Shown here: positions 1 to 64,000 of the stretch, piece by piece
How the letters are laid out: each line of letters opens with the position of its first letter
Numbering within the stretch: the stretch's first letter is position 1
Assembly: GCF_004168285.1 (NCBI RefSeq)
Contig: NZ_SEWF01000030.1
Coordinates: 1-64,000, forward strand
DNA: 64,000 bases
Direction: 5' to 3'
From: Emticicia agri
Lineage (GTDB): Bacteria; Bacteroidota; Bacteroidia; Cytophagales; Spirosomataceae
The notes under the pieces: generated by a model
What the model was told of the DNA's origin: nothing
Databases searched by the model: none
Seen by the model: the letters and a program-made list of their open reading frames with translations, nothing else
Program-made: the position numbers and the translations under genes

Positions 1-30
1 AAGGGAATCTCAAAAATAAAGTTTAAAATT

Positions 31-200
31 AATTTGGAGTTGTAGAAATAAGTTCAGAATTTTGCACCCCGATTGATTGAGAGAGTAAGAAAAGAGAGTT
101 GAAGAGAAAGCATGAGGCGAAAATAAAAATCGAAAAAAATTAGGAGTTGTAAAAATAAGTTCAGAATTTTGCACCCCGATTGATTGAGAGAGTAAGAGAA
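31..200 (+). repeat. Tandem 108-bp-period repeat carrying rrn promoter-like elements
   Basis: Two direct copies start at 31 and 139 (period 108) and are nearly identical for about 62 bases before diverging into purine-rich sequence. Copy 1 contains TTTG (33-36), a 20-base spacer and GAATTTTG (57-64), which fits the Bacteroidota -33/-7 promoter except for one base. Copy 2 has TTAG in place of TTTG and the same GAATTTTG. Both point towards the 16S gene. Duplicated promoters upstream of rRNA operons are common; activity here is inferred. Confidence 0.7.
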
Positions 201-270
201 GTAAAAGAAAGAGGAGTTACGAAGAGCGACTGAGGAGATAAGGAGAGTGAAAAAAAATATGAAAAAATAT

Positions 271-301
271 TTTTTTAAATTCAAAAAGAGTCGTAACTTT
301 G
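271..301 (+). promoter_or_regulatory. Proximal rrn promoter (-7 TAACTTTG)
   Basis: TAACTTTG at 294-301 matches the Bacteroidota -7 consensus TAnnTTTG exactly. A T-rich stretch at 271-276 sits where the -33 element should be, without a clear TTG. The following bases, GCAGTCC, recur after a TAACTTTG box at 43282-43289 on the other strand. Transcription would start near 305, giving a leader of about 230 nt before the 16S rRNA. Confidence 0.65.
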
Positions 302-532
302 CAGTCCGTTTCGCCTTATAAAAAAGAAGGAGAACGGAAAAAGTAGAAAGGATAAAGTAATTAAAAGTAAAACAGTAAAACGGATTAAGTTGTTCAAAAA
401 GAGTTTAAAATTTTTAGGAGCTTAGTTTTAGTTTTAACAAGTCGGAAGGTTTTAGGACTGGATGAATAAAGTTCATTAACTTGTTGAGAATGCAAATGCG
501 AGACCAAAGTGGTCAGGCAAACAAATTCATTT

Positions 533-2033
<1,501 letters not shown>

Positions 2034-2209
2034 TTAGAGATACTTATCTTAAACAGATAAAGAATCAAAAACGACTGACACAAGGATTGAGCATTTGTAT
2101 TCTCACAAACAAGTTATGTAGAAGTGAAGGAACGGAAGTTTACAGAGTGTAGTGGTTGTAGAGAGCAAGACTACAACAGACTAAGCTGACTGCGAACTCC
2201 TGAAAAAAG

Positions 2210-2286
2210 GGGCTTGTAGCTCAGGTGGTTAGAGCGTTACACTGATAATGTAAAGGTCCGTGGTTCGAGTCCACGCAGGCCCACCA
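2210..2286 (+). tRNA. tRNA-Ile (GAT)
   Basis: A full cloverleaf can be drawn: acceptor GGGCTTG/CAGGCCC (one G-U pair), D-arm from TAGCTCAG, anticodon loop with GAT (about 2244-2246), T-arm GTGG-TTCGAGT-CCAC, and an encoded CCA tail (2284-2286). It lies in the 16S-23S spacer, the usual place, and is processed from the rRNA transcript. Confidence 0.97.
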
Positions 2287-2291
2287 AGGTT

Positions 2292-2325
2292 GAATGGCGA
2301 ATGAGTGAATGACGAATGAGTGAAT
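2292..2325 (+). repeat. Short GAATGAGTGAAT-type repeats in the 16S-23S spacer
   Basis: Between the two tRNAs the motif CGAATGAGTGAAT occurs twice in a row, and diverged versions (GCGAATGAAGAATGAGCGAAT) follow the tRNA-Ala at about 2456-2476. These are simple spacer repeats; no function is visible. Confidence 0.6.
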
Positions 2326-2369
2326 AATATTCACGATTGACCATTAACTAATTCACGATTAAAATAAAT

Positions 2370-2443
2370 GGGGGTTTAGCTCAGCTGGCTAGAGCACCTG
2401 CTTTGCAAGCAGGGGGTCAACGGTTCGAATCCGTTATCCTCCA
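2370..2443 (+). tRNA. tRNA-Ala (TGC)
   Basis: Cloverleaf with D-arm TAGCTCAG, anticodon TGC, T-arm AACGG-TTCGAAT-CCGTT and discriminator A at 2443. The acceptor stem pairs GGGGGTT with ATCCTCC; this leaves a T-T opposition at position 6/67. CCA is not encoded (CAG follows), unlike the neighbouring tRNA-Ile. Position between tRNA-Ile and 23S is standard for this spacer. Confidence 0.95.
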
Positions 2444-2680
2444 CAGAAACTAATAGCGAATGAAGAATGAGCGAATTAGTGAATAGTAAAAAGAGTAAAA
2501 ATAAAGAAATCGGCTTCGAGTCGGATATAGTTCTTTAAAACAGGTATTTTAATACCACTATTCTAAGGATAAACAAATAAATTACCTTAACAAACTAGCA
2601 CAGCTTGGTAGTTATTAAGGATTTGTTTTGAACTGGGTAAAGTTATTTGACATGATGGAAGAGAGAAGAAAAGAGATAAA

Positions 2681-5490
<2,810 letters not shown>

Positions 5491-5600
5491 ATTTTTTCAT
5501 CTCTTTTTTTCTCTCTCCATTTAAGTCATAACATATAACTTAACATTAAAGATATTAGTTGTAAAAGTTCTGAAAAGAATCAAACAACACAAGAAATTCA

Positions 5601-5665
5601 TGGCGTCCATTGGACGGGGCCGGGGTTGCGTACAACTTCAGTTCTTCTCATCGAGAACCAGTAAA
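5601..5665 (+). other. Truncated 5S rRNA-like remnant (unit 1 of 3)
   Basis: TGGCGTCCATTGGACGGG (5601-5618) is the 5' end of the adjacent 5S with one substitution. Then come 18 extra bases containing a hairpin, GTTG-CGTA-CAAC, followed by a degraded version of the 5S helix III/loop C region, after which the similarity stops short of the 3' half. The normal 5S starts 8 bases later. It has no terminator of its own. It is probably a decayed 5S copy, but the extra 18 bases align position for position with part of the insert in unit 3 (see 5856-6062). Confidence 0.7.
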
Positions 5666-5672
5666 GATTTCA

Positions 5673-5779
5673 TGGCGTCCATTGGGCGGGTGTTCACCTC
5701 TTCCCATCTCGAACAGAGTAGTTAAGCCCCGCACCGCTGATGGTACTGAGTTCATCCTCGGGAGAGTAAGTAGATGCCA
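5673..5779 (+). rRNA. rrf: 5S ribosomal RNA (unit 2 of 3, canonical)
   Basis: Normal-sized 5S rRNA of about 107 nt. The ends TGGCGTC and GATGCCA pair as helix I. The interior carries the conserved TTCACCTCTTCCCAT and CGAACAGAG segment of helix III/loop C, AAGCCC, GATGGTACTG and GGGAGAGTA. It is followed by a strong terminator at 5794. Mature ends may extend one or two bases further. Confidence 0.93.
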
Positions 5780-5793
5780 GGATTTTATTACAA

Positions 5794-5826
5794 AAGCCTC
5801 TAAGAGCAATCTTAGAGGCTTTTTTT
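5794..5826 (+). terminator. Rho-independent terminator after the canonical 5S
   Basis: A 12-bp stem (5794-5805 with 5810-5821) closes a GCAA tetraloop and runs into seven T residues. It would end the rRNA transcript before unit 3 unless read-through occurs. Confidence 0.9.
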
Positions 5827-5855
5827 ATGACCAAAAATCCAACAAACGGCCTTCT

Positions 5856-6062
5856 TGGCGTCCATTGGGTGGGACCGAGGTCGTGCACGACCGAGACGCG
5901 TAGTCTTCACCTCTTCCCATCTCGAACAGAGCAGTTAAGCCCGGGGACGCCTAGTCCGCACCGCGACTACGCGTCCCGTGATGTTACTGACAGTGCGACT
6001 GCCGGTTTATCCTCGGGAGAGTATCATTCCATGATGGAGTAGATGGACTGGCCGTCCGCCCA
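5856..6062 (+). other. Expanded 5S rRNA-like gene with hairpin inserts (unit 3 of 3)
   Basis: The 5S core is repeated here with only about four substitutions against the canonical copy, but at 207 nt it is exactly 100 nt longer. The extra sequence falls into blocks: 32 nt replacing 2 nt (5874-5905), then 14-nt inserts at 5943-5956, 5965-5978, 5991-6004, 6024-6037 and 6046-6059 (net 30 + 5 x 14). Each block is self-complementary: GTCG-TGCA-CGAC, GAC...GTC, CAGT-GCG-ACTG, TCAT-TCC-ATGA, GGAC...GTCC. No other indel is needed to align the core. It has its own terminator at 6077, so it is laid out as a complete transcription unit. Whether it enters ribosomes, acts as a separate RNA or is a decaying copy cannot be told from sequence. 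Confidence 0.8.
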
Positions 6063-6076
6063 GGATTTTATTATAA

Positions 6077-6109
6077 AAGCTCCAGATAGCAATATTTGGA
6101 GCTTTTTTT
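6077..6109 (+). terminator. Rho-independent terminator after the expanded 5S-like unit
   Basis: Stem 6077-6088 with 6093-6104 around the loop GCAA, followed by seven T residues. Loop and flanks match the terminator at 5794, but the stem bases differ (GCTCCAGATA against GCCTCTAAGA) while pairing is kept, with one G-U. The two terminators therefore come from one duplicated unit and have kept their structure. Confidence 0.9.
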
Positions 6110-6159
6110 GTGGTCAAAAATCCAACAAAACGGCTGTTTGGAGAGCCGACTCTACACAA

Positions 6160-7077
6160 TCATTCTCTATTTTTTCTCAGCGATTGCTTTAATAAGCTAA
6201 TGATATAGTCAATATCTTCTAAGTCAGACAATTTTATTTCATACGAGCCATTACCCCAATGCCCAACATTTGATACGTCTCTTGCGATTTGCTTTTGGTC
6301 TTGCAAGTCACCACTTTTAAGATTCAAGTAAATTTTTAAGCCTTTGCCCTGCAAAACTATATCACAGAAAATGTTATTGTCAATTTTGAAACCAATTGTC
6401 TGTTTTTTAGGCTGGGTTGTAACATTGTCTTCAAGTGCAATGAGCCTTTCTTTTATTTGTTCGTATAGTTCTCTTGTTTCAAAATCAACTTTTTGCAAAT
6501 GATCTTGTTCTGTAAACACCTTTACTTCTTTATTAACAGCTTCAACTGTTTGGTCATTCCTTGAAATGGTCTTAATGCTCTCCTTTGCTGAAGTTTTTTG
6601 AATTTGCTCAAATGAGATAGTATCATTCTCAAAACGTTTAATTTCCCAGAGTTCAATTGGTAAATCTTTGAAGTTTATCGCTTCTCTTTGATAATTTGTA
6701 AATTGTGGAGAAACAAAAATTACTTTTGATTACGACCAGTCTACATCTGTCCGTTTAAGAATTGTTTGCTGGGTTTCGTTAAATTCAAGGATAAAGTCAG
6801 CTTTGTTGTTAAGCATTAGCGACAAGTAGGCATATCCTTGGTCTATTACACTAAAATTCTTATCTCGTTTGTATTCGATAATTACAAAGGCTTTAGTTTC
6901 TCTATCAAATGCTAAAGTATCTATGCGAAAATTATTAAGTGAAAATTCAGAACGAATAAAGTCTAATTGCAAAAGTGATTTTAAGTTTTTCTCAACTAAT
7001 GTCTGAATGTCTTTCTCAAACTTGAAAGAAAGTTCTTTAATAAAATCCAGTCTTTGTCCTATTTTATAAAGTGGCAT
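6160..7077 (-). pseudogene. Broken DUF91/DUF5655-type nuclease-like gene (one in-frame stop)
   Basis: Read on the minus strand from 7077 there is one continuous frame of about 305 codons except for a TAA at 6730-6732. Before it lies a PD-(D/E)XK-like half (RIDTLAFD ... FVIIEYKR, about residues 52-73); after the stop the same frame goes on with SKVIFVSPQFTNYQR and a C-terminal DUF5655-like part (NVGHWGNGSYEIKLSDLED). The codon that became TAA was probably CAA (Gln), a single C-to-T change. Intact family members are usually one protein of about 300 residues that binds or cuts DNA or RNA; their role is poorly known. A downstream GTG at 6517-6519 could restart the C-terminal part alone. Sequencing error is possible. 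Confidence 0.8.
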
Positions 7078-7154
7078 TTATATTATTGATTATATTGCTT
7101 TTTTTAAGTACTTTTATTAAACAATCTGCAAACGATTTACAAAATCGTTATACA

Positions 7155-7472
7155 TTAAGCAACCGGATACTCATCAATCCCCAAAGTAGTCAGTTTAGGA
7201 TTGATAGTTTTAGGGCAGATGATGACCTGAAAGAATTTGGTTCTCATGGCATCAAAATCGCAGACAAACTTGTTTTTTATTTTTAAGGTGCGATAGACTG
7301 CCGTATAATTCACCTTTTTTTGCTCCCAACCATTAATGGCAAGATTCGTCTGTACACATTCAATCGCTCTCTTTAAGTTAGAGAAGTAAACTGTAAAGGG
7401 TTCCCGCTTCCGCACATCATTCAATGAACCGATATAATGAATGGTTACTTCGTAGATAATTGCCTGCCGCAT
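7155..7472 (-). CDS. Hypothetical protein, 105 residues
   Basis: I do not recognise a family. The predicted protein is soluble, mixed alpha/beta in appearance and basic, with no signal peptide or membrane segment. It lies upstream of the broken nuclease-like gene on the same strand, 77 bases away, so the two may once have shared a transcript. The codon use is ordinary for the window, and no convincing alternative gene overlaps it. The reading could still be a chance frame. Confidence 0.5.
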   Translation of the reverse strand: MRQAIIYEVTIHYIGSLNDVRKREPFTVYFSNLKRAIECVQTNLAINGWEQKKVNYTAVYRTLKIKNKFVCDFDAMRTKFFQVIICPKTINPKLTTLGIDEYPVA

Positions 7473-7631
7473 GAAATACTAATTTTAAACCTTAATAATT
7501 ACTCTGAATAGAGCCAATTTTTAAATTTATTCAATAAAACGCTTTTTGTGAAAAATTATCTAATAATTTTTCTGAACCACAATAACACCCCATAATTGGC
7601 GTTATTTATTTGTATTTCATTTAGTTATAGA

Positions 7632-7672
7632 GAAAAAGCCCGAACATTTGGATTTGTTGGGCTTTTTCTTTT
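7632..7672 (+). terminator. Terminator-like hairpin with no gene in front of it
   Basis: GAAAAAGCCCgAACA pairs with TGTTgGGCTTTTTC around a short loop and runs into further T residues. The genes on both sides point away from it, so it cannot end either one. It may close a short plus-strand RNA starting somewhere after 7475. Confidence 0.6.
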
Positions 7673-7768
7673 TTAGGACGATTTACAGCGCCTATATTCT
7701 ACTTCGTTTGATTTCTATTAATCTAACTCTTCAATAAATATCTCCTGCTTTATCAATAAATTCCCGAC

Positions 7769-7797
7769 TTATCCACATATTCACATATTTATCCACA
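7769..7797 (+). promoter_or_regulatory. DnaA-box cluster
   Basis: TTATCCACA occurs exactly at 7769-7777 and 7789-7797, in the same direction and 20 bases apart. A one-mismatch box (ATATTCACA) fills 7777-7785 between them. AT-rich sequence lies on both sides. Such a cluster can mark a replication origin or a DnaA-regulated promoter. dnaN is in the window but 50 kb away. Confidence 0.55.
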
Positions 7798-7939
7798 AAT
7801 GTTGATTAACTCTTACCCATGGCATAGGCACTTATATTCTTTTAAATTTATACCCATTTTTTGCTAATAAATTGAGAACTTTGCTGCCTCATTTTAAAAC
7901 GGCTTTTATTGAGCCATTTTTTAACAAAACCAATTACAA

Positions 7940-9067
7940 ATGACGCTTTTTAATGTGTATCCCCTTTACGACATTGAGCCCGTTAAAGCTCAGGGTTCTT
8001 ATCTATGGGATAAGAACGGACAACAGTATTTAGATTTATATGGTGGTCATGCCGTTATTTCAATCGGCCATACCCATCCTGTTTATGTCCGAAGGCTTAC
8101 ACAACAATTAAAGAACATTGGTTTTTATTCTAATTCGGTAAAAATTCCTTCACAAGAAGAATTAGCCGACAAATTAGGCAAAATATCGGGTCTGAAAGAT
8201 TATTATTTATTTCTCGTCAATTCGGGAGCAGAAGCCAATGAGAATGCTTTAAAATTAGCTTCTTTTTATAATGGACGGAAGAAAGTGATTGCTTTTACGA
8301 AAGGCTTTCATGGACGTACATCGGCGGCCGTAGCAGCTACAGATAATCCGGCGATTAAAGCACCAATTAATTTTGACGACCACGTGCAGATTCTACCTTT
8401 CAATGATGTAGAAGCAGTAAAAAGAGCCATTGATACCAATACCTGTGCGGTAATTGTAGAAGGTATTCAAGGCGTAGGGGGTATTCAGGTAGCAAGCGAT
8501 GAATTTCTGAAAACTATCCGTAAGGCTTGTGATAAAACCGGAGCTATCTTTATTCATGATAGTGTACAATGTGGATATGGGCGTTCGGGTAAGTTTTTCA
8601 GTTTCCAGCATAGTGGCGTGAAACCCGATATTATCTCTACAGCTAAAGGCATGGGTAATGGTTTCCCGATTGGTTCTATTCTGATTTCTCCAAGATTTCA
8701 GGCGAAACATGGGATGTTAGGTACTACTTTCGGAGGTAACCACCTGGCCTGTACAGCTGCTAATGCGGTTTTAGATGTAATCAAGAAAGAAAAACTGGTG
8801 CAGAACGCAGCCACAGTAGGCGATTATTTCTTTGAAAATCTGAAAGGTTTCAGCGGTATCAAAGAATTGCGTGGTAAAGGATTAATGATAGGCATTGAGT
8901 TTGAACAACCCGTTGAGCCTATCAGAAATGCCTTATTGTTTGATCAGAAAATATTTACAGGCGTGGCCGGGAAGCATACTATGCGTTTGCTCCCAAGCCT
9001 TGCCCTTACAACCAAAGAAGCAGACATCTTTTTAGATGCCTTAAAAAAAGTATTGGCTAAGGTTTAA
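7940..9067 (+). CDS. argD: Acetylornithine/succinylornithine aminotransferase
   Basis: Class III PLP-dependent aminotransferase of 375 residues, close to the usual ArgD length. It should transfer the amino group between N-acyl-glutamate semialdehyde and N-acyl-ornithine in arginine synthesis; Bacteroidota commonly use the succinylated intermediate. The PLP-binding GAEANE region is at about residues 94-99, the cofactor Asp is D207 in HDSVQCGYGRSG, and the Schiff-base Lys is K236 in TAKGMGNG. The usual D-E-V/I-Q is D-S-V-Q here. No other arginine gene is nearby. Its 3' end overlaps the convergent methyltransferase gene by 11 bases. Specificity for ornithine rather than another omega-amine is inferred. 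Confidence 0.85.
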   Translation: MTLFNVYPLYDIEPVKAQGSYLWDKNGQQYLDLYGGHAVISIGHTHPVYVRRLTQQLKNIGFYSNSVKIPSQEELADKLGKISGLKDYYLFLVNSGAEANENALKLASFYNGRKKVIAFTKGFHGRTSAAVAATDNPAIKAPINFDDHVQILPFNDVEAVKRAIDTNTCAVIVEGIQGVGGIQVASDEFLKTIRKACDKTGAIFIHDSVQCGYGRSGKFFSFQHSGVKPDIISTAKGMGNGFPIGSILISPRFQAKHGMLGTTFGGNHLACTAANAVLDVIKKEKLVQNAATVGDYFFENLKGFSGIKELRGKGLMIGIEFEQPVEPIRNALLFDQKIFTGVAGKHTMRLLPSLALTTKEADIFLDALKKVLAKV

Positions 9068-9860
9068 TAGCCTCAATTGCCAATAAATAGAGCTTCATGG
9101 TTTGTGCGTCGCTGGCAATCCAGGCATTATACTCCTGGATTGCCTTCAGACGTAATTCTTCGGTGCAAAATCCATCTTTTACTACCTGATTCCCACGTGT
9201 TTCAGCTACCACACTCCAGATTCCGGCATCACCGCTAAAACTATCTTCTTCCCGTCTGCTTACTTCATGCTGTTCTACTATATTTATTAATTGTAAATCG
9301 AGCTCTTTATAAATAGCCACAAGATTATCAGCAATTGCATTATCATAGCCTGCATCTTTTCTCCAATTCAGAAAAGCCTCATAAAAATCTGACATCGATT
9401 GCGGAGGCTGCGGTGTCCACTCTATTTTTGTATGGTTATAATCTAAAATAGAAATCATTCCACCCGGTTTTACCAGATTCTGCATTTGCGCTACTACTTC
9501 CGCAGGATTATTCACCCATTGCAGCGTACGGGCGGCAATTACCAGATCAAATTTTTGTTCAGCATCATAGCTATTAATATCTGCTACTTCAAACGACAGA
9601 TTGCTCAGATAGGCGTAGTTCTTCTGTGCCAGTGCTATCAGGTGTTCGCTAAAGTCGATACCCACTACACGTCCGCTTACACCTACCCGCTCGGCAACGC
9701 CTGCGGTAATTGAGCCGGAGCCACAACCTACATCGAGTACCGACATTCCTTCTTTCAGCAGGTTTAGCAGCGACGAATAGCTGTTTTGGACTGTCCGGCG
9801 ATCAAGCACTTTGTGTGCACCTTGCGGCATTTCTGCTCTTGTTTGAGATGTCTGATTCAT
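9057..9860 (-). CDS. Class I SAM-dependent methyltransferase
   Basis: A 267-residue cytosolic methyltransferase. The SAM-binding motif I VLDVGCGSGS is at about residues 41-50, followed by VVGIDFSEHLI (motif II acidic residue) and the motif IV/V region FDLVIAARTLQWVNNP. The C-terminal half is a variable substrate-binding part with no recognised signature. This UbiE/COQ5-like fold is used on many small molecules, so the substrate cannot be named. It converges on argD with an 11-base overlap. Confidence 0.85.
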   Translation of the reverse strand: MNQTSQTRAEMPQGAHKVLDRRTVQNSYSSLLNLLKEGMSVLDVGCGSGSITAGVAERVGVSGRVVGIDFSEHLIALAQKNYAYLSNLSFEVADINSYDAEQKFDLVIAARTLQWVNNPAEVVAQMQNLVKPGGMISILDYNHTKIEWTPQPPQSMSDFYEAFLNWRKDAGYDNAIADNLVAIYKELDLQLINIVEQHEVSRREEDSFSGDAGIWSVVAETRGNQVVKDGFCTEELRLKAIQEYNAWIASDAQTMKLYLLAIEAIKP

Positions 9861-9954
9861 GAGTTATTTGATAAATGGTTGATAATGCTGATTGAAATAC
9901 GAGGTATCATTTCAAAAATGAATACATTTGTTCATTCAAATACCCTTAAAATTT

Positions 9955-10437
9955 ATGGATATTGTTCTGCTGATTGTTGCTATTATTTGTCTCATAGTTG
10001 GCTTAATAGGAGCTGTATTGCCCTTACCGGGGCCTCCTTTAAGCTTTGTCGGTATATTAGTTTTACATTTTACCAAATTTGCTCAATTCAGCGAAACCCT
10101 TCTCTGGACCTTAGGTATCCTTACTTTAGTTGTTACTATTTTAGATTACCTTGTGCCTATCTGGGGTACTAAAAAATTTGGCGGTTCCAAATACGGTACA
10201 TGGGGTAGCATGATTGGGCTTATTATTGGACTGTTTTTCGGTCCTTTTGGTATTTTTATCGGTGCTTTTTTAGGTGCCTTGGCTGGTGAACTTATCGGAG
10301 GTTCTACCTCACAACAAGCTACTAAAGCAGCTTTTGGCTCTTTTTTAGGTTTCCTGATAGGTATTGTTATGAAAATCGCTCTTTGCGTGGTCATGATTTG
10401 GTATGCAGGCAAAGAATTGTGGCATTATTTCGGGTAA
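9955..10437 (+). CDS. DUF456 family membrane protein
   Basis: A small integral membrane protein of about 160 residues, with a hydrophobic N-terminus, a VLPLPGPPLSFVG turn and glycine-rich helices (GLFFGPFGIFIGAFLGALAG), typical of DUF456. It probably has four or five membrane helices. The function of the family is unknown. I chose ATG 9955 over the in-frame ATG at 9928 because the extra residues (MFIQIPLKF) precede the natural hydrophobic start and are not family-like. It is transcribed away from the methyltransferase gene. Confidence 0.85.
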   Translation: MDIVLLIVAIICLIVGLIGAVLPLPGPPLSFVGILVLHFTKFAQFSETLLWTLGILTLVVTILDYLVPIWGTKKFGGSKYGTWGSMIGLIIGLFFGPFGIFIGAFLGALAGELIGGSTSQQATKAAFGSFLGFLIGIVMKIALCVVMIWYAGKELWHYFG

Positions 10438-10439
10438 AT

Positions 10440-10469
10440 ATCGGGAACGCACCGAAGGATGTTCCCGAT
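10440..10469. terminator. Bidirectional terminator-like hairpin
   Basis: ATCGGGAAC (10440-10448) pairs perfectly with GTTCCCGAT (10461-10469) between the convergent DUF456 and GNAT genes. T-tracts are weak on both sides. Confidence 0.55.
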
Positions 10470-10476
10470 AAATCTA

Positions 10477-11001
10477 TCATTCACCACGCCTCAACTCCCA
10501 TAGCATCAATCCCTCCTTAGCCTCTACATACTGAAAACCAGCTTTTTGTAGTACTTTCTGCGAACTAAGGCCATCAATGAATGTATGAGCAATAATGGCT
10601 TTAAGGTCAGGATTCTTAAAAGCCCATTGTGCCAGACACGCTAATGCTTCGGTAGCATAGCCTTTTCCTCTATGGCTCAAATCCATTCCGTATCCTGTTT
10701 CACATTCGCCTTTTTCGTTAGGTAGGCCACTTACACCAATACCTCCTACGGCGATATTTTCTTCTTTCTGCACAATTAGCCAGTTGGTAAACCATACATA
10801 ATTGTCAGGATTTTTCTCAACAAGGGGAGTCCAATGATTTTGCAGTGCCTCATCAAATTCATTTTGGAAGAGCGGCTCTGTTTCTACTTTAGCAGCTTTT
10901 AGTCCAAGATTTTCAGCCAATACTTCGGGCTGCGTGTAAATACGTAATTGATGTATATTTAATGGAATGAGTCTTAAACGCTCAGATTCGATATAAAACA
11001 T
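10477..11001 (-). CDS. GNAT family N-acetyltransferase (RimJ/RimL-like)
   Basis: A 174-residue acetyltransferase starting FYIESERLRLIPL, the typical beginning of the RimL-like subfamily. The acetyl-CoA loop is HRGKGYATEAL at about residues 110-120, and the late motif SQKVLQKAGFQYVE is present. It should transfer acetyl from acetyl-CoA to an amine; the acceptor is unknown. It stands alone, converging on the DUF456 gene. Confidence 0.85.
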   Translation of the reverse strand: MFYIESERLRLIPLNIHQLRIYTQPEVLAENLGLKAAKVETEPLFQNEFDEALQNHWTPLVEKNPDNYVWFTNWLIVQKEENIAVGGIGVSGLPNEKGECETGYGMDLSHRGKGYATEALACLAQWAFKNPDLKAIIAHTFIDGLSSQKVLQKAGFQYVEAKEGLMLWELRRGE

Positions 11002-11161
11002 GATTTGGATAGTCTTTTTATTTGAAAAAAATAAATTAACAGAACAAGTGAAGACTTGTCTTGATGATTGCCGATTTGTTTGTCTTAAACAATATCAGGC
11101 AGTCGACTATCCAGAAGTGAAGTACTAAATTTCAGAGGCAAATAGTTAGGCTACAAATATA

Positions 11162-11230
11162 GTAAAATTTTACCATTACCTAAATAACTGAAAAATAAGT
11201 TGTATAACTGAAAAATACGTTATATATTTG
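11162..11230 (+). promoter_or_regulatory. blaI promoter and operator region
   Basis: Two direct repeats, AACTGAAAAATAAGTT (11186-11201) and AACTGAAAAATACGTT (11206-11221), lie 20 bases apart, two DNA turns; the first has inverted AACT...AGTT ends. A perfect 12-bp palindrome GTAAAATTTTAC sits at 11162-11173. TTG (11200-11202), a 20-base spacer and TATATTTG (11223-11230) form a textbook Bacteroidota promoter overlapping the repeats. A BlaI dimer bound here would block it. The -7 box ends only 4 bases before the ATG, so the mRNA is probably leaderless or nearly so. Confidence 0.7.
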
Positions 11231-11234
11231 ATTC

Positions 11235-11594
11235 ATGGAAGAATTAACAAAAACCGAAGAACGCATCATGCACATAATCTGGGATTTAGGCAGGTGCTTT
11301 GTAAAAGATATTATAGAGAAAATAGATGATGAGCCTAAACCGCCTTATAATACTATTTCCTCGGTGGTTCGTATTTTAGAGAAAAAAGCCTATGTGGGTT
11401 TCAAAGCCTATGGCAAAACCTATGAGTATTGCCCGATTATCAGTAAAGATGATTATGGTAAATTTTCGTTTAAGAAAGTCTTTGCCAATTACTTCAATAA
11501 TTCGGCTGAAAGCCTATTGTCTTTTATGGTAAAGGAAGAAAAACTAAACGATGCAGAAATTGAAAAACTCAAGCAATTTATAGACAAACAATAA
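11235..11594 (+). CDS. blaI: BlaI/MecI/CopY family repressor
   Basis: A 119-residue winged-helix repressor. The N-terminal two-thirds matches the family (LTKTEERIMHIIWDLG, then NTISSVVRILEKKAYVGFKAYGK as recognition helix and wing), and the C-terminal helices should dimerise. In the known systems the repressor is cut after the partner M56 membrane protease senses a signal. The partner gene follows 29 bases downstream. Repeats over its own promoter suggest autorepression. In Bacteroidota these pairs are widespread and often not tied to beta-lactamase; no beta-lactamase gene is nearby. Confidence 0.9.
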   Translation: MEELTKTEERIMHIIWDLGRCFVKDIIEKIDDEPKPPYNTISSVVRILEKKAYVGFKAYGKTYEYCPIISKDDYGKFSFKKVFANYFNNSAESLLSFMVKEEKLNDAEIEKLKQFIDKQ

Positions 11595-11623
11595 ATTCCT
11601 ATCAACCTTTATTCCAAAATGCT

Positions 11624-13678
11624 ATGCTGTTTCTGATTTATCTTCTGAAAGTATCAGCCTGTCTGGCTGTTTTTTATGGATTATATTTTTTTGCATTCCG
11701 CAAATTTACTTTCCATACCCTGAACCGCTTTTATTTGCTTAGTACGCTTTGTGTGGGCTTCCTAATTCCTCTTATTTCTTTTGAAACTACCAAGGTAGTA
11801 AAGGCAACGCCCGTTACAATTGTTGAAAACATTCCACTTGCCAGTGCACCTGTTTATTCTCCTGCCTATGCACCGGATTATGATAGCCAAAAAATAGCAA
11901 CTGTTAAGCCTGAAAAAAAAACCGATTGGCGTTTTTATATACTATCTGGCTATATAATGGTTGCTATGGTATTGCTGTTATTCTTCTGCACGAAGCTATT
12001 TAAAATCTATCAACTTAGCCGAAAGGCTGTAAAAGCAGCTAATTTAAGGATTGTTCAAAGTGACGGACAATTAACCAACGCCTCATTTTTCAATCTGATT
12101 TTTCTGAATACCAATGGACTCTCAGCTAATGAAAAAGCACAGATAATTGCTCATGAATGTGTACACGTCCGGCAGTTACACTCCATAGATGTTTTATTGG
12201 TAGAACTGTGTAAAATTGCTTTATGGTTCAACCCTATCATTTATTTCTATAAAAAATCATTGATAGAGATACATGAATTTGAGGCTGATTTGAATACCAT
12301 TCAGCAGTTTGACAGTAAGAATTATGCACAATTGTTGCTTAAATTGGGTATCAACCATCAGGTTGATTTAACCAACCAATTTAGTTTACGTCCCTTATCT
12401 ACACGCATTCAGTTTATATTTAGAAAACGCACAGGTGGAGTAAAAAAAGTATTTTATATGCTTGGTTTGCCTTTATTGGCCTTAGGTATTTTCTCTTTTG
12501 CCCAACGCCATGAAAAACTGATTTATAAAGCAACAAACAAAGCGGCGGAGAAAATAAATAGTAAAATAGAACGCTTAACAGAAGAGTTACAATCAACAGA
12601 AAGTGATACCATACTTACTCAGCCAGAAATAAAGCCTCTGGCATCAACTGCGCCAGTTGATTCTGTCGGTTACAAATTAATCATTAACCCTTTTTTACTA
12701 AAAATCCCGGAAGTTCAGTTTCCTGATTATGCGAAAAACCCTATGATAAGTGGTGTGGTAACCCTTACGGCACAATTAGAGCGTACTCCGGCATATTATT
12801 CTTTTGATTTTTTCAAAAATGGAAAATACATTACAGCCGGAGTTTCAGCCGATAGTATTCAATTTTTCCAGAATGAAAAAGAATTACGCAATGGTCAGGA
12901 TTTTGAATTGATCTATGAAAAAGGAACTATCACAGGTGTTAATTTTAAAGAACATACCAGAAGCGAGACTTTAGGTATTACTATTAAGATAACAAAGAAT
13001 GACCCATATAAGCCTTTAAAACAAGGCGGAATTCCATTACAAATCAGGCCAGCACCCGATTTGAAAAGCCCCTGGCGATATAGGATAAATCTTGCCACTC
13101 AGCAGGATTTTAAAACCGATACGCTAAGAACCTATATGCCTGCCAATTTCCTGGGGAAAGAACCATTGGTAATTATTAATGGTCAGGAGTATCCTTCAAG
13201 TATATTACACAAAATCAATCCCAAATCTTTTGGTTGGTCTTATTTAGCCACGCCGAATGAAGCACATGCTTTAGAAAAATACGGTGAAAAAGCACGAGAT
13301 GGCGTGTTAGAAGTTAGAACTACAGATGACTTTTTATTTAAACCAGAAAAAGAGAATCAATTGGCACTTGAGAATATTAAACGGGAAATGGATGCACGTA
13401 GAATTTATAAAAATGACAAGATAGTGAGAGTGCGTCTATTAGACGACGAAGGTAATGAATTTGAAAGAGTTATCATTAAAGGTTTTTTTGAGGATAAAAA
13501 TATATCAGTTGATATTCCGATAAATGGTAAAATACACTATGAAATTGATGGCAGAACCGTTAGCGAATCAGATGTCATTAATTATAATGGTCTTTTTCAG
13601 GGAAGTGGTATAAGGTATGGCAAAATACCTGATAAGAATGGTTATCATGCAAACATCAGTTTAAAAACAAAAAGATAG
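11624..13678 (+). CDS. M56 family membrane metallopeptidase (BlaR1-like)
   Basis: A 684-residue protein. Membrane helices lie at about 5-25, 37-53 and 105-122, with a fourth near 277-293. The zinc protease motif is HECVH (residues 177-181) with the third ligand in HEFEAD (about 217-222), the classical BlaR1/MecR1 protease. There is no penicillin-binding sensor domain. Instead the periplasmic C-terminal 390 residues end in a region (VIINGQEYPS ... HALEKYGEKARDGVLEVRT) that resembles the plug segment of TonB-dependent receptors, a common arrangement in Bacteroidota. It probably transmits an envelope signal by cleaving the repressor encoded just upstream. The signal is unknown. Confidence 0.88.
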   Translation: MLFLIYLLKVSACLAVFYGLYFFAFRKFTFHTLNRFYLLSTLCVGFLIPLISFETTKVVKATPVTIVENIPLASAPVYSPAYAPDYDSQKIATVKPEKKTDWRFYILSGYIMVAMVLLLFFCTKLFKIYQLSRKAVKAANLRIVQSDGQLTNASFFNLIFLNTNGLSANEKAQIIAHECVHVRQLHSIDVLLVELCKIALWFNPIIYFYKKSLIEIHEFEADLNTIQQFDSKNYAQLLLKLGINHQVDLTNQFSLRPLSTRIQFIFRKRTGGVKKVFYMLGLPLLALGIFSFAQRHEKLIYKATNKAAEKINSKIERLTEELQSTESDTILTQPEIKPLASTAPVDSVGYKLIINPFLLKIPEVQFPDYAKNPMISGVVTLTAQLERTPAYYSFDFFKNGKYITAGVSADSIQFFQNEKELRNGQDFELIYEKGTITGVNFKEHTRSETLGITIKITKNDPYKPLKQGGIPLQIRPAPDLKSPWRYRINLATQQDFKTDTLRTYMPANFLGKEPLVIINGQEYPSSILHKINPKSFGWSYLATPNEAHALEKYGEKARDGVLEVRTTDDFLFKPEKENQLALENIKREMDARRIYKNDKIVRVRLLDDEGNEFERVIIKGFFEDKNISVDIPINGKIHYEIDGRTVSESDVINYNGLFQGSGIRYGKIPDKNGYHANISLKTKR

Positions 13679-13858
13679 AACATTGTAGAAATTTTTCCCA
13701 TATCTGTGCAAAATGCTCTAATTTTCAATACTTATTTAATTTGTAGTTGCTAATTTGCAAATGGGTGATTATCAATTAATTACCAATAGATGATATTTAG
13801 ACTGGTATATTTCTTTGATTGATTATTGAAAGTTTTTAACATTAAAATTTTCAAAGTC

Positions 13859-14584
13859 ATGAATACGACTCAATCATCTATCAAAAAAATTATAACATTG
13901 TCGGTTTGCGGAGCGATGTTAATGAGTGCCACAACTTCCTGTAATTCATTCAAGAAATTAACTAATGAACAAAAAGGGGCTATTATAGGCGTAGGTGCCG
14001 GGGCTGCCGCAGGTGCGGCCATTGGTAGCAAAAGCAAAAACCCTGCTGTATATGCCATTGTAGGCTCTGCGGTGGGTGGGGTAGCAGGGGTGTTTATCGG
14101 AAAATATATGGATAAACAGGCTGCTAAAATGAAGAAAGACCTGGAGGGTGTAGCAGAAGTAGAACGTGTCGGGGAAGGTATCAAACTTACGATGGAATCA
14201 GGTATTCTTTTTGGCGTTGATTCTTATTCTTTAAATCAGATGTCTAAAGAAAATCTGGCAAAGCTGGCAGCGACATTGAAAGAATATGAAGATACCAATA
14301 TTTTAGTGGCCGGGCATACCGATAATACAGGTAGTGAGGATTATAATATGAAACTATCTGAAAGACGTGCTGATGCTGTTGCCAGTTTGCTCAATAACCT
14401 GGGTGTAAAACGTAGTAGAATGTCAGTAATCGGTTATGGGGAATCAGCACCGATAGTGGATAATACGACCGATGCAGGACGAGACAAAAACCGCCGTGTA
14501 GAGTTAGCGATTGTAGCTAACGAAGATTTGAAGAAAGAAGCGGCCAAAGGCAATTCAAATGCTGTAGCTAACAATAATAAGTAA
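13859..14584 (+). CDS. OmpA family lipoprotein with glycine zipper
   Basis: A lipoprotein of 241 residues. A signal peptide ends in the lipobox-like SATTSC. A glycine-zipper segment follows (GVGAGAAAGAAIGSK and GSAVGGVAGVFIGKY), then a C-terminal OmpA domain that binds peptidoglycan (VAGHTDNTGSEDYNMKLSE, then the arginines of the NRRVEL end). It resembles E. coli YiaD and should tether the outer membrane to the wall. I chose ATG 13859 because the alternative TTG at 13826 adds 11 residues before the natural signal peptide. A terminator follows at 14646. Confidence 0.9.
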   Translation: MNTTQSSIKKIITLSVCGAMLMSATTSCNSFKKLTNEQKGAIIGVGAGAAAGAAIGSKSKNPAVYAIVGSAVGGVAGVFIGKYMDKQAAKMKKDLEGVAEVERVGEGIKLTMESGILFGVDSYSLNQMSKENLAKLAATLKEYEDTNILVAGHTDNTGSEDYNMKLSERRADAVASLLNNLGVKRSRMSVIGYGESAPIVDNTTDAGRDKNRRVELAIVANEDLKKEAAKGNSNAVANNNK

Positions 14585-14645
14585 TACATAGGTAAATTTA
14601 TTTGGCGTACGTTTGTGACGCCGAGAGCAGAGCAGTATACTTAAT

Positions 14646-14682
14646 AATAGGCTACACAGGCATAAATTGTGTAGCCTATTTT
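14646..14682 (+). terminator. Terminator after the OmpA-like gene
   Basis: AATAGGCTACAC (14646-14657) pairs perfectly with GTGTAGCCTATT (14669-14680) and is followed by a few T residues. Confidence 0.75.
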
Positions 14683-14707
14683 GCATTCAGCGTCATAGAG
14701 AAACAAC

Positions 14708-14724
14708 TGGAATAGGTTTTTAAC
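14708..14724 (+). promoter_or_regulatory. Candidate shared promoter motif upstream of the AI-2E permease gene
   Basis: TGGAATAGGTTTTTAAC lies 37 bases before the start codon. Near copies precede the YtxH gene (18713) and the small membrane protein/dps pair (29081). The regulator is unknown. Confidence 0.35.
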
Positions 14725-14760
14725 ATTTTATAAGTAACTTGAATTATAAACCATATTTCC

Positions 14761-15939
14761 ATGCTTCCAGAACGTTTACCATTTAACATCAAGCTGCCCC
14801 TTGCGCTTATTTCCATTACTGTGATTGTATATTGGCTGAGTATTCTTGAATCAGTACTTGTGCCATTTGTTATTTCAATCATTCTTTCCATTTTACTATT
14901 TCCTCTATGCGACTGGTTAGAGAAAAAACGAATAGGTAGAGTATTGGCTATTACTATTACATTGGTTTTGTTTACTGCTTTAATAGGTGTCATTATCTAT
15001 CTGGCTTCTACACAGATTTCAGGCTTTTCTGAAATGATTCCTCAGTTACTTGATAAATTAGAAAAAGCCTATAATAATCTTCAGAAGTGGATGGCTGAAA
15101 AATTCGATCTATCAGTCGAAACCCAGACCAACCAGTTGAACACTTATGCCAATCAACTACTTGAGAGGGGAGGCTCTGTGGTAGGTACAGCCTTAACCAC
15201 TACTTCAAATATGTTGGGTAATTTGTCTATTATGCCTGTATATATGTTCTTTCTGCTGCTTTATCGTGATTTTTTCAAAGATTTCTTTTACCGCGTATTC
15301 AAGAGTATAGAAAAAGAAAAGGTAGATGAAGTACTCGGCAAAATTTATGATGTTATTCATAGTTATCTGTCGGGTGTTATAATTGTAACTATTATAGTAG
15401 GCACACTCAATACCATTAGCCTGCTTTTGTTAGGTATCGATTACGCCATATTCTTCGGTTTTCTTGCTTCTGTATTACTTATAATTCCTTATATAGGTAT
15501 TCTTATAGGGTCGCTTTTACCTATCATTATCGCTTTGGTTACTAAAGACTCTCCGATGTATGCCGTAGGCGTAGCGGCCTCTTTTTTTGTGATACAGATG
15601 TTAGAAGGCAATTTTATCACACCCAATATTGTAGGCTCAAAAGTCAGTATTAATCCTTTAGCGGCCATTTTAGGATTATTAATGGGAGCAACGCTATGGG
15701 GCTTGGCCGGAATGGCTTTATGTTTACCTTGTATAGCTATTATAAAAGTAATTTTTGATTCTGTACCAACACTACAACCTTACGGTTTTGTCATGGGAGA
15801 GCCTGCCATTTCAAAAGATAGTACAGAAGAAAAACGCAAAAGAGTCCATAAAATTGAGAAAAATATTGTAGATACTATTAGCGGGAAAAAGACTCTTTTT
15901 AAGAAAAGTAGTTCGTCTAAAGATAAAAAACAGGTATAA
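14761..15939 (+). CDS. AI-2E family transporter (PerM/YdiK-like)
   Basis: A 392-residue inner-membrane protein of the AI-2E transporter family (PF01594). Paired N-terminal helices (about 12-50 and 60-80) are followed by a soluble amphipathic stretch (about 85-150), then clustered C-terminal helices with the family-typical LLIPYIGILIGSLLP and EGNFITPNIVGSKVSINPL. The tail is lysine-rich and cytoplasmic. Members move diverse substrates or ions, and the quorum-signal link applies to only a few, so no substrate is claimed. It is preceded by a stress-gene-like motif at 14708. Confidence 0.88.
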   Translation: MLPERLPFNIKLPLALISITVIVYWLSILESVLVPFVISIILSILLFPLCDWLEKKRIGRVLAITITLVLFTALIGVIIYLASTQISGFSEMIPQLLDKLEKAYNNLQKWMAEKFDLSVETQTNQLNTYANQLLERGGSVVGTALTTTSNMLGNLSIMPVYMFFLLLYRDFFKDFFYRVFKSIEKEKVDEVLGKIYDVIHSYLSGVIIVTIIVGTLNTISLLLLGIDYAIFFGFLASVLLIIPYIGILIGSLLPIIIALVTKDSPMYAVGVAASFFVIQMLEGNFITPNIVGSKVSINPLAAILGLLMGATLWGLAGMALCLPCIAIIKVIFDSVPTLQPYGFVMGEPAISKDSTEEKRKRVHKIEKNIVDTISGKKTLFKKSSSSKDKKQV

Positions 15940-16099
15940 GCAATATCCGGAATAATAAATATCTTTTCCCAAGTTGTAGAAAGATTTCCTCACGTAAAAT
16001 AAATATTTTTTCGTAAAACGTTGATTATGAGGATGTTATAAATTTGGCATGTTAATTTTTCATTTATAATCAGAAATAAATTAATAAAGTACACACAAC

Positions 16100-16756
16100 A
16101 TGAAAAAGATTATCATAGTAGCAATTGCTTCTCTTATCAGTACAACAACCTTTGCACAAACAAAGGGATTTACAGCAGGGCTAAGATTAGGGACGAATTT
16201 ATCGCAGGTTAGAGGAAACGACTTATCATTTACCTCAGGCAATACAGTATTTAATTTCAGAAATAACGAGAATAGAGCATTTGGTTTTGTAGGCGGGTTA
16301 TTTATGAGATTTGGAAAAACAGTTTTCTTACAACCCGAAATTCTGGTTTCTCAAAAAGGAGGTAAATACGATTTGATTACTGATAACGGCAATACTACTA
16401 AGACCATAGACTTTCGAATGACTAATCTTGATTTACCTTTATTAGTTGGTGTAAAGATTGGAGATGTACTAAGAATTAATGCCGGCCCAATAGCTACTTT
16501 TAACATAGGTGATAACGGACGCCTGGGAGATGCAATTGAAGATGCAAGAGGCGAAAGTGCCGAACGAGTGTACAAAAAAGCAGTATTCGGGTATCAGGCC
16601 GGGGTTGGTTTTGATATTGGTCAGCTTAATTTCGACGTACGCTACGAAGGCAACGTAAATGATATAATTGATGTAAAATATAAAAACGCTGAAACCGCCA
16701 GTAAGTTTGCTGCTAAAGGAAACTCTTTTCAGGCAACTATCGGGTTTCATTTTTAA
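16100..16756 (+). CDS. Outer-membrane beta-barrel protein (PorT-like)
   Basis: A 218-residue secreted protein with a clear signal peptide (MKKIIIVAIASLISTTTFAQ). Alternating strands follow (FTAGLRLGTNLSQVRGNDL, FGFVGGLFMRFGKTVFLQPE), and it ends in an aromatic residue (ATIGFHF), as outer-membrane barrels do. It belongs to the small Bacteroidota barrel family with PorT-like folds. An exact role cannot be given. Confidence 0.85.
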   Translation: MKKIIIVAIASLISTTTFAQTKGFTAGLRLGTNLSQVRGNDLSFTSGNTVFNFRNNENRAFGFVGGLFMRFGKTVFLQPEILVSQKGGKYDLITDNGNTTKTIDFRMTNLDLPLLVGVKIGDVLRINAGPIATFNIGDNGRLGDAIEDARGESAERVYKKAVFGYQAGVGFDIGQLNFDVRYEGNVNDIIDVKYKNAETASKFAAKGNSFQATIGFHF

Positions 16757-16839
16757 GAACAATCTAAACTGCAACAATCCTGTAGAGGGTTGATATATAA
16801 ATCAGGTAATACAAAACAACCATTTAAATTATTATTGTA

Positions 16840-17295
16840 ATGAAAAGAAAAGTAATATTCGCTTATGCGTTAATAGCAATCGGAACATTAAGTTTTACTT
16901 CATGTTCGAGAGAAGAAAAAAGAAATGCCGCAGATGGTGTACAAGATGCACAGGATAAAGTAGAAGCAACTGCCGATAATGTAGCGAGTGATATTAAAGA
17001 CGGTGCTAACCAGACGGCCGAAGATATTAAGCGTGAAAAAGATGAGATGGCTGTAAAATTGGAAGAACAGCGAAAAGAATTGAAGAGAGAGATAGAAGAG
17101 GCAGAAGACAACATTAAAACAGCAAGTGCTAAAGAAAAAGACCGTTGGGAAGAAAGACGTCAAAAATTGAAATCACAACTGAATGATATTGATGATGATA
17201 TAAAAGATATAAGAAGCGATATGAAAGAGGACTGGAAAGATTTCAAGAAAAGAGTCAATCAGAAAATAGATGAGATTCAGAAAGATATTGAATAA
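16840..17295 (+). CDS. Coiled-coil lipoprotein
   Basis: A 151-residue lipoprotein: signal MKRKVIFAYALIAIGTLSFTSC ends at the lipobox Cys (residue 22). The rest is very charged and helical with heptad-like Glu/Lys/Asp patterns (about residues 30-150), predicted as coiled coil. It sits 83 bases after the barrel gene on the same strand and may be transcribed with it. No enzyme motif is present. A structural or stress role at the outer membrane is an inference. Confidence 0.8.
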   Translation: MKRKVIFAYALIAIGTLSFTSCSREEKRNAADGVQDAQDKVEATADNVASDIKDGANQTAEDIKREKDEMAVKLEEQRKELKREIEEAEDNIKTASAKEKDRWEERRQKLKSQLNDIDDDIKDIRSDMKEDWKDFKKRVNQKIDEIQKDIE

Positions 17296-17331
17296 TAATA
17301 ATAGGTGGTTTAGATTAGTAGCAATGGTTAG

Positions 17332-17364
17332 AAAAGCAGCGGATTTTATCTGCTGCTTTTTTTC
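17332..17364 (+). terminator. Terminator after the coiled-coil lipoprotein gene
   Basis: AAAAGCAGCGGAT pairs with ATCTGCTGCTTTT (one mismatch), followed by a T-run. Confidence 0.8.
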
Positions 17365-17731
17365 TTTATAGGAATGTTAATGAGGCTATTTTTGAATGAA
17401 AGTAATCCTTGCTTTCGGAGCCTGAGCGAAGCAGCCGCTTCGCTCAGACAATGGATAGTGCATCTCAATCAGGGATAAGACTTCTATCCACTATTTTCAA
17501 TAAACAATACCTATAAAATGCCGTAGTTAATGATTAATTAGAGTATTTAATGGTCAAATCACCTTGCCTGGGGTTTAAGTGAAACGGCTGCTGCGTAGTT
17601 GAAGGCCTGTGGTAAGAAATGTATAAAGATTAAATAATTATCCAATATCGCTGAAAAAAATAGAACGAACGAAAAAATACGCAGTTTGTAAGAGTAGCTC
17701 ATAATAACCTATTCATATAAATACACACAAG
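17365..17731. other. Intergenic stretch with one perfect palindrome
   Basis: No gene is supported. CTGAGCGAAGC (17422-17432) is perfectly inverted as GCTTCGCTCAG (17437-17447), more GC-rich than its surroundings. Nothing else is recognisable. Confidence 0.5.
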
Positions 17732-17732
17732 A

Positions 17733-17771
17733 AATAAGCGAGAATGATAACTTTTATCATTCTCGCTTATT
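17733..17771 (-). terminator. Terminator after the GlsB-like gene
   Basis: An 18-bp perfect stem (17733-17750 with 17754-17771) around a 3-base loop, downstream of the minus-strand gene at 17791. The T-tract is weak. Confidence 0.7.
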
Positions 17772-17790
17772 AATATATAATAGTAATGAG

Positions 17791-18045
17791 CTAAGCCCTT
17801 CGTATTAGCCCGACTATAAACAGTACTACCAGAGCACCTATAACAGCAGTAATAATCTGGCCAATAACACCTGCGCCTAAAGAAACTCCTAAAGCACCAA
17901 ATAGCCAGCTACCTACTAAAGCTCCGACTATACCAACAATAATGTTACCGATAAGACCGAAACCAAAGCCTCGTTTGATTTCTCCAGCCAGCCAGCCGGC
18001 AATAGCACCAATAATGATTGCGTACAATAATCCTTGTCCTTCCAT
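17791..18045 (-). CDS. GlsB/YeaQ/YmgE family stress-response membrane protein
   Basis: An 84-residue, very hydrophobic, glycine-rich protein with three membrane helices. It has the family pattern GAIAGWLAGEIKRGFGFG followed by GNIIVGIVGALVGSWLFG. Members of this transglycosylase-associated family are induced by general stress in many bacteria; the mechanism is not known. Monocistronic, with its own terminator. Confidence 0.9.
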   Translation of the reverse strand: MEGQGLLYAIIIGAIAGWLAGEIKRGFGFGLIGNIIVGIVGALVGSWLFGALGVSLGAGVIGQIITAVIGALVVLFIVGLIRRA

Positions 18046-18189
18046 TTTTATTTGTGTTAAAAGGGTTTAAAATAAATTGTGTATAAAACAATTAGATTTA
18101 CTGGATTTGGACACTTTATATACAAAGAAAGGTCACAAATTTGTGTGGATTTAGTAAATCAATGAATTGAATTCCTATAAATGATAAGT

Positions 18190-18552
18190 TTATAATGAAC
18201 TGTCTATTGACGCATACGATAAAGGCTTTTCAATAAAATTATGCGCACCAATTTCTAATGCTTTATCTTTTAATTTTCCTATCGCAGTAATCATCACAAT
18301 TTTACTATTTGGAAATTGTTTTCTGAATTCAGGCAATTTTTCAATGCCTAAACCATCAGGAAGGTTATTATCTAAAAAAATCCATTGCGGTTGCGGGGTA
18401 AGAGTACTTGCTTTCTCAAATCCATCTTGCAATGTATGTGCATGAAAAGATTCAATTCCTTTCTTTTTCAAATACATTTTTATCAATAAGCAGGTATCTA
18501 TTTCGTCATCTACTATCAGGGCAGATAATCCATTTTCTTCTGAGCTTTTCAT
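18190..18552 (-). CDS. Single-domain response regulator
   Basis: A 120-residue receiver domain alone. The acidic pair is D15/D16, the phospho-acceptor D61 lies in WIFLDNNLPDG, the switch threonine is in VMITAIG and the conserved Lys is in FIEKPLS. There is no output domain, so it acts through a partner protein or in a phosphorelay. It is divergent from the YtxH gene and sits among stress genes; its kinase is not obvious. Confidence 0.88.
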   Translation of the reverse strand: MKSSEENGLSALIVDDEIDTCLLIKMYLKKKGIESFHAHTLQDGFEKASTLTPQPQWIFLDNNLPDGLGIEKLPEFRKQFPNSKIVMITAIGKLKDKALEIGAHNFIEKPLSYASIDSSL

Positions 18553-18591
18553 TTTTGCACCATTTGCATCATAATATATTCAATATATAAT

Positions 18592-18627
18592 AAAAAACCA
18601 TGCCAGCAGATTTTTCATGGGTTTTTT
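18592..18627 (+). terminator. Terminator-like hairpin between divergent genes
   Basis: AAAAAACCATG (18592-18602) pairs with CATGGGTTTTTT (18616-18627) with one bulged G and continues into T residues. Both neighbouring genes point away, so it may end a short RNA or be incidental. Confidence 0.4.
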
Positions 18628-18712
18628 GTTGCACGTCCTGCGAGTCCCACAATATGGGCAAAAAGTTCTACAATTCAATGAGGATAATAAGCTAATCTAT
18701 CCCTTAAACGCT

Positions 18713-18730
18713 TGGAATAAGATTTTTAAC
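18713..18730 (+). promoter_or_regulatory. Candidate shared promoter motif upstream of the YtxH gene
   Basis: TGGAATAAGATTTTTAAC lies 40 bases before the start codon and resembles the sites at 14708 and 29081. Confidence 0.35.
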
Positions 18731-18770
18731 TACTATAACATATTGAAAACTATTTAAACATTGAACTATT

Positions 18771-19079
18771 ATGAAAAGTACTTCAAAAATCTTATTAGGA
18801 GTTATCACAGCAGCAGCGGCTGGAGCAGTAATCGGAATGTTGTTTGCTCCGGATAAAGGAAATGAAATTCGCTCAAAAGTGAAGAAGACAGCCAACGAAT
18901 TAGCAGATGAACTATTAAGTGCCATTCGTCGTGGAAAAAGCCAGTATCAAGATGCAAAAGACGACTTACGTAATAAGGCATACGAATTGAAAGGAAAGGC
19001 TCAACAAAAGTTCGATGAGGTGGCTGACGAAGCAGATGAGCAATACAACGCTACTAAAAAGAAGCTACAAGTAAGCTAA
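18771..19079 (+). CDS. YtxH domain protein
   Basis: A 102-residue protein with one N-terminal membrane helix (ILLGVITAAAAGAVIGMLFA) followed directly by the YtxH signature PDKGNEIRSKVKKTA and a charged amphipathic helix to the end. Family members are general-stress proteins of unknown mechanism. First of three genes (YtxH, holin-like, repeat protein) that look like a unit. Confidence 0.88.
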   Translation: MKSTSKILLGVITAAAAGAVIGMLFAPDKGNEIRSKVKKTANELADELLSAIRRGKSQYQDAKDDLRNKAYELKGKAQQKFDEVADEADEQYNATKKKLQVS

Positions 19080-19100
19080 ATCCCGAAGCCATTTTTATCT

Positions 19101-19135
19101 GATGAGTCAGGGCTACATTGAGTCCCTGACTCATC
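19101..19135 (+). terminator. Hairpin between the YtxH and holin-like genes
   Basis: GATGAGTCAGGG (19101-19112) pairs perfectly with CCCTGACTCATC (19124-19135). A T/C-rich run follows. It could attenuate or process the transcript. Confidence 0.55.
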
Positions 19136-19163
19136 TTTCACTTTCAAAAAAGTACTTACTGCT

Positions 19164-19520
19164 ATGGAAATCTACGACGACATCAAAGAAAAAACAGGAG
19201 ATATATTCGATGATTTAACCAATCATCTGGAAGCACGCTGGAATTTAGGTGTGCTTAATGCTGCTGAAAAAACTGCTGAAGCTGTTTCATCTGCCGCTTC
19301 TGCCATCATCATAGGTGTAATTACCATATTTGTACTTTTCTTTTTGAGTTTAGGATTAGCCTGGATAATAGGCCAGAGCTTGAATAACCTTGCTTATGGT
19401 TTATTTATTGTAGCAGGTTTTTATGCTATTGTAGGGTTTATTGTATATGCTCTAAGAGATACGTTTATTAAGATTCCGGTTATTAATTCTTTAATTCATA
19501 AATTTTACTATGAAGACTAA
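19164..19520 (+). CDS. Phage-holin-family (DUF1469) membrane protein
   Basis: A 118-residue protein with a soluble N-terminal helix (about 1-45) and two membrane helices (about 48-74 and 79-101), the layout of the holin_3_6/actinobacterial holin-X family. Despite the name such genes in Bacteroidota usually sit with stress genes rather than phage genes, and no phage gene is nearby. Its last codons overlap the next gene by 11 bases, implying translational coupling. Confidence 0.85.
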   Translation: MEIYDDIKEKTGDIFDDLTNHLEARWNLGVLNAAEKTAEAVSSAASAIIIGVITIFVLFFLSLGLAWIIGQSLNNLAYGLFIVAGFYAIVGFIVYALRDTFIKIPVINSLIHKFYYED

Positions 19521-20136
19521 AATCAAAAATATTAATGACCTGAGAGCCGAACGAGCAAGACTCAAAAATGAAATTGAGTTATCGAAGACCAAAATGAGAA
19601 GCAGTATTGATGCTATCAAAGAAGAGTTGAGTCCGGCTCGTCATGTGGTCGATTTTCTGGGTAATTTTCTGACAAACCGTAACAAAGGCCTGCTGAATGT
19701 AGGTGTAGGGCTTGGGGTAGATACAGTAATCAGAAACGGGATATTAAGAAGTGCACCGTGGCCATTAAAAGTATTGGTGCCTTTCTTTCTGAAGAATTTT
19801 GCCGGTAACATGATTCATAATAATAAAGACACTATTATGAAAAAAGGCATAGAGTGGGTGAGAGATATAACCACAGAAACCCCTAAGCCCATTCTGACAG
19901 AAGTAAAAGGCGTATATATAGAAGATAAACCTTCTTTGGTTGAGAAAGCCCTGCTATGGGTAAAAGACGTAACCGAAGAAAAACCCAAGGAGGTCAGAGA
20001 AGAGCCTAAGGTAGATAAACCTTCTTTTGTTGAAAGAGCTTTACTGTGGGTGAAAGATGTAACCGAAGAGAAACCTGCACCCGTTCAGGTAATTCATGTA
20101 AATGGGCATACCCCTGCTAAAGTTTTGTCGGAATAG
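19510..20136 (+). CDS. Hypothetical protein with tandem ALLWVKDVTEEKP repeats
   Basis: A 208-residue protein of unknown family. Residues 1-40 form a charged helix. A more hydrophobic middle (about 46-103) includes RSAPWPLKVLVPFFLKNFAG, perhaps membrane-associated. The C-terminal third carries two near-identical units DKPS-[LF]-VE-[KR]-ALLWVKDVTEEKP, 90 bp apart (19924 and 20014), and a decayed earlier one (IEWVRDITTETPKP). It overlaps the holin-like gene by 11 bases and runs 20 bases into the convergent response-regulator gene. The repeats look like recently duplicated amphipathic helices that could bind a partner or membrane. Confidence 0.82.
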   Translation: MKTKIKNINDLRAERARLKNEIELSKTKMRSSIDAIKEELSPARHVVDFLGNFLTNRNKGLLNVGVGLGVDTVIRNGILRSAPWPLKVLVPFFLKNFAGNMIHNNKDTIMKKGIEWVRDITTETPKPILTEVKGVYIEDKPSLVEKALLWVKDVTEEKPKEVREEPKVDKPSFVERALLWVKDVTEEKPAPVQVIHVNGHTPAKVLSE

Positions 20137-20533
20137 AAGCGATATTAAACCAGAACTTGTTTAATTCGCCGATAACTTTCATCAGACCCTCAAATGTTGA
20201 GGGTTTTGTTATGAAACAGTTTGCCCCCAGAAAATAGCAGTTTTTTATATCTTCAGGTGAATTAGAGGTGGTTAATATCAGAATAGGAATACTTCTGAAT
20301 TTCGGATTTTCTTTAATTTCTTTCAGTGCCTCTCTTCCGTCCTTTTTAGGCATATTCAAATCTAACAGAATAATACTCGGCAATTTTTTTGTTGTATGCA
20401 AAAAGTCGAGTAGTTCTTGTCCGTTATCAACAAATGATAATGGCGCATCTATTCCGCTCTCTTCAAAAGCCGATTTCAACAAAAATTTGTCATCTTCATC
20501 GTCGTCAGCGATGAGGATTGATAATACGCTCAT
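20117..20533 (-). CDS. Single-domain response regulator (Rcp1-like)
   Basis: A 138-residue receiver of the CheY-like type often paired with phytochrome- or CHASE-type kinases. The acidic pocket is D10-D12, the phospho-acceptor D58 is in SIILLDLNMPKKDGRE, the switch is ILTTSN and the Lys is in FITKPS. It lies 11 bases after the CHASE3 kinase gene, its likely phosphodonor. Its 3' end overlaps the convergent repeat-protein gene. Confidence 0.9.
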   Translation of the reverse strand: MSVLSILIADDDEDDKFLLKSAFEESGIDAPLSFVDNGQELLDFLHTTKKLPSIILLDLNMPKKDGREALKEIKENPKFRSIPILILTTSNSPEDIKNCYFLGANCFITKPSTFEGLMKVIGELNKFWFNIASIPTKL

Positions 20534-20544
20534 TTTAAGGTTTG

Positions 20545-21933
20545 TTATTTTGTAGGGAAATATAATATAAATCTGGCACCTTCGCCCAATTGGCTTTCAG
20601 CAAAAATAAAACCGTTATGATTGCTCATAATTCTACGGCAAATGGCCAATCCGACTCCGGTACCTTCATAATGGTTTCTTGCATGAAGGCGCTGGAAAAT
20701 AACAAATATTTTTTCAGCGTATTCTTCTTCAAAGCCAATTCCATTATCACTAATTACTATTTTATGGTAATCAAGTTCTTTTCTTATTTTTTCAATACCT
20801 TTTATTTCACCACCTTTTACCAGACTATAGCTGATATCTACCACAGGTGTTCTATCCTGGGCTGAAAATTTTAACGCATTGCTGATGAGGTTCAGAAATA
20901 ACTGGTTTAACTGAAAAGAAACGCCCCAAATATACGGCAATTTTTCTACATTTATCTGCGCTTTTTTCTCTTCAATTTTCACTGATAAATCGTTGACTAC
21001 CCTGCCGACAGTTTCCTGCAGATTCACTTCCTGGAAACCTATTTCCTTCCGGTTTACCAGTCTTGAAAAATCAAGCAGGTCATTAATGAGTGTTTGCATT
21101 CTTTCGGCCGAATACGTAATCTTTTCAAGGGTTTCCTTTCCATCTTCATTCAACGAATCACTATGTTTTCTTACCAACCGGTCGCTGAATGCCCTGATTT
21201 TTCTGAGAGGTTCCTGTAAATCATGTGAAGATACATACGCAAACTGCTCCAGATCTGCATTCGAACGATTCAATTCGTCAATCTTATTTTCTAACTGGTG
21301 CTGGAATTTTAATCTTCTCTGAAGCTCAAGGAATATCAATAAAAAGCACACAATTAATAAAGCAAAAGAGAAAACAGATAGTAAGAGTAGAAAAGAGGTA
21401 GTTTGCTTATTAGTTTTATTTTTCAGGGCTTTTCTTTGTTCTAATAATTGTTTTTCAGTAGCCTGAAAACGATTGACTATAACCCTGATTTTATCCATTT
21501 CTTGTTTACCTGCCAGAAATGTTTCTTTATCTAATTGATTATTCTGCTCTGCCTCTCTGACATTAAGTCTTAATAAACGGATTTTTGTTAGTATGGCAAC
21601 TCTTAAAGTATCCAGCCTTTTTACTTGTAAAGGATTATCTCTTATCTGAAACTGCAATGTTCGGTAAACCTGATTTATCCGGCTTTCAGCTCTATAGTAT
21701 GGTTCTAAAAAAACTCTTTCTCTGGTTAAGATATAGCCTCTTTGCCCGGTTTCAAAATCTTTCAGAATAGAAATAAGTTCTTCACTTTTTCTTAATATCT
21801 CATGGGTATTTTCTACTGATACAGCATAGGTAGTTGAGTCTTTGATTTTCTGATAGGAAGTCCAGCTTAATATAGCTAATAGCACAATGCAGACGATAAA
21901 CGAAGAAAAAATAAACTGTAGACTTTTTTTCAT
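20545..21933 (-). CDS. CHASE3-domain sensor histidine kinase
   Basis: A 462-residue membrane kinase. A first membrane helix (about 7-26) is followed by a CHASE3 sensor (about 35-175, with KDFETGQRGYILTRE) and a second helix (about 180-203). A coiled coil and HisKA box follow (SSHDLQEPLRKIRAF, phospho-His H237), then the HATPase domain with N box NLISNALKF, DNGIGF and GTGVGLAI. It would sense an extracytoplasmic cue and phosphorylate the receiver encoded right after it. The kinase is divergent from rpoN, with about 245 bases between. Confidence 0.92.
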   Translation of the reverse strand: MKKSLQFIFSSFIVCIVLLAILSWTSYQKIKDSTTYAVSVENTHEILRKSEELISILKDFETGQRGYILTRERVFLEPYYRAESRINQVYRTLQFQIRDNPLQVKRLDTLRVAILTKIRLLRLNVREAEQNNQLDKETFLAGKQEMDKIRVIVNRFQATEKQLLEQRKALKNKTNKQTTSFLLLLSVFSFALLIVCFLLIFLELQRRLKFQHQLENKIDELNRSNADLEQFAYVSSHDLQEPLRKIRAFSDRLVRKHSDSLNEDGKETLEKITYSAERMQTLINDLLDFSRLVNRKEIGFQEVNLQETVGRVVNDLSVKIEEKKAQINVEKLPYIWGVSFQLNQLFLNLISNALKFSAQDRTPVVDISYSLVKGGEIKGIEKIRKELDYHKIVISDNGIGFEEEYAEKIFVIFQRLHARNHYEGTGVGLAICRRIMSNHNGFIFAESQLGEGARFILYFPTK

Positions 21934-22178
21934 GATAGAGTGGTATTGTGCCTGGTAAAGGGGTTAAATTAAAAAATATGTAGAATTTAATCTACACATT
22001 GTGGATTTTTTTACATTCTTTGCAGTTATAAAACTTTAAGAAATATAATTAGAAAAAAATATTGATTTTCTAATGTGTTGATAATCAAAATATTATAATT
22101 AGTTTTTTTGTTTTTTTCTGACTTCTCTATATGTGGGCTATAAATTGATATATATACGCTTATATAAAACAGTATGCC

Positions 22179-23609
22179 ATGCTAAATCTCAGCCAGACCC
22201 AGAAACAGACTTTAAGAATTTCTCCGTCTCAGATACAACTGCTTAATTTTTTGCAGCTTTCCACTTTGGAACTTGAAGAGCATATAAAAACGGAGTTAGA
22301 GGAGAATCCTATGTTAGAAGAAGCAACTGCCAGCGATGATAGTGCTGATTCTGACGATTTTGACAGAGATGAAAAAGACCTGCTTCAAGGCAATAACTCT
22401 GATTATCTTGATTGGGACGAGTATGATGATGATACGCCCAACTACAAAACCCAACTCAATAACTTTAGTAGCGACGATGATTTTTATTCTGCTCCCATTG
22501 TGCAGCAAATATCATGGCGTGATGATTTGAAAGAACAATTGCATGTGTTAGCTTTGAACGAACGCCAGTTGTTAATAGGTGATTTTATTATTGATTCTTT
22601 AGACGAAAACGGTTTTCTGAAATATGATTCAGAAGCCATAGCAGATGATGTTTCGTTTACTAATAATATTTTTGTTGATACACCTGATGTAGATGCCATG
22701 ATTAAGGTTATCCGTCAGTTAGATCCTATTGGTATAGGCGCCTCAAATCTGCAGGAATGTTTGTTGATACAGCTAAATCATAAAAGAGAAGAAGGACATG
22801 ATGTAGATCTGGCTTATGAGATAGTAATGAATAACCTTGATGATCTGGCTGTACGCAACTACGAGAAAATCATGCGCTCACGTGAGATATGCACCGAGAA
22901 ACTGAAAGAGGCCATGAACATTATTACTTCTTTAAATGCCAAGCCTATTTCAGAAGAAAACACCAGTTCTATCCTTGTTAAAGATAATATCATACCTGAT
23001 TACCTGGTCTACTACGAAGACAACAAAATAGAAGTGTCATTAAACAGCAATCAGATTCCGCCATTAAAAGTCAATAATTCTTTTCAGGATTTATTACAGG
23101 GTAGTACAGATAAAGCCGCAACACACTATATCCACACCAAGGTTTCGGCAGCTAACTGGTTGATTGATGCGATTCAGCAAAGAGAAACTACTATGCTCAA
23201 AACCATGCGGACATTGGTAAAATTACAGGAAGAATTTTTTAAATCCGGAAATGTTCAGAAACTGAAGCCTATGACACTGAAAGACGTGGCAGAAATCATT
23301 AATATGGATATTTCGACTGTATCAAGAGTAACCAGCGGAAAATATGCACAAACGCCTTTCGGTACTATCCATCTAAAAGATTTATTCTCGGGGGGGATTT
23401 TCACAGAATCAGGCACTGAGGTATCCAACCGTGAAATTCAACAGACATTGGCTACTTTAATTTCAAATGAAGATAAGAATACGCCGCTTAATGATTTTCA
23501 GTTAGCCGATTTGCTGGCAGCAAAAGGATATCCTATTGCCCGTCGTACTGTAGCAAAATACCGCGACCATCTGGGTATCCAGTCGGCGCAATTAAGAAGA
23601 ATTTTATAA
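22179..23609 (+). CDS. rpoN: RNA polymerase sigma-54 factor
   Basis: Full-length sigma-54 of 476 residues. Region I (LSQTQKQTLRISPSQIQLLNFLQ) is rich in Gln/Leu and contacts the activator. An acidic region II follows (about 45-100). The core-binding and DNA-binding domains include the MTLKDVAEIINMDISTVSR helix-turn-helix and the C-terminal RpoN box ARRTVAKYR that reads the -24 element. It directs polymerase to -24/-12 promoters and needs an ATP-driven activator, one of which is encoded 47 bases downstream. The pairing of gene and activator suggests a dedicated regulon. Confidence 0.95.
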   Translation: MLNLSQTQKQTLRISPSQIQLLNFLQLSTLELEEHIKTELEENPMLEEATASDDSADSDDFDRDEKDLLQGNNSDYLDWDEYDDDTPNYKTQLNNFSSDDDFYSAPIVQQISWRDDLKEQLHVLALNERQLLIGDFIIDSLDENGFLKYDSEAIADDVSFTNNIFVDTPDVDAMIKVIRQLDPIGIGASNLQECLLIQLNHKREEGHDVDLAYEIVMNNLDDLAVRNYEKIMRSREICTEKLKEAMNIITSLNAKPISEENTSSILVKDNIIPDYLVYYEDNKIEVSLNSNQIPPLKVNNSFQDLLQGSTDKAATHYIHTKVSAANWLIDAIQQRETTMLKTMRTLVKLQEEFFKSGNVQKLKPMTLKDVAEIINMDISTVSRVTSGKYAQTPFGTIHLKDLFSGGIFTESGTEVSNREIQQTLATLISNEDKNTPLNDFQLADLLAAKGYPIARRTVAKYRDHLGIQSAQLRRIL

Positions 23610-23656
23610 GACTATTTTATTCAGAACGTACATACTAAAACAACCATATATTATTT

Positions 23657-25087
23657 ATGCAACGTATCCTTGTTATTGATGATGACACTGATATTTGTCT
23701 TTTGCTTCGCCGTTTTTTAAGCAAAAACGGTTATGAAGTAGCTATAGCCCAGAATGGACAAACCGGATTAAGTTTATTGGAAGACTTTTCGCCGGATTTA
23801 GTGATGACAGATTTTCGTTTAGGAGATTTAGACGGAGGGCAAATTTTAAGAAAAATCAAAGAGCGGTTCCCCGAGGTACCTGTGCTGATTATAACCGGCT
23901 ACTCTGATATCAAGATTGCCATTGATGTAATGAAACAAGGGGCTTTTGATTATATTACCAAACCGCTTTTCCCTGATGAAATCCTGCTTACAATTAAGAA
24001 AGCATTAAGTGGAGAAAAACCAGACGGCAGCATGCAAACTACTGCTGAAAAAGAAAATGGCGCTACTAAGTCCACTAATAAATCCACACGATCAAAACCG
24101 GATTCAAATTACATTTTTGGCAACGGTCCTGAGTCTAAAAACCTGTATCGCCAGATAGACCTGGTAGCACCTACTAACTATAGTGTAATTATCTATGGTG
24201 AGAGCGGTTCAGGAAAAGAGTCTATAGCACAGGAAATCCACAAAAGAAGCAAAAGAGCCAATGGCCCTTTTATAGCCATGGACTGTGGAGCCATCTCAAA
24301 AGAATTAGCTGCCAGTGAAATGTTCGGGCATGAAAAAGGCTCATTTACTGGTGCTTTAAACCAGAAAATCGGGCATTTTGAAATGGCTAATGGCGGTACG
24401 CTTTTCCTGGATGAGGTAGCCAACCTACCCTATGATGTACAGGTAGCCTTACTCCGTGTGGTGCAAGAGAGAAAACTACGCCGCATAGGTGGTAATAAAG
24501 AAATTTCGGTAGATGTAAGAATACTGGTGGCTTCAAATGAACGTTTGATGGAATCGTGCCGTAAAGGAAAATTCAGAGAAGACCTCTATCATCGTTTCAA
24601 TGAATTCAGTCTCGATGTGCCACCATTAAGAGACCGTAAGGCTGATATTTTAGAGTTTGCACAGTTTTTCCTTGAAACTACTAATGCCGAATTAGGGAAA
24701 GATATAAAAGGTTTTGACGAAGACGTGAAAGCCGCCTTTTTAAGCTATCCGTGGTATGGCAACTTACGAGAAATGCGTAATGTAGTAAAAAGGTCAACGT
24801 TGCTTTCTGACGGAGATTATATTGAGTCGAAGTCTTTGCCATTTGAAATTATTAACTATTCAAGACTATTATTCTCAGAGCCCACGCAGCCTGTTATTAG
24901 TGAAGATATAGTTCCAAAACAGGAAGAACCCGCTAAACCTAATCTGAAATCGGCAGCATTGGATGCCGAATATGAAATGATTTTGCAGGTGCTAAAGCAG
25001 GTGAATTATAATAAAAGTAAAGCCGCACAGGTACTGAGTATTGATAGAAAAACGCTTTATAATAAAATGAAGAGCTATAACCTTTAG
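23657..25087 (+). CDS. Sigma-54-dependent response regulator (NtrC family)
   Basis: A 476-residue activator. It has a receiver domain (about 1-120; phospho-acceptor D52 in DLVMTDFRLGD), a Ser/Lys-rich linker, an AAA+ ATPase (about 155-385; Walker A GESGSGKE at 181-188, GSFTGA loop at 228-233, Walker B GGTLFLDEV) and a C-terminal Fis-type helix-turn-helix (NYNKSKAAQVLSIDRKTLYN). The loop that contacts sigma-54 is usually GAFTGA; Ala is Ser here, while the essential F and T are kept. It remodels sigma-54 polymerase at promoters and is encoded right after rpoN. Phosphodonor candidates lie in the two genes downstream. Confidence 0.94.
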   Translation: MQRILVIDDDTDICLLLRRFLSKNGYEVAIAQNGQTGLSLLEDFSPDLVMTDFRLGDLDGGQILRKIKERFPEVPVLIITGYSDIKIAIDVMKQGAFDYITKPLFPDEILLTIKKALSGEKPDGSMQTTAEKENGATKSTNKSTRSKPDSNYIFGNGPESKNLYRQIDLVAPTNYSVIIYGESGSGKESIAQEIHKRSKRANGPFIAMDCGAISKELAASEMFGHEKGSFTGALNQKIGHFEMANGGTLFLDEVANLPYDVQVALLRVVQERKLRRIGGNKEISVDVRILVASNERLMESCRKGKFREDLYHRFNEFSLDVPPLRDRKADILEFAQFFLETTNAELGKDIKGFDEDVKAAFLSYPWYGNLREMRNVVKRSTLLSDGDYIESKSLPFEIINYSRLLFSEPTQPVISEDIVPKQEEPAKPNLKSAALDAEYEMILQVLKQVNYNKSKAAQVLSIDRKTLYNKMKSYNL

Positions 25088-25162
25088 GTAAAATGAAGAT
25101 ATAACGATAGCTTAATTATAATACTAAAACTTTTAACCCAAACTCTCTAAAATTTAGTAATA

Positions 25163-25627
25163 ATGATTCAAATACAAAAAGACAGAAAGAGTATAGTGAT
25201 TTTGATGGCTGATGATGACCCGGATGACAGAAGCATGACTAAAGAAGCCTTAGAAGAGAATTTTTTATTGAATGAACTCCGATTTACAGAAGATGGTGCA
25301 GAGTTGATGGACTATCTGAAACGAAGAGGAAAATATAGTGACCCTGAAAGTTCACCACGTCCTGGAGTAATATTGCTCGATTTGAACATGCCAAAAAAAG
25401 ATGGACGTGAGTGTTTAAGAGAAATAAAATCCGATGACGACTTAAGAAGTATCCCTGTAATTGTTTTAACTACCTCAAAAGCTGAAGAAGACATTTTGCG
25501 TACCTATGATTTAGGCGTAAATAGTTTTGTTACCAAGCCGGTTACGTTTGTTGAACTGGTAGAGGTAATGAAAAATTTAGGCAATTACTGGTTTGATATT
25601 GTTCAATTACCAAAATATAACACATGA
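25163..25627 (+). CDS. Single-domain response regulator (Rcp1-like)
   Basis: A 154-residue receiver with the acidic pocket D17-D19, phospho-acceptor D73 in GVILLDLNMPKKDGRE, switch VLTTSK and Lys in FVTKPV. It resembles the receiver at 20117 and is probably a paralogue. Its stop overlaps the start of the following kinase gene (ATGA), so the two are translationally coupled and likely functional partners. Confidence 0.92.
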   Translation: MIQIQKDRKSIVILMADDDPDDRSMTKEALEENFLLNELRFTEDGAELMDYLKRRGKYSDPESSPRPGVILLDLNMPKKDGRECLREIKSDDDLRSIPVIVLTTSKAEEDILRTYDLGVNSFVTKPVTFVELVEVMKNLGNYWFDIVQLPKYNT

Positions 25628-27063
25628 AAGATTTCGACATAATCAGGGTGTTAATCGTGGATGATGATGAAGATGACTTTTTCCTGACAAGCGATTATCT
25701 AAATGACATAAGAGGCAAAAAATTTTCCATTGATTGGGCAAAAAATTTTGATGATGCTGTTGGTAAAGTAAAATCGTGCGAGTATGACATTTGCTTTTTT
25801 GACTTCCTTCTTGGTGCAAAAACCGGGCTTGATTTATTAAAGCGAGCCATTCAGGAAGGATGTCAGAGCCCCATTATCTTACTTACCGGCAAGGGCGACC
25901 ATAAAATAGATATGGAAGCCATGAGACTCGGGGCGGTAGATTATCTGATTAAAAGTGAATTAGACTCTGAAAAACTTGAGCGTTGTATCAGATATTCGCT
26001 TGAACGTGCCGAAACTCTTAAAACACTTCAGGAAAGCGAGCAGCAATACCGCACTATATTTAATCATGTCAGGCAAGGTATTATTGTTACGCAACCCAAA
26101 GATGGTAGCTTTATTTATTATAACCCGGCCACTTTAGAAATGCTTGGTTATGAAGCTGAAGAGCTTAATAATATGAGTACGGCTAAAATCTTTGAAAAGC
26201 CTGAAATATGGCATTTGTTTAACGAAAAACTTGAGGAGAAAGGGAATATAGACAAATTTGAAGCTATTTTTATTACTAAGAAAAACGAAAGGAAAATTTG
26301 CCTGATTGATGCCCAGAAACAAAAAAACAGCGAGGGGAAAGAGTCTTTTTTAAGTATCATACATGATGTAACAGCCCAACGAAAAGCCGAACGTGAAGCC
26401 ATGATGATGGAAAAAATGGCGGCAACAGGGCGTTTGGTGCGTACATTAGCGCATGAAGTTCGTAATCCACTCACTAACATTCATTTATCGGTAGAGCAAC
26501 TGGAAGGTGAGCTTCAGGATGAAGATTCTAAGTTGTTCTTAGGTATTATCAAACGAAACGGTCAGCGAATCAGTGATTTGATAACTGAATTACTCAATAA
26601 CTCAAAACCATCTGAACTGGCATTCAGTAAAATGTCGGCGCATAAAATTCTTGATGAAACTCTTGAGCAGGCAATAGACCGTATTAATCTGAAAAATATT
26701 AAGTTAGAGAAACAATATGGTGAAGATGCGTTATTGAACCTTGACGCCAATAAGATAAAAATTGCATTGCTGAATATTATCATTAATGCAGTAGAAGCGA
26801 TGGACGAGGGTAAAGGGCAATTAACAATCAAGAGCTATATTGCTAACAATTACTATTATGTTTCTATCAAAGATAATGGTACGGGTATCAGCCCTGAAAA
26901 TATGAGCCGTTTATTTGAACCATACTTTACAGCTAAAAACAATGGCATTGGCTTGGGGCTTGCTGCTACACTCAATATTATTCAATCGCATAAAGCTACT
27001 GTTGATGTTAATTCGGAGGTAGGAAAAGGTACAGAATTTATTATAACTTTCTCTTTAAATTAA
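25624..27063 (+). CDS. Receiver-PAS-histidine kinase hybrid
   Basis: A 479-residue cytosolic protein. It has an N-terminal receiver (about 1-125; D60 in DICFFDFLLGAKTG), a PAS domain (about 135-260; YRTIFNHVRQGIIVTQP) and a kinase core with phospho-His H277 in TLAHEVRNPLTNIHL. The HATPase boxes are NIIINAVEAMDEGKG, DNGTGISPE and GIGLGLAATLNII. No membrane helix. With the overlapping receiver gene, rpoN and the NtrC-type activator upstream it forms a plausible phosphorelay onto sigma-54 transcription. A perfect terminator hairpin begins at its stop codon. Confidence 0.92.
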   Translation: MKDFDIIRVLIVDDDEDDFFLTSDYLNDIRGKKFSIDWAKNFDDAVGKVKSCEYDICFFDFLLGAKTGLDLLKRAIQEGCQSPIILLTGKGDHKIDMEAMRLGAVDYLIKSELDSEKLERCIRYSLERAETLKTLQESEQQYRTIFNHVRQGIIVTQPKDGSFIYYNPATLEMLGYEAEELNNMSTAKIFEKPEIWHLFNEKLEEKGNIDKFEAIFITKKNERKICLIDAQKQKNSEGKESFLSIIHDVTAQRKAEREAMMMEKMAATGRLVRTLAHEVRNPLTNIHLSVEQLEGELQDEDSKLFLGIIKRNGQRISDLITELLNNSKPSELAFSKMSAHKILDETLEQAIDRINLKNIKLEKQYGEDALLNLDANKIKIALLNIIINAVEAMDEGKGQLTIKSYIANNYYYVSIKDNGTGISPENMSRLFEPYFTAKNNGIGLGLAATLNIIQSHKATVDVNSEVGKGTEFIITFSLN

Positions 27064-27094
27064 TCAAATGGTTATCTGATAACCATTTGATTAA
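27060..27094. terminator. Bidirectional terminator between convergent genes
   Basis: A 17-bp perfect inverted repeat (27060-27076 with 27078-27094) separates the hybrid kinase gene from the TspO-like gene. The T-runs are short on both strands. Confidence 0.7.
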
Positions 27095-27105
27095 TTCATT
27101 TATGT

Positions 27106-27939
27106 TTACATATGATCATGTACCAGTGGCTGTCTTTTTCTGAATGTGCCTCTGAATAACTCAATAAATACGCTGATGGCTACCATAATAATTCCGGCCC
27201 AGGCACTTAACACAATGTATTCATAATATATGCTATCACTTTTGCGTTCAACAATAATTCCGCTTAATGCCCAGATAACCGCCAGACCAATATAGAAGTT
27301 GTTAAAACGTAAGATAGCAACTACTCCTATCAGCGAACCTATCAATACCATCATAGAAGCCCACGATTCTTCGCTCATGCCAAATCCTCGCCAGCCGTAG
27401 TTTACCAATAAGGCCGTGATATTGGCAATAGTAGCAATACAAATCCAGCCTAAATATAGTCCGAAAGGAGCTTTTATAATAAAACTCTGAGTATTGGTCA
27501 GATAAGGTTCTAATAACCTTATCTGGGTATCTATGTATATCAATCGGCTTAGTAGCAGAAGCATTAATAGCACACTTACTACAAGCAGGTCGTAATGCCA
27601 CGCTACTATCCAGGTCATGTTAATAATACAAGTCAGAATAAACGCAACATTGATTTTTCTTACAATCTCACCTACATAAGGGTCTATCTTCGATTTAAAC
27701 AAAGAGGTCATCTGATAAATACAGAAAACAAATAGCAATAAGTAAATCACGCTCCAGATAGAAAATGTGAGCCCTGCCGGAACAAATAAATTGGGATATT
27801 GGTCTGATACCTCGCCTGTATTTTTGCCATTAATCGGTAAAAAGTTGGCCAGAAAGTTTACAAATATCATTCCTAAAAAAAACAGAAAATTGAGTATTTG
27901 TAATGTTCTGATTTTAGTTGCATTGAATTTAGTTTCCAT
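27106..27939 (-). CDS. TspO/MBR-related membrane protein
   Basis: A 277-residue protein with about eight membrane helices, longer than classical five-helix TspO. The N-terminal NFLANFLPINGKNTGEVSD followed by FSIWSVIYLLL, and later APFGLYLGWICIATIANIT, match the tryptophan-rich-sensory-protein family found in Bacteroidota. A role in small-molecule or stress handling is possible but unproven. It lies 4 bases downstream of the YihY-like gene, so the pair is one operon. Confidence 0.8.
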   Translation of the reverse strand: METKFNATKIRTLQILNFLFFLGMIFVNFLANFLPINGKNTGEVSDQYPNLFVPAGLTFSIWSVIYLLLFVFCIYQMTSLFKSKIDPYVGEIVRKINVAFILTCIINMTWIVAWHYDLLVVSVLLMLLLLSRLIYIDTQIRLLEPYLTNTQSFIIKAPFGLYLGWICIATIANITALLVNYGWRGFGMSEESWASMMVLIGSLIGVVAILRFNNFYIGLAVIWALSGIIVERKSDSIYYEYIVLSAWAGIIMVAISVFIELFRGTFRKRQPLVHDHM

Positions 27940-27943
27940 AGTT

Positions 27944-28873
27944 CTAATGAATTTTTGGTTGTTTTACTTCTATTTCCTTTTTTTCTAATAAAACAGCGTT
28001 CCTGTTCGGTTGTATGGGTGTTCCGTAATGACGCGTATAGACTTTGGTAAATTCTGCCCCTAAGAAGAGTATAGTTGATGAATAATATACCCAGAGCAGA
28101 ATAATAATTACAGAACCTGCCGCACCAAACGTAGTAGTGATGCTCGACTGACCCAGATAATAACCAATCAGAAATTTACCTATCATAAACAGTATAGCTG
28201 TTACACCTGCGCCTAAAAACGCATCTTTCCAGGCTATTTTTCCATCAGGCAATACTTTGAATATGGTGGCAAACAAGATGGTGATAACAGAGAATACAAT
28301 TACCAGATTGATGAACATAAACAGATATACTGTTATGTTTTCAAAAAATAACTGCAAGCGTTGGCTGAAAATATCTAAGAATGTATTTACTAATAAAGAA
28401 ACTATTAATAAAAAACCTAAAGAGAGTATCAATGAAAACGACAGAAGCCTGTTAAAGAGATATTTCAATATACCGGATTTTGGCTTGGCTTTTAGAGACC
28501 AGATAAAGTTGATGGAGTCTTGTATCTCTGCAAAAACCCCGGTTGCCCCAATGAGAAGAGTTACAGTACCTATAATAGCCGCAATGCCGGATTTTTGTGA
28601 AAGCCTGGCGTTTTTAATGAGTTCTTCTACCTGTGCAGCAGCAGCTTTACCAATCAGCCAGTTAATTTGTCCATACAACTGACCCTGTATGGCTTCTCTG
28701 CCATAAAATATACCCGCTACCGAAATAATAACTACTAACATAGGCGCCAGTGAAAAAATAGTATAATAAGATAAGGAGGCACTCAGTTTGGTTGCGTTAT
28801 CGGTGCTGAATTCAGAGAATACTTCTTCGGCAAAAGAATAATATTCTTTTAGTCTTGCTTTTAACAATTTCAT
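27944..28873 (-). CDS. YihY/BrkB family inner-membrane protein
   Basis: A 309-residue integral membrane protein with six helices. Family signatures are KLSASLSYYTIFSLAPMLVV near residue 30, SINFIWSLKAKP and the C-terminal GAAGSVIIILLWVYYSSTIL with GAEFTKVY. It was once called ribonuclease BN by mistake. Members are probably transporters or flippases of unknown substrate. Operon with the TspO-related gene. Divergent from the 29139 gene. Confidence 0.92.
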   Translation of the reverse strand: MKLLKARLKEYYSFAEEVFSEFSTDNATKLSASLSYYTIFSLAPMLVVIISVAGIFYGREAIQGQLYGQINWLIGKAAAAQVEELIKNARLSQKSGIAAIIGTVTLLIGATGVFAEIQDSINFIWSLKAKPKSGILKYLFNRLLSFSLILSLGFLLIVSLLVNTFLDIFSQRLQLFFENITVYLFMFINLVIVFSVITILFATIFKVLPDGKIAWKDAFLGAGVTAILFMIGKFLIGYYLGQSSITTTFGAAGSVIIILLWVYYSSTILFLGAEFTKVYTRHYGTPIQPNRNAVLLEKKEIEVKQPKIH

Positions 28874-29080
28874 AAGTGGCTGTGGCTTAAATTTAAATCT
28901 GTTCTAATAATACAACTGCACTATAATTGGTATAGTATTACTTATAAATAATATATACCATCTGTCAATCTTATAGTGAAAACCACAATTGGGGTGTAAA
29001 TTCCACACTAATTTTCCCAAAATGCCACATTTTCCACACTTTTTATTGAAAAAATATATTTTTTTGCTCGAAAAAATATA

Positions 29081-29098
29081 TGGTACAAACTTTTTAAC
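29081..29098 (+). promoter_or_regulatory. Candidate shared promoter motif upstream of the 29139-dps pair
   Basis: TGGTACAAACTTTTTAAC lies 40 bases before the start codon. It is the third near copy in the stress region, and its TGGTACA half fits the sigma-54 -24 element, but the -12 GC is missing. Confidence 0.38.
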
Positions 29099-29138
29099 TA
29101 TTAAGACATAAGAATCGTTTCATCAAATTATTGAAATC

Positions 29139-29321
29139 ATGACACCCATCATCTTCATAATCGGAATAATTACCATGTTCAGTATGGCGGTGGTTTTGCT
29201 CAGAATTGTGAATAACAATACGCAAAACTGGGATGGCAGAACAACAGGTTCTCGAAACCATGAATTCAATAATTTCATGAAACGAGTGAAGTTTACTTCA
29301 TCAAAAATGAAGCAGGCTTAA
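29139..29321 (+). CDS. Small single-helix membrane protein, 60 residues
   Basis: An N-terminal membrane helix (PIIFIIGIITMFSMAVVLL) is followed by a short polar, basic tail. No family is recognised. It sits 25 bases upstream of dps on the same strand and probably shares its mRNA, which supports it as real. The shared motif at 29081 is placed 40 bases before its start. Confidence 0.65.
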   Translation: MTPIIFIIGIITMFSMAVVLLRIVNNNTQNWDGRTTGSRNHEFNNFMKRVKFTSSKMKQA

Positions 29322-29346
29322 TTAAGATACACACAACTTTATAGTC

Positions 29347-29817
29347 ATGAAAGCGCACATTGGTTTACCCGAGAGCGATATTAAAAAAATTGTTGATTTA
29401 TTACAGGTTATTTTAGCAGACGAACACGTGATTTTGACAAAAACCCGTAATTATCATTGGAATATCAAGGGTCCTCGTTTTATGGAGTTACATAAATTTT
29501 ACGAAGATCAATATAAAGTTTTAAGAGATATAATAGACCAGATTGCAGAGAGAATTACCCAGTTAGGCCATCAGTCTAACGGTTCAATGAAAGATTTTCT
29601 GGCAACGACCCGATTAAAGGAGGGTCCTTACGAAGACAAACAAGATGCTCAGATAAGCAATTTGTTAGCAGACCACGAAGCGTTTATAACAAATATGCGT
29701 AAAGACATTGAAGATATAGATGAAAAACTGGGAGATGCAGTTACGACTGACTTACTCACAGGTTTCATGGGGCAGCATGAAAAAATGGCATGGATGCTCC
29801 GCGCGTTTTTAGGGTAG
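29347..29817 (+). CDS. dps: Dps family DNA-binding/ferritin-like protein
   Basis: A 156-residue four-helix ferritin-like protein. The inter-subunit ferroxidase signature is NYHWNIKGPRFMELHKFYED (His and Asp/Glu ligands), with a matching DEHVILTKTR helix before it. Dps dodecamers oxidise and store iron with hydrogen peroxide and protect DNA in starvation and oxidative stress. It is preceded by a small membrane protein gene and followed by a strong terminator. Confidence 0.93.
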   Translation: MKAHIGLPESDIKKIVDLLQVILADEHVILTKTRNYHWNIKGPRFMELHKFYEDQYKVLRDIIDQIAERITQLGHQSNGSMKDFLATTRLKEGPYEDKQDAQISNLLADHEAFITNMRKDIEDIDEKLGDAVTTDLLTGFMGQHEKMAWMLRAFLG

Positions 29818-29840
29818 TGTTTAGGTTAAAAAAGGTGGTA

Positions 29841-29871
29841 CAAAAGGGGCAATATTTGCCCCTTTTGTATT
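29841..29871 (+). terminator. Terminator after dps
   Basis: CAAAAGGGGCAA pairs perfectly with TTGCCCCTTTTG around TAT, ending in T residues. Confidence 0.85.
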
Positions 29872-29908
29872 TGTAGACAGTCTGAAATATTCCTGAATAT
29901 TGATATAC

Positions 29909-29946
29909 AAAAAAGGGTGCTTACCAACTGGCAAGCACCCTTTTTT
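29909..29946 (-). terminator. Terminator after lpdA
   Basis: AAAAAAGGGTGCTT (29909-29922) pairs with AAGCACCCTTTTTT (29933-29946). The T-tract is on both strands, and it faces the minus-strand lpdA gene. Confidence 0.85.
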
Positions 29947-29966
29947 ATGGATATACCTATGAATTA

Positions 29967-31358
29967 TTACAAATGTATTACTTCGCCATAAGCTGCTGCT
30001 GCTGCTTCCATAATAGCCTCTGACATAGTTGGGTGCGGGTGAACCGATTTGATGATTTCCATTCCGGTTGTTTCCAGTTTACGGGCAACTACTGCCTCTC
30101 CAATCATTTCAGTTACGTTTGCCCCAATCATGTGGCAACCTAACCATTCACCGTATTTGGCATCGAAAATTACTTTTACAAAGCCTTCAGGGCTACCTGC
30201 TGCTTTGGCTTTACCCGATGCCGAGAATGGGAATTTACCCACTTTTACTTCGTATCCGGCTTCTTTAGCTGCTTTCTCTGTATAACCTACTGAGGCAATC
30301 TCAGGCGTACAGTAAGTACAACCCGGAATATTTTTGTAGTCCATTGGTTGTGGGTGGTGTCCGGCTATTTTCTCAACACAGATAATACCCTCTGCCGATG
30401 CTTTATGTGCTAATGCAGGGCCTGGTGTTACGTCCCCAATGGCATAGTAGCCCGGTACATTAGTTTCTGACCATTGGTTAACTGTAATTTTACCTTTTTC
30501 AGTAGCAATGCCTACTTCTTCCAGGCCAATGTTTTCAATATTGGCTACAATTCCGGCTGCTGACAATACCATGTCTGTTTCAATTTTGATTTCTCCGTTA
30601 GGCGTCTTTACTGTCGAAACACAACCATTGCCGCTTGTATCTACTTTCTCAACACTTGAATTGGTATAAATTTCAATGCCTGCTTTTTTGTAAGCCTTAG
30701 CTAATTCTTTAGAAATATCTTCGTCCTCAACCGGAACAATGTTTGGCATAAACTCTACAATGGTTACTTTGGTACCCATGCTTGCATATACATACGCAAA
30801 CTCAACCCCAATAGCCCCTGAGCCTACTACCAATAACGAATCCGGTTTTTTCTCAAGGCTCATCGCCTTGCGGTATTCGATGATTTTTTTGCCATCAATC
30901 GGAATATTCGGTAATTGACGAGCCCTTGCACCAGTAGCAATAATGATGTATTTACCTTCTACATCAGATTTTTTACCTTCGGCATCGGTTACTTCTACTT
31001 TTTTACCAGCCTTTACTTTGCCTGTTCCGTAGATAACATCAATTTTATTTTTCTTCATCAGAAACTGAACCCCTTTGCTCATGCCATCAGCTACGCCACG
31101 AGAACGTTTGATAACTGCTTCAAAATTGGCATTCGATTCGCCTACTTCAATTCCATAATCTTTTGCGTGTTTAATATATTCAAACACCTGGGCAGACTTC
31201 AACAATGCCTTTGTTGGAATACAACCCCAGTTAAGGCAGATACCCCCAAGGTTTTCTTTCTCAACAATGGCAGTTTTCATGCCTAATTGTGAAGCACGGA
31301 TAGCGGTAACATAGCCGCCCGGCCCACTCCCAAGTACTACAACATCATACTGTGCCAT
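29967..31358 (-). CDS. lpdA: Dihydrolipoyl dehydrogenase (E3)
   Basis: An E3 flavoprotein of 463 residues that reoxidises dihydrolipoamide in pyruvate, 2-oxoglutarate or branched-chain dehydrogenase complexes, with FAD and NAD+. The N-terminal FAD motif is VVLGSGPGGYVTAIRA; the redox-active disulfide is in GGICLNWGCIPTKAL. The second Rossmann motif is VVGSGAIGVEFAYVYASMG, and the C-terminal active-site His-Glu is in HPHPTMSEAI. I chose ATG 31356-31358; an in-frame start at 31406 would lie inside the promoter (-7 box 31394-31401) and adds residues foreign to the family. It stands alone, away from any E1/E2 genes. Confidence 0.95.
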   Translation of the reverse strand: MAQYDVVVLGSGPGGYVTAIRASQLGMKTAIVEKENLGGICLNWGCIPTKALLKSAQVFEYIKHAKDYGIEVGESNANFEAVIKRSRGVADGMSKGVQFLMKKNKIDVIYGTGKVKAGKKVEVTDAEGKKSDVEGKYIIIATGARARQLPNIPIDGKKIIEYRKAMSLEKKPDSLLVVGSGAIGVEFAYVYASMGTKVTIVEFMPNIVPVEDEDISKELAKAYKKAGIEIYTNSSVEKVDTSGNGCVSTVKTPNGEIKIETDMVLSAAGIVANIENIGLEEVGIATEKGKITVNQWSETNVPGYYAIGDVTPGPALAHKASAEGIICVEKIAGHHPQPMDYKNIPGCTYCTPEIASVGYTEKAAKEAGYEVKVGKFPFSASGKAKAAGSPEGFVKVIFDAKYGEWLGCHMIGANVTEMIGEAVVARKLETTGMEIIKSVHPHPTMSEAIMEAAAAAYGEVIHL

Positions 31359-31393
31359 AATATATAATTTTCTGGTTATTATAAATTTTGATG

Positions 31394-31424
31394 CAAAATT
31401 AGACAAAATAGCTTATCCGCAAAA
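31394..31424 (-). promoter_or_regulatory. lpdA promoter
   Basis: On the minus strand TTTTG (31424-31420), an 18-base spacer and TAATTTTG (31401-31394) match the Bacteroidota -33/-7 pattern. The leader to ATG 31358 would be about 30 nt. Confidence 0.75.
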
Positions 31425-31537
31425 CCCTTTTTGATTATCTTCATCAAGCCCAAAGCCCTATAAAAGATTCAATCTCAGTGCTCAGAATTACTATTTCGTT
31501 TATAGCAGAACAAACAAAAATGTGTATTAAATCCCAC

Positions 31538-32386
31538 TTAATTATAAATAAATTTGAGAATATAGCCTTTCTTCTCATCACCCTCCGAAGAGATATATAA
31601 ATCGCCTGATGGTGTAAAACAAATACCTTCCGGTTGAAAAAACATTTTGTCATTCAATGCTATCAAATCTTTCTTCGTTCCTTCCTTGTCCAGAATCAAT
31701 AGTTTTTTGCCTTGCGAAGCAATTATATAAATATCTCCGTTCAATGGGTGCACAGCTATACCCGATGGATGAAAATCTGTATCCCCATTTTTGCTCTTTA
31801 CCATGTCTTTTGTAATGACAAATCTGACACTTAGTTGTTCTCTGGCTAAATCATAACTATAGATACGCTTCACCTTATCTTTGGCTTTTATATGTTCTTT
31901 GGTAGCTAAAAGCAGACTATTGGTTGAAGCATCGTAGCTTAAGCCCTCATATTCTACCACGTCAGCATTGCTACAATCAATTTCTCTTTCTGCATGAGTA
32001 GTCATAGCAAAAACCTTAATCTTACCATTGCTTTTCATGACAAACACCTCATTGCCGACAAACTCTATGCCTTCATAATCTCCGGCTTTTCCAAAATCTA
32101 TTTTATTAACAATATCTTCTTTGCTTAGGTCATAGATAAATATTTTGCCTTGCTCATCATTCACACATATCAGTTGATTGTCTTTATAGTAAGATAAACC
32201 TGATATTTCTTTCAGACTCCTGGGTAGTTTCTTCTTTTGTACAGGGTTAGTAAAATCATAGCTTTTTGAGGCCTCTGTTTCAGTTGCTTTTTCTTCATTG
32301 GCTTGTTTTTTTGATGGGCCACAGGCATTTAACAAGAGTATGGCAAGCGCAATGATGATAAGTGTAATAAAGAATAACTTAGTCAT
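31538..32386 (-). CDS. SdiA-regulated-domain lipoprotein (beta-propeller)
   Basis: A 282-residue lipoprotein with a signal and lipobox (IIIALAILLLNAC), then a propeller fold of the SdiA-regulated type. It has repeated SGLSYYKDNQLICVNDEQG, YEGIEFVGNEVFV, YEGLSYDASTNSLLLATK and QPEGICFTPSGDLYISSEG blades. Relatives have phytase-like or esterase-like propellers, and the activity is not established. It lies upstream of and divergent from the M13 peptidase gene, with 95 bases between. Confidence 0.85.
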   Translation of the reverse strand: MTKLFFITLIIIALAILLLNACGPSKKQANEEKATETEASKSYDFTNPVQKKKLPRSLKEISGLSYYKDNQLICVNDEQGKIFIYDLSKEDIVNKIDFGKAGDYEGIEFVGNEVFVMKSNGKIKVFAMTTHAEREIDCSNADVVEYEGLSYDASTNSLLLATKEHIKAKDKVKRIYSYDLAREQLSVRFVITKDMVKSKNGDTDFHPSGIAVHPLNGDIYIIASQGKKLLILDKEGTKKDLIALNDKMFFQPEGICFTPSGDLYISSEGDEKKGYILKFIYN

Positions 32387-32481
32387 AGAAATTTTATGGA
32401 GAGAAAAGTGAGTTTTTCAGAAAATCTTCTCAAATTTAAACCAAAGATTTTCTATCATTTTCATTCAATCTTTTTTAATTT

Positions 32482-34539
32482 ATGCAAGCTATTACTACGC
32501 CTAAATTTTTATTATCAGGCATTTTATTGGTTTCGGGTATTTATCTCATCTCTTGTCAATCAAATTCCTCTGAATCTGCCCAAAGAGATATTCTCAAAGA
32601 AGTAGTAGATACAACGGTATCGCCTAAAGATGATTTTTTCAAATATGCTGTCGGCACTTGGTTGAAACAGAACCCTATTCCCGCTTCAGAAAGTAGTTGG
32701 GGTATAGGTAGTATGGTACAGGAAGAGACTTATGCACGTTTAAGAAGTATCAGCGAAGAGTCGGCTAAGAAATCGGGTAGTGCGGGTTCAAACGAGCAGA
32801 AAATCGGAGATTTCTGGTTTATGGGTATGGATACCGTAGGCATAGAAAAGCAAGGTATTACCCATATAAAAGGCGATTTAGACCGTATTGCTGCTATTAC
32901 TGATTTACAAGGGGTTCTGAATGAAGTAGCGCTTCAACAAACCTATGCCATAGGTACTTTATTTGGTGCTTATGTATTTCAGGACGAGAAAAATAGTGAA
33001 GAACAATCCCTGCATTTATACCAGGGAGGCATAAGACTACCCGACAGAGATTATTATTTCAACACTGATAGTCGTAATACCAATATCCGCAAAGAGTATA
33101 AAGCGCATGTACAGCGTATGTTTAAGCTATTGGGGAATGACGAGGCCACTGCTACTAAAAACATGACTAATGTATATGCCCTGGAAGAAACTTTAGCCAA
33201 GAACTCTCGTAAAATAGAAGATTTGAGAGACCCTTACAAAAACTACAATAAGATGGATCTGGCTGCATTAGATAAACTGGCACCCTCTATGAAGTTTAAG
33301 GATTTATTTGTGAAAATGAAAATGCCACAGGTAAAAACTGCCATTGTAGGTCAGCCCGAGTTTTATACAGCGGTTGATAAATTGCTGAAAACTACACCGA
33401 TAGAGACATGGAAGGCATACCTGACCTGGAATTTTGTCAGCAACTATGCGAGTGAATTAAGCAGCCCATTTGCCAAAGAAGATTTTTATTTCTATAGAAC
33501 AGTATTGCGTGGAGTAAAAGAAATGAAACCTCGCTGGAAACGGGTATTAGATTTAGAAGAGAATTTATTAGGAGACGCTTTAGGACAGCTTTTCGTTAAG
33601 AATTATTATTCTGATAAAACCAAAAAACGTTATGAAGAACTGGTGAAGAATATTTTCAGTACCTATGAAGAGCGTATCAAAAAATTAGACTGGATGTCAG
33701 ACAGTACCAAGAAAAAAGCATTACTAAAACTATCAACGGTGATGCCTAAAGTGAGTTATCCTGATAAATGGAAAGATTTCTCAAACTTAGAAATTAAAAG
33801 AGATTCATACGTACAGAATATTATGAGAGCCAGCCAATGGTGGTATCTGTATAATATCAATAAAATTGGTAAGCCTGTTGACAAAACAGAATGGGGTATG
33901 ACACCACAGACTTATAACGCTTACTACAACCCATCGAATAACGAAATTGTATTGCCTGCGGCTATTTTCTTTGTGGCTGGTTTTACAGATGAGCAATTAG
34001 ACGATGCCATTATTTATGCCTATGCCGGAGGCTCGACAATTGGCCATGAAATTACGCATGGTTTTGATGACCAGGGTCGCCAATTTGATGAAAAAGGTAA
34101 CCTGACTGACTGGTGGACTAAAAAAGATGGCGATGAATATAATAAACGTGCCAAAGGAATTATAGCGCAATACAATGATTTCGTAGTATTAGATTCGCTT
34201 CATGTAAGAGGGGAGGCTACTCAAGGCGAAAACATTGCAGATTTAGGAGGACTTATTTTAGGGTTAGAAGCTTTCAAAAAAACAGAACAATACAAATCAG
34301 GTAAGAAAATAAATGGTTTTACGCCACTTCAACGCTTTTTCCTGGGTTGGGCGCTGGCATGGATGGGCCAATCAAGAGACGAGGCATTGGCTAATAAAAT
34401 CATGACTGACGTGCATGCACCCAGTTTCCTTCGGGTAAACGGGCCTGTGGTAAATATTGATGAATTTTATGAGGCTTTTGATATAAAACCAGGCGATAAG
34501 ATGTATCGTGCGCCTGAAAAAAGGGTGAGAATCTGGTAA
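32482..34539 (+). CDS. pepO: M13 family metallopeptidase (neprilysin-like)
   Basis: A 685-residue lipoprotein endopeptidase. The signal ends at the Cys in YLISCQSN (about residue 25). The N-terminal domain starts DDFFKYAVGTWLKQNPIP, typical of M13. The zinc site is HEITH (residues 522-526) with the third ligand Glu583 in ENIADLGG. The late HAPSFLRVNGPVVN motif binds substrate backbone. It should cut short secreted peptides at the cell surface, like PepO. It is monocistronic, followed by a repeated palindromic element. Confidence 0.93.
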   Translation: MQAITTPKFLLSGILLVSGIYLISCQSNSSESAQRDILKEVVDTTVSPKDDFFKYAVGTWLKQNPIPASESSWGIGSMVQEETYARLRSISEESAKKSGSAGSNEQKIGDFWFMGMDTVGIEKQGITHIKGDLDRIAAITDLQGVLNEVALQQTYAIGTLFGAYVFQDEKNSEEQSLHLYQGGIRLPDRDYYFNTDSRNTNIRKEYKAHVQRMFKLLGNDEATATKNMTNVYALEETLAKNSRKIEDLRDPYKNYNKMDLAALDKLAPSMKFKDLFVKMKMPQVKTAIVGQPEFYTAVDKLLKTTPIETWKAYLTWNFVSNYASELSSPFAKEDFYFYRTVLRGVKEMKPRWKRVLDLEENLLGDALGQLFVKNYYSDKTKKRYEELVKNIFSTYEERIKKLDWMSDSTKKKALLKLSTVMPKVSYPDKWKDFSNLEIKRDSYVQNIMRASQWWYLYNINKIGKPVDKTEWGMTPQTYNAYYNPSNNEIVLPAAIFFVAGFTDEQLDDAIIYAYAGGSTIGHEITHGFDDQGRQFDEKGNLTDWWTKKDGDEYNKRAKGIIAQYNDFVVLDSLHVRGEATQGENIADLGGLILGLEAFKKTEQYKSGKKINGFTPLQRFFLGWALAWMGQSRDEALANKIMTDVHAPSFLRVNGPVVNIDEFYEAFDIKPGDKMYRAPEKRVRIW

Positions 34540-34542
34540 TAA

Positions 34543-34580
34543 TCCTCACCCCAACCCCTCTCCTTGAAAAAGGAGAGGGG
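34543..34580 (+). repeat. Intergenic CCCCTCTCC-type palindromic element (copy 1)
   Basis: TCCTCACCCCAACCCCTCTCC leads into the hairpin CCCCTCTCCTT-gaaa-AAGGAGAGGGG (34555-34580). The same leader and stem occur in reverse at 39117-39150. The hairpin probably also ends the M13 gene transcript. Confidence 0.75.
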
Positions 34581-34609
34581 CTAAAAAAGCCTCTCTCCGC
34601 ATGGTGAAT

Positions 34610-35305
34610 TTAACAATTTTCTCCACCTATTTCGCAGGCATCCCCTGATACTGCTACTGGTTTTGTTTCTTCTATTAATTTTTGCAAGGCATCCTGAAAA
34701 ACTTCTGTTGGTTGCGCTCCGCTTAAACCATATTTATTATTCAGAATAAAAAATGGTACTCCCGATACCCCCAGATTCTGGAAGTGTTTAATTTCCTGCG
34801 TTACCCAATAGCTAATCTGGTCGTCGGCCAGAATATCTTCTGTTTTTTCACGTGCCCAACCAAAGTCTTCCATAAAGGCAATGATATTTTCTTTATCAGA
34901 GAAATCAACACCGTCAGTAAAATACGCTTTGAAGATTTTTTCTTCCAGGTCATTTTGTGTCCCTTCTTCTCTGGCTACATGCAATATTTTATGTAAAGGA
35001 ATGGTATTAATCACCTTTGGCATTTTTTCAAATTCAAACTGAATCCCTGCTTTTTCGCCTACCCCTTCTACTCTCTGGTGCATTTGCTGAATGCGTTCCG
35101 GGCTTCCGAATTTATTGGCAAAATATTCTTCACGAGGCAAACCTTCCTGCGGAATAGTTGGGTCTAACTGAAAAGGATGCCAGGTAACCTGAAAATTCTG
35201 ACCTTCTATGCCAGCCAAGGCCTTTTCTAAGTGCTTTTTACCAATGTAGCACCAAGGACACGCTACATCAGAAACTATATCTATCTGAATTGGTTTGTTT
35301 GTCAT
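34610..35305 (-). CDS. DsbA family oxidoreductase (FrnE-like)
   Basis: About 231 residues. The thioredoxin-fold active site is VACPWCYIGKK (C16, C19), with the DsbA helical insert and the late cis-Pro region VSGVPFFILNNKYGLSGAQ. The FrnE subfamily is cytosolic (no signal peptide here) and is linked to polyketide enzymes by name, and to redox stress in some bacteria. I chose ATG 35303-35305; an in-frame start at 35338 adds 11 residues of non-family sequence. Monocistronic. Confidence 0.9.
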   Translation of the reverse strand: MTNKPIQIDIVSDVACPWCYIGKKHLEKALAGIEGQNFQVTWHPFQLDPTIPQEGLPREEYFANKFGSPERIQQMHQRVEGVGEKAGIQFEFEKMPKVINTIPLHKILHVAREEGTQNDLEEKIFKAYFTDGVDFSDKENIIAFMEDFGWAREKTEDILADDQISYWVTQEIKHFQNLGVSGVPFFILNNKYGLSGAQPTEVFQDALQKLIEETKPVAVSGDACEIGGENC

Positions 35306-35514
35306 TACATTGTTTGTTTTAACAATTAAACTATACACACAAAAGAATAGTTCAAATTGTATTTTGCTGTGAAATGTATCCGTTTGATAATATTTTTTAT
35401 GCTTTTTTATTAAAATAACAGATAAAAAATGGCCTAAAACGCTGAAACTAAAAAATTATGGTTTAAATTGGTATGTTTTTGCTTTTCTAACCAAATCATT
35501 CTTACAGACCCCCC

Positions 35515-37716
35515 ATGAAAAAATGCTTACTTTTAAGCTTGCTATGCGTTTTTGTTACCCACATCACTTTAGCAAAAGCCGGAATGCCATGCGATAATAC
35601 AATTGTATTGAAAACACCGAAATTTTTACAGCCTGCCAAGCAAACAAAAAAGTCCGCCTCCTTTCTTACGCCTTTTTCTCCGCAACGTTTTTCAGCTCCT
35701 CCTGCATCACTTGCTTTAACAAGCACAATGATTTTAAAAGATGAAATTGAGCCCAATAATGATGTAATAACTGCCATGCCCTTAGGAGGGAATGATGTAA
35801 AGGTAAAAGGATACATTAATCCGAATGCAGATATTGATTTTTATACTTTTACTGCCAATGCAGGCGATAAAGTGTATGTGGCTACCCAGACAGCTTTTTC
35901 TTCACCGGGTAGTACGGATAGTATTTTAGATATTATTTCAAGCGATGGTTTTCAGGTATTAGAAACCGATGATAACGATGGTTCTTTTGGTTCTAATTCA
36001 TCAAGTATTGCAGGCACTGTTATTCCTGCTACCGGAACTTATTATATCAGGGTGAGGCATATTTCTACCAGTATTAAATTACTTCCTTATTACCTGTATT
36101 TTCGTTTACAAAGCGGTACTCCGGTAGCCGAGACTGAGCCAAATAACAGCACTTCTACAGCCAATGTTTTTCCAAATTCAGGATGGGTAAGTGGCGCTTT
36201 AAGTTCAGATCAGGATTCTGATTATTATTCTATTTCTCTAAATGCAGGCGATACTATTTTCATAAGTCTTGATTTTAACCCTGAAAGAGATGCTACTACG
36301 TGGAATGGCCAAATTGGTTTTGGAGAGTTCAGCCTTTTTTACCTGACGGCCGCTGACCCGAATACACAATCACCCAATTCGGAAGGTTTTTTTCTTACTG
36401 TAAAAATAAGTGGTACCTACTATATTGTAGTAGCTCCTGATGGGAATACTTTTGGTACTTATCAGTTAAGCGCAAGTGTATTGCCAGCGTCTAATACAGC
36501 TGTTTCAGTGTATAGCAATACTACTGTTAAAGCCATTCCTTCGGGTCCGGCTTCCATTACGTCAACTATTAATATTCCTGCCAATAAACGGATTGAATCT
36601 TTAAAGGTTTCATTGAATTTATTTCATGGAAATATAGCGGATTTAGATGTGCGCCTGACTTCTCCTTCCGGAAATACAGTGATTCTGTTTACTGATATAG
36701 CGGCTTTTTCACCAATGGATATAAAGTTAGATGATAATGCCGCAATTCCATTAGGTAGTTTTCCGATAGTGAATAATATTGTTTATCAACCACCTAAGGA
36801 ATATCGACTGGAATGGTTTAAGGGACAACTAACACAAGGTACCTGGACCTTGACTATTGCTGATGATACGGCTGATAATGCAGGACAATTGAATAGTTGG
36901 GGGATTGAAATAGAAGAACAAGAACCTGTTATTGGCACACTAACAAGTATTTATACGAATGATTTTGAAACCAATGACGGAGGTTTCATTCACTCTGGTG
37001 CGCAAGATGAATGGGAACGAGGAACACCAACATTTGCACCTATCACTACCGCCAATAGTGGAACCAAGTGCTGGAAAACAGATTTAGATAATACCTATAA
37101 TTTCAATGCTAATTTCGACCTTATTTCGCCTAATATTTATATTCCGGCTATAGGAAACAACAATGCCTATTTATCATGGGCGCAGAAATTTCAGTTTGCA
37201 GGCACTGATAATGCAGATACCCATGCTTATGCTTATGTAGAAATACAGGAGGTTGGTACCGTTAACAGAAAAAGAGTCTGGGAATGGTTAGGGCCAACTA
37301 TGGTTGGAAATGTAGGGAGTCCGAGCGTTACTATCAATGAGGCCGCAGGTTGGGGGTTAAGCAGAGTTAATATTAATGATTTTGCTACTAAAACTATCCG
37401 GGTTATTTTTCATTTTGAGTCAGACGCCTCAAATACCCGTCTTGCCGGATGGGCTATTGATGATGTAGATATATTTAAGACCTTTTGTCCGAATAACTTG
37501 ACTCTTACAGATACAAATAATTATTCAGGGGTTTATAGTAGGGTAGTTGCAAGTGAGGTTATTACTGCCACCAATGAAGTTACAACTAATACTACCATTC
37601 AAAATCCGTCAAACCTTGTTTATCAGGCTACGAAAGCTATTGTTCTATTGCCGAATTTTAAGGCTGATGGTGTTGGAGGTACTGTTTTCAGTGCACAGAT
37701 AGGAGGATGTAACTGA
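35515..37716 (+). CDS. Secreted PPC/P-domain protein with GCX-COOH-type end
   Basis: A 733-residue secreted protein. After a signal peptide (MKKCLLLSLLCVFVTHITLAKA) come two pre-peptidase C-terminal (PPC) domains (about 80-200 and 205-320; EIEPNNDV and ETEPNNST starts). A proprotein-convertase P domain follows (about 330-465; DLDVRLTSPSGNTVIL, GQLNSWGIEIEE), then a jelly-roll/MAM-like region (about 475-660). The last stretch ends IGGCN, with Cys third from the end. I recognise this as the coathanger/GCX-COOH surface-sorting type of Bacteroidota. No peptidase domain is visible, so it is probably a binding or structural surface protein. Confidence 0.82.
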   Translation: MKKCLLLSLLCVFVTHITLAKAGMPCDNTIVLKTPKFLQPAKQTKKSASFLTPFSPQRFSAPPASLALTSTMILKDEIEPNNDVITAMPLGGNDVKVKGYINPNADIDFYTFTANAGDKVYVATQTAFSSPGSTDSILDIISSDGFQVLETDDNDGSFGSNSSSIAGTVIPATGTYYIRVRHISTSIKLLPYYLYFRLQSGTPVAETEPNNSTSTANVFPNSGWVSGALSSDQDSDYYSISLNAGDTIFISLDFNPERDATTWNGQIGFGEFSLFYLTAADPNTQSPNSEGFFLTVKISGTYYIVVAPDGNTFGTYQLSASVLPASNTAVSVYSNTTVKAIPSGPASITSTINIPANKRIESLKVSLNLFHGNIADLDVRLTSPSGNTVILFTDIAAFSPMDIKLDDNAAIPLGSFPIVNNIVYQPPKEYRLEWFKGQLTQGTWTLTIADDTADNAGQLNSWGIEIEEQEPVIGTLTSIYTNDFETNDGGFIHSGAQDEWERGTPTFAPITTANSGTKCWKTDLDNTYNFNANFDLISPNIYIPAIGNNNAYLSWAQKFQFAGTDNADTHAYAYVEIQEVGTVNRKRVWEWLGPTMVGNVGSPSVTINEAAGWGLSRVNINDFATKTIRVIFHFESDASNTRLAGWAIDDVDIFKTFCPNNLTLTDTNNYSGVYSRVVASEVITATNEVTTNTTIQNPSNLVYQATKAIVLLPNFKADGVGGTVFSAQIGGCN

Positions 37717-37730
37717 TGCGTTTCATATAC

Positions 37731-37763
37731 AAAAAATGCGAGGTTTAGAGCCTCGCATTTTTT
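37731..37763. terminator. Bidirectional terminator between the secreted protein gene and serS
   Basis: AAAAAATGCGAGG (37731-37743) pairs perfectly with CCTCGCATTTTTT (37751-37763). It serves both convergent genes. Confidence 0.88.
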
Positions 37764-37785
37764 ATTTATAGCGTATGAATAACCC

Positions 37786-39057
37786 TTAGTTAATCATATC
37801 AAATCCACAATAAGGTACCAGTACTTTCGGGATTTTAATACCTTCCGGTGTCTGGTTATTTTCTAAAATGGCGGCTAAAATACGTGGTAAAGCTAAGGCA
37901 GAACCATTAAGTGTATGCAATAACTGTGTTTTACCTTCTACTTTATAGCGCAATTTCAGACGGTTGGCCTGATAGGCTTCGAAGTTTGACACTGAACTAC
38001 ACTCTAACCATCTTTTTTGTGCGGCAGAATATACCTCAAAATCGAAAGTAAGCGCAGAGGTAAAACTCATGTCGCCCCCACATAAATGCAGAATACGATA
38101 AGGTAATTCAAGCTTATTCAGCAAACCTTTTACATGTTCTACCATTTCATTTAATGCCTCATACGATTCTTCGGGTTTGCGAATCTGTACAATCTCTACT
38201 TTATCAAATTGATGCAAACGGTTCAAACCCCTTACATGAGCCCCCCAGCTACCCGCTTCACGACGGAAACATGGAGTATAACCTACGTTCTTCACTGGCA
38301 AATCTCCATCGGCTAAAATCGTATCACGATAGATATTAGTAATAGGCACTTCAGCTGTAGGAATCAGGTATAAATCATCTGCCGTGGCATGATACATTTG
38401 CCCTTCTTTATCAGGCAACTGGCCTGTACCAAAACCTGATTCTTTATTAATAAGAATAGGGGGTTGTATTTCACCATAGCCTGCGGCTAAGGCTTCATCT
38501 AAAAAGAAGTTAATCATGGCTCGCTGAATACGAGCACCTTTGCCTTTATAGACAGGGAAACCTGCTCCGGTAATCTTGTTACCCAAATCAAAATCAATGA
38601 TATTGTATTGCTTGATTAGCTCCCAGTGCGGTAGTGCATTGTCAGGCAGGTTCGGAATCGTACCCGTCTCGAATATATTTACATTTTCCTCAGGCGTACG
38701 TCCTTCCGGAACACTGGCATGAGGGAGATTAGGCATGGTTACCAAGACCTCATATAAATCATTCTCTAAACCTTTCAGGTTTTCTTCCAATACTTTTGAC
38801 TGGGCTTTGAGTTCGGCAGTCTGAGCTTTGGCTGTTTCTGCTTCTGCCTTTTTGCCTTCTTTCATCAAGCCTCCAATCTCTTTAGCCAAAGCATTTGATT
38901 TTGCCAGCGTACCGTCTAATTCTGCCTGGGTTTCACGACGTTTCTGGTCTATACCCAACAGTGTTTCAACGGTTTCTTCGGCATTCTTGAAATACTTTCG
39001 CTTCAGGCCATCAATAGTAGCCTGTTTATTCTCTTTTATATAATTCAGTTGTAACAT
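37786..39057 (-). CDS. serS: Seryl-tRNA synthetase
   Basis: A class II synthetase of 423 residues. The N-terminal coiled-coil arm that grips the long variable arm of tRNA-Ser covers about 30-105. The catalytic domain carries motif 2 (VGYTPCFRREAGSWGAHVRGL) split across residues near 265, the serine-binding stretch and motif 3 (NGSALALPRILAAILENNQ) near 390. Essential housekeeping enzyme. Downstream of lysC on the same strand with a palindromic element between, so probably a separate transcript. Confidence 0.97.
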   Translation of the reverse strand: MLQLNYIKENKQATIDGLKRKYFKNAEETVETLLGIDQKRRETQAELDGTLAKSNALAKEIGGLMKEGKKAEAETAKAQTAELKAQSKVLEENLKGLENDLYEVLVTMPNLPHASVPEGRTPEENVNIFETGTIPNLPDNALPHWELIKQYNIIDFDLGNKITGAGFPVYKGKGARIQRAMINFFLDEALAAGYGEIQPPILINKESGFGTGQLPDKEGQMYHATADDLYLIPTAEVPITNIYRDTILADGDLPVKNVGYTPCFRREAGSWGAHVRGLNRLHQFDKVEIVQIRKPEESYEALNEMVEHVKGLLNKLELPYRILHLCGGDMSFTSALTFDFEVYSAAQKRWLECSSVSNFEAYQANRLKLRYKVEGKTQLLHTLNGSALALPRILAAILENNQTPEGIKIPKVLVPYCGFDMIN

Positions 39058-39116
39058 AGTAGTCTTATGTGATTAAGGGAAATTTCCTTACCCCGCGCGG
39101 CGTCCGCTCTAAATCT

Positions 39117-39150
39117 CCCTCTCCTGCAGGAGAGGGGTTGGGATGAGGAG
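39117..39150 (-). repeat. Intergenic CCCCTCTCC-type palindromic element (copy 2, inverted)
   Basis: A perfect 20-bp palindrome CCCTCTCCTGCAGGAGAGGG (39117-39136) is followed by GGTTGGGATGAGGAG, the reverse complement of the leader at 34543. It lies between lysC and serS and can act as terminator for lysC. Confidence 0.75.
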
Positions 39151-39157
39151 AAATATA

Positions 39158-40486
39158 TCATTCAAAAGTAAATAAGCCTTCGTTTAATGCTTCTAAGGCA
39201 GCATTTTTATCTTTGGTATCAACCAATAAAGAAATATTATGCTCTGAAGCACCGTAGGCAATCATTCTGATTGGAATATTTTTCATGGCTTCCATTACTT
39301 TCAGGGCAATACCTGCTTTATCAGCCTTGAAATCCCCTACAATACAGATAATACTCTGGTTACGGTCATGCTCTTCCAGGTCGGCTATCTGGCGTAATTC
39401 TGCTGTTATTTTGTCCAGATTCTCGGCGTTATCAATGGTTACTGCTACCGATACTTCGGAAGTGGTAATCATATCGACAGGTGTTTTATATTTCTCAAAA
39501 ATCTCAAACACCTTTGTCAGGAATCCGTAAGCATTCAGCATACGGGTTGAGTGAATATAAATAGCTGTAATGCCATCTTTTGCGGCAATAGCTTTAATTT
39601 CAGACTCGGTTGTTTTGTGCGCAATCAGCGTTCCGTATGCATTAGGCTCCATGGTATTTTTTAAACGAACTGGTACACCTCTCATTTTTGCCGGGGTAAT
39701 GGTACTTGGATGTAAAATTTTAGCTCCGAAATAGGCCAATTCAGCCGCTTCTTCAAAAGTTAGTTCACGTACAGGAAAAGTTCTTTTCACAATACGGGGG
39801 TCGTTATTATGCATCCCATCAATATCTGTCCAGATTTGAATTTCTTCAGCACGGATAGCTCCACCTATCAAAGACGCTGTATAATCAGAACCACCACGTT
39901 TCAGATTATCGATTTCCCCACGAGGATTTCTACATATAAAACCTTGTGTAATGAATAAATCTTTGTTTGGCAATTGCTCCAGCATGGCTGAGAGTTTTTC
40001 TTCTGTAAAACTCAAAACCGGCTCATTGTCAGCATCAATCAGCATAAAATCCAGCGCAGGTAAAAGAGCGGAATTGATACCCTCTTCTTGCAGATAGGCT
40101 TCAAACATTTGTGTAGAAAGCAATTCACCTTCGGCCACAATTTCTTTGTCCTGTTTTAACGTAAATGGCTTAATGCTTACCAGAGAACGAATAAAACTAA
40201 ACTCTTTGTCAACAATGGCTCTGCCTGCCTTATATCCTGCTTCGGTTTTATACAAATCCTTAATAAACGACTGATAATGGGCATATAAAGCATTTATTTT
40301 TTCGGTGGCTTCGGCATCATTATTAGCTTTCAGAGACTCACCGATAGAGATAAGGGAGTTTGTTGTACCGGAAAGTGCCGATAAAACAACAATCTTACGT
40401 TGACTATCTTCTGTAATCAGCTTACGAATTGAGTGCATACGCTCCGGTTTCCCTACGGAAGTACCGCCAAATTTCCAAACTTGCAT
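39158..40486 (-). CDS. lysC: Aspartate kinase (monofunctional)
   Basis: A 442-residue enzyme that phosphorylates aspartate, the first step to lysine, threonine and methionine. The N-terminal kinase starts VWKFGGTSVGKPERM; RGGSDYTASLIGGAI and TDIDGMHNNDPRIV complete the substrate and ATP site. Two C-terminal ACT domains (about 300-442) end in ISLLVDTKDKNAALEALNEG and should give feedback control. There is no fused homoserine dehydrogenase domain. Monocistronic. Confidence 0.94.
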   Translation of the reverse strand: MQVWKFGGTSVGKPERMHSIRKLITEDSQRKIVVLSALSGTTNSLISIGESLKANNDAEATEKINALYAHYQSFIKDLYKTEAGYKAGRAIVDKEFSFIRSLVSIKPFTLKQDKEIVAEGELLSTQMFEAYLQEEGINSALLPALDFMLIDADNEPVLSFTEEKLSAMLEQLPNKDLFITQGFICRNPRGEIDNLKRGGSDYTASLIGGAIRAEEIQIWTDIDGMHNNDPRIVKRTFPVRELTFEEAAELAYFGAKILHPSTITPAKMRGVPVRLKNTMEPNAYGTLIAHKTTESEIKAIAAKDGITAIYIHSTRMLNAYGFLTKVFEIFEKYKTPVDMITTSEVSVAVTIDNAENLDKITAELRQIADLEEHDRNQSIICIVGDFKADKAGIALKVMEAMKNIPIRMIAYGASEHNISLLVDTKDKNAALEALNEGLFTFE

Positions 40487-40526
40487 TTTCTGTGGTTCTG
40501 GTTTTGTTTTACTATGAATAAAATAT

Positions 40527-41012
40527 TTAATCTTTTCTCCTACCCAATATTTCTCTCCACTTACCCGATTCTGCCATTTCTTTAATACACTGGTTTCTTT
40601 CTGTCAGAAACCCTTTCATATAATTTTCTAATACCAATTTATCAGCTATTTTACCTAAAACTCCTAAAGGCGACTCAAACATAAAAATATCTTTCATCAA
40701 CACGCCTTCATTGGTTGGTATAAAATGATGTTCGTGCCGCATATATTTGAAAGCACCTTTCTGCATTTCATCAACAAAATACTCTGGCTTTCGAGCTTCT
40801 GTGATTTTGGTAGTTAATTCTTGCCAAATACCAAAATGTTTTGCCCGCCATGTAACCGTTTCTCCCAACTTCATCACTCCTTTCCTCACACCATCAACAA
40901 TATGCTCCTGTGTTTTAGCTGTGGACAATTGGTGCAAATCTACACTCAACGATAAATCATAACAGATTTCAGCAGGGGCTTGTATTGGGGTTTCAAGAGT
41001 TATTACTGGCAT
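40527..41012 (-). CDS. SRPBCC family ligand-binding protein
   Basis: A 161-residue single-domain START/SRPBCC fold. It begins with the family-typical LETPIQAPAEICYDLSLSVD and has the later MRHEHHFIPTNEGVLMKDIF strand pair and a long C-terminal helix (VLENYMKGFLTERNQCIKEM). Such proteins bind hydrophobic ligands or lipids; the ligand is unknown. It lies 14 bases downstream of the AbiEii-like gene and may be co-transcribed with it by chance of arrangement. Confidence 0.82.
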   Translation of the reverse strand: MPVITLETPIQAPAEICYDLSLSVDLHQLSTAKTQEHIVDGVRKGVMKLGETVTWRAKHFGIWQELTTKITEARKPEYFVDEMQKGAFKYMRHEHHFIPTNEGVLMKDIFMFESPLGVLGKIADKLVLENYMKGFLTERNQCIKEMAESGKWREILGRRKD

Positions 41013-41026
41013 TTATAAACTTTCAA

Positions 41027-41647
41027 TTACCGAACTGATTTTAAATAACTCTGGACTTCCGACTTGATTGCCTTTTTTACATCTTCCCAACTCGTCGGAA
41101 CTATCATATTTAAGTCGATATCATTATCCGCATCTTCAAAATAGACTAAACTTTGAAGTAACATAAATATTTCAGCATCATATTTTTGTTGATACCATTC
41201 TATAATCTGCTTCAATGAATAGTGTTTCAACAGAAAATATAAGTCGATAAAATCTCTCTTTCTTCCTCTATTCGTAATTGCTGCCATTTTCATACTTGCA
41301 ATATCAGCCAGTACAATCATTCTTATTCCTTCTATCTCAATAAGGTCATTCAAGGGTTTATAAGGATATTTTAAAATATCAACTTTTATATCTTTTATCT
41401 GACCTTGTAAGAAATAACCTCTATTAAGGTTTTCTTTAAAATCATATTTTTCTTTCAATTCCGCTGAAAGTATGATAGAATCGAAAGGGGTATTAGTAAA
41501 TAAATCAATATCAACCGAAATCCTGTGCCCAATCTGCAAGGCAAAAGCAGTTCCACCTACTAAATAAAATTCATTTAATGATGGTTCTTTCATTAACTCC
41601 TTTAAAACTCCCAAAGTTTCGGGATAGACTGACTGAGTTTGTAACAT
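41027..41647 (-). CDS. AbiEii/AbiGii-type nucleotidyltransferase (putative toxin)
   Basis: A 206-residue nucleotidyltransferase of the AbiEii family. The catalytic signature is YLVGGTAFALQIGHRISVDIDLF (about 28-50), with the GG loop and the two Asp of DxD, then DIKVDILKYPY with the third Asp and the LADIASMKMAAITNRGRKRDFIDLY helix. AbiEii toxins of type IV toxin-antitoxin pairs add nucleotides to tRNA and cause phage abortive infection; many chromosomal members are untested. Its start lies inside the preceding small gene (46-base overlap), the usual antitoxin-toxin layout. Confidence 0.86.
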   Translation of the reverse strand: MLQTQSVYPETLGVLKELMKEPSLNEFYLVGGTAFALQIGHRISVDIDLFTNTPFDSIILSAELKEKYDFKENLNRGYFLQGQIKDIKVDILKYPYKPLNDLIEIEGIRMIVLADIASMKMAAITNRGRKRDFIDLYFLLKHYSLKQIIEWYQQKYDAEIFMLLQSLVYFEDADNDIDLNMIVPTSWEDVKKAIKSEVQSYLKSVR

Positions 41648-41901
41648 CTGAATTCTTCTTTAGGTATATCATAATAGAAGCTACAAAAATTTAATGCAAG
41701 GTCTGATAAATACCGCATTTGCACAATCTCCTCCTTTATCTTTTCAATACCATAATACTTATTCATTTCCACCCAATCAGACAACTTTCCATTCATCAAA
41801 ATACGATTGATAACATCACGCGTATTTTTCTCAAAATCAATCTCCTCAAAATTGACATCCCAGAAAGCGGCTTTTGATATGTTTGGTTTTGCCTTTTGCA
41901 T
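41602..41901 (-). CDS. Putative antitoxin partner of the AbiEii-like protein
   Basis: A 99-residue protein with no motif I can name with certainty. It begins KPNISKAAFWDVNFEEIDF, a start seen in small DUF6922-like proteins that commonly precede AbiEii-type genes. A FEKNTRDVINRILMNGKLSDW helix region follows. The 46-base overlap with the toxin-like gene implies translational coupling. An antitoxin role is inferred from position only. Confidence 0.7.
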   Translation of the reverse strand: MQKAKPNISKAAFWDVNFEEIDFEKNTRDVINRILMNGKLSDWVEMNKYYGIEKIKEEIVQMRYLSDLALNFCSFYYDIPKEEFRCYKLSQSIPKLWEF

Positions 41902-41905
41902 CTCC

Positions 41906-42385
41906 TTACTGTAATCCTAACATTTTAATAGCAGTAATTGCAGCTTCATCACCTTTGTTGCCATGTATACCACCTGCTCTATCTAATGCCTGTTGTTGAT
42001 TATTTGGTGTCAACACACCAAAAATAACAGGTTTATTATATTTCAAGGCTACTTCGGTTAAACCACCAGCCACGGCATGATTGATATAATCGTTATGCTT
42101 GGTTTCGCCCTGAATCACACAGCCAATGGCAATGACAGCAGCTATCTCCGGTTTTTGAGCAAATACCTGTGAGCCGAAACTTAATTCGAAACTACCAGGC
42201 ACATTGGCTCTGATAATATTTTCTGCTTTAGCTCCATTATCAACTAAGGTTTGATAAGCCCCTTCAAAAAGTGCTTCTGTAATTTCACTATTCCATTCGG
42301 CAACGATGATGGCAAATTTTTTCTGACTTATATCAGGTAAACCTGTGGTACTGAATACACTCAAATTTTTGTGTGCTGACGACAT
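41906..42385 (-). CDS. ribH: 6,7-dimethyl-8-ribityllumazine synthase
   Basis: A 159-residue lumazine synthase that joins the pyrimidine and butanone-phosphate precursors in the step before riboflavin. Signature segments: IIVAEWNSEITEALFEGA, VPGSFELSFGSQ, IAIGCVIQGETKHNDYI (substrate loop) and FGVLTPNNQQQALDRAGG (phosphate site and catalytic region). Forms icosahedral or pentameric shells. The AbiEii-type pair begins only 5 bases after it. No FMN riboswitch was seen in the 100 bases upstream. Confidence 0.95.
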   Translation of the reverse strand: MSSAHKNLSVFSTTGLPDISQKKFAIIVAEWNSEITEALFEGAYQTLVDNGAKAENIIRANVPGSFELSFGSQVFAQKPEIAAVIAIGCVIQGETKHNDYINHAVAGGLTEVALKYNKPVIFGVLTPNNQQQALDRAGGIHGNKGDEAAITAIKMLGLQ

Positions 42386-42430
42386 TTTTTATTCGGGTAA
42401 AGAAATAGACTTTATAGAACAATATTTATT

Positions 42431-42465
42431 AAAAAAGGGACAAACCAGATTCGGCTTATCCCTTT
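42431..42465 (-). terminator. Terminator after the TPR protein gene
   Basis: On the minus strand AAAGGGATAAGCC pairs with GGTTTGTCCCTTT (small mismatches) and runs into TTT. Confidence 0.7.
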
Positions 42466-42488
42466 GATTATGACTGTATAACCAAATT

Positions 42489-43184
42489 TTACTCGCCGAC
42501 TGTGCCTTCGAGTTTGGACTTATATTTCTTTGCGTTAGTTATTTCGCCTGAATCAGGATATTTTTCAATAATCTGATTATAGGCGTCTAATGCTGACTTG
42601 TTGTCTTTTGCAGTTTCGTAAGCAGTAGCTAACTTCATCAGATATAATGGCGTAAAAAACTTGTTAGGTTTATATTCAGCTGCTTTTTTGTAATAGCTGA
42701 TAGCCTCTTCGGTATTCTTTTTTTCCATATAAGCATCACCTATCAATGCGTAAGCACGGCCTTGCACAAGTAAATCATTTGAGCTAAAGCTTTTTAAGTG
42801 CTCTATACCCTCATCATATTTACCTTGTTTTACCAAAGCAACACCTGCCATAAAGTTTGCCAGATTTCCGGCATCAGTAGAACCGTAGTTAGAGGCCACA
42901 CTTAGTAAACCTTCGTTACCACCGGTGCCATTCAATGCTTGTTTCAAAGAATCTGCTTCAAAAGCATAAACAGCATTAAACATGGCTACCTGTGCTTCTT
43001 CATCCTGTGATTTTGACCAATAATTATAGCCTACAATACCTAAAATTATTGCCAGAATCCCACCACCCACATAGGTAAGCAACGTCTGATTCTTTTTCAA
43101 AAAACCTTCTGCTTTTCCAAACTCTTGTTTTAAAGCATCTGCACTTTCAAGAATCTCAATTCCTGTTTTTTCTTTTTTCGCCAT
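42489..43184 (-). CDS. TPR-repeat inner-membrane protein (YfgM-like)
   Basis: A 231-residue protein with a charged cytosolic N-terminus and one membrane helix (LLTYVGGGILAIILGIVGYNYW, split near 36-57). The periplasmic part holds tetratricopeptide-like repeats (DEGIEHLKSFSS, GDAYMEKKNTEEAISYYKKA, AYETAKDNKSALDAYNQIIE). It resembles YfgM, which works with periplasmic chaperones, but could be another TPR scaffold. A promoter with an exact TAACTTTG box lies about 100 bases upstream. Confidence 0.82.
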   Translation of the reverse strand: MAKKEKTGIEILESADALKQEFGKAEGFLKKNQTLLTYVGGGILAIILGIVGYNYWSKSQDEEAQVAMFNAVYAFEADSLKQALNGTGGNEGLLSVASNYGSTDAGNLANFMAGVALVKQGKYDEGIEHLKSFSSNDLLVQGRAYALIGDAYMEKKNTEEAISYYKKAAEYKPNKFFTPLYLMKLATAYETAKDNKSALDAYNQIIEKYPDSGEITNAKKYKSKLEGTVGE

Positions 43185-43281
43185 TGTTTAGAACTCTTGT
43201 TTGATTGTCTGAAAACAGAGCAGTATCATACAATCAAGAAATTTTTATTAATACTTTTGAATGTCCGCAATTTTCGGACTG

Positions 43282-43289
43282 CAAAGTTA
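43282..43289 (-). promoter_or_regulatory. Promoter -7 box of the TPR gene, rrn-like
   Basis: Minus-strand TAACTTTG followed by GCAGTCC is a 15-base match to the proximal rrn promoter at 294-308. Confidence 0.65.
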
Positions 43290-43471
43290 TAAAAATGATT
43301 CCGAACTTGTTGTATTCTTTTATAAAAAATCTGCTAATTCTTCTGTTTTTAGTGAACTTTCTTTCTTTTTCGAAGAATTAATGGGGTTCAATAGAAGAAA
43401 TTTGTTTTTTTCGGTGGCAAAAATTGGGTATTAAGTGCTATAAGTGCCTGAAAAACAGCATAAAAGACTTA

Positions 43472-43505
43472 ATAAAAAAAGTCGGGAATAGGACATTCCC
43501 GACTT
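43472..43505 (-). terminator. Terminator after the AlbA_2-domain gene
   Basis: AAGTCGGGAAT (43479-43489) pairs perfectly with ATTCCCGACTT (43495-43505); the minus-strand transcript then reads seven T residues. Confidence 0.85.
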
Positions 43506-43523
43506 CTGATATGATGTGATTTT

Positions 43524-44201
43524 CTAAGCTGCCATAAAAAAATCCTGAATCTCATGTGGCTGTACTTTAATGACATTGGCCAACACTAAAACGATTAAGG
43601 TACGAGACGCTATTTTTCGGGGAATATTGGCAATGTTAGCATAAGTATCAACTGTAATCCGCTCATTATCTGCCAGATACTTCAGCAGGGTTCTCTCTTT
43701 ATCGCCATAATGAAATCGGATATTATTTGCTTTGCGTTCGCCTTTCAATATCTCACGCATTTCACGGCTGGCCTGAACCGAACGATCTTCGACCCGTACA
43801 TAGGCTTTTCGGTTTTCAATTATTCCGTCGAGGTCAACATAGTGGGGCTTAAAAGGGCTTTTAGGAATAGTATATATCAGCACCTCTCGATCGCCTTCTA
43901 CTGTTACATGCCTGACGTCGTAGTCAATGGCCGGATAAATGTGTCGCTCAATGGCTCGTTGAAGAATAAACTCATCTTCATCGGCAAACTTCAGCCCTTT
44001 AATGCTTTTATCGTCACCGACACCGATAATGAGCTTTCCTCCGTCTGAATTAGCGAAAGCAACAATTTCACGGATAATCTTTTCGGGATGATTAGTCTTA
44101 AGCTTAAACTCAACATGCTTGTTTTCTCCGTGTCTGACAAGCTCCTTGAGCTCCCGCAAATCAGATCTTGATTGTTGGGTAAATTGATAATCCAATATCA
44201 T
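43524..44201 (-). CDS. AlbA_2 (Schlafen-type) domain protein
   Basis: A 225-residue protein. The AlbA_2/AAA_4 domain covers about residues 20-135 (GENKHVEFKLKTN, IVAFANSDGGKLIIGVGDD, the nucleotide- or nucleic-acid-binding core). After it comes a basic linker and a C-terminal winged-helix-like part (TYANIANIPRKIASRTLIVLVLANVI). Proteins of this type are usually regulators or RNA-acting enzymes of unknown target. It is monocistronic with its own terminator. Confidence 0.83.
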   Translation of the reverse strand: MILDYQFTQQSRSDLRELKELVRHGENKHVEFKLKTNHPEKIIREIVAFANSDGGKLIIGVGDDKSIKGLKFADEDEFILQRAIERHIYPAIDYDVRHVTVEGDREVLIYTIPKSPFKPHYVDLDGIIENRKAYVRVEDRSVQASREMREILKGERKANNIRFHYGDKERTLLKYLADNERITVDTYANIANIPRKIASRTLIVLVLANVIKVQPHEIQDFFMAA

Positions 44202-44418
44202 TTCCAGAATGACTTTGGTTTCTTAAAGATAAACAAAACAATTCGATTTTACAAGAACTGTTTTCTACGTAAACGAATATTCTCTATAAAAGTTTATACA
44301 ATCGTATTAAACCTACAAAAATATTTCTTTACCTATTTGGATGCTAAGTCTAATTAAAGATGAAAGGTATTCATTAATAAATTATTGTCTTAATCCCCCT
44401 TCATGGGTTAGGGGTGTT

Positions 44419-45132
44419 TTACACATGAAACGCATTCATCATCAAAGCAGCGATTACGCCTCCTATGATAGGTCCAACAATCGGAATCCAGGCATAACCC
44501 CAGTCATTGGTGCCTTTGCCTGAAATCGGTAAAAGTGCATGAGCAATGCGAGGGCCTAAATCACGGGCAGGGTTAATGGCATACCCCGTTGGCCCACCTA
44601 AAGATAAGCCGATTGACCAGACCAGAAAACCAACTAATAATGGGCCATAGCCTGATTCAGGCATACTATAGAATGAAGAAGAAGCTAATATTAATACCAT
44701 AGTACCTATTACTTCTGAAAGAATATTGCCAGTAGTATGACGAACAGCAGGAGCCGTAGCAAAGATACCTAATTTAGCACCTTTGTCTTCAGTAATACTC
44801 CAATGCGGCAGATAGACCAACCAAACCAAAACAGCTCCTATGAAAGAACCTATTAATTGCGCTCCAATAAAAGGAACAACATTTGACCAGTCACCTGTTT
44901 TTACGGCCATGGCTACAGTTACCGCAGGATTCAGATGAGCAGCAGAACTACCGAATTTCTGGGCAACAAAAATGCCCGACATTACGGCGAAAGCCCATCC
45001 GGCAGTAATAGCAATCCAGCCTGCGTTTTCACCTTTAGAGCCTTTTAGCAATACATTAGCTACGACACCATCGCCTAAAAGAATCAATACGGCTGTGCCT
45101 ATCAATTCTCCGATAAAATTAGAAGTTTCCAT
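44419..45132 (-). CDS. MIP family channel (GlpF-type aquaglyceroporin)
   Basis: A 237-residue six-helix channel. Both NPA boxes are present: AHLNPAVTVAM (about 67-77) and GYAINPARDLGPR (about 184-196). The Asp after NPAR marks glycerol facilitators rather than strict water channels. It should pass glycerol or other small neutral solutes across the inner membrane. No glycerol kinase gene is adjacent. Confidence 0.92.
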   Translation of the reverse strand: METSNFIGELIGTAVLILLGDGVVANVLLKGSKGENAGWIAITAGWAFAVMSGIFVAQKFGSSAAHLNPAVTVAMAVKTGDWSNVVPFIGAQLIGSFIGAVLVWLVYLPHWSITEDKGAKLGIFATAPAVRHTTGNILSEVIGTMVLILASSSFYSMPESGYGPLLVGFLVWSIGLSLGGPTGYAINPARDLGPRIAHALLPISGKGTNDWGYAWIPIVGPIIGGVIAALMMNAFHV

Positions 45133-45445
45133 TAATGGGTTTTGTTGGTTTAGGTTGAAAAGAGTAGCAATTTAATTTTTTTTTTGATAGAACAATTAAT
45201 CCATTGGCATTAAAGCATTAAATTTGTAGGCGATTAAGCAAACACACAAGTGCGGCTAAAGTAAAAGCCTTACATATGCGCCTGTATCAGCTTAATTTTA
45301 TAGATTAGGCATCGGTTGAATGTCATCGATCTATTAATAAATTTGTCCACCTCATAAAAATACACTTACTATTGATGTAGCTGTCTCAACATAATTTTTA
45401 AATCTCTGCCATAAGAGAATTGGCTACACATTAAACTATAATTTT
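45133..45445. other. 313-base intergenic stretch between divergent genes
   Basis: No gene, hairpin or known riboswitch was recognised. A T10 run at 45177-45186 lies close to the channel gene, and the rest is AT-rich. Confidence 0.5.
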
Positions 45446-46789
45446 ATGATTTTAAATACCCTTTCTGCTATTTCTCCTGTTGATGGTCGATACCGTAAAC
45501 AAGTGGAAGACTTAGCGAAATATTTTTCAGAGTTTGGGTTGATTTATTACCGTGTTCGGGTAGAAATTGAATATTTCATTGCTTTAGTCGAGCTTCCGGT
45601 GCCTCAACTTTCTACTTTTCAGAAATCACTTTATTACGATTTAAGAGCCATTTATCAGAATTTTTCAGAAGAAGATGCGCTTAAAATTAAGGAAATAGAA
45701 AAAACGACCAATCATGATGTAAAAGCGGTTGAGTATTTTATTAAAGAAGCATTTGAAAAGTTAGGTATCAGCCAATACTCAGAATTTATTCATTTTGGCC
45801 TTACCTCGCAGGATATTAACAACACTGCCATTCCTCTTTCATTGAAAGAAGCCGTTGACAATAATGTATTGCCGGTTTTTAAACAGATTTTAGAAAAACT
45901 CTATGCTTTGGCCGACCAATGGAAAGATATTTCTTTATTGGCTCATACACACGGGCAACCTGCTTCACCTACACGTTTAGGCAAAGAGATTCTGGTTTTT
46001 TGTGAGCGTATCGAAAAACAAATCGAATTAATACAAACAATTCCATACGCCGCCAAGTTTGGTGGTGCCACCGGTAATTTCAATGCCCATCATGTAGCCT
46101 ATTCGCAAATAGACTGGGTTGCCTTTGGTAATACTTTTGTGAACGAACAGTTAGGCTTGTATCGCAGCCAGAAAACCACACAGATAGAGCATTATGATAT
46201 GCTGGCGGCATTAAGCGATAATATCAAGCGTATCAATACTATCCTGATTGATTTTTCACGTGATGTATGGACTTATGTATCGATGGGTTATTTCAAACAG
46301 AAAATAAAAGCAGGAGAAATCGGCTCTTCGGCCATGCCGCATAAAGTGAATCCGATTGATTTTGAAAATGCCGAAGGAAACTTAGGAGTGGCCAATGCCT
46401 TGTTTGAGCATTTTTCGGCTAAACTACCCATCTCACGTTTGCAAAGAGACTTAACAGATTCTACCGTTTTAAGAAATTTAGGTGTGCCAGTCGCTCATAC
46501 AGTGATTGCTCTGAAATCGCTATTAAAAGGATTAGACAAACTGGAATTGAATAAAGAGGCTATTGACCACCATCTGGAAGAAAACTGGGCAGTAGTAGCA
46601 GAAGGGATACAGACTATACTGAGAAGAGAGGGTTTCCCGAAACCTTATGAGGCGCTTAAAGCACTGACCCGTACGAACGAGAAAATTACAGAAAAGAAAA
46701 TAAAGGAGTTTATTGACACGCTCGACATAGGCGAAAAAGTAAAATACGAGCTTCGCCGGATTACTCCGTTTAACTATACAGGTATATAG
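45446..46789 (+). CDS. purB: Adenylosuccinate lyase
   Basis: A 447-residue lyase of the E. coli-like long type, acting twice in purine synthesis (SAICAR and adenylosuccinate). Signature loop SSAMPHKVNPIDFENAEGN near residue 295 holds the catalytic Ser. TTNHDVKAVEYF and HFGLTSQDINNTAIPL line the active site, and THGQPASPT carries the general-acid His. Followed by a terminator-like hairpin. Stands alone. Confidence 0.96.
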   Translation: MILNTLSAISPVDGRYRKQVEDLAKYFSEFGLIYYRVRVEIEYFIALVELPVPQLSTFQKSLYYDLRAIYQNFSEEDALKIKEIEKTTNHDVKAVEYFIKEAFEKLGISQYSEFIHFGLTSQDINNTAIPLSLKEAVDNNVLPVFKQILEKLYALADQWKDISLLAHTHGQPASPTRLGKEILVFCERIEKQIELIQTIPYAAKFGGATGNFNAHHVAYSQIDWVAFGNTFVNEQLGLYRSQKTTQIEHYDMLAALSDNIKRINTILIDFSRDVWTYVSMGYFKQKIKAGEIGSSAMPHKVNPIDFENAEGNLGVANALFEHFSAKLPISRLQRDLTDSTVLRNLGVPVAHTVIALKSLLKGLDKLELNKEAIDHHLEENWAVVAEGIQTILRREGFPKPYEALKALTRTNEKITEKKIKEFIDTLDIGEKVKYELRRITPFNYTGI

Positions 46790-46827
46790 TATTGTAAGAA
46801 TCAACCTCATCTTTCTTCCCTTTACCC

Positions 46828-46862
46828 GTAGCAGCATGAGCAATCGTGTTGCTACATTTTTT
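46828..46862 (+). terminator. Terminator-like hairpin after purB
   Basis: GTAGCA (46828-46833) pairs with TGCTAC (46850-46855), followed by ATTTTTTAT. Modest stem. Confidence 0.5.
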
Positions 46863-46875
46863 ATAGGGAGTTTCC

Positions 46876-46906
46876 TTGCAAATCAACTAATCTATCGTCA
46901 TTTTTG
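46876..46906 (+). promoter_or_regulatory. Promoter of the SNF2 helicase gene
   Basis: TTG (46876-46878), a 20-base spacer and CATTTTTG (46899-46906) fit the Bacteroidota promoter with one mismatch. Transcription would start near 46913. Confidence 0.6.
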
Positions 46907-46935
46907 TAGTTCGTACTACCGCCAAAGTCTAAGCC

Positions 46936-49900
46936 ATGATACAGATAAGAAAAGTTTCTCCCAAACATCCTACTGGCAGGGCTTCATATTTTGTAAACAT
47001 GAAAGTATCTACTCAACAACCATTTGAAATTGTCTATTCATTGTTTGAGCATGAATATTTAGGCTTTTTATTCGAGTCATTCATTATTCAACTCAATGGA
47101 AAGGGCGAACTTACCTTACTCAATCAGAACGTTTCCTCAAAAAATATACGTGAGTTCTCCGAACGTTTAGATACCACAGATTTTGAATTGGTGAAACTCA
47201 TCGATGCGATTCAGCAGGAAGCTATTCTTAAAAAATTTAATACAAGAAAAATAAGTCCGCTGGATTTTTTTCTGAAAGTATATGATGCCGATAAGGGCGA
47301 TAAGCTACTACAGGAAACGATTCATAGCTATATGGAAAAACATCGTTCCCAGATTTTAGATAAACTGCTGACCAAGCAGGTTTTTATTATGGGAAGCGAT
47401 GGCGAACCTACCTGGAAGTCGGTAAAGATGATACAGGAAGGCGCAAGGGTCTATTTTAATTTTATCCGCAACGAAGAAAATACCCATTATTTTCCGACCA
47501 TTAAATGTGAAGGGGAGCGGGTACAGTTTCAGTTCAAAAACGCCAGTGTTTTATGCGAGGAGCCTGCCTGGCTCTTGATTGAGAATAAACTATATCATTT
47601 CGAGAAACATGTTGATGGCAAAAAATTACGGCCATTTCTGAATAAGAACCATATCATTATTCCTCGTAATATCGAAGAAACATACTATCAGAAATTCATC
47701 GCACCCCTCATTGCTCAATTTGATGTTTTTGCCCAAGGCTTTGAAATACGTTTTGAGAAACATACTTCAAGACCTATCTTAACTATTGCCGAAGCAGTAA
47801 ATAGTAACCAGAAAGTAATGGCAACACTTTTTGAACAAGATGAGGAAGAAAAGGAAGAAAAAGAAAGTAAAATAGTGTTTGATTTAGCTTTTCAGTACGG
47901 TCAATTCACTTTTCGCTTTGATAGTTTTTCGGCAGAGGCATATGTAAATGTTGAAAAGAATGGGAACGACTGGGTTTTTCATAAAATAAAACGTGATTTA
48001 GTTTATGAGCGTTTTCAGATTAACCTCCTGAAAGAATGGGGCTTAGATTTACGCCAAGGCCGATTGTCTTTTCCAAAAGCACAGGCATTTTCGTGGTTGC
48101 AAAGCCATGCTACTCTATTAGAAGAGAAAAATTTTGAAGTTAAGCAAGAAGAAAATAGCCTGAGTCAGAAACAGTATTTTTTAGGGTATTCGGCCATAGA
48201 GATAAATATTGAAGAAAAAAACGATTGGTTTGATATTCAGGCAAAAGTACGTTTCGGAGAGTATGAAATCCCTTTTCTGAAACTCCGTAACCTGATTATG
48301 TCTAATAAGCGAGAGTTTACTTTACCAAACGGGCAGATTGCGGTAATTCCTGAAGAGTGGTTTACACGTTATTCAGAACTTTTCAGCTTTGTGGAAAAAA
48401 CTGATGATGAAGGTATTATTCTTAAAAAACATCATCTGGTTTTAGTGCAGGATTTAACCAACGAAGGTCTGGCTCATTCAGTAATTACTCGTAAGCTTGA
48501 AAAATTGCGAGATTTTGAGAAAATTAACCAATATCCTACACCTCAGGGTTTATTAGCTACCTTACGTCCTTATCAGAAAGCCGGATATGATTGGTTAAGG
48601 TTTTTGTCTGAATATAAGTTTGGTGGTTGTCTTGCCGACGATATGGGATTAGGAAAAACCATTCAGACACTGGCATTTTTACAATCGCAAAAGGAGTTAG
48701 GTCTTGCCCAGCACCCAAGCCTGCTGATTATGCCAACCTCACTGGTTTATAACTGGTTGAAAGAAATTGAGAAATTTGCACCTGACCTGAAAGTGTTTGT
48801 TTATACAGGAACTTATCGGGAGAAAAATACAGAACAATTTGATAATTATGATTTGATTCTGACTTCCTATGGTATTGTCAGGATTGATATTGATTTCATC
48901 AAAGATTATCGGTTTCATTATGTAATCTTAGACGAATCGCAATCTATCAAAAACCCTACGTCATTTATTTCAAAAGCAGTAATGCAATTGAATAGTGCTA
49001 ACCGATTAATTTTGACAGGTACGCCTTTAGAAAATAGCATAATGGATTTGTGGACACAAATGACATTTATTAATCCGGGGCTTTTGGGTACACAAAGTTT
49101 CTTCAAGAATGAATATCAGATTCCTATTGAAAAGCATCAGGACGAAAAGCAGACAAAGCACTTATATAGCCTGATAAAGCCGTTTATGCTTCGCAGACAC
49201 AAGTCGCAGGTAGCTACCGAGCTTCCGCCTAAAGTAGAAAGTGTGCATTATTGTGATATGACCGAAGAGCAGGAAAAAACCTATGAAGAGGCTAAATCGT
49301 ACTACCGCAACATTATTTTAGAACAGATTGAGCAGGATGGACTGGCAAAATCGCAGATGGTAGTTTTACAGGGGTTGACAAAACTGCGACAACTGGCAAA
49401 TAATCCGGTGATGATTGATAAAGAGTATGAAGGTAATTCGGGGAAAGACGAAGAGGTTTTGCAGAAATTAGAGACCATTATTGAAGAAAACCATAAGGTA
49501 TTGGTTTTCAGTCAGTTTGTGAAACACCTGGCAATTTTCAGACATTATTTAGATGAAAACCATATTCCTTATTGCTATTTAGATGGTTCAACTATTAATA
49601 GACAAGACCAAGTTGACCGTTTTCAGACTGATAAAACAATCAAGATATTCCTGATTTCATTAAAAGCCGGAGGTTTAGGGTTGAATCTGACAGCCGCCGA
49701 ATACGTTTTTCTATTGGACCCGTGGTGGAATCCGGCCATTGAAGCACAAGCGGTTGACCGGGCGCATAGAATAGGCCAGCAGAACACAGTTTTTACCTAT
49801 AAATTCATTACCCGTAATTCGGTAGAAGAGAAAATTCTGGCTTTGCAACAAAACAAAAGAAAGCTATTTGATAACCTGATTACTACGGAGGAGACATTTG

Positions 49901-49944
49901 TGAAATCATTGTCGAAAGAAGATATTATTAAGTTGTTGGAGTAA
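46936..49944 (+). CDS. SNF2 family DEAD/DEAH helicase
   Basis: A 1002-residue SNF2/Rad54-like ATPase. The N-terminal half (about 1-545) is a bacterial SNF2-associated extension without a clear motif. The helicase core follows: Walker A DDMGLGKTIQT (K574), Walker B DESQ (666-669), LTGTPLENS, and the second lobe with SLKAGGLGLNLTAAEYVF and DRAHRIGQ. It translocates on double-stranded DNA and may displace bound proteins such as stalled polymerase. ATG 46936 follows a good promoter; ATG 46999 (MKVSTQQPFEIVY) is an equally plausible start. The Uma2-like gene follows closely. Confidence 0.92.
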   Translation: MIQIRKVSPKHPTGRASYFVNMKVSTQQPFEIVYSLFEHEYLGFLFESFIIQLNGKGELTLLNQNVSSKNIREFSERLDTTDFELVKLIDAIQQEAILKKFNTRKISPLDFFLKVYDADKGDKLLQETIHSYMEKHRSQILDKLLTKQVFIMGSDGEPTWKSVKMIQEGARVYFNFIRNEENTHYFPTIKCEGERVQFQFKNASVLCEEPAWLLIENKLYHFEKHVDGKKLRPFLNKNHIIIPRNIEETYYQKFIAPLIAQFDVFAQGFEIRFEKHTSRPILTIAEAVNSNQKVMATLFEQDEEEKEEKESKIVFDLAFQYGQFTFRFDSFSAEAYVNVEKNGNDWVFHKIKRDLVYERFQINLLKEWGLDLRQGRLSFPKAQAFSWLQSHATLLEEKNFEVKQEENSLSQKQYFLGYSAIEINIEEKNDWFDIQAKVRFGEYEIPFLKLRNLIMSNKREFTLPNGQIAVIPEEWFTRYSELFSFVEKTDDEGIILKKHHLVLVQDLTNEGLAHSVITRKLEKLRDFEKINQYPTPQGLLATLRPYQKAGYDWLRFLSEYKFGGCLADDMGLGKTIQTLAFLQSQKELGLAQHPSLLIMPTSLVYNWLKEIEKFAPDLKVFVYTGTYREKNTEQFDNYDLILTSYGIVRIDIDFIKDYRFHYVILDESQSIKNPTSFISKAVMQLNSANRLILTGTPLENSIMDLWTQMTFINPGLLGTQSFFKNEYQIPIEKHQDEKQTKHLYSLIKPFMLRRHKSQVATELPPKVESVHYCDMTEEQEKTYEEAKSYYRNIILEQIEQDGLAKSQMVVLQGLTKLRQLANNPVMIDKEYEGNSGKDEEVLQKLETIIEENHKVLVFSQFVKHLAIFRHYLDENHIPYCYLDGSTINRQDQVDRFQTDKTIKIFLISLKAGGLGLNLTAAEYVFLLDPWWNPAIEAQAVDRAHRIGQQNTVFTYKFITRNSVEEKILALQQNKRKLFDNLITTEETFVKSLSKEDIIKLLE

Positions 49945-50014
49945 GATAATTCAGGAATAAGACGTTTTGAATAGAGTAAAAAAACAACTATTTTCGATTC
50001 ATAAATCTACAGGT

Positions 50015-50626
50015 ATGGTAAGTATAAACAAGAATCCGAAGAGAGGTAAAGCCAAGCATATACCAGAAAGTCTTATTTATGAGATAATTGAAGGTAAGCC
50101 TTTTTATTACGAAGGCTATAAAGATGTTTTGTCCAATAAAAAAACTACTGAAGAAATCATAGGTTCAAGTGGTATACAATCTTATATTATTTACTATCTA
50201 TTGAAAGTATTGTATGCTAAGTTAGATGGTATTAAATATGTTTTCCTCACTAATGAAATAGGCGCACATTTAGATACTAATAACAATCTTTCAGGTGACA
50301 TTTATATTTATGAAAAATCAAAACTTTCTCCGGAGAAAATCAATATTTACTATGTAGATGTAGCTCCTAAAATAGCTATAGAAATAGATATCAGAGTAGA
50401 TTTATCAGATGAAAAAGATTTCGGCTATGTCTTTACGAAGACCCATAAATTACTTGATTTTGGTGTAGAGAAGGTATTCTGGATTTTTACAAAGCATCAA
50501 AAAGTGATGATAGCAGTAAAAGACCAAGACTGGATTACTAAAGACTGGAATCAGGAAATTGAATTATTAGATAATGAATTTTTTAATATCGGTCAGTTCC
50601 TTGCTGAAGAAGGCGTAAAACCTTAA
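50015..50626 (+). CDS. Uma2 family (DUF820) nuclease-like protein
   Basis: About 203 residues with a PD-(D/E)XK-type fold. Features: IIEGKPFYYEG at the start, GDIYIYEKS, PKIAIEIDIRVDL (catalytic Glu/Asp strand) and the C-terminal KTHKLLDFGVEKVFWIF. Uma2 proteins are common in Bacteroidota and cyanobacteria and their role is uncertain; many are thought to be domesticated transposon-type endonucleases. ATG 50015 is preferred over TTG 49967, which starts 22 bases after the helicase stop. Probably co-transcribed with the helicase. Confidence 0.78.
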   Translation: MVSINKNPKRGKAKHIPESLIYEIIEGKPFYYEGYKDVLSNKKTTEEIIGSSGIQSYIIYYLLKVLYAKLDGIKYVFLTNEIGAHLDTNNNLSGDIYIYEKSKLSPEKINIYYVDVAPKIAIEIDIRVDLSDEKDFGYVFTKTHKLLDFGVEKVFWIFTKHQKVMIAVKDQDWITKDWNQEIELLDNEFFNIGQFLAEEGVKP

Positions 50627-50653
50627 TTTTTCATCAACCTTACAACAATCCTA

Positions 50654-51607
50654 ATGAAAATAGTTTACCTTGACGCCTACACTATTAATGCCCTCGGAGA
50701 TTTAGATTTATCTATACTCTATACTTTAGGAGACGTTACGCTTTATGACCGCACATCTAAGGAGCAGATAGTAGAACGTGCCAAAGACGCAGAAGTGATA
50801 TTGACTAATAAATGTCAGTTGAATCGTGAGATTATCAGTCAGTTACCTAACCTGAAATATATTGGTGTTACTGCTACCGGCTATAATATTATTGATGTAG
50901 CTGCTGCTAAAGAGCATGGTATCATAGTTACTAATGTGAAAGGTTATAGTTCTGCATCAGTAGCCCAGTTGACTTTTTCTCTCATGCTAAGTTTTACCAA
51001 TCGGGTAGCAAAACATGCTGAAAATATAGATAAAACATGGCCATCATCTGCCGACTGGTGTTTTTATTTTAATCCTTTGGTTGAATTAGAGGGTAAAACT
51101 TTGGGAATAATTGGTTTTGGAGACATTGGCAAAAAAGTGGCTAATATAGGCTTAGGCTTTGGTATGAAGATTCTGGCCAATAAAAGAGACCTGAATAGCG
51201 GTGATATGGAAGGGGTAGAATTATGCGAAGTAGAAAAAGTGTTAAAAGAAAGTGATTTTGTAAGCCTGCATTGCCCGCTGACTGCCGATAATCAGGGCTT
51301 TATTAACAAAGATTCTTTAGCACAGATGAAATCATCAGTCATACTAATTAATACTTCTCGTGGGGGATTGATTAATGAAGCCGACTTAGCAGAAGCTCTG
51401 AATGTGAGCCGCATTGCAGGAGCAGGGTTAGATGTACTTTCTTCTGAACCTCCCGCAAATGATAATCCGCTCTTAACCGCTCAGAATTGCATCATTACCC
51501 CTCATATCGCCTGGGCTGGCGTGGAAGCACGAAAGCTATTGTTGAAAGGTACCATTGAAAACATCAAGGCCTATCAGAAAGGTACTCCTATCAATGTGGT
51601 TTCGTAA
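50654..51607 (+). CDS. D-2-hydroxyacid dehydrogenase (glycerate dehydrogenase-like)
   Basis: A 317-residue NAD(P)H-dependent dehydrogenase. The cofactor motif is LGIIGFGDIGKKVA near 152, with INTSRGGLINEADLAEAL carrying the catalytic Arg, the Glu in LDVLSSEPP and the catalytic His in NCIITPHIAWAG. It resembles hydroxypyruvate reductase/glycerate dehydrogenase (HprA), reducing hydroxypyruvate or glyoxylate. Exact substrate not certain. Confidence 0.88.
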   Translation: MKIVYLDAYTINALGDLDLSILYTLGDVTLYDRTSKEQIVERAKDAEVILTNKCQLNREIISQLPNLKYIGVTATGYNIIDVAAAKEHGIIVTNVKGYSSASVAQLTFSLMLSFTNRVAKHAENIDKTWPSSADWCFYFNPLVELEGKTLGIIGFGDIGKKVANIGLGFGMKILANKRDLNSGDMEGVELCEVEKVLKESDFVSLHCPLTADNQGFINKDSLAQMKSSVILINTSRGGLINEADLAEALNVSRIAGAGLDVLSSEPPANDNPLLTAQNCIITPHIAWAGVEARKLLLKGTIENIKAYQKGTPINVVS

Positions 51608-51682
51608 TATTTCTGGCAGAATTGCAACTTTTTTAACTGCACACATGTAGTAAGAAGTACTATCCGTATTATTAATTTTTTT

Positions 51683-53996
51683 ATGAAAAAACTTTACGCT
51701 ACCATAGGAGCCATCCTATGCGTAATGAGTAGTCTATCAGCACAAGACAACAAAACTTCAAACGAAGAAAAGTACAGTATCCACATTAAAAAATCTGCCA
51801 ATCCAATCAAATTAGATGGTCTTTTAGAAGAAGAAAGCTGGAAGACTGCCGATATTGCCAAAGATTTTTTTCTCGGTCGCCCTTATGATACTTCCTTTGC
51901 TCAGTTACAAACCGAGGTTCGAGTAGCCTTTGATGATAATTTTCTATATGTAGGGGCTATTTGTTATCAACCCCGAAACAGTTATACCATAGCTTCATTA
52001 AAGAGAGATTTTGAGCAAGGTACAAGCGATGTGTTTATCATCAATTTAGATACATTCAAAGATCGTTTGAACGCCTTCCAGTTTGTTGTCAATCCTTATG
52101 GTGTACAACGTGAGGGTCTGGTTTTCAATGGTGAAGAGGTCTCGAACTACTGGGATAATAAATGGTATTCACAGGTACGGAATTATGACGATTATTGGGT
52201 AGTGGAAATGGCTATTCCGTTTAAAACGCTTCGGTATAAAGTAGCTGATGAGCAGAATACCTGGCGGGTAAACTTTACGAGAAATGTATTAAAAAAAAAA
52301 TGAGCGGTCAAGCTGGAGACCCGTTCCCCGTAATTTTGCTCCGGCGAATCTGGCATTTACAGGTTTAATGATATGGGATGAGAAACCTCCTAAGCCGGGA
52401 GCTAATGTGTCGGTTATTCCCTATGTTTCATTAGCGGCTCAAAAAGATTTTCCGAGAAACGAAGAAGATTTAAGCCCTTTAGCTATTAATGCGGCTTATC
52501 CTAAAGGTATTGGCTTAGATGCCAAAGTAGCTGTTACACCCTCTTTGAATTTAGATTTAACCCTTAACCCTGATTTCTCGCAGGTTGAGGTTGATAAACA
52601 GGTAACTAATTTAAGCCGTTTTGAGTTGTTTTTCCCGGAAAGACGTCAATTCTTTTTAGAAAACAACGACCTTTTCGGTAATTTTGGTTTTCCTGATACC
52701 CGACCATTCTTCTCACGCCGCATTGGTATTACCCGTAACCCTAATACAGGGCTGAATCAGCAGGTACCTATTTTAGCAGGTGCTCGGTTGAGTGGAAAAC
52801 TGAATGACAAATGGCGGATTGGTTTGATGAATATGCAAACAAAAAAAGTGAATTTTGGAAACGATGCCTATTTACCTGCGACTAATTATTCAGTAGCCAC
52901 ACTCCAGAGAAAAATATTCACTCGCTCAACCATAGGCGGTATCTTTACTAACAAAGAAAACCTGTTTGGTGATTTAAGCGAACAGCAAACAAGAAATTAT
53001 CGGAAATATAACAGGGTAGGAGGGCTGGAATTTAATTATTATTCAAAAGACAGCCGTTTTGAGATTGAAACCTACTACCATCAGTCATTTTCGCCCGATG
53101 GAAAAAAAGATGCGGCAAGTGCCGCTCATTTTATGGGTTATCATCACCCGAATATTGACCTGAATTTTGGTGTGCAACGCATTGGGGAAAATTACCGGGC
53201 CGATATAGGTTTTGTGCCTCGTACGGGTATATGGCAATTATACCGTCCTGCCACCTTCATATTAAACCCTAAATCTGCATCTGTTGCGAAGTATATTAAT
53301 GCCTATGGTATCGGTACAGAAGGAAGTGATGTATTTGATTTGAGAGGAAAACGATTAGATAGTGAGTCGAATATTTTTATTTTTGCTAATAGTCCGGCAG
53401 GTGATGAAGCCTATATAGCCTATAGTTGGAGTTTTACTCATCTCTTTGATAGTTTTGACCCTACCAATGCCAGCGACAACCCAAACCCTGATACTTACAA
53501 AAATGTAATAGAATTACCCGTAGGCGACTATCGTTCAAGGTCTTTTAATATTGGCTATGAGAGTAGTCAACGATATAGCCTGACAGGTACTTTTGATTTT
53601 AGCACCGGGAAGTATTTTAACGGAAAAGCAAATATATTAGAGGGTAGTATTGCCTATCGTTTCCAGCCTTATGGAATTTTTACGATAGATTATAATTATG
53701 CTAAAATTGACTTGCCCACCCCTTATAATAGTGTGCAATACTGGTTATTAGGCCCAAGGGCAGAGTTGGCGGTATCAAAGAGCTTATTCTTTAGTACATT
53801 TTTCCAGTATAATACCCAGACCAATAATATCAATATCAACTCTCGTCTGCAATGGCGATTCCGCCCGGTCAGTGATATTTTTCTGGTATATACCGATAAT
53901 TATTTTGCCGAGAATATCACCAGATACTATGTCAATGCCTGGGCTCCTAAAAACAGAGCATTGATTCTGAAAATGACCTATTGGCTGAATATTTAG
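51683..53996 (+). pseudogene. DUF5916 outer-membrane protein gene, frameshifted in an A10 run
   Basis: The first part (51683-52303) has a signal peptide and a CBM9-like domain (IKLDGLLEEESWKTADIAKD) and stops right after ten A residues (52291-52300). Moving one base, the reading continues without a gap: NERSSWRPVPRNFAPANLAF, then the DUF5916 domain to 53996 (SQVEVDKQVTNLSRFELFFP, barrel-like strands to a C-terminal LTYWLNI-like end). Nine or twelve A residues would restore one protein of about 770 residues. This is either a true frameshift, a homopolymer sequencing error, or slippage-corrected expression. Intact homologues are secreted, membrane-bound and of unknown function, often encoded alone. 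Confidence 0.82.
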
Positions 53997-54126
53997 GTAT
54001 CCGGCAATGGTTGGGAATCTGCTTTTAAAACACCTAAAGAAATAGGGGTAAAGTCCGTTTCGTTTGTCTTTGTTAAAAATTCTTACGTATGCAACCTTTG
54101 TATAGGTAAAAGCATCATTAACAAAA

Positions 54127-54678
54127 ATGAACAATACTATGAAACGTAACGCCTTTGCCATTCTTGTTTTGTTTTGCTTGCTTTTTGTTACCGAAACCAA
54201 CGCCCAGCGGCGTGGATACAGGTATCGTTATGCGCCGCCTCGTCCTTATGTGCGTGTTTTGCCTCGTGTAATTGTTCCGAGAATAGTGGTACCGCCTCCG
54301 GTTATCGGTTTTTCCTGGGGCTATAGGCCAAGAGTGTATGTAGTACCACCACCCATCATTATCGGAGGTGGAAGGGGTTGGCGTCATTATCATCGTCATG
54401 GATATGATTGTAATGACCGTTGCCATCGCTGGAGTGATGACCGTTATTATCGTGACAGAGAACGCAGCTATTACGATGACAAAAGAGATAGAAATTATGA
54501 TGATAGAAGACGGTATTACGACGACAGAGACCGAAGATATAATGATGAAGATAGAAACCGTCGCTACAATGATAATGACCGCTACTACAATAATCGTTTA
54601 GAAAATAACCCGCAGTCCTCACCAAAGACTTATAATACCGACGAAGATTCGTACGAAGAAGAAACCGATACTGTTTAA
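54127..54678 (+). CDS. Secreted Arg/Tyr/Asp-rich low-complexity protein
   Basis: A 183-residue protein with signal peptide (NAFAILVLFCLLFVTETNAQ), then an Arg/Pro/Tyr/Val-rich segment (about 30-80, RVLPRVIVPRIVVPPPVIG) and a His/Cys patch (RHYHRHGYDCNDRCHRW). A long tract of Asp/Arg/Tyr repeats (YYDDRDRRYNDEDRNRRY) leads to an acidic end. No enzyme motif. Such tracts may bind metals or polyanions or be structural. ATG 54127 or 54139 could be the start. Confidence 0.72.
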   Translation: MNNTMKRNAFAILVLFCLLFVTETNAQRRGYRYRYAPPRPYVRVLPRVIVPRIVVPPPVIGFSWGYRPRVYVVPPPIIIGGGRGWRHYHRHGYDCNDRCHRWSDDRYYRDRERSYYDDKRDRNYDDRRRYYDDRDRRYNDEDRNRRYNDNDRYYNNRLENNPQSSPKTYNTDEDSYEEETDTV

Positions 54679-54699
54679 TTTAAATAAATGAGAGTATGT

Positions 54700-54737
54700 A
54701 AAAAGGGTAGGAAAGTAATTTTTCTGCCCTTTTTTTA
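54700..54737 (+). terminator. Terminator after the Arg/Tyr/Asp-rich gene
   Basis: AAAAGGGTAGGAAA pairs with TTTTTCTGCCCTTTT (a few mismatches), followed by seven T residues. Confidence 0.75.
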
Positions 54738-54826
54738 TGGCTGAATCAAAATAAAAAATTATTCCTATTATTGCTTGTTTATTATACCGAATCGTCAACT
54801 ATATTGAGATATAAAGAGCCAGTATA

Positions 54827-54856
54827 AATTTTGTTTAATTTTTTTTAAACAAAATT
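54827..54856 (+). promoter_or_regulatory. Operator-like palindrome upstream of crtI
   Basis: AATTTTGTTTAA (54827-54838) is perfectly inverted as TTAAACAAAATT (54845-54856) around a T6 loop, with a further TTAAACAAA at 54855-54863. A -7-like TATGTTTA is at 54865-54872. TTGTTTA-type operators bind MerR-family carotenoid repressors in other bacteria, but no such gene is in the window. Confidence 0.55.
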
Positions 54857-54909
54857 AAACAAACTATGTTTATACAATTAAAAGATAAAAGAGAGTTTTT
54901 TGCCCATAT

Positions 54910-56406
54910 ATGAATAAAGCAATTGTAATAGGAGCAGGTTTTGCAGGACTCTCAGCAGCAACCAAGTTAGCAGAGGCTGGCTATGAGGTAACTATTCTTG
55001 AAAAAAATTCAATGCCCGGCGGGCGAGCCCGGGTTTTTGAAGAAAAGGGGTTTACATTTGATATGGGTCCCAGCTGGTACTGGATGCCTGATGTTTTTGA
55101 GCGATATTTTGCTGAGTTCGGAAAGAAAGTAACAGATTACTATGAATTGGTAAGATTGAATCCTTCTTATAAGGTTATTTTCAGTCCGACTGAAGCCATT
55201 GATTTACCCGCAAATCTGGAAGAATTGAAAGTCCTTTTTGAAAGCATAGAAAAAGGAAGCAGTAAGAAATTAGAAGATTTTTTAGAAGAATCGAAATATA
55301 AATATGAAGTAGGCATAGGCGAGTTTGTCTGGAAACCAAGTTTATCAATTACTGAGTTTTTCGATTATCGGCTGGTATCAAAAGCATTGAGCTTAGATTT
55401 GTTCGCTTCATTTGGCAAGTATATCCGAAAGTTTTTTTCAAACAGAAGATTATTGCAATTAATGGAGTTTCCGATTTTGTTTTTAGGAGCTACTCCTCGC
55501 AATACACCGGCTTTGTATAGTTTAATGAACTATGCCGAAATAGCTTTAGGTACCTGGTATCCGATGGGAGGTATGCACGAAATAGTAAAAGCAATGGTAC
55601 TATTGGCAGAGGAAAAAGGTGTAAATATCAGGCTTAATGAAGCGGTAAAACATATTGTAGTACAAGATTCTATAGCTAATAAGGTAATAACTGACATAGA
55701 TGAGTATGAGGCAGATATAGTAATTGGCGGAGCAGATTATCACCATATAGAAAGCCGTTTATTGAAGCAGGAACATAGAAATTATAGCGAAAGCTATTGG
55801 GAAAATCGTACAATGGCACCTTCATCTTTATTATTTTATGTAGGTGTTAATCGCAAAGTAGATAAATTAATACATCATAATTTGTTTTTCGATGAAGATT
55901 TCGATGTGCATGCTGATGAAATCTATACGCATCCACAATGGCCTTCAAAACCACTCTTTTACGTATCGGCACCCTCTAAGACAGATGAGAGTGTAGCGCC
56001 ACAGGGTGCCGAAAACCTTTTTATACTGATACCTATTGCGCCTGATTTGGCTGATGAAGAAGAAGTAAGAGAAAAGTACTACCAAATGGTAATGGAGCGA
56101 CTGGAAAAGTATGTGGGACATGGTATCCGAAAACATGTTATCTATAAAAAGAGTTTTGCTGTTAGTGATTTTAAGAATGACTATCATTCGTTTCGTGGAA
56201 ATGCCTATGGTCTGGCTAACACTCTGATGCAGACAGCATTTCTGAAGCCGGCTCTGAAAAACAAGAAAGTTAAAAACCTGTATTATACAGGCCAGTTGAC
56301 AGTACCGGGCCCGGGAGTACCACCTTCACTGATTTCAGGATTAGTGGTTGCCAATCAGGTACTCAAAGAATTTGGAAACGTAAAGAAACAAGTAACGATT
56401 GCTTAA
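54910..56406 (+). CDS. crtI: Phytoene desaturase (CrtI type)
   Basis: A 498-residue FAD enzyme. The N-terminal dinucleotide motif is AIVIGAGFAGLSAATKLAEA, followed by PGGRARVFEEKGFTFDMGPS. The C-terminal CrtI signature is YYTGQLTVPGPGVPPSLISG. It adds double bonds to phytoene towards lycopene at the membrane. First of a two-gene operon with crtB (29 bases apart). The number of desaturation steps cannot be read from sequence. The cyclase and hydroxylase genes are not nearby. Confidence 0.94.
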   Translation: MNKAIVIGAGFAGLSAATKLAEAGYEVTILEKNSMPGGRARVFEEKGFTFDMGPSWYWMPDVFERYFAEFGKKVTDYYELVRLNPSYKVIFSPTEAIDLPANLEELKVLFESIEKGSSKKLEDFLEESKYKYEVGIGEFVWKPSLSITEFFDYRLVSKALSLDLFASFGKYIRKFFSNRRLLQLMEFPILFLGATPRNTPALYSLMNYAEIALGTWYPMGGMHEIVKAMVLLAEEKGVNIRLNEAVKHIVVQDSIANKVITDIDEYEADIVIGGADYHHIESRLLKQEHRNYSESYWENRTMAPSSLLFYVGVNRKVDKLIHHNLFFDEDFDVHADEIYTHPQWPSKPLFYVSAPSKTDESVAPQGAENLFILIPIAPDLADEEEVREKYYQMVMERLEKYVGHGIRKHVIYKKSFAVSDFKNDYHSFRGNAYGLANTLMQTAFLKPALKNKKVKNLYYTGQLTVPGPGVPPSLISGLVVANQVLKEFGNVKKQVTIA

Positions 56407-56435
56407 AAAATGCCCAACCATTAAAATGAAAAAGA

Positions 56436-57272
56436 ATGTTTGAATTGTTTGAAAAAACTACTTTCGGTTGTAGTAAGCTCATAACCAGGAGTTACAGTAC
56501 CTCTTTTACATTGGGGATACAAACACTTGACCGTAAATTTCATGACCCTATATATGGCATTTATGGCTTTGTGAGATACGCCGACGAAATTGTGGATACT
56601 TTTCATGATTTCGATAAAAAAACGCTGCTTGAACGTTATGGAGCAGAAACCTATAAAGCCATAGAAGAAGGTATCAGCCTGAATCCGGTCTTACATTCGT
56701 TTCAGAAAGTGGTGAAACAATATAAAATCGAACATGAACTAATAGAGGCATTTCTGGAGAGCATGGAAATGGATTTGGAAAATCGGGTATATGATAGAAA
56801 TGGCTATGATAAATATATCTTTGGGTCGGCCGAGGTAGTAGGTTTAATGTGTCTGAGGGTTTTTTGTGAAGGAGATGAGAAACTATTTGACCAACTGAAA
56901 ACTTATGCGCAAAGCCTTGGAGCGGCTTTTCAGAAAGTGAATTTTCTGAGAGATATACAAAGTGATTTTCTGGAAAGAGGTAGAGTCTATTTCCCGAATG
57001 TTGATTTTAATGATTTTAGTTTTGATAGTAAAAAACAGATAGAGTCAGATATTCAGAAAGACTTTGATAATGCTTATATCGGTATTCTCGGATTGCCGGG
57101 TGGTGCGAGAAAAGGCGTTTACTTAGCTTACTGTTATTACCTGAAACTTTTTGACAGAATAAAAAGAATTTCAGCTACCCGGATACAGCAGGAGCGTATT
57201 CGGGTACCAGATGCAGTTAAGCTCGCTTTACTTGCTAAAACGTGGGTACAAAGGGGCTTAAACACCATCTGA
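56436..57272 (+). CDS. crtB: Phytoene synthase
   Basis: A 278-residue squalene/phytoene synthase family member that condenses two geranylgeranyl diphosphates. The first Asp-rich region is VRYADEIVDTFHDF, and the second is in GAAFQKVNFLRDIQSDFLERGRVYFP, split near residue 170. GSAEVVGLMCL lies between. Second gene of the crt operon, followed by a terminator. It commits isoprenoids to carotenoids. Confidence 0.94.
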   Translation: MFELFEKTTFGCSKLITRSYSTSFTLGIQTLDRKFHDPIYGIYGFVRYADEIVDTFHDFDKKTLLERYGAETYKAIEEGISLNPVLHSFQKVVKQYKIEHELIEAFLESMEMDLENRVYDRNGYDKYIFGSAEVVGLMCLRVFCEGDEKLFDQLKTYAQSLGAAFQKVNFLRDIQSDFLERGRVYFPNVDFNDFSFDSKKQIESDIQKDFDNAYIGILGLPGGARKGVYLAYCYYLKLFDRIKRISATRIQQERIRVPDAVKLALLAKTWVQRGLNTI

Positions 57273-57290
57273 TTTTAACTTAAATGCGGG

Positions 57291-57320
57291 GCTTGCTGTT
57301 TGAAAAATCAGCAAGCTTTT
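57291..57320 (+). terminator. Terminator after crtB
   Basis: GCTTGCTG (57291-57298) pairs with CAGCAAGC (57309-57316), followed by five T residues. Confidence 0.8.
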
Positions 57321-57333
57321 TGTTGTTTTCTAC

Positions 57334-57364
57334 TTGTAAAACAGGAGATTTTTTGCTATTTTTG
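57334..57364 (+). promoter_or_regulatory. dnaN promoter
   Basis: TTG (57334-57336), a 20-base spacer and TATTTTTG (57357-57364) match the Bacteroidota consensus exactly. The leader would be about 80 nt. Confidence 0.78.
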
Positions 57365-57451
57365 CTGACTTATCCTCTGCCAAACCGATTGGCATAAGTT
57401 TTGAGGGTAAGTGTTTGATACTCAGATATTTACAAGAAATCTCATATACAC

Positions 57452-58576
57452 ATGAAGTTTGTCGTTTCGTCATCCGCCCTACTTAAACATCTTTCTACCA
57501 TTAACGGTGTGATTGCCAGTAACCCTATCGTTCCTATTCTTGAGAACTTTTTATTCCAATTAAATAAAGGTAACCTAACTGTAACGGCTTCTGATATGCA
57601 AACGGTTATGATTACTGAATTTGATGTTGATTCACGTGATAGCGGTTCTTTTGCCGTGCCTGCCCGCTTATTATTAGATACACTTCGTAGCTTGCCTGAA
57701 CAACCTGTACAGATTAATGTGGATGAAGAAACTTTCGGGACAGAATTAGTAACTGCCAATGGACGTTATAAACTGGCAGGTGAAAATCCGATGGATTTTC
57801 CGCGTGTGCCACAAGTGAATCGTAACTTTAGTATTGAAATGGATTCAGATACTTTAGGTTCGGCTATTGCCAATACAATTTTTGCTACCAGTACAGACGA
57901 TTTGCGCCCGGCCATGACTGGCGTATTTGTTCAGGCGTCAGACGTAGCCACTACTTTTGTAGCTACCGATGGCCACCGTTTGATTCGCTACCGCCGTGAA
58001 GATGTAAAATCACCTAATAATACTTCGATGATTTTGCCTCGCAAAGCCCTGAATCTATTGAAATCTTCTTTACCGGGCGAGGTGATGCCTGTAAAAGCAG
58101 AATTTAGTAGCTCGAATGCTTTTTTCAGCTTCGGTAATATTAAAATGATTTGTCGCCTGATAGACGAACGTTTCCCTGATTATGAAAACGTTATCCCACA
58201 GAATAACCCGAATAAGCTAAAAATCGAGCGCACAGAGTTATTAAGTACCTTGAAACGTATTTCAATCTATTCTAATAAAACTACACATCAGATTCGCCTG
58301 AAAATCTCTGCTAATGAATTAGTTATTTCTGCCGAAGATTTGGATTATTCAAATGAAGCGACTGAGAAATTAGCCTGCGAATATGATGGCGATGAGATTG
58401 AAATAGGTTTTAACGCTAAGTTTTTGATAGAAATGTTGAATAACCTGAGCGTAAAGAATATCTCTCTTGAAATGTCTCAGCCAAATCGTGCAGGCTTGAT
58501 TATTCCGGTAGAAAAAACCGATAACGAAGATACCCTGATGCTTGTAATGCCTGTGATGTTAAATACCTACGCTTAA
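57452..58576 (+). CDS. dnaN: DNA polymerase III beta sliding clamp
   Basis: A 374-residue clamp made of three similar domains (about 1-120, 125-245, 246-374). It starts MKFVVSSSALLKHLSTINGV; the typical ATDGHRLIRYRR lies near residue 175 and the C-terminal VMPVMLN segment forms the peptide-binding pocket. The dimer ring tethers polymerase III to DNA. No dnaA or recF is adjacent, unlike the classical dnaA-dnaN order. Flanked by its own promoter and terminator. Confidence 0.96.
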   Translation: MKFVVSSSALLKHLSTINGVIASNPIVPILENFLFQLNKGNLTVTASDMQTVMITEFDVDSRDSGSFAVPARLLLDTLRSLPEQPVQINVDEETFGTELVTANGRYKLAGENPMDFPRVPQVNRNFSIEMDSDTLGSAIANTIFATSTDDLRPAMTGVFVQASDVATTFVATDGHRLIRYRREDVKSPNNTSMILPRKALNLLKSSLPGEVMPVKAEFSSSNAFFSFGNIKMICRLIDERFPDYENVIPQNNPNKLKIERTELLSTLKRISIYSNKTTHQIRLKISANELVISAEDLDYSNEATEKLACEYDGDEIEIGFNAKFLIEMLNNLSVKNISLEMSQPNRAGLIIPVEKTDNEDTLMLVMPVMLNTYA

Positions 58577-58594
58577 GAGCGTAAATGATAGATG

Positions 58595-58631
58595 AAAGCC
58601 CTATAAATCAGTTCGGTTTATAGGGCTTTTT
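58595..58631 (+). terminator. Terminator after dnaN
   Basis: AAAGCCCTATAAA pairs perfectly with TTTATAGGGCTTT, followed by a T-run. Confidence 0.88.
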
Positions 58632-58663
58632 GTTTACATTGTCAAAACTCAAGTCATATTATT

Positions 58664-59644
58664 GTGAATAAAATAACAACATTCTTTTCCCGCATTGGCC
58701 TCGACTGGTTTTTAGGTGCTATTATTATTATGGTTATATTGGCCTATTATTTCCCCTCTTTCGGGTTGATGCAGGAGCCTGTTTCGTTAGAGGAAATAGC
58801 CAATTATGGTGTGTCAGGTATTTTCTTTTTCTATGGCCTGAAACTAAGCACAGATAAACTCAAACAAGGCTTATCTAACTGGAAAATGCACATTGTTATT
58901 CAACTCACAACTTTTGTCTTATTTCCACTTATTGCGCTTTTAGTGAAACCTTTATTCGCCGGAGAAGATGAGAATCTTTGGTTGGGCTTATTCTATCTGG
59001 CGGCTCTACCCTCTACAGTTTCATCATCGGTAGTGATGGTCTCTATTGCGAATGGAAATGTTCCTGCGGCTATTTTCAATGCCAGTATCTCAAGCCTGAT
59101 AGGCTTGTTTATGACACCACTATGGGTAGGACTTTTTATCGTAGCAGACACAGGTAATTTTGATGTCTGGAGCATCATCGGCAAACTTTGCCTGCAAGTG
59201 CTTTTGCCATTGGCTATAGGCATGTTACTCAATAAGCGTTTAGGCTGGTTTGCCGATAAATACAAAACCGCCTTAAAAACTTTCGACCAGTCTATTATCC
59301 TGATAATTATCTATACCTCTTTTTGCAAATCCTTTGCTTTGAATCTCTTTAAAGATTTATCATTTATTGAGCTCATCTTATTAATGGCGGGTTTATTGGG
59401 TTTGTTTTTTGTGGTAATATTGATTACCAATAGCATCAGTAAGTTATTAGGCTTTAGCAAGGCTGATAATATAACAGTTATGTTTTGTGGCTCTAAAAAA
59501 TCATTAGTGCATGGCACAGTTATGTCGAAAGTACTGTTTACCCAAAGCAGTATTGTGGGTATTATTTTACTACCTCTTATGATATACCACGCCCTGCAAT
59601 TGATTGCGGCCAGTGTAATGGCACAAAGGCTTGCAAAAGAATAG
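58664..59644 (+). CDS. Bile acid:sodium symporter family protein (SBF-like)
   Basis: A 326-residue membrane carrier with about ten helices. The SBF-like (PF13593/SLC10A7-type) signatures include YYFPSFGLMQEP, LAALPSTVSSSVVMVSIANG and the crossover CGSKKSLVHGTVM. It probably moves an organic anion with sodium; the substrate is unknown. The start is GTG 58664, directly before NKITTFFSRIGLDWFLG, the natural beginning of the family. Monocistronic. Confidence 0.88.
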   Translation: MNKITTFFSRIGLDWFLGAIIIMVILAYYFPSFGLMQEPVSLEEIANYGVSGIFFFYGLKLSTDKLKQGLSNWKMHIVIQLTTFVLFPLIALLVKPLFAGEDENLWLGLFYLAALPSTVSSSVVMVSIANGNVPAAIFNASISSLIGLFMTPLWVGLFIVADTGNFDVWSIIGKLCLQVLLPLAIGMLLNKRLGWFADKYKTALKTFDQSIILIIIYTSFCKSFALNLFKDLSFIELILLMAGLLGLFFVVILITNSISKLLGFSKADNITVMFCGSKKSLVHGTVMSKVLFTQSSIVGIILLPLMIYHALQLIAASVMAQRLAKE

Positions 59645-59875
59645 CGTATGTAAAACCCTCTTGAATATGGGTGATATTTCTCCAACTGAGACATCTAATC
59701 TACTTTCTGTTTAAACTTCTGCGTTGAACCCAATCGCAACTCGCAATCCACTTTTTTGCTATTCAGGTGGATTTTCCTGCTACTCATTGACTTTGTTTTT
59801 ATTATTTGCCCACGAGCCTACAATTTTGAGGTGTAAATCATCTAAAAACAACGTAGCGGCGTACCGCCTTATACC

Positions 59876-60799
59876 ATGAAAAAACTACTCATTTTATTGA
59901 TTGCTACTCTTTTATCAGGCAATGTTTTTGCCCAATCAGGCACCATGCTACCTGATGGCTTTATTGTTCCTAACTTAGCAGAACCTCCGGCTTGTATGGT
60001 TGAGGATAAGGGTAAAATGTATTATAATACAGTTACTTCTACCTTAATGGTTTGTAATGGTACACAGTGGCTAATAACCTCTTCGATTTGGGATCCAGGT
60101 GCAGTTGCAAATTCGATAAACTATGGAGCCGGTAATGTAGGTATTGGTACTTCAACGCCACAATATAAATTAGACGTAAATGGTACAGCAAGAGTGTCAA
60201 ATAGTTTTTTTGCCAACTTAGGAATTTCAATTGGTACTACATCTGCCTCTTCCGGGTTGAATATCGGTGATGGTGCCATTGCCATTACAAGCACTGCCGA
60301 TGCAAAAACCTGGAAATTTGATTATAATGACGATGAAAATATCCTTTCATTAAAGGAAGACGGAGTAGCAAGAATGATTTTCGCGAATGGTGGAAATATT
60401 GGTGTTGGTTCGGCCATTCCTACTGCCACATTATCAGTAGATGGAACAGGTAGTTTTTCAGGGAATCTTACAGTTAATGGGGGAAAGGGTATTGTCAGAA
60501 CTACATCTGCCACCTCCTTAAAAACTCATATCGTTCAAGTAAGTCTTGGGACAACATTTACGGTTCTTGCTAATGGTTGTGCCACATCATCACCACAGAA
60601 TATAACTTCTGCAGGCTTTACGGCTGCACCTACTATTCAGGTGGGAAATCTGGTTTTAGGCACAGGCGATTTTGGTAAATTAGTTGCCAATGTTCAATCG
60701 GTTTCTACTACTTCTTTTATGGTACGCTTTTGCAATAACACAGCAAGTAATGTTACACTAAGTAATTCAGTTTTTAACATCATGTGTGTAGGTCAATAA
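59876..60799 (+). CDS. Secreted protein with GIGT/LDVNG repeats (paralogue A)
   Basis: A 307-residue secreted protein: signal MKKLLILLIATLLSGNVFAQ, then a conserved head (PACMVEDKGKMYYNTVTSTLMVCN) and one clear and one decayed copy of the tail-fibre-like unit VGIGTSTPQYKLDVNGTARV. The C-terminal domain has two Cys (NGCATSS and RFCNN) and ends IMCVGQ. Such units occur in large Bacteroidota surface proteins and in phage fibres. The next gene is a paralogue with the same order of parts. Function unknown. Confidence 0.78.
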   Translation: MKKLLILLIATLLSGNVFAQSGTMLPDGFIVPNLAEPPACMVEDKGKMYYNTVTSTLMVCNGTQWLITSSIWDPGAVANSINYGAGNVGIGTSTPQYKLDVNGTARVSNSFFANLGISIGTTSASSGLNIGDGAIAITSTADAKTWKFDYNDDENILSLKEDGVARMIFANGGNIGVGSAIPTATLSVDGTGSFSGNLTVNGGKGIVRTTSATSLKTHIVQVSLGTTFTVLANGCATSSPQNITSAGFTAAPTIQVGNLVLGTGDFGKLVANVQSVSTTSFMVRFCNNTASNVTLSNSVFNIMCVGQ

Positions 60800-60915
60800 T
60801 AACAACCGGATTTTCCTGCACAATATCATAAACGGAACATTCATTTTCAAACTACTTACCTATAGTTTATATAGTAGTTAAAGTAATATTTTGAATCGAA
60901 AACCTTCAGCAAATA

Positions 60916-61827
60916 ATGAAAACAACCTTATTACTTCTCATTTTCTTACTTTTCTCAACAAGAATACTTTCTCAATCAAGTATCATTCACCCGGAGGTAT
61001 TTAAAACAAATACTCCTATAAGCCTGACAGATGTTTGCACGGAATCTGACAATGGTAAAATTTTCCTTAGGCCGGATTTGAATATTTTTTGCTATTGTTA
61101 TCGCGCAGATGGTTACAAGCAACCCATCGAAAAATGGAAAGCAAATGCTTCCAATACTTATCATTTGGGGAAAGTAGGTATTGGGGTTTTTAATCCAACG
61201 CACGATTTAGAAGTTCTGACAGATGCAAGAGTTCAAACATTAATAGTAGAAGGAAATATCGGAATCAACTCAACCACCCCTACAGAAAAACTTGAATTAA
61301 AAAATAGAGAAATTATGTTCGTAAATACAGATGCTAAAAGTTGGAGAATACGCAATTCTGACATAAACGATAGATTTGAATTTCAAGAAAATGGGCAATC
61401 TAAAATGACTATCAATTATGGAGGAAATATTGGTATCGGTGATTTCCCCAATATGAACAAATTGAAAGTGCAAGGTAATGTTGCTTATGCAAGTGGTTTA
61501 GTTATAGAAGAAAAAGGGATATTATCAAATACTAATGCCAGCCAATTAGTGATACGCACTATTAATTCTGCCACTACATCAAGCACTAATTTAGTGGAAA
61601 GTAATACATGCATGGTTTTAAATTTTACCATTCCACCCTCTTCTTTTACAAGTGTTCCGGCGGTCTTTCTCGGACAAAACCTTTCAGGTAATCCGTCAGG
61701 TGCAAACCTTATTAAAAGCGTTATGAATGTCACTATCAATGGCGGTGTAATCAGGATTTGTAACACTACAGGAGCTGGCGTTACATTTTCCAATCAATCG
61801 TTTTCATTAATTGCTATTGGCCAATAA
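60916..61827 (+). CDS. Secreted protein with GIGT-type repeats (paralogue B)
   Basis: A 303-residue secreted protein (signal KTTLLLLIFLLFSTRILSQ). It has the same head (TDVCTESDNGKIFLRPDLN) and repeat units (VGIGVFNPTHDLEVLTDARV, GINSTTPTEKLEL, GIGDFPNMNKLKVQGN) as its upstream neighbour. The matching C-terminal domain ends LIAIGQ, with SNTCMVLN and IRICNTT as the Cys positions. It lies 116 bases after paralogue A and is more diverged in the repeats. Probably an old tandem duplication. Function unknown. Confidence 0.78.
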   Translation: MKTTLLLLIFLLFSTRILSQSSIIHPEVFKTNTPISLTDVCTESDNGKIFLRPDLNIFCYCYRADGYKQPIEKWKANASNTYHLGKVGIGVFNPTHDLEVLTDARVQTLIVEGNIGINSTTPTEKLELKNREIMFVNTDAKSWRIRNSDINDRFEFQENGQSKMTINYGGNIGIGDFPNMNKLKVQGNVAYASGLVIEEKGILSNTNASQLVIRTINSATTSSTNLVESNTCMVLNFTIPPSSFTSVPAVFLGQNLSGNPSGANLIKSVMNVTINGGVIRICNTTGAGVTFSNQSFSLIAIGQ

Positions 61828-61862
61828 CAAGTTTTTACAAAGTCCTGAAAATAAAATAAAAC

Positions 61863-64000
61863 CTAACCCAACAACGGCACTTTTACTATAAATTCAGCTT
61901 CCGTTTCAATGGTTTCTAAAGGTTTGGCACTTAAGTATTTATAAAGTTTTTTCAGGCTGTTGAGCCCTTGTTTATTTGATGTTTCTACGAACTTCTTTTT
62001 CTGTAGATTATTCTTTACTATCAGTTGTTCGTCTTCAATAAAAACATCAATCACCAAGGGTTTATCTTCCTCAATGGTATTGTGTTTAATGGCATTCTCA
62101 AAAAGGTTCTGGAGGGTTACAGGTACAATCCTGTTTAGTAAATATATATCATCAATCCTGAAATTGACCTGTAAACCTTCTTCAAAACGCGATTTCTGAA
62201 GATTAACATAGTTTTTTACAAAAGCTAATTCCTGACCAAGACTGACTGTTTCATTGTCTTTATTCTGTAAAATATACCGATAGATTGACGATAGTTTCTG
62301 CAGAAAATCGGACGCCACATCAGGTTCTGACAAAATAAAGCCGTTTAGTGAGGTAAGGCTATTAAATAAAAAGTGAGGGTTCAGGTGGTTAATCAGGTTC
62401 TGATATTGAATTTCGGTTTTATCTTTTTCCAACTTGGTTGACTGAATCTGTAAATGATGAATTTTCTTGCGTTGATTGGTCCGGTAAAGGAAAAAAGCAA
62501 TAATTATCAGAATACCGACAAAAAAGCAGAGTACTTTAAACCAGAGAGTTCTGTAAAAAAGCGTTTCAATATGAATCTTTAGTGTCTGAATCGGTAACTC
62601 ATTCTGATTTATGTCTTTGGCTCTTACCTTAAATAGATAATCACCACCGTCGAGGTGCCCGTAAACAGCCATTTTTTTACCTTCTTTATCAACTACCCAA
62701 TTCTTATCATAACCCTCTAATTGGTAAGAAATTTCATACATCTTATCGTGTGGAGGAGTCAGGATACCGAAATAAACAGAAAACGAATTTTGCTTAGCGT
62801 TAAAATGGATGCGGGAATCAGTTTTATGAATTACAATAGCTGTGTCGGCCGTTGAAATACAGTTGAAATACAACTGGTCTTTGAAAGAAGGCAGTTTCAG
62901 GCCTTTAAAATTGAGCAAAACAGCCATTTGCTTATAGGTCGCTACTATCTTTTCATTTTTAAGCGGAATCAACCGGCTTCCCCATACAGAAAACAAATCG
63001 TTGGTCTGAAAATTAAAGGTTAATTTCTCTTTAGTCTTTTCATTGAAATACATAATATTATCCAGGAAAGCCATACAGAGATTATCGTTCTCATCGATTG
63101 TCAGGCTCTCGATTAAATCCATATCCAAAACCGATTGGAAATCATACGTTTTAGGGTCGAATCTGATTAAATCATAACTGCCTATCCAGAATTTCCCGTT
63201 TTTATCTTCTACAAAGCCTGAGTAACCAACTTTTGTAAAATCTATATCTTGTCTGGTTTGGATAACTTCAAAAGCTTGTTTTTCCTTTGAGAATTTTGCC
63301 AGTCCACCTGAATGAATGGTAAGCCAGAATTCACTGCTTATGCTATATAAAGAAAAGGTAGGAGCGAGGTGTTTCTTTTCATCTTTCAATTCAGTTCCTT
63401 TCCTGAATATAATCGGATACATTTTCCAGTTTTTTGTTTTCAGATGGTAATTGTATGTTTTATCCATTCCTCCCCCCTTTAGAAAAACCCATAGCGAATC
63501 GCCCATAATCCTGGTATGAGCAATGGAGTATTTGGTTCCGATTGAAGTATAGGCAGGAATTTTTAATCGCTCAAATTTTTTAGTTTCTTTTCCAAACAGT
63601 AAAATTTCATAGAGTTTAACGATTATCAGTTTTTGTTGATAGTCCTGAACGAAAACGGGTAGGTCGCCGCCTTTATCATATTTCGGATTTAGCGGAATCG
63701 GATAGATTACAGACTGATTTGTTTCAGGTTGATACTTAATCAGGCGATTATCACTGGTTGCCATCCACCAGGAACTGTCGCTTGGTTCTTCTATCATATT
63801 CATGAATCCATTTTTCTCATTGTTTTTGAAAAAAGTATTCGAAAAATCAAAAACATCAAAGATTGCTTTATTCGGATAAAGTGCTGATGTACCATTGATG
63901 GTTGAAACACCATTCAGAGTAGCAAACCATATTGTTCCGTTTTTTTCCTGCACTACATCAAAAAACTGATTAGCGGTAATGGAATTGTTATTCCCTTTTT
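61863..64000 (-). CDS. LytS-type sensor histidine kinase with propeller and Y_Y_Y domains (5' end off window)
   Basis: The frame is open to the right edge (codons before 63953 read NQFFDVVQEKNGTIWFATLNG), so the start lies beyond 64000. Reading onwards: two-component-regulator propeller blades, a Y_Y_Y domain (YQLEGYDKNWVVDKEG), one membrane helix (WFKVLCFFVGILIIIAFFLY) and a His_kinase domain (LINHLNPHFLFNSLTSLNGF). The ATP-binding N box is LQNLFENAIKHN. Signal sensing is periplasmic. Such kinases pair with a LytTR response regulator, which is not in view and may lie on either side. Confidence 0.9.
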   Translation of the reverse strand, partial: KGNNNSITANQFFDVVQEKNGTIWFATLNGVSTINGTSALYPNKAIFDVFDFSNTFFKNNEKNGFMNMIEEPSDSSWWMATSDNRLIKYQPETNQSVIYPIPLNPKYDKGGDLPVFVQDYQQKLIIVKLYEILLFGKETKKFERLKIPAYTSIGTKYSIAHTRIMGDSLWVFLKGGGMDKTYNYHLKTKNWKMYPIIFRKGTELKDEKKHLAPTFSLYSISSEFWLTIHSGGLAKFSKEKQAFEVIQTRQDIDFTKVGYSGFVEDKNGKFWIGSYDLIRFDPKTYDFQSVLDMDLIESLTIDENDNLCMAFLDNIMYFNEKTKEKLTFNFQTNDLFSVWGSRLIPLKNEKIVATYKQMAVLLNFKGLKLPSFKDQLYFNCISTADTAIVIHKTDSRIHFNAKQNSFSVYFGILTPPHDKMYEISYQLEGYDKNWVVDKEGKKMAVYGHLDGGDYLFKVRAKDINQNELPIQTLKIHIETLFYRTLWFKVLCFFVGILIIIAFFLYRTNQRKKIHHLQIQSTKLEKDKTEIQYQNLINHLNPHFLFNSLTSLNGFILSEPDVASDFLQKLSSIYRYILQNKDNETVSLGQELAFVKNYVNLQKSRFEEGLQVNFRIDDIYLLNRIVPVTLQNLFENAIKHNTIEEDKPLVIDVFIEDEQLIVKNNLQKKKFVETSNKQGLNSLKKLYKYLSAKPLETIETEAEFIVKVPLLG

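Follow-up and report, generated by a model that had tools for sequence, protein, structure and literature searches.

An expanded second 5S rRNA copy in Emticicia agri, probably redundant and colonised by 14-bp hairpin repeats

Results

An enlarged 5S copy at the end of an rRNA operon

The window, by which we mean the whole 64,000-nt stretch of DNA analysed, corresponds to positions 1–64,000 of the 73,340-base contig C30 of the Emticicia agri genome (G000; 6.65 Mb in 174 contigs), and it opens with an rRNA operon whose end carries additional 5S-like sequence on either side of the canonical 5S rRNA gene (Table 1). The initial annotation described the downstream sequence as a second 5S gene enlarged by exactly 100 nt of self-complementary blocks, with about four substitutions in a near-intact core and a terminator of its own, and this description is borne out. 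A 32-nt block (5874–5905), composed of 18 + 14 nt, stands where the canonical 5S has TG, and with the five further 14-nt inserts the length bookkeeping is exact (207 − 107 = 100 = 30 + 5 × 14). The core differs from the canonical 5S at exactly 4 of 105 comparable bases, and a terminator hairpin follows. Every block is self-complementary, though a 14-mer by itself makes a hairpin of little stability (the five folded, as DNA, gave −0.8 to −1.5 kcal/mol), and the stability of the whole expanded RNA is not unusual when compared with shuffled sequences (z = −1.13).

Table 1. Features at the end of the rRNA operon in the window
Feature	Position	Strand	Remarks
16S rRNA gene	533–2033		operon upstream of both 5S sequences; window opens with operon
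tRNA-Ile gene	2210–2286		between 16S and 23S of operon
tRNA-Ala gene	2370–2444		between 16S and 23S of operon
23S rRNA gene of operon	2681–5492	+	
Partial expanded 5S copy	5597–5668	+	upstream of canonical 5S
Canonical 5S rRNA gene	5671–5782	+	Rfam, 76.8 bits
Terminator hairpin of canonical operon	5787–5828	+	inverted repeat; absent from the sites of the terminator/promoter scan
Expanded second 5S copy	5854–6065	+	both termini present
Block 1a, 18 nt	5874–5891	+	hairpin GTCG-TGCA-CGAC; outside the 14-nt pairing scheme
Insert 1b, GACTACGCGTCTCG	5892–5905	−	differs by one letter from GACTACGCGTCCCG
Insert 2, GACTAGGCGTCCCC	5943–5956	−	exact copy of a dispersed 14-bp repeat
Insert 3, GACTACGCGTCCCG	5965–5978	+	same sequence as the unit that other Cytophagales carry in tandem arrays
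Insert 4, CAGTGCGACTGCCG	5991–6004	+	exact in degenerate tRNA-Arg copy of a sister species
Insert 5, TCATTCCATGATGG	6024–6037	+	not found as a dispersed repeat
Insert 6, GACTGGCCGTCCGC	6046–6059	+	four exact copies in the genome, itself included; splits 3′ strand of helix I
Terminator of second copy	6075–6106	+	

A repeat (D1) in which positions 5777–5858 and 6060–6141 are 78% identical indicates that the duplicated unit includes the terminator and the spacer that follows it. The partial sequence upstream of the canonical gene is the start of a further expanded 5S copy; it has an 18-nt hairpin block related to block 1a, with different letters and the pairing retained, and is without the 14-mer 1b. 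Elsewhere in the same genome, contig C14 holds a truncated expanded copy that is 95% identical over 128 nt, contains inserts 2–6, three of which differ by a single letter, and ends abruptly beside an apparent transposase gene. Because this copy has inserts 2–6 and sister species have related inserts, the inserts are no sequencing artefact.

Recurrence of the inserts as dispersed and tandem 14-mers

The suggestion that the second copy is the landing ground of a tiny palindromic element gains support from the recurrence of its units, four of the six 14-nt units (1b, 2, 3 and 6) being repeated elsewhere and insert 4 being found exactly in a tRNA copy of another species. Insert 2 takes the form GACTNGGCGTCCCC, whose exact copies number 17 in its own genome, insert 2 included, against 0 for the reversed sequence, and 63 across the 11 genomes of the genus, where the reversed control gave 0 in 11 of 11; at least one copy is present in nine of these genomes and none in G007 and G008. 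GACTNGGCGTCCCC is the main 14-mer form in the genus. Across the family it matched 70 of 200 genomes as against 29 of 200 for the control, the latter counted by hand, and as a tandem pattern the insert-2 form matched only the E. agri genome among 395 genomes of the phylum. Looser patterns were less discriminating: GACTNSGCGTCYCS with one mismatch gave 35 matches to 22 for the control in G000, 14 to 32 in G003 and 6 to 17 in G001, and since it is not enriched in several genus genomes we counted only exact or context-supported copies. Likewise, GACTNCGCGTCCCG with one mismatch lay at or under its reversed control in most genomes tested, so little can be read into an isolated weak match.

Inserts 3 and 1b correspond to a unit that forms tandem arrays, chiefly in Cytophagales. 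The tandem pattern GACTNCGYGTCNCGGACTNCGYGTC occurs in 49 stretches of the genome contigs database, which by a hand count of record titles divide into 37 from Bacteroidota of Cytophagales type (Spirosoma, Dyadobacter, Rhabdobacter, Cyclobacteriaceae and Marinoscillum) and 12 from Proteobacteria, Haliea and Achromobacter among them. These 12 stretches in another phylum lie at loci L124, L126, L133, L135, L136, L138, L139, L147, L148, L158, L163 and L167. In the order sample the tandem pattern was present in 6 of 390 genomes, the reversed control in 0 of 390; viral contigs yielded 0 stretches, and a 56-nt tandem query found no match among plasmids.

For insert 6, matches to GACTGGCCGTCCGC with at most one mismatch exceed the control in G000 (10 to 1), G003 (10 to 2, with a tandem run of four) and G002 (7 to 0), and 7 of the 11 genus genomes match. 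Insert 4 is exact in both expanded 5S copies of G000, in G002, in G009 and in the degenerate tRNA-Arg copy of G010, and its pattern with two mismatches stands at 14 in G000 against 6 for the control, slightly above it. Insert 5 is found exactly nowhere but in the window and, once, in G001, a number that chance could give, and a search of the genus genomes revealed no convincing second home for it, nor were convincing dispersed relatives of the 18-nt block 1a found. A sequence-blind census of 1.26 Mb of the E. agri genome (60 stretches plus the window) detected six period-14 arrays, two of them from the 14-nt hairpin family; within that sample no exact GC-rich 14-mer with at least three copies passed the flank filter. 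The same sample contains a GC-rich 15-mer, CCGCGCGGCGTCCGC, with 12 occurrences and varied flanks.

Genomic settings and clean empty sites

The 17 exact GACTNGGCGTCCCC copies in G000 occupy 15 places, which we sorted by eye save for an ARAGORN check. Two are in 5S copies and three are tRNA-associated, two of the latter within 15 nt of a tRNA gene called by ARAGORN and the third, in the same tRNA cluster, within an isolated fragment of a tRNA-Lys flank. A repeated inverted-repeat element accounts for six more and REP hairpins (TATCCCTAC^GGGATA) contain two; of the last two, one is at the remains of a Y1-transposase gene and the other elsewhere. The repeated inverted-repeat element, which starts with GCCACAATGTACAC or similar, was seen at L275, L279–L282, L284 and L291, often with the 14-mer at one place and with some arms lacking it.

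We then joined the flanks of 345 distinct copies, each differing by at most one letter from one of four forms, and looked for the resulting junctions in the same loci; matches came mostly from tandem arrays, and the analysis was narrowed to 115 single copies. For 33 of the 115, a relative has a gapless flank junction (no gap within about 12 bases on each side, at least 19 of 24 letters identical), in a non-random sample whose loci were chosen for the motif and in which some of the 115 are probably chance matches. Merging shared targets by eye leaves about 18 independent empty sites, seven of them in 5S copies. Compared with their empty counterparts, filled sites have gained exactly 14 bp and nothing is duplicated. 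A 3-bp target duplication, with the unit read as an 11-nt hairpin plus 3, was considered and dropped, as flanks disagree at most of the sites read, and any preference for inverted-repeat targets is weak (5 of 16 sites).

A crossed pairing scheme shared by the 14-mers

The 14-mers share a layout of 3 + 4 + 3 + 4 nt that allows block one to pair with block three and block two with block four. Units 1b and 2–6 all satisfy the five pairs 1-9, 2-8, 4-14, 5-13 and 6-12, and inserts 4 and 5 are unlike the others in sequence, yet fit all five and 7-11 as well. Among 15 inserts drawn from 5S copies of G000, G002, G003, G004 and G031 and from one tRNA copy of G004, pairs 1-9 and 4-14 can form in all 15, 5-13 and 6-12 in 14 each, and 2-8 in 13 as a Watson-Crick pair and in one further insert as G-U, with 7-11 unpaired in 10 of the 15. 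The strand of each insert was set by the analyst, 3-nt tail first; one G509 insert of ambiguous register, the other, too rearranged blocks of that copy, and hairpins of 17 and 18 nt were left out of the sets.

In the 15 inserts 85.6% of cells are paired, as against 57.8% after shuffling, and covariation is 0.632 against 0.136, with the caveat that kin sequences can exceed such shuffles. None of 500 shuffles was as high on four of the five measures and 10 of 500 were on the fifth, and slid versions of the scheme all fared far worse. Adding three one-letter variants from the contig-C14 copy (18 inserts) gave 86.1% against 55.3% paired and covariation of 0.699 against 0.153, and on the fifth measure, the one on pairs altered at both positions, 51 of 500 shuffles scored as high; a set of 25, which includes 10 inserts recognised with the pattern already in mind, gave 82.0% against 56.4% and 0.569 against 0.148. 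Across a set of 106 different units from tandem arrays, counted with their ragged ends, compensated changes exceed those expected under independence at 1-9 (27 against 10.7) and 2-8 (16 against 3.2), where the excess is partly built in by three seed forms, and at 5-13 (8 against 3.2) and 6-12 (5 against 1.2). Pair 4-14 shows 1 compensated change against 1.0 expected, and 30 one-sided changes. Predicted from these letters, crossing pairs in the order 3-4-3-4 would match either an H-type pseudoknot or two hairpins that form alternatively, and the compensatory changes could reflect either selection or the correction of imperfect palindromes at replication.

Inserts in 5S and tRNA copies of relatives

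A 5S match was obtained in 42 of 58 relatives, and the 5S surroundings were read in part of these 58; second 5S copies scoring below the cut-off appeared in G003, of the same genus, and G021, of another. The decorated copy of G003 carries GACTGCGCGTCCCG and, at the position corresponding to insert 2, GGGGACGCCCAGTC, that of G002 (same genus) carries tandem and nested inserts as read by eye, and G004 (same genus) has a partial copy with insert CGGGACACGTTGTC. In G031, from another genus, 3′ fragments of 5S plus terminator are repeated and a 14-mer sits at the site of insert 6, and two further genera (G024 and G509) have decorated copies and also a canonical 5S. A 201-nt query for such copies matched 8 of the 11 genus genomes, with the match confined in G005, G006, G007 and G008 to the stretch in common with the canonical 5S, and found nothing in G001, G009 and G010. 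In G021, two tandem extra 5S copies (L033, 926–1220; 36.0 and 35.4 bits in Rfam) contain a 17-nt hairpin insert of different sequence; neither this insert nor block 1a was accepted as a 14-nt member, both being outside the 14-nt scheme.

Relatives also have 14-mers in partial tRNA copies that adjoin intact tRNA-Thr, tRNA-Pro, tRNA-Arg and tRNA-His genes. At L295 1101–1560 (G275) and L218 1350–1869 (G006), three to four partial copies of a tRNA end plus terminator, with 14-mers, adjoin an intact tRNA-Thr or tRNA-Pro gene. In G034, a relative from the same family, four tandem 14-mers break the final repeat of a CRISPR-like array (L083, 9194–9249), as read by eye. On contig C5 of E. agri itself, ARAGORN called unusually long tRNA-Ile and tRNA-Lys genes (89 and 91 nt; L276, 1709–1797 and 1932–2022), which have mutually similar GC-rich extra letters near the T loop that are not the 14-mer.

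Candidate movers

Y1_Tnp matches are present in 14 of 14 genomes searched. Thirty Y1_Tnp loci, a part of all such matches, were screened with four 14-mer forms, and no transposase linked to the 14-mers was found among them: an exact 14-mer occurs at just one locus, where the gene is decayed, and two-mismatch matches occur at three others, and a RAYT was accordingly set aside as mobiliser. At L187, L188, L191 and L193, RAYT-like Y1-transposase genes are flanked by another REP family (GTCCCGTAGGGAC or GTCCCGTTAGGGAC). Around the tandem arrays, no gene family specific to their neighbourhoods emerged and none occurred in more than six organisms; judged by eye, the leading families looked common or like antisense frames.

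Status of the second 5S copy

Searched with RF00001, whose curated cut-off is 38 bits, the second copy returns only 38 nt (5903–5940) and scores 27.1 bits. When its inserts are placed on the Rfam structure line of the canonical 5S, insert 2 interrupts helix II in its 3′ strand, insert 6 does the same to helix I, and block 1 takes the place of the terminal part of the 5′ strand in helix II. One of the core substitutions changes the G in the conserved GGUA of loop E, a motif in which a change carries weight. Universal pairs next to this GGUA are named in passages of PMC7812874. A simple scan of the + strand from 5450 to 6300 found no sigma-70-like site, in a phylum, Bacteroidota, for which promoter scans of this type are weak.

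The initial annotation had raised the possibility of a specialised 5S, in which the hairpins would project from a normal core and the molecule would enter a subset of ribosomes. A core with only four substitutions, the retention of both ends and a terminator, the occurrence of expanded copies in several species of the genus and, in passages of PMC7812874, the existence elsewhere of expanded 5S rRNAs as the sole type in the cell all speak for it. The division of two core helices and replacement of part of helix II, the loop-E change and the low Rfam score speak against it, as do a predicted fold that fails to restore the core (prediction misfolds the canonical 5S likewise), the position of the copy behind a terminator and the truncated equivalents in G002, G031, G024 and contig C14, and we hold a working 5S of this kind to be highly improbable. 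A new regulatory RNA, also proposed, finds no support here, the + strand scan having turned up no promoter-like site. Because the helices are split, loop E is changed, Rfam sees only 38 nt and the + strand scan found no promoter-like site, we read the second copy as a redundant 5S copy that is probably not a working 5S. The similarity of its core may have been kept by recent duplication or gene conversion, and function could also account for it.

Discussion

We consider it likely that the end of the operon was duplicated and that redundant, probably non-working 5S copies were colonised by a family of 14-bp hairpin repeats. The tandem duplication would have taken the 5S gene, its terminator and the spacer as one unit, and the extra copies would have been colonised stepwise, by repeats in both orientations. 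The same repeats would occupy other, mostly structured non-coding sites, namely partial tRNA copies, tRNA flanks, REP hairpins, inverted-repeat elements and the end of a CRISPR-like array, with the 3 + 4 + 3 + 4 pairing of members largely conserved while their letters drift. The operon-end duplication and the existence of the units elsewhere at cleanly interrupted sites are well supported, and from these we infer that the 14-bp units are mobile.

If the 14-mers were immobile, they might have originated locally by replication slippage or template switching at hairpins, with compensation produced by quasi-palindrome correction; period-14 tandem arrays and compensatory changes can result from such processes and some of the sites are palindromic. 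Against this, identical letters occur at unrelated sites in several genera, and isolated single copies break otherwise similar sequence. As local copying cannot provide identical letters every time, we regard a local origin as unlikely. The 14-mer might also be a conserved protein-binding or RNA signal, immobile and positioned by selection, given that its letters and pairing are conserved and that most copies read in the E. agri genome fall outside obvious genes, but copies are few per genome, GACTNGGCGTCCCC is absent from 2 of the 11 genus genomes, and copies lie within broken 5S and tRNA copies and other repeats and occur as nested and tandem inserts, which makes such a signal very unlikely.

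Returning to colonisation by mobile repeats, we tentatively suggest that the units arrived by insertion into single-stranded or hairpin DNA at replication, carried out by an enzyme acting in trans. Such a route would be consistent with targets rich in hairpins, with both orientations being used and with nothing being duplicated. Y1 (HuH) genes are present, but the 30 loci screened gave no link between them and the 14-mers, and the target preference as measured is weak. It is conceivable, rather than probable, that the units form a class of 14-bp insertion sequences whose identity lies largely in an interleaved a-b-a′-b′ pairing rather than in a fixed sequence, and which has been copied into structured DNA of Cytophagales and some Proteobacteria.

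If the units do move, they would be an unusually small case of precise DNA insertion and would offer a clean system, with an exact length, no duplication and countable empty sites, for the spread of tiny bacterial repeats. If a 14-bp class exists, its members would be shorter than those of the repeat families considered below. The accumulation of hairpins in redundant RNA-gene copies may also hint at how rRNA expansion segments originate, as gene conversion could transfer the gathered hairpins into working RNA genes. On the practical side, such copies can mislead the annotation of 5S and tRNA genes.

Relation to known systems

No published description of these 14-mers was recognised in the literature searched, which comprised open-licence papers. 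The small dispersed repeats of cyanobacteria are also very short and interrupt other sequences, including RNA genes; they measure about 21–27 bp, and their sequences differ from the 14-mers here. In MITEs a target-site duplication would be expected, and the 33 clean empty sites are without one. The REP/RAYT system resembles the present one in that palindromic repeats of small size are spread over many genomes, alone or in clusters, and is described in passages of PMC3733652 as having REPs of 20–40 bp with a GTAG or CGTC tag, the CGTC class with stems of 8–9 bp. By contrast the unit here is 14 bp with a 3–4 bp stem, and the letters CGTC are found in units 1b, 2, 3 and 6 and are absent from inserts 4 and 5. 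A RAYT gene is flanked by its repeat, an arrangement not seen for the 14-mers among the 30 Y1_Tnp loci; the RAYT-like genes examined are flanked by other REPs, and one such REP hairpin is broken by a 14-mer. Mitochondrial repetitive or double hairpin elements and GC clusters are likewise small hairpins that enter intergenic DNA and sometimes rRNA genes, but they are organellar, and a 3-4-3-4 pairing is not among the features described in passages of PMC2800124.

The closest parallel to the 5S copies comes from Stepanov and Fox 2021, who in passages of PMC7812874 report expanded 5S genes, as well as 5S-like remnants that lie past a terminator, 3′ of a normal 5S gene, with some inserts common to expanded and broken copies. 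The initial annotation fairly stated that it knew of nothing like the second copy, but the kind is partly known from these expanded genes and remnants (PMC7812874, in passages). As in their cases, extra 5S-like sequence lies 3′ of a normal 5S, behind a terminator, with base-paired inserts. Functional expanded 5S genes leave the core helices undisturbed, whereas inserts 2 and 6 fall within helices II and I. A role in ribosomes is certain for those that are a cell's sole 5S type; the present copy has a canonical 5S as its neighbour. The position downstream of a normal 5S, the preceding terminator and the inserts are those of a 5S-like remnant; remnants lack one or both termini, and the second copy has both, though the copies in contig C14 and G002 are truncated. 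The molecules described by Stepanov and Fox in those passages of PMC7812874 have one to three segments of 13–109 nt and come from Clostridia, Pseudoalteromonas and Halobacteria, unlike the copy described here, which has six blocks, five of them of 14 nt, comes from Cytophagales and contains 14-nt units most of which are repeated elsewhere. With the expanded 5S itself partly known as a kind, what is new here is the identity of most of the 5S inserts as sequences repeated elsewhere.
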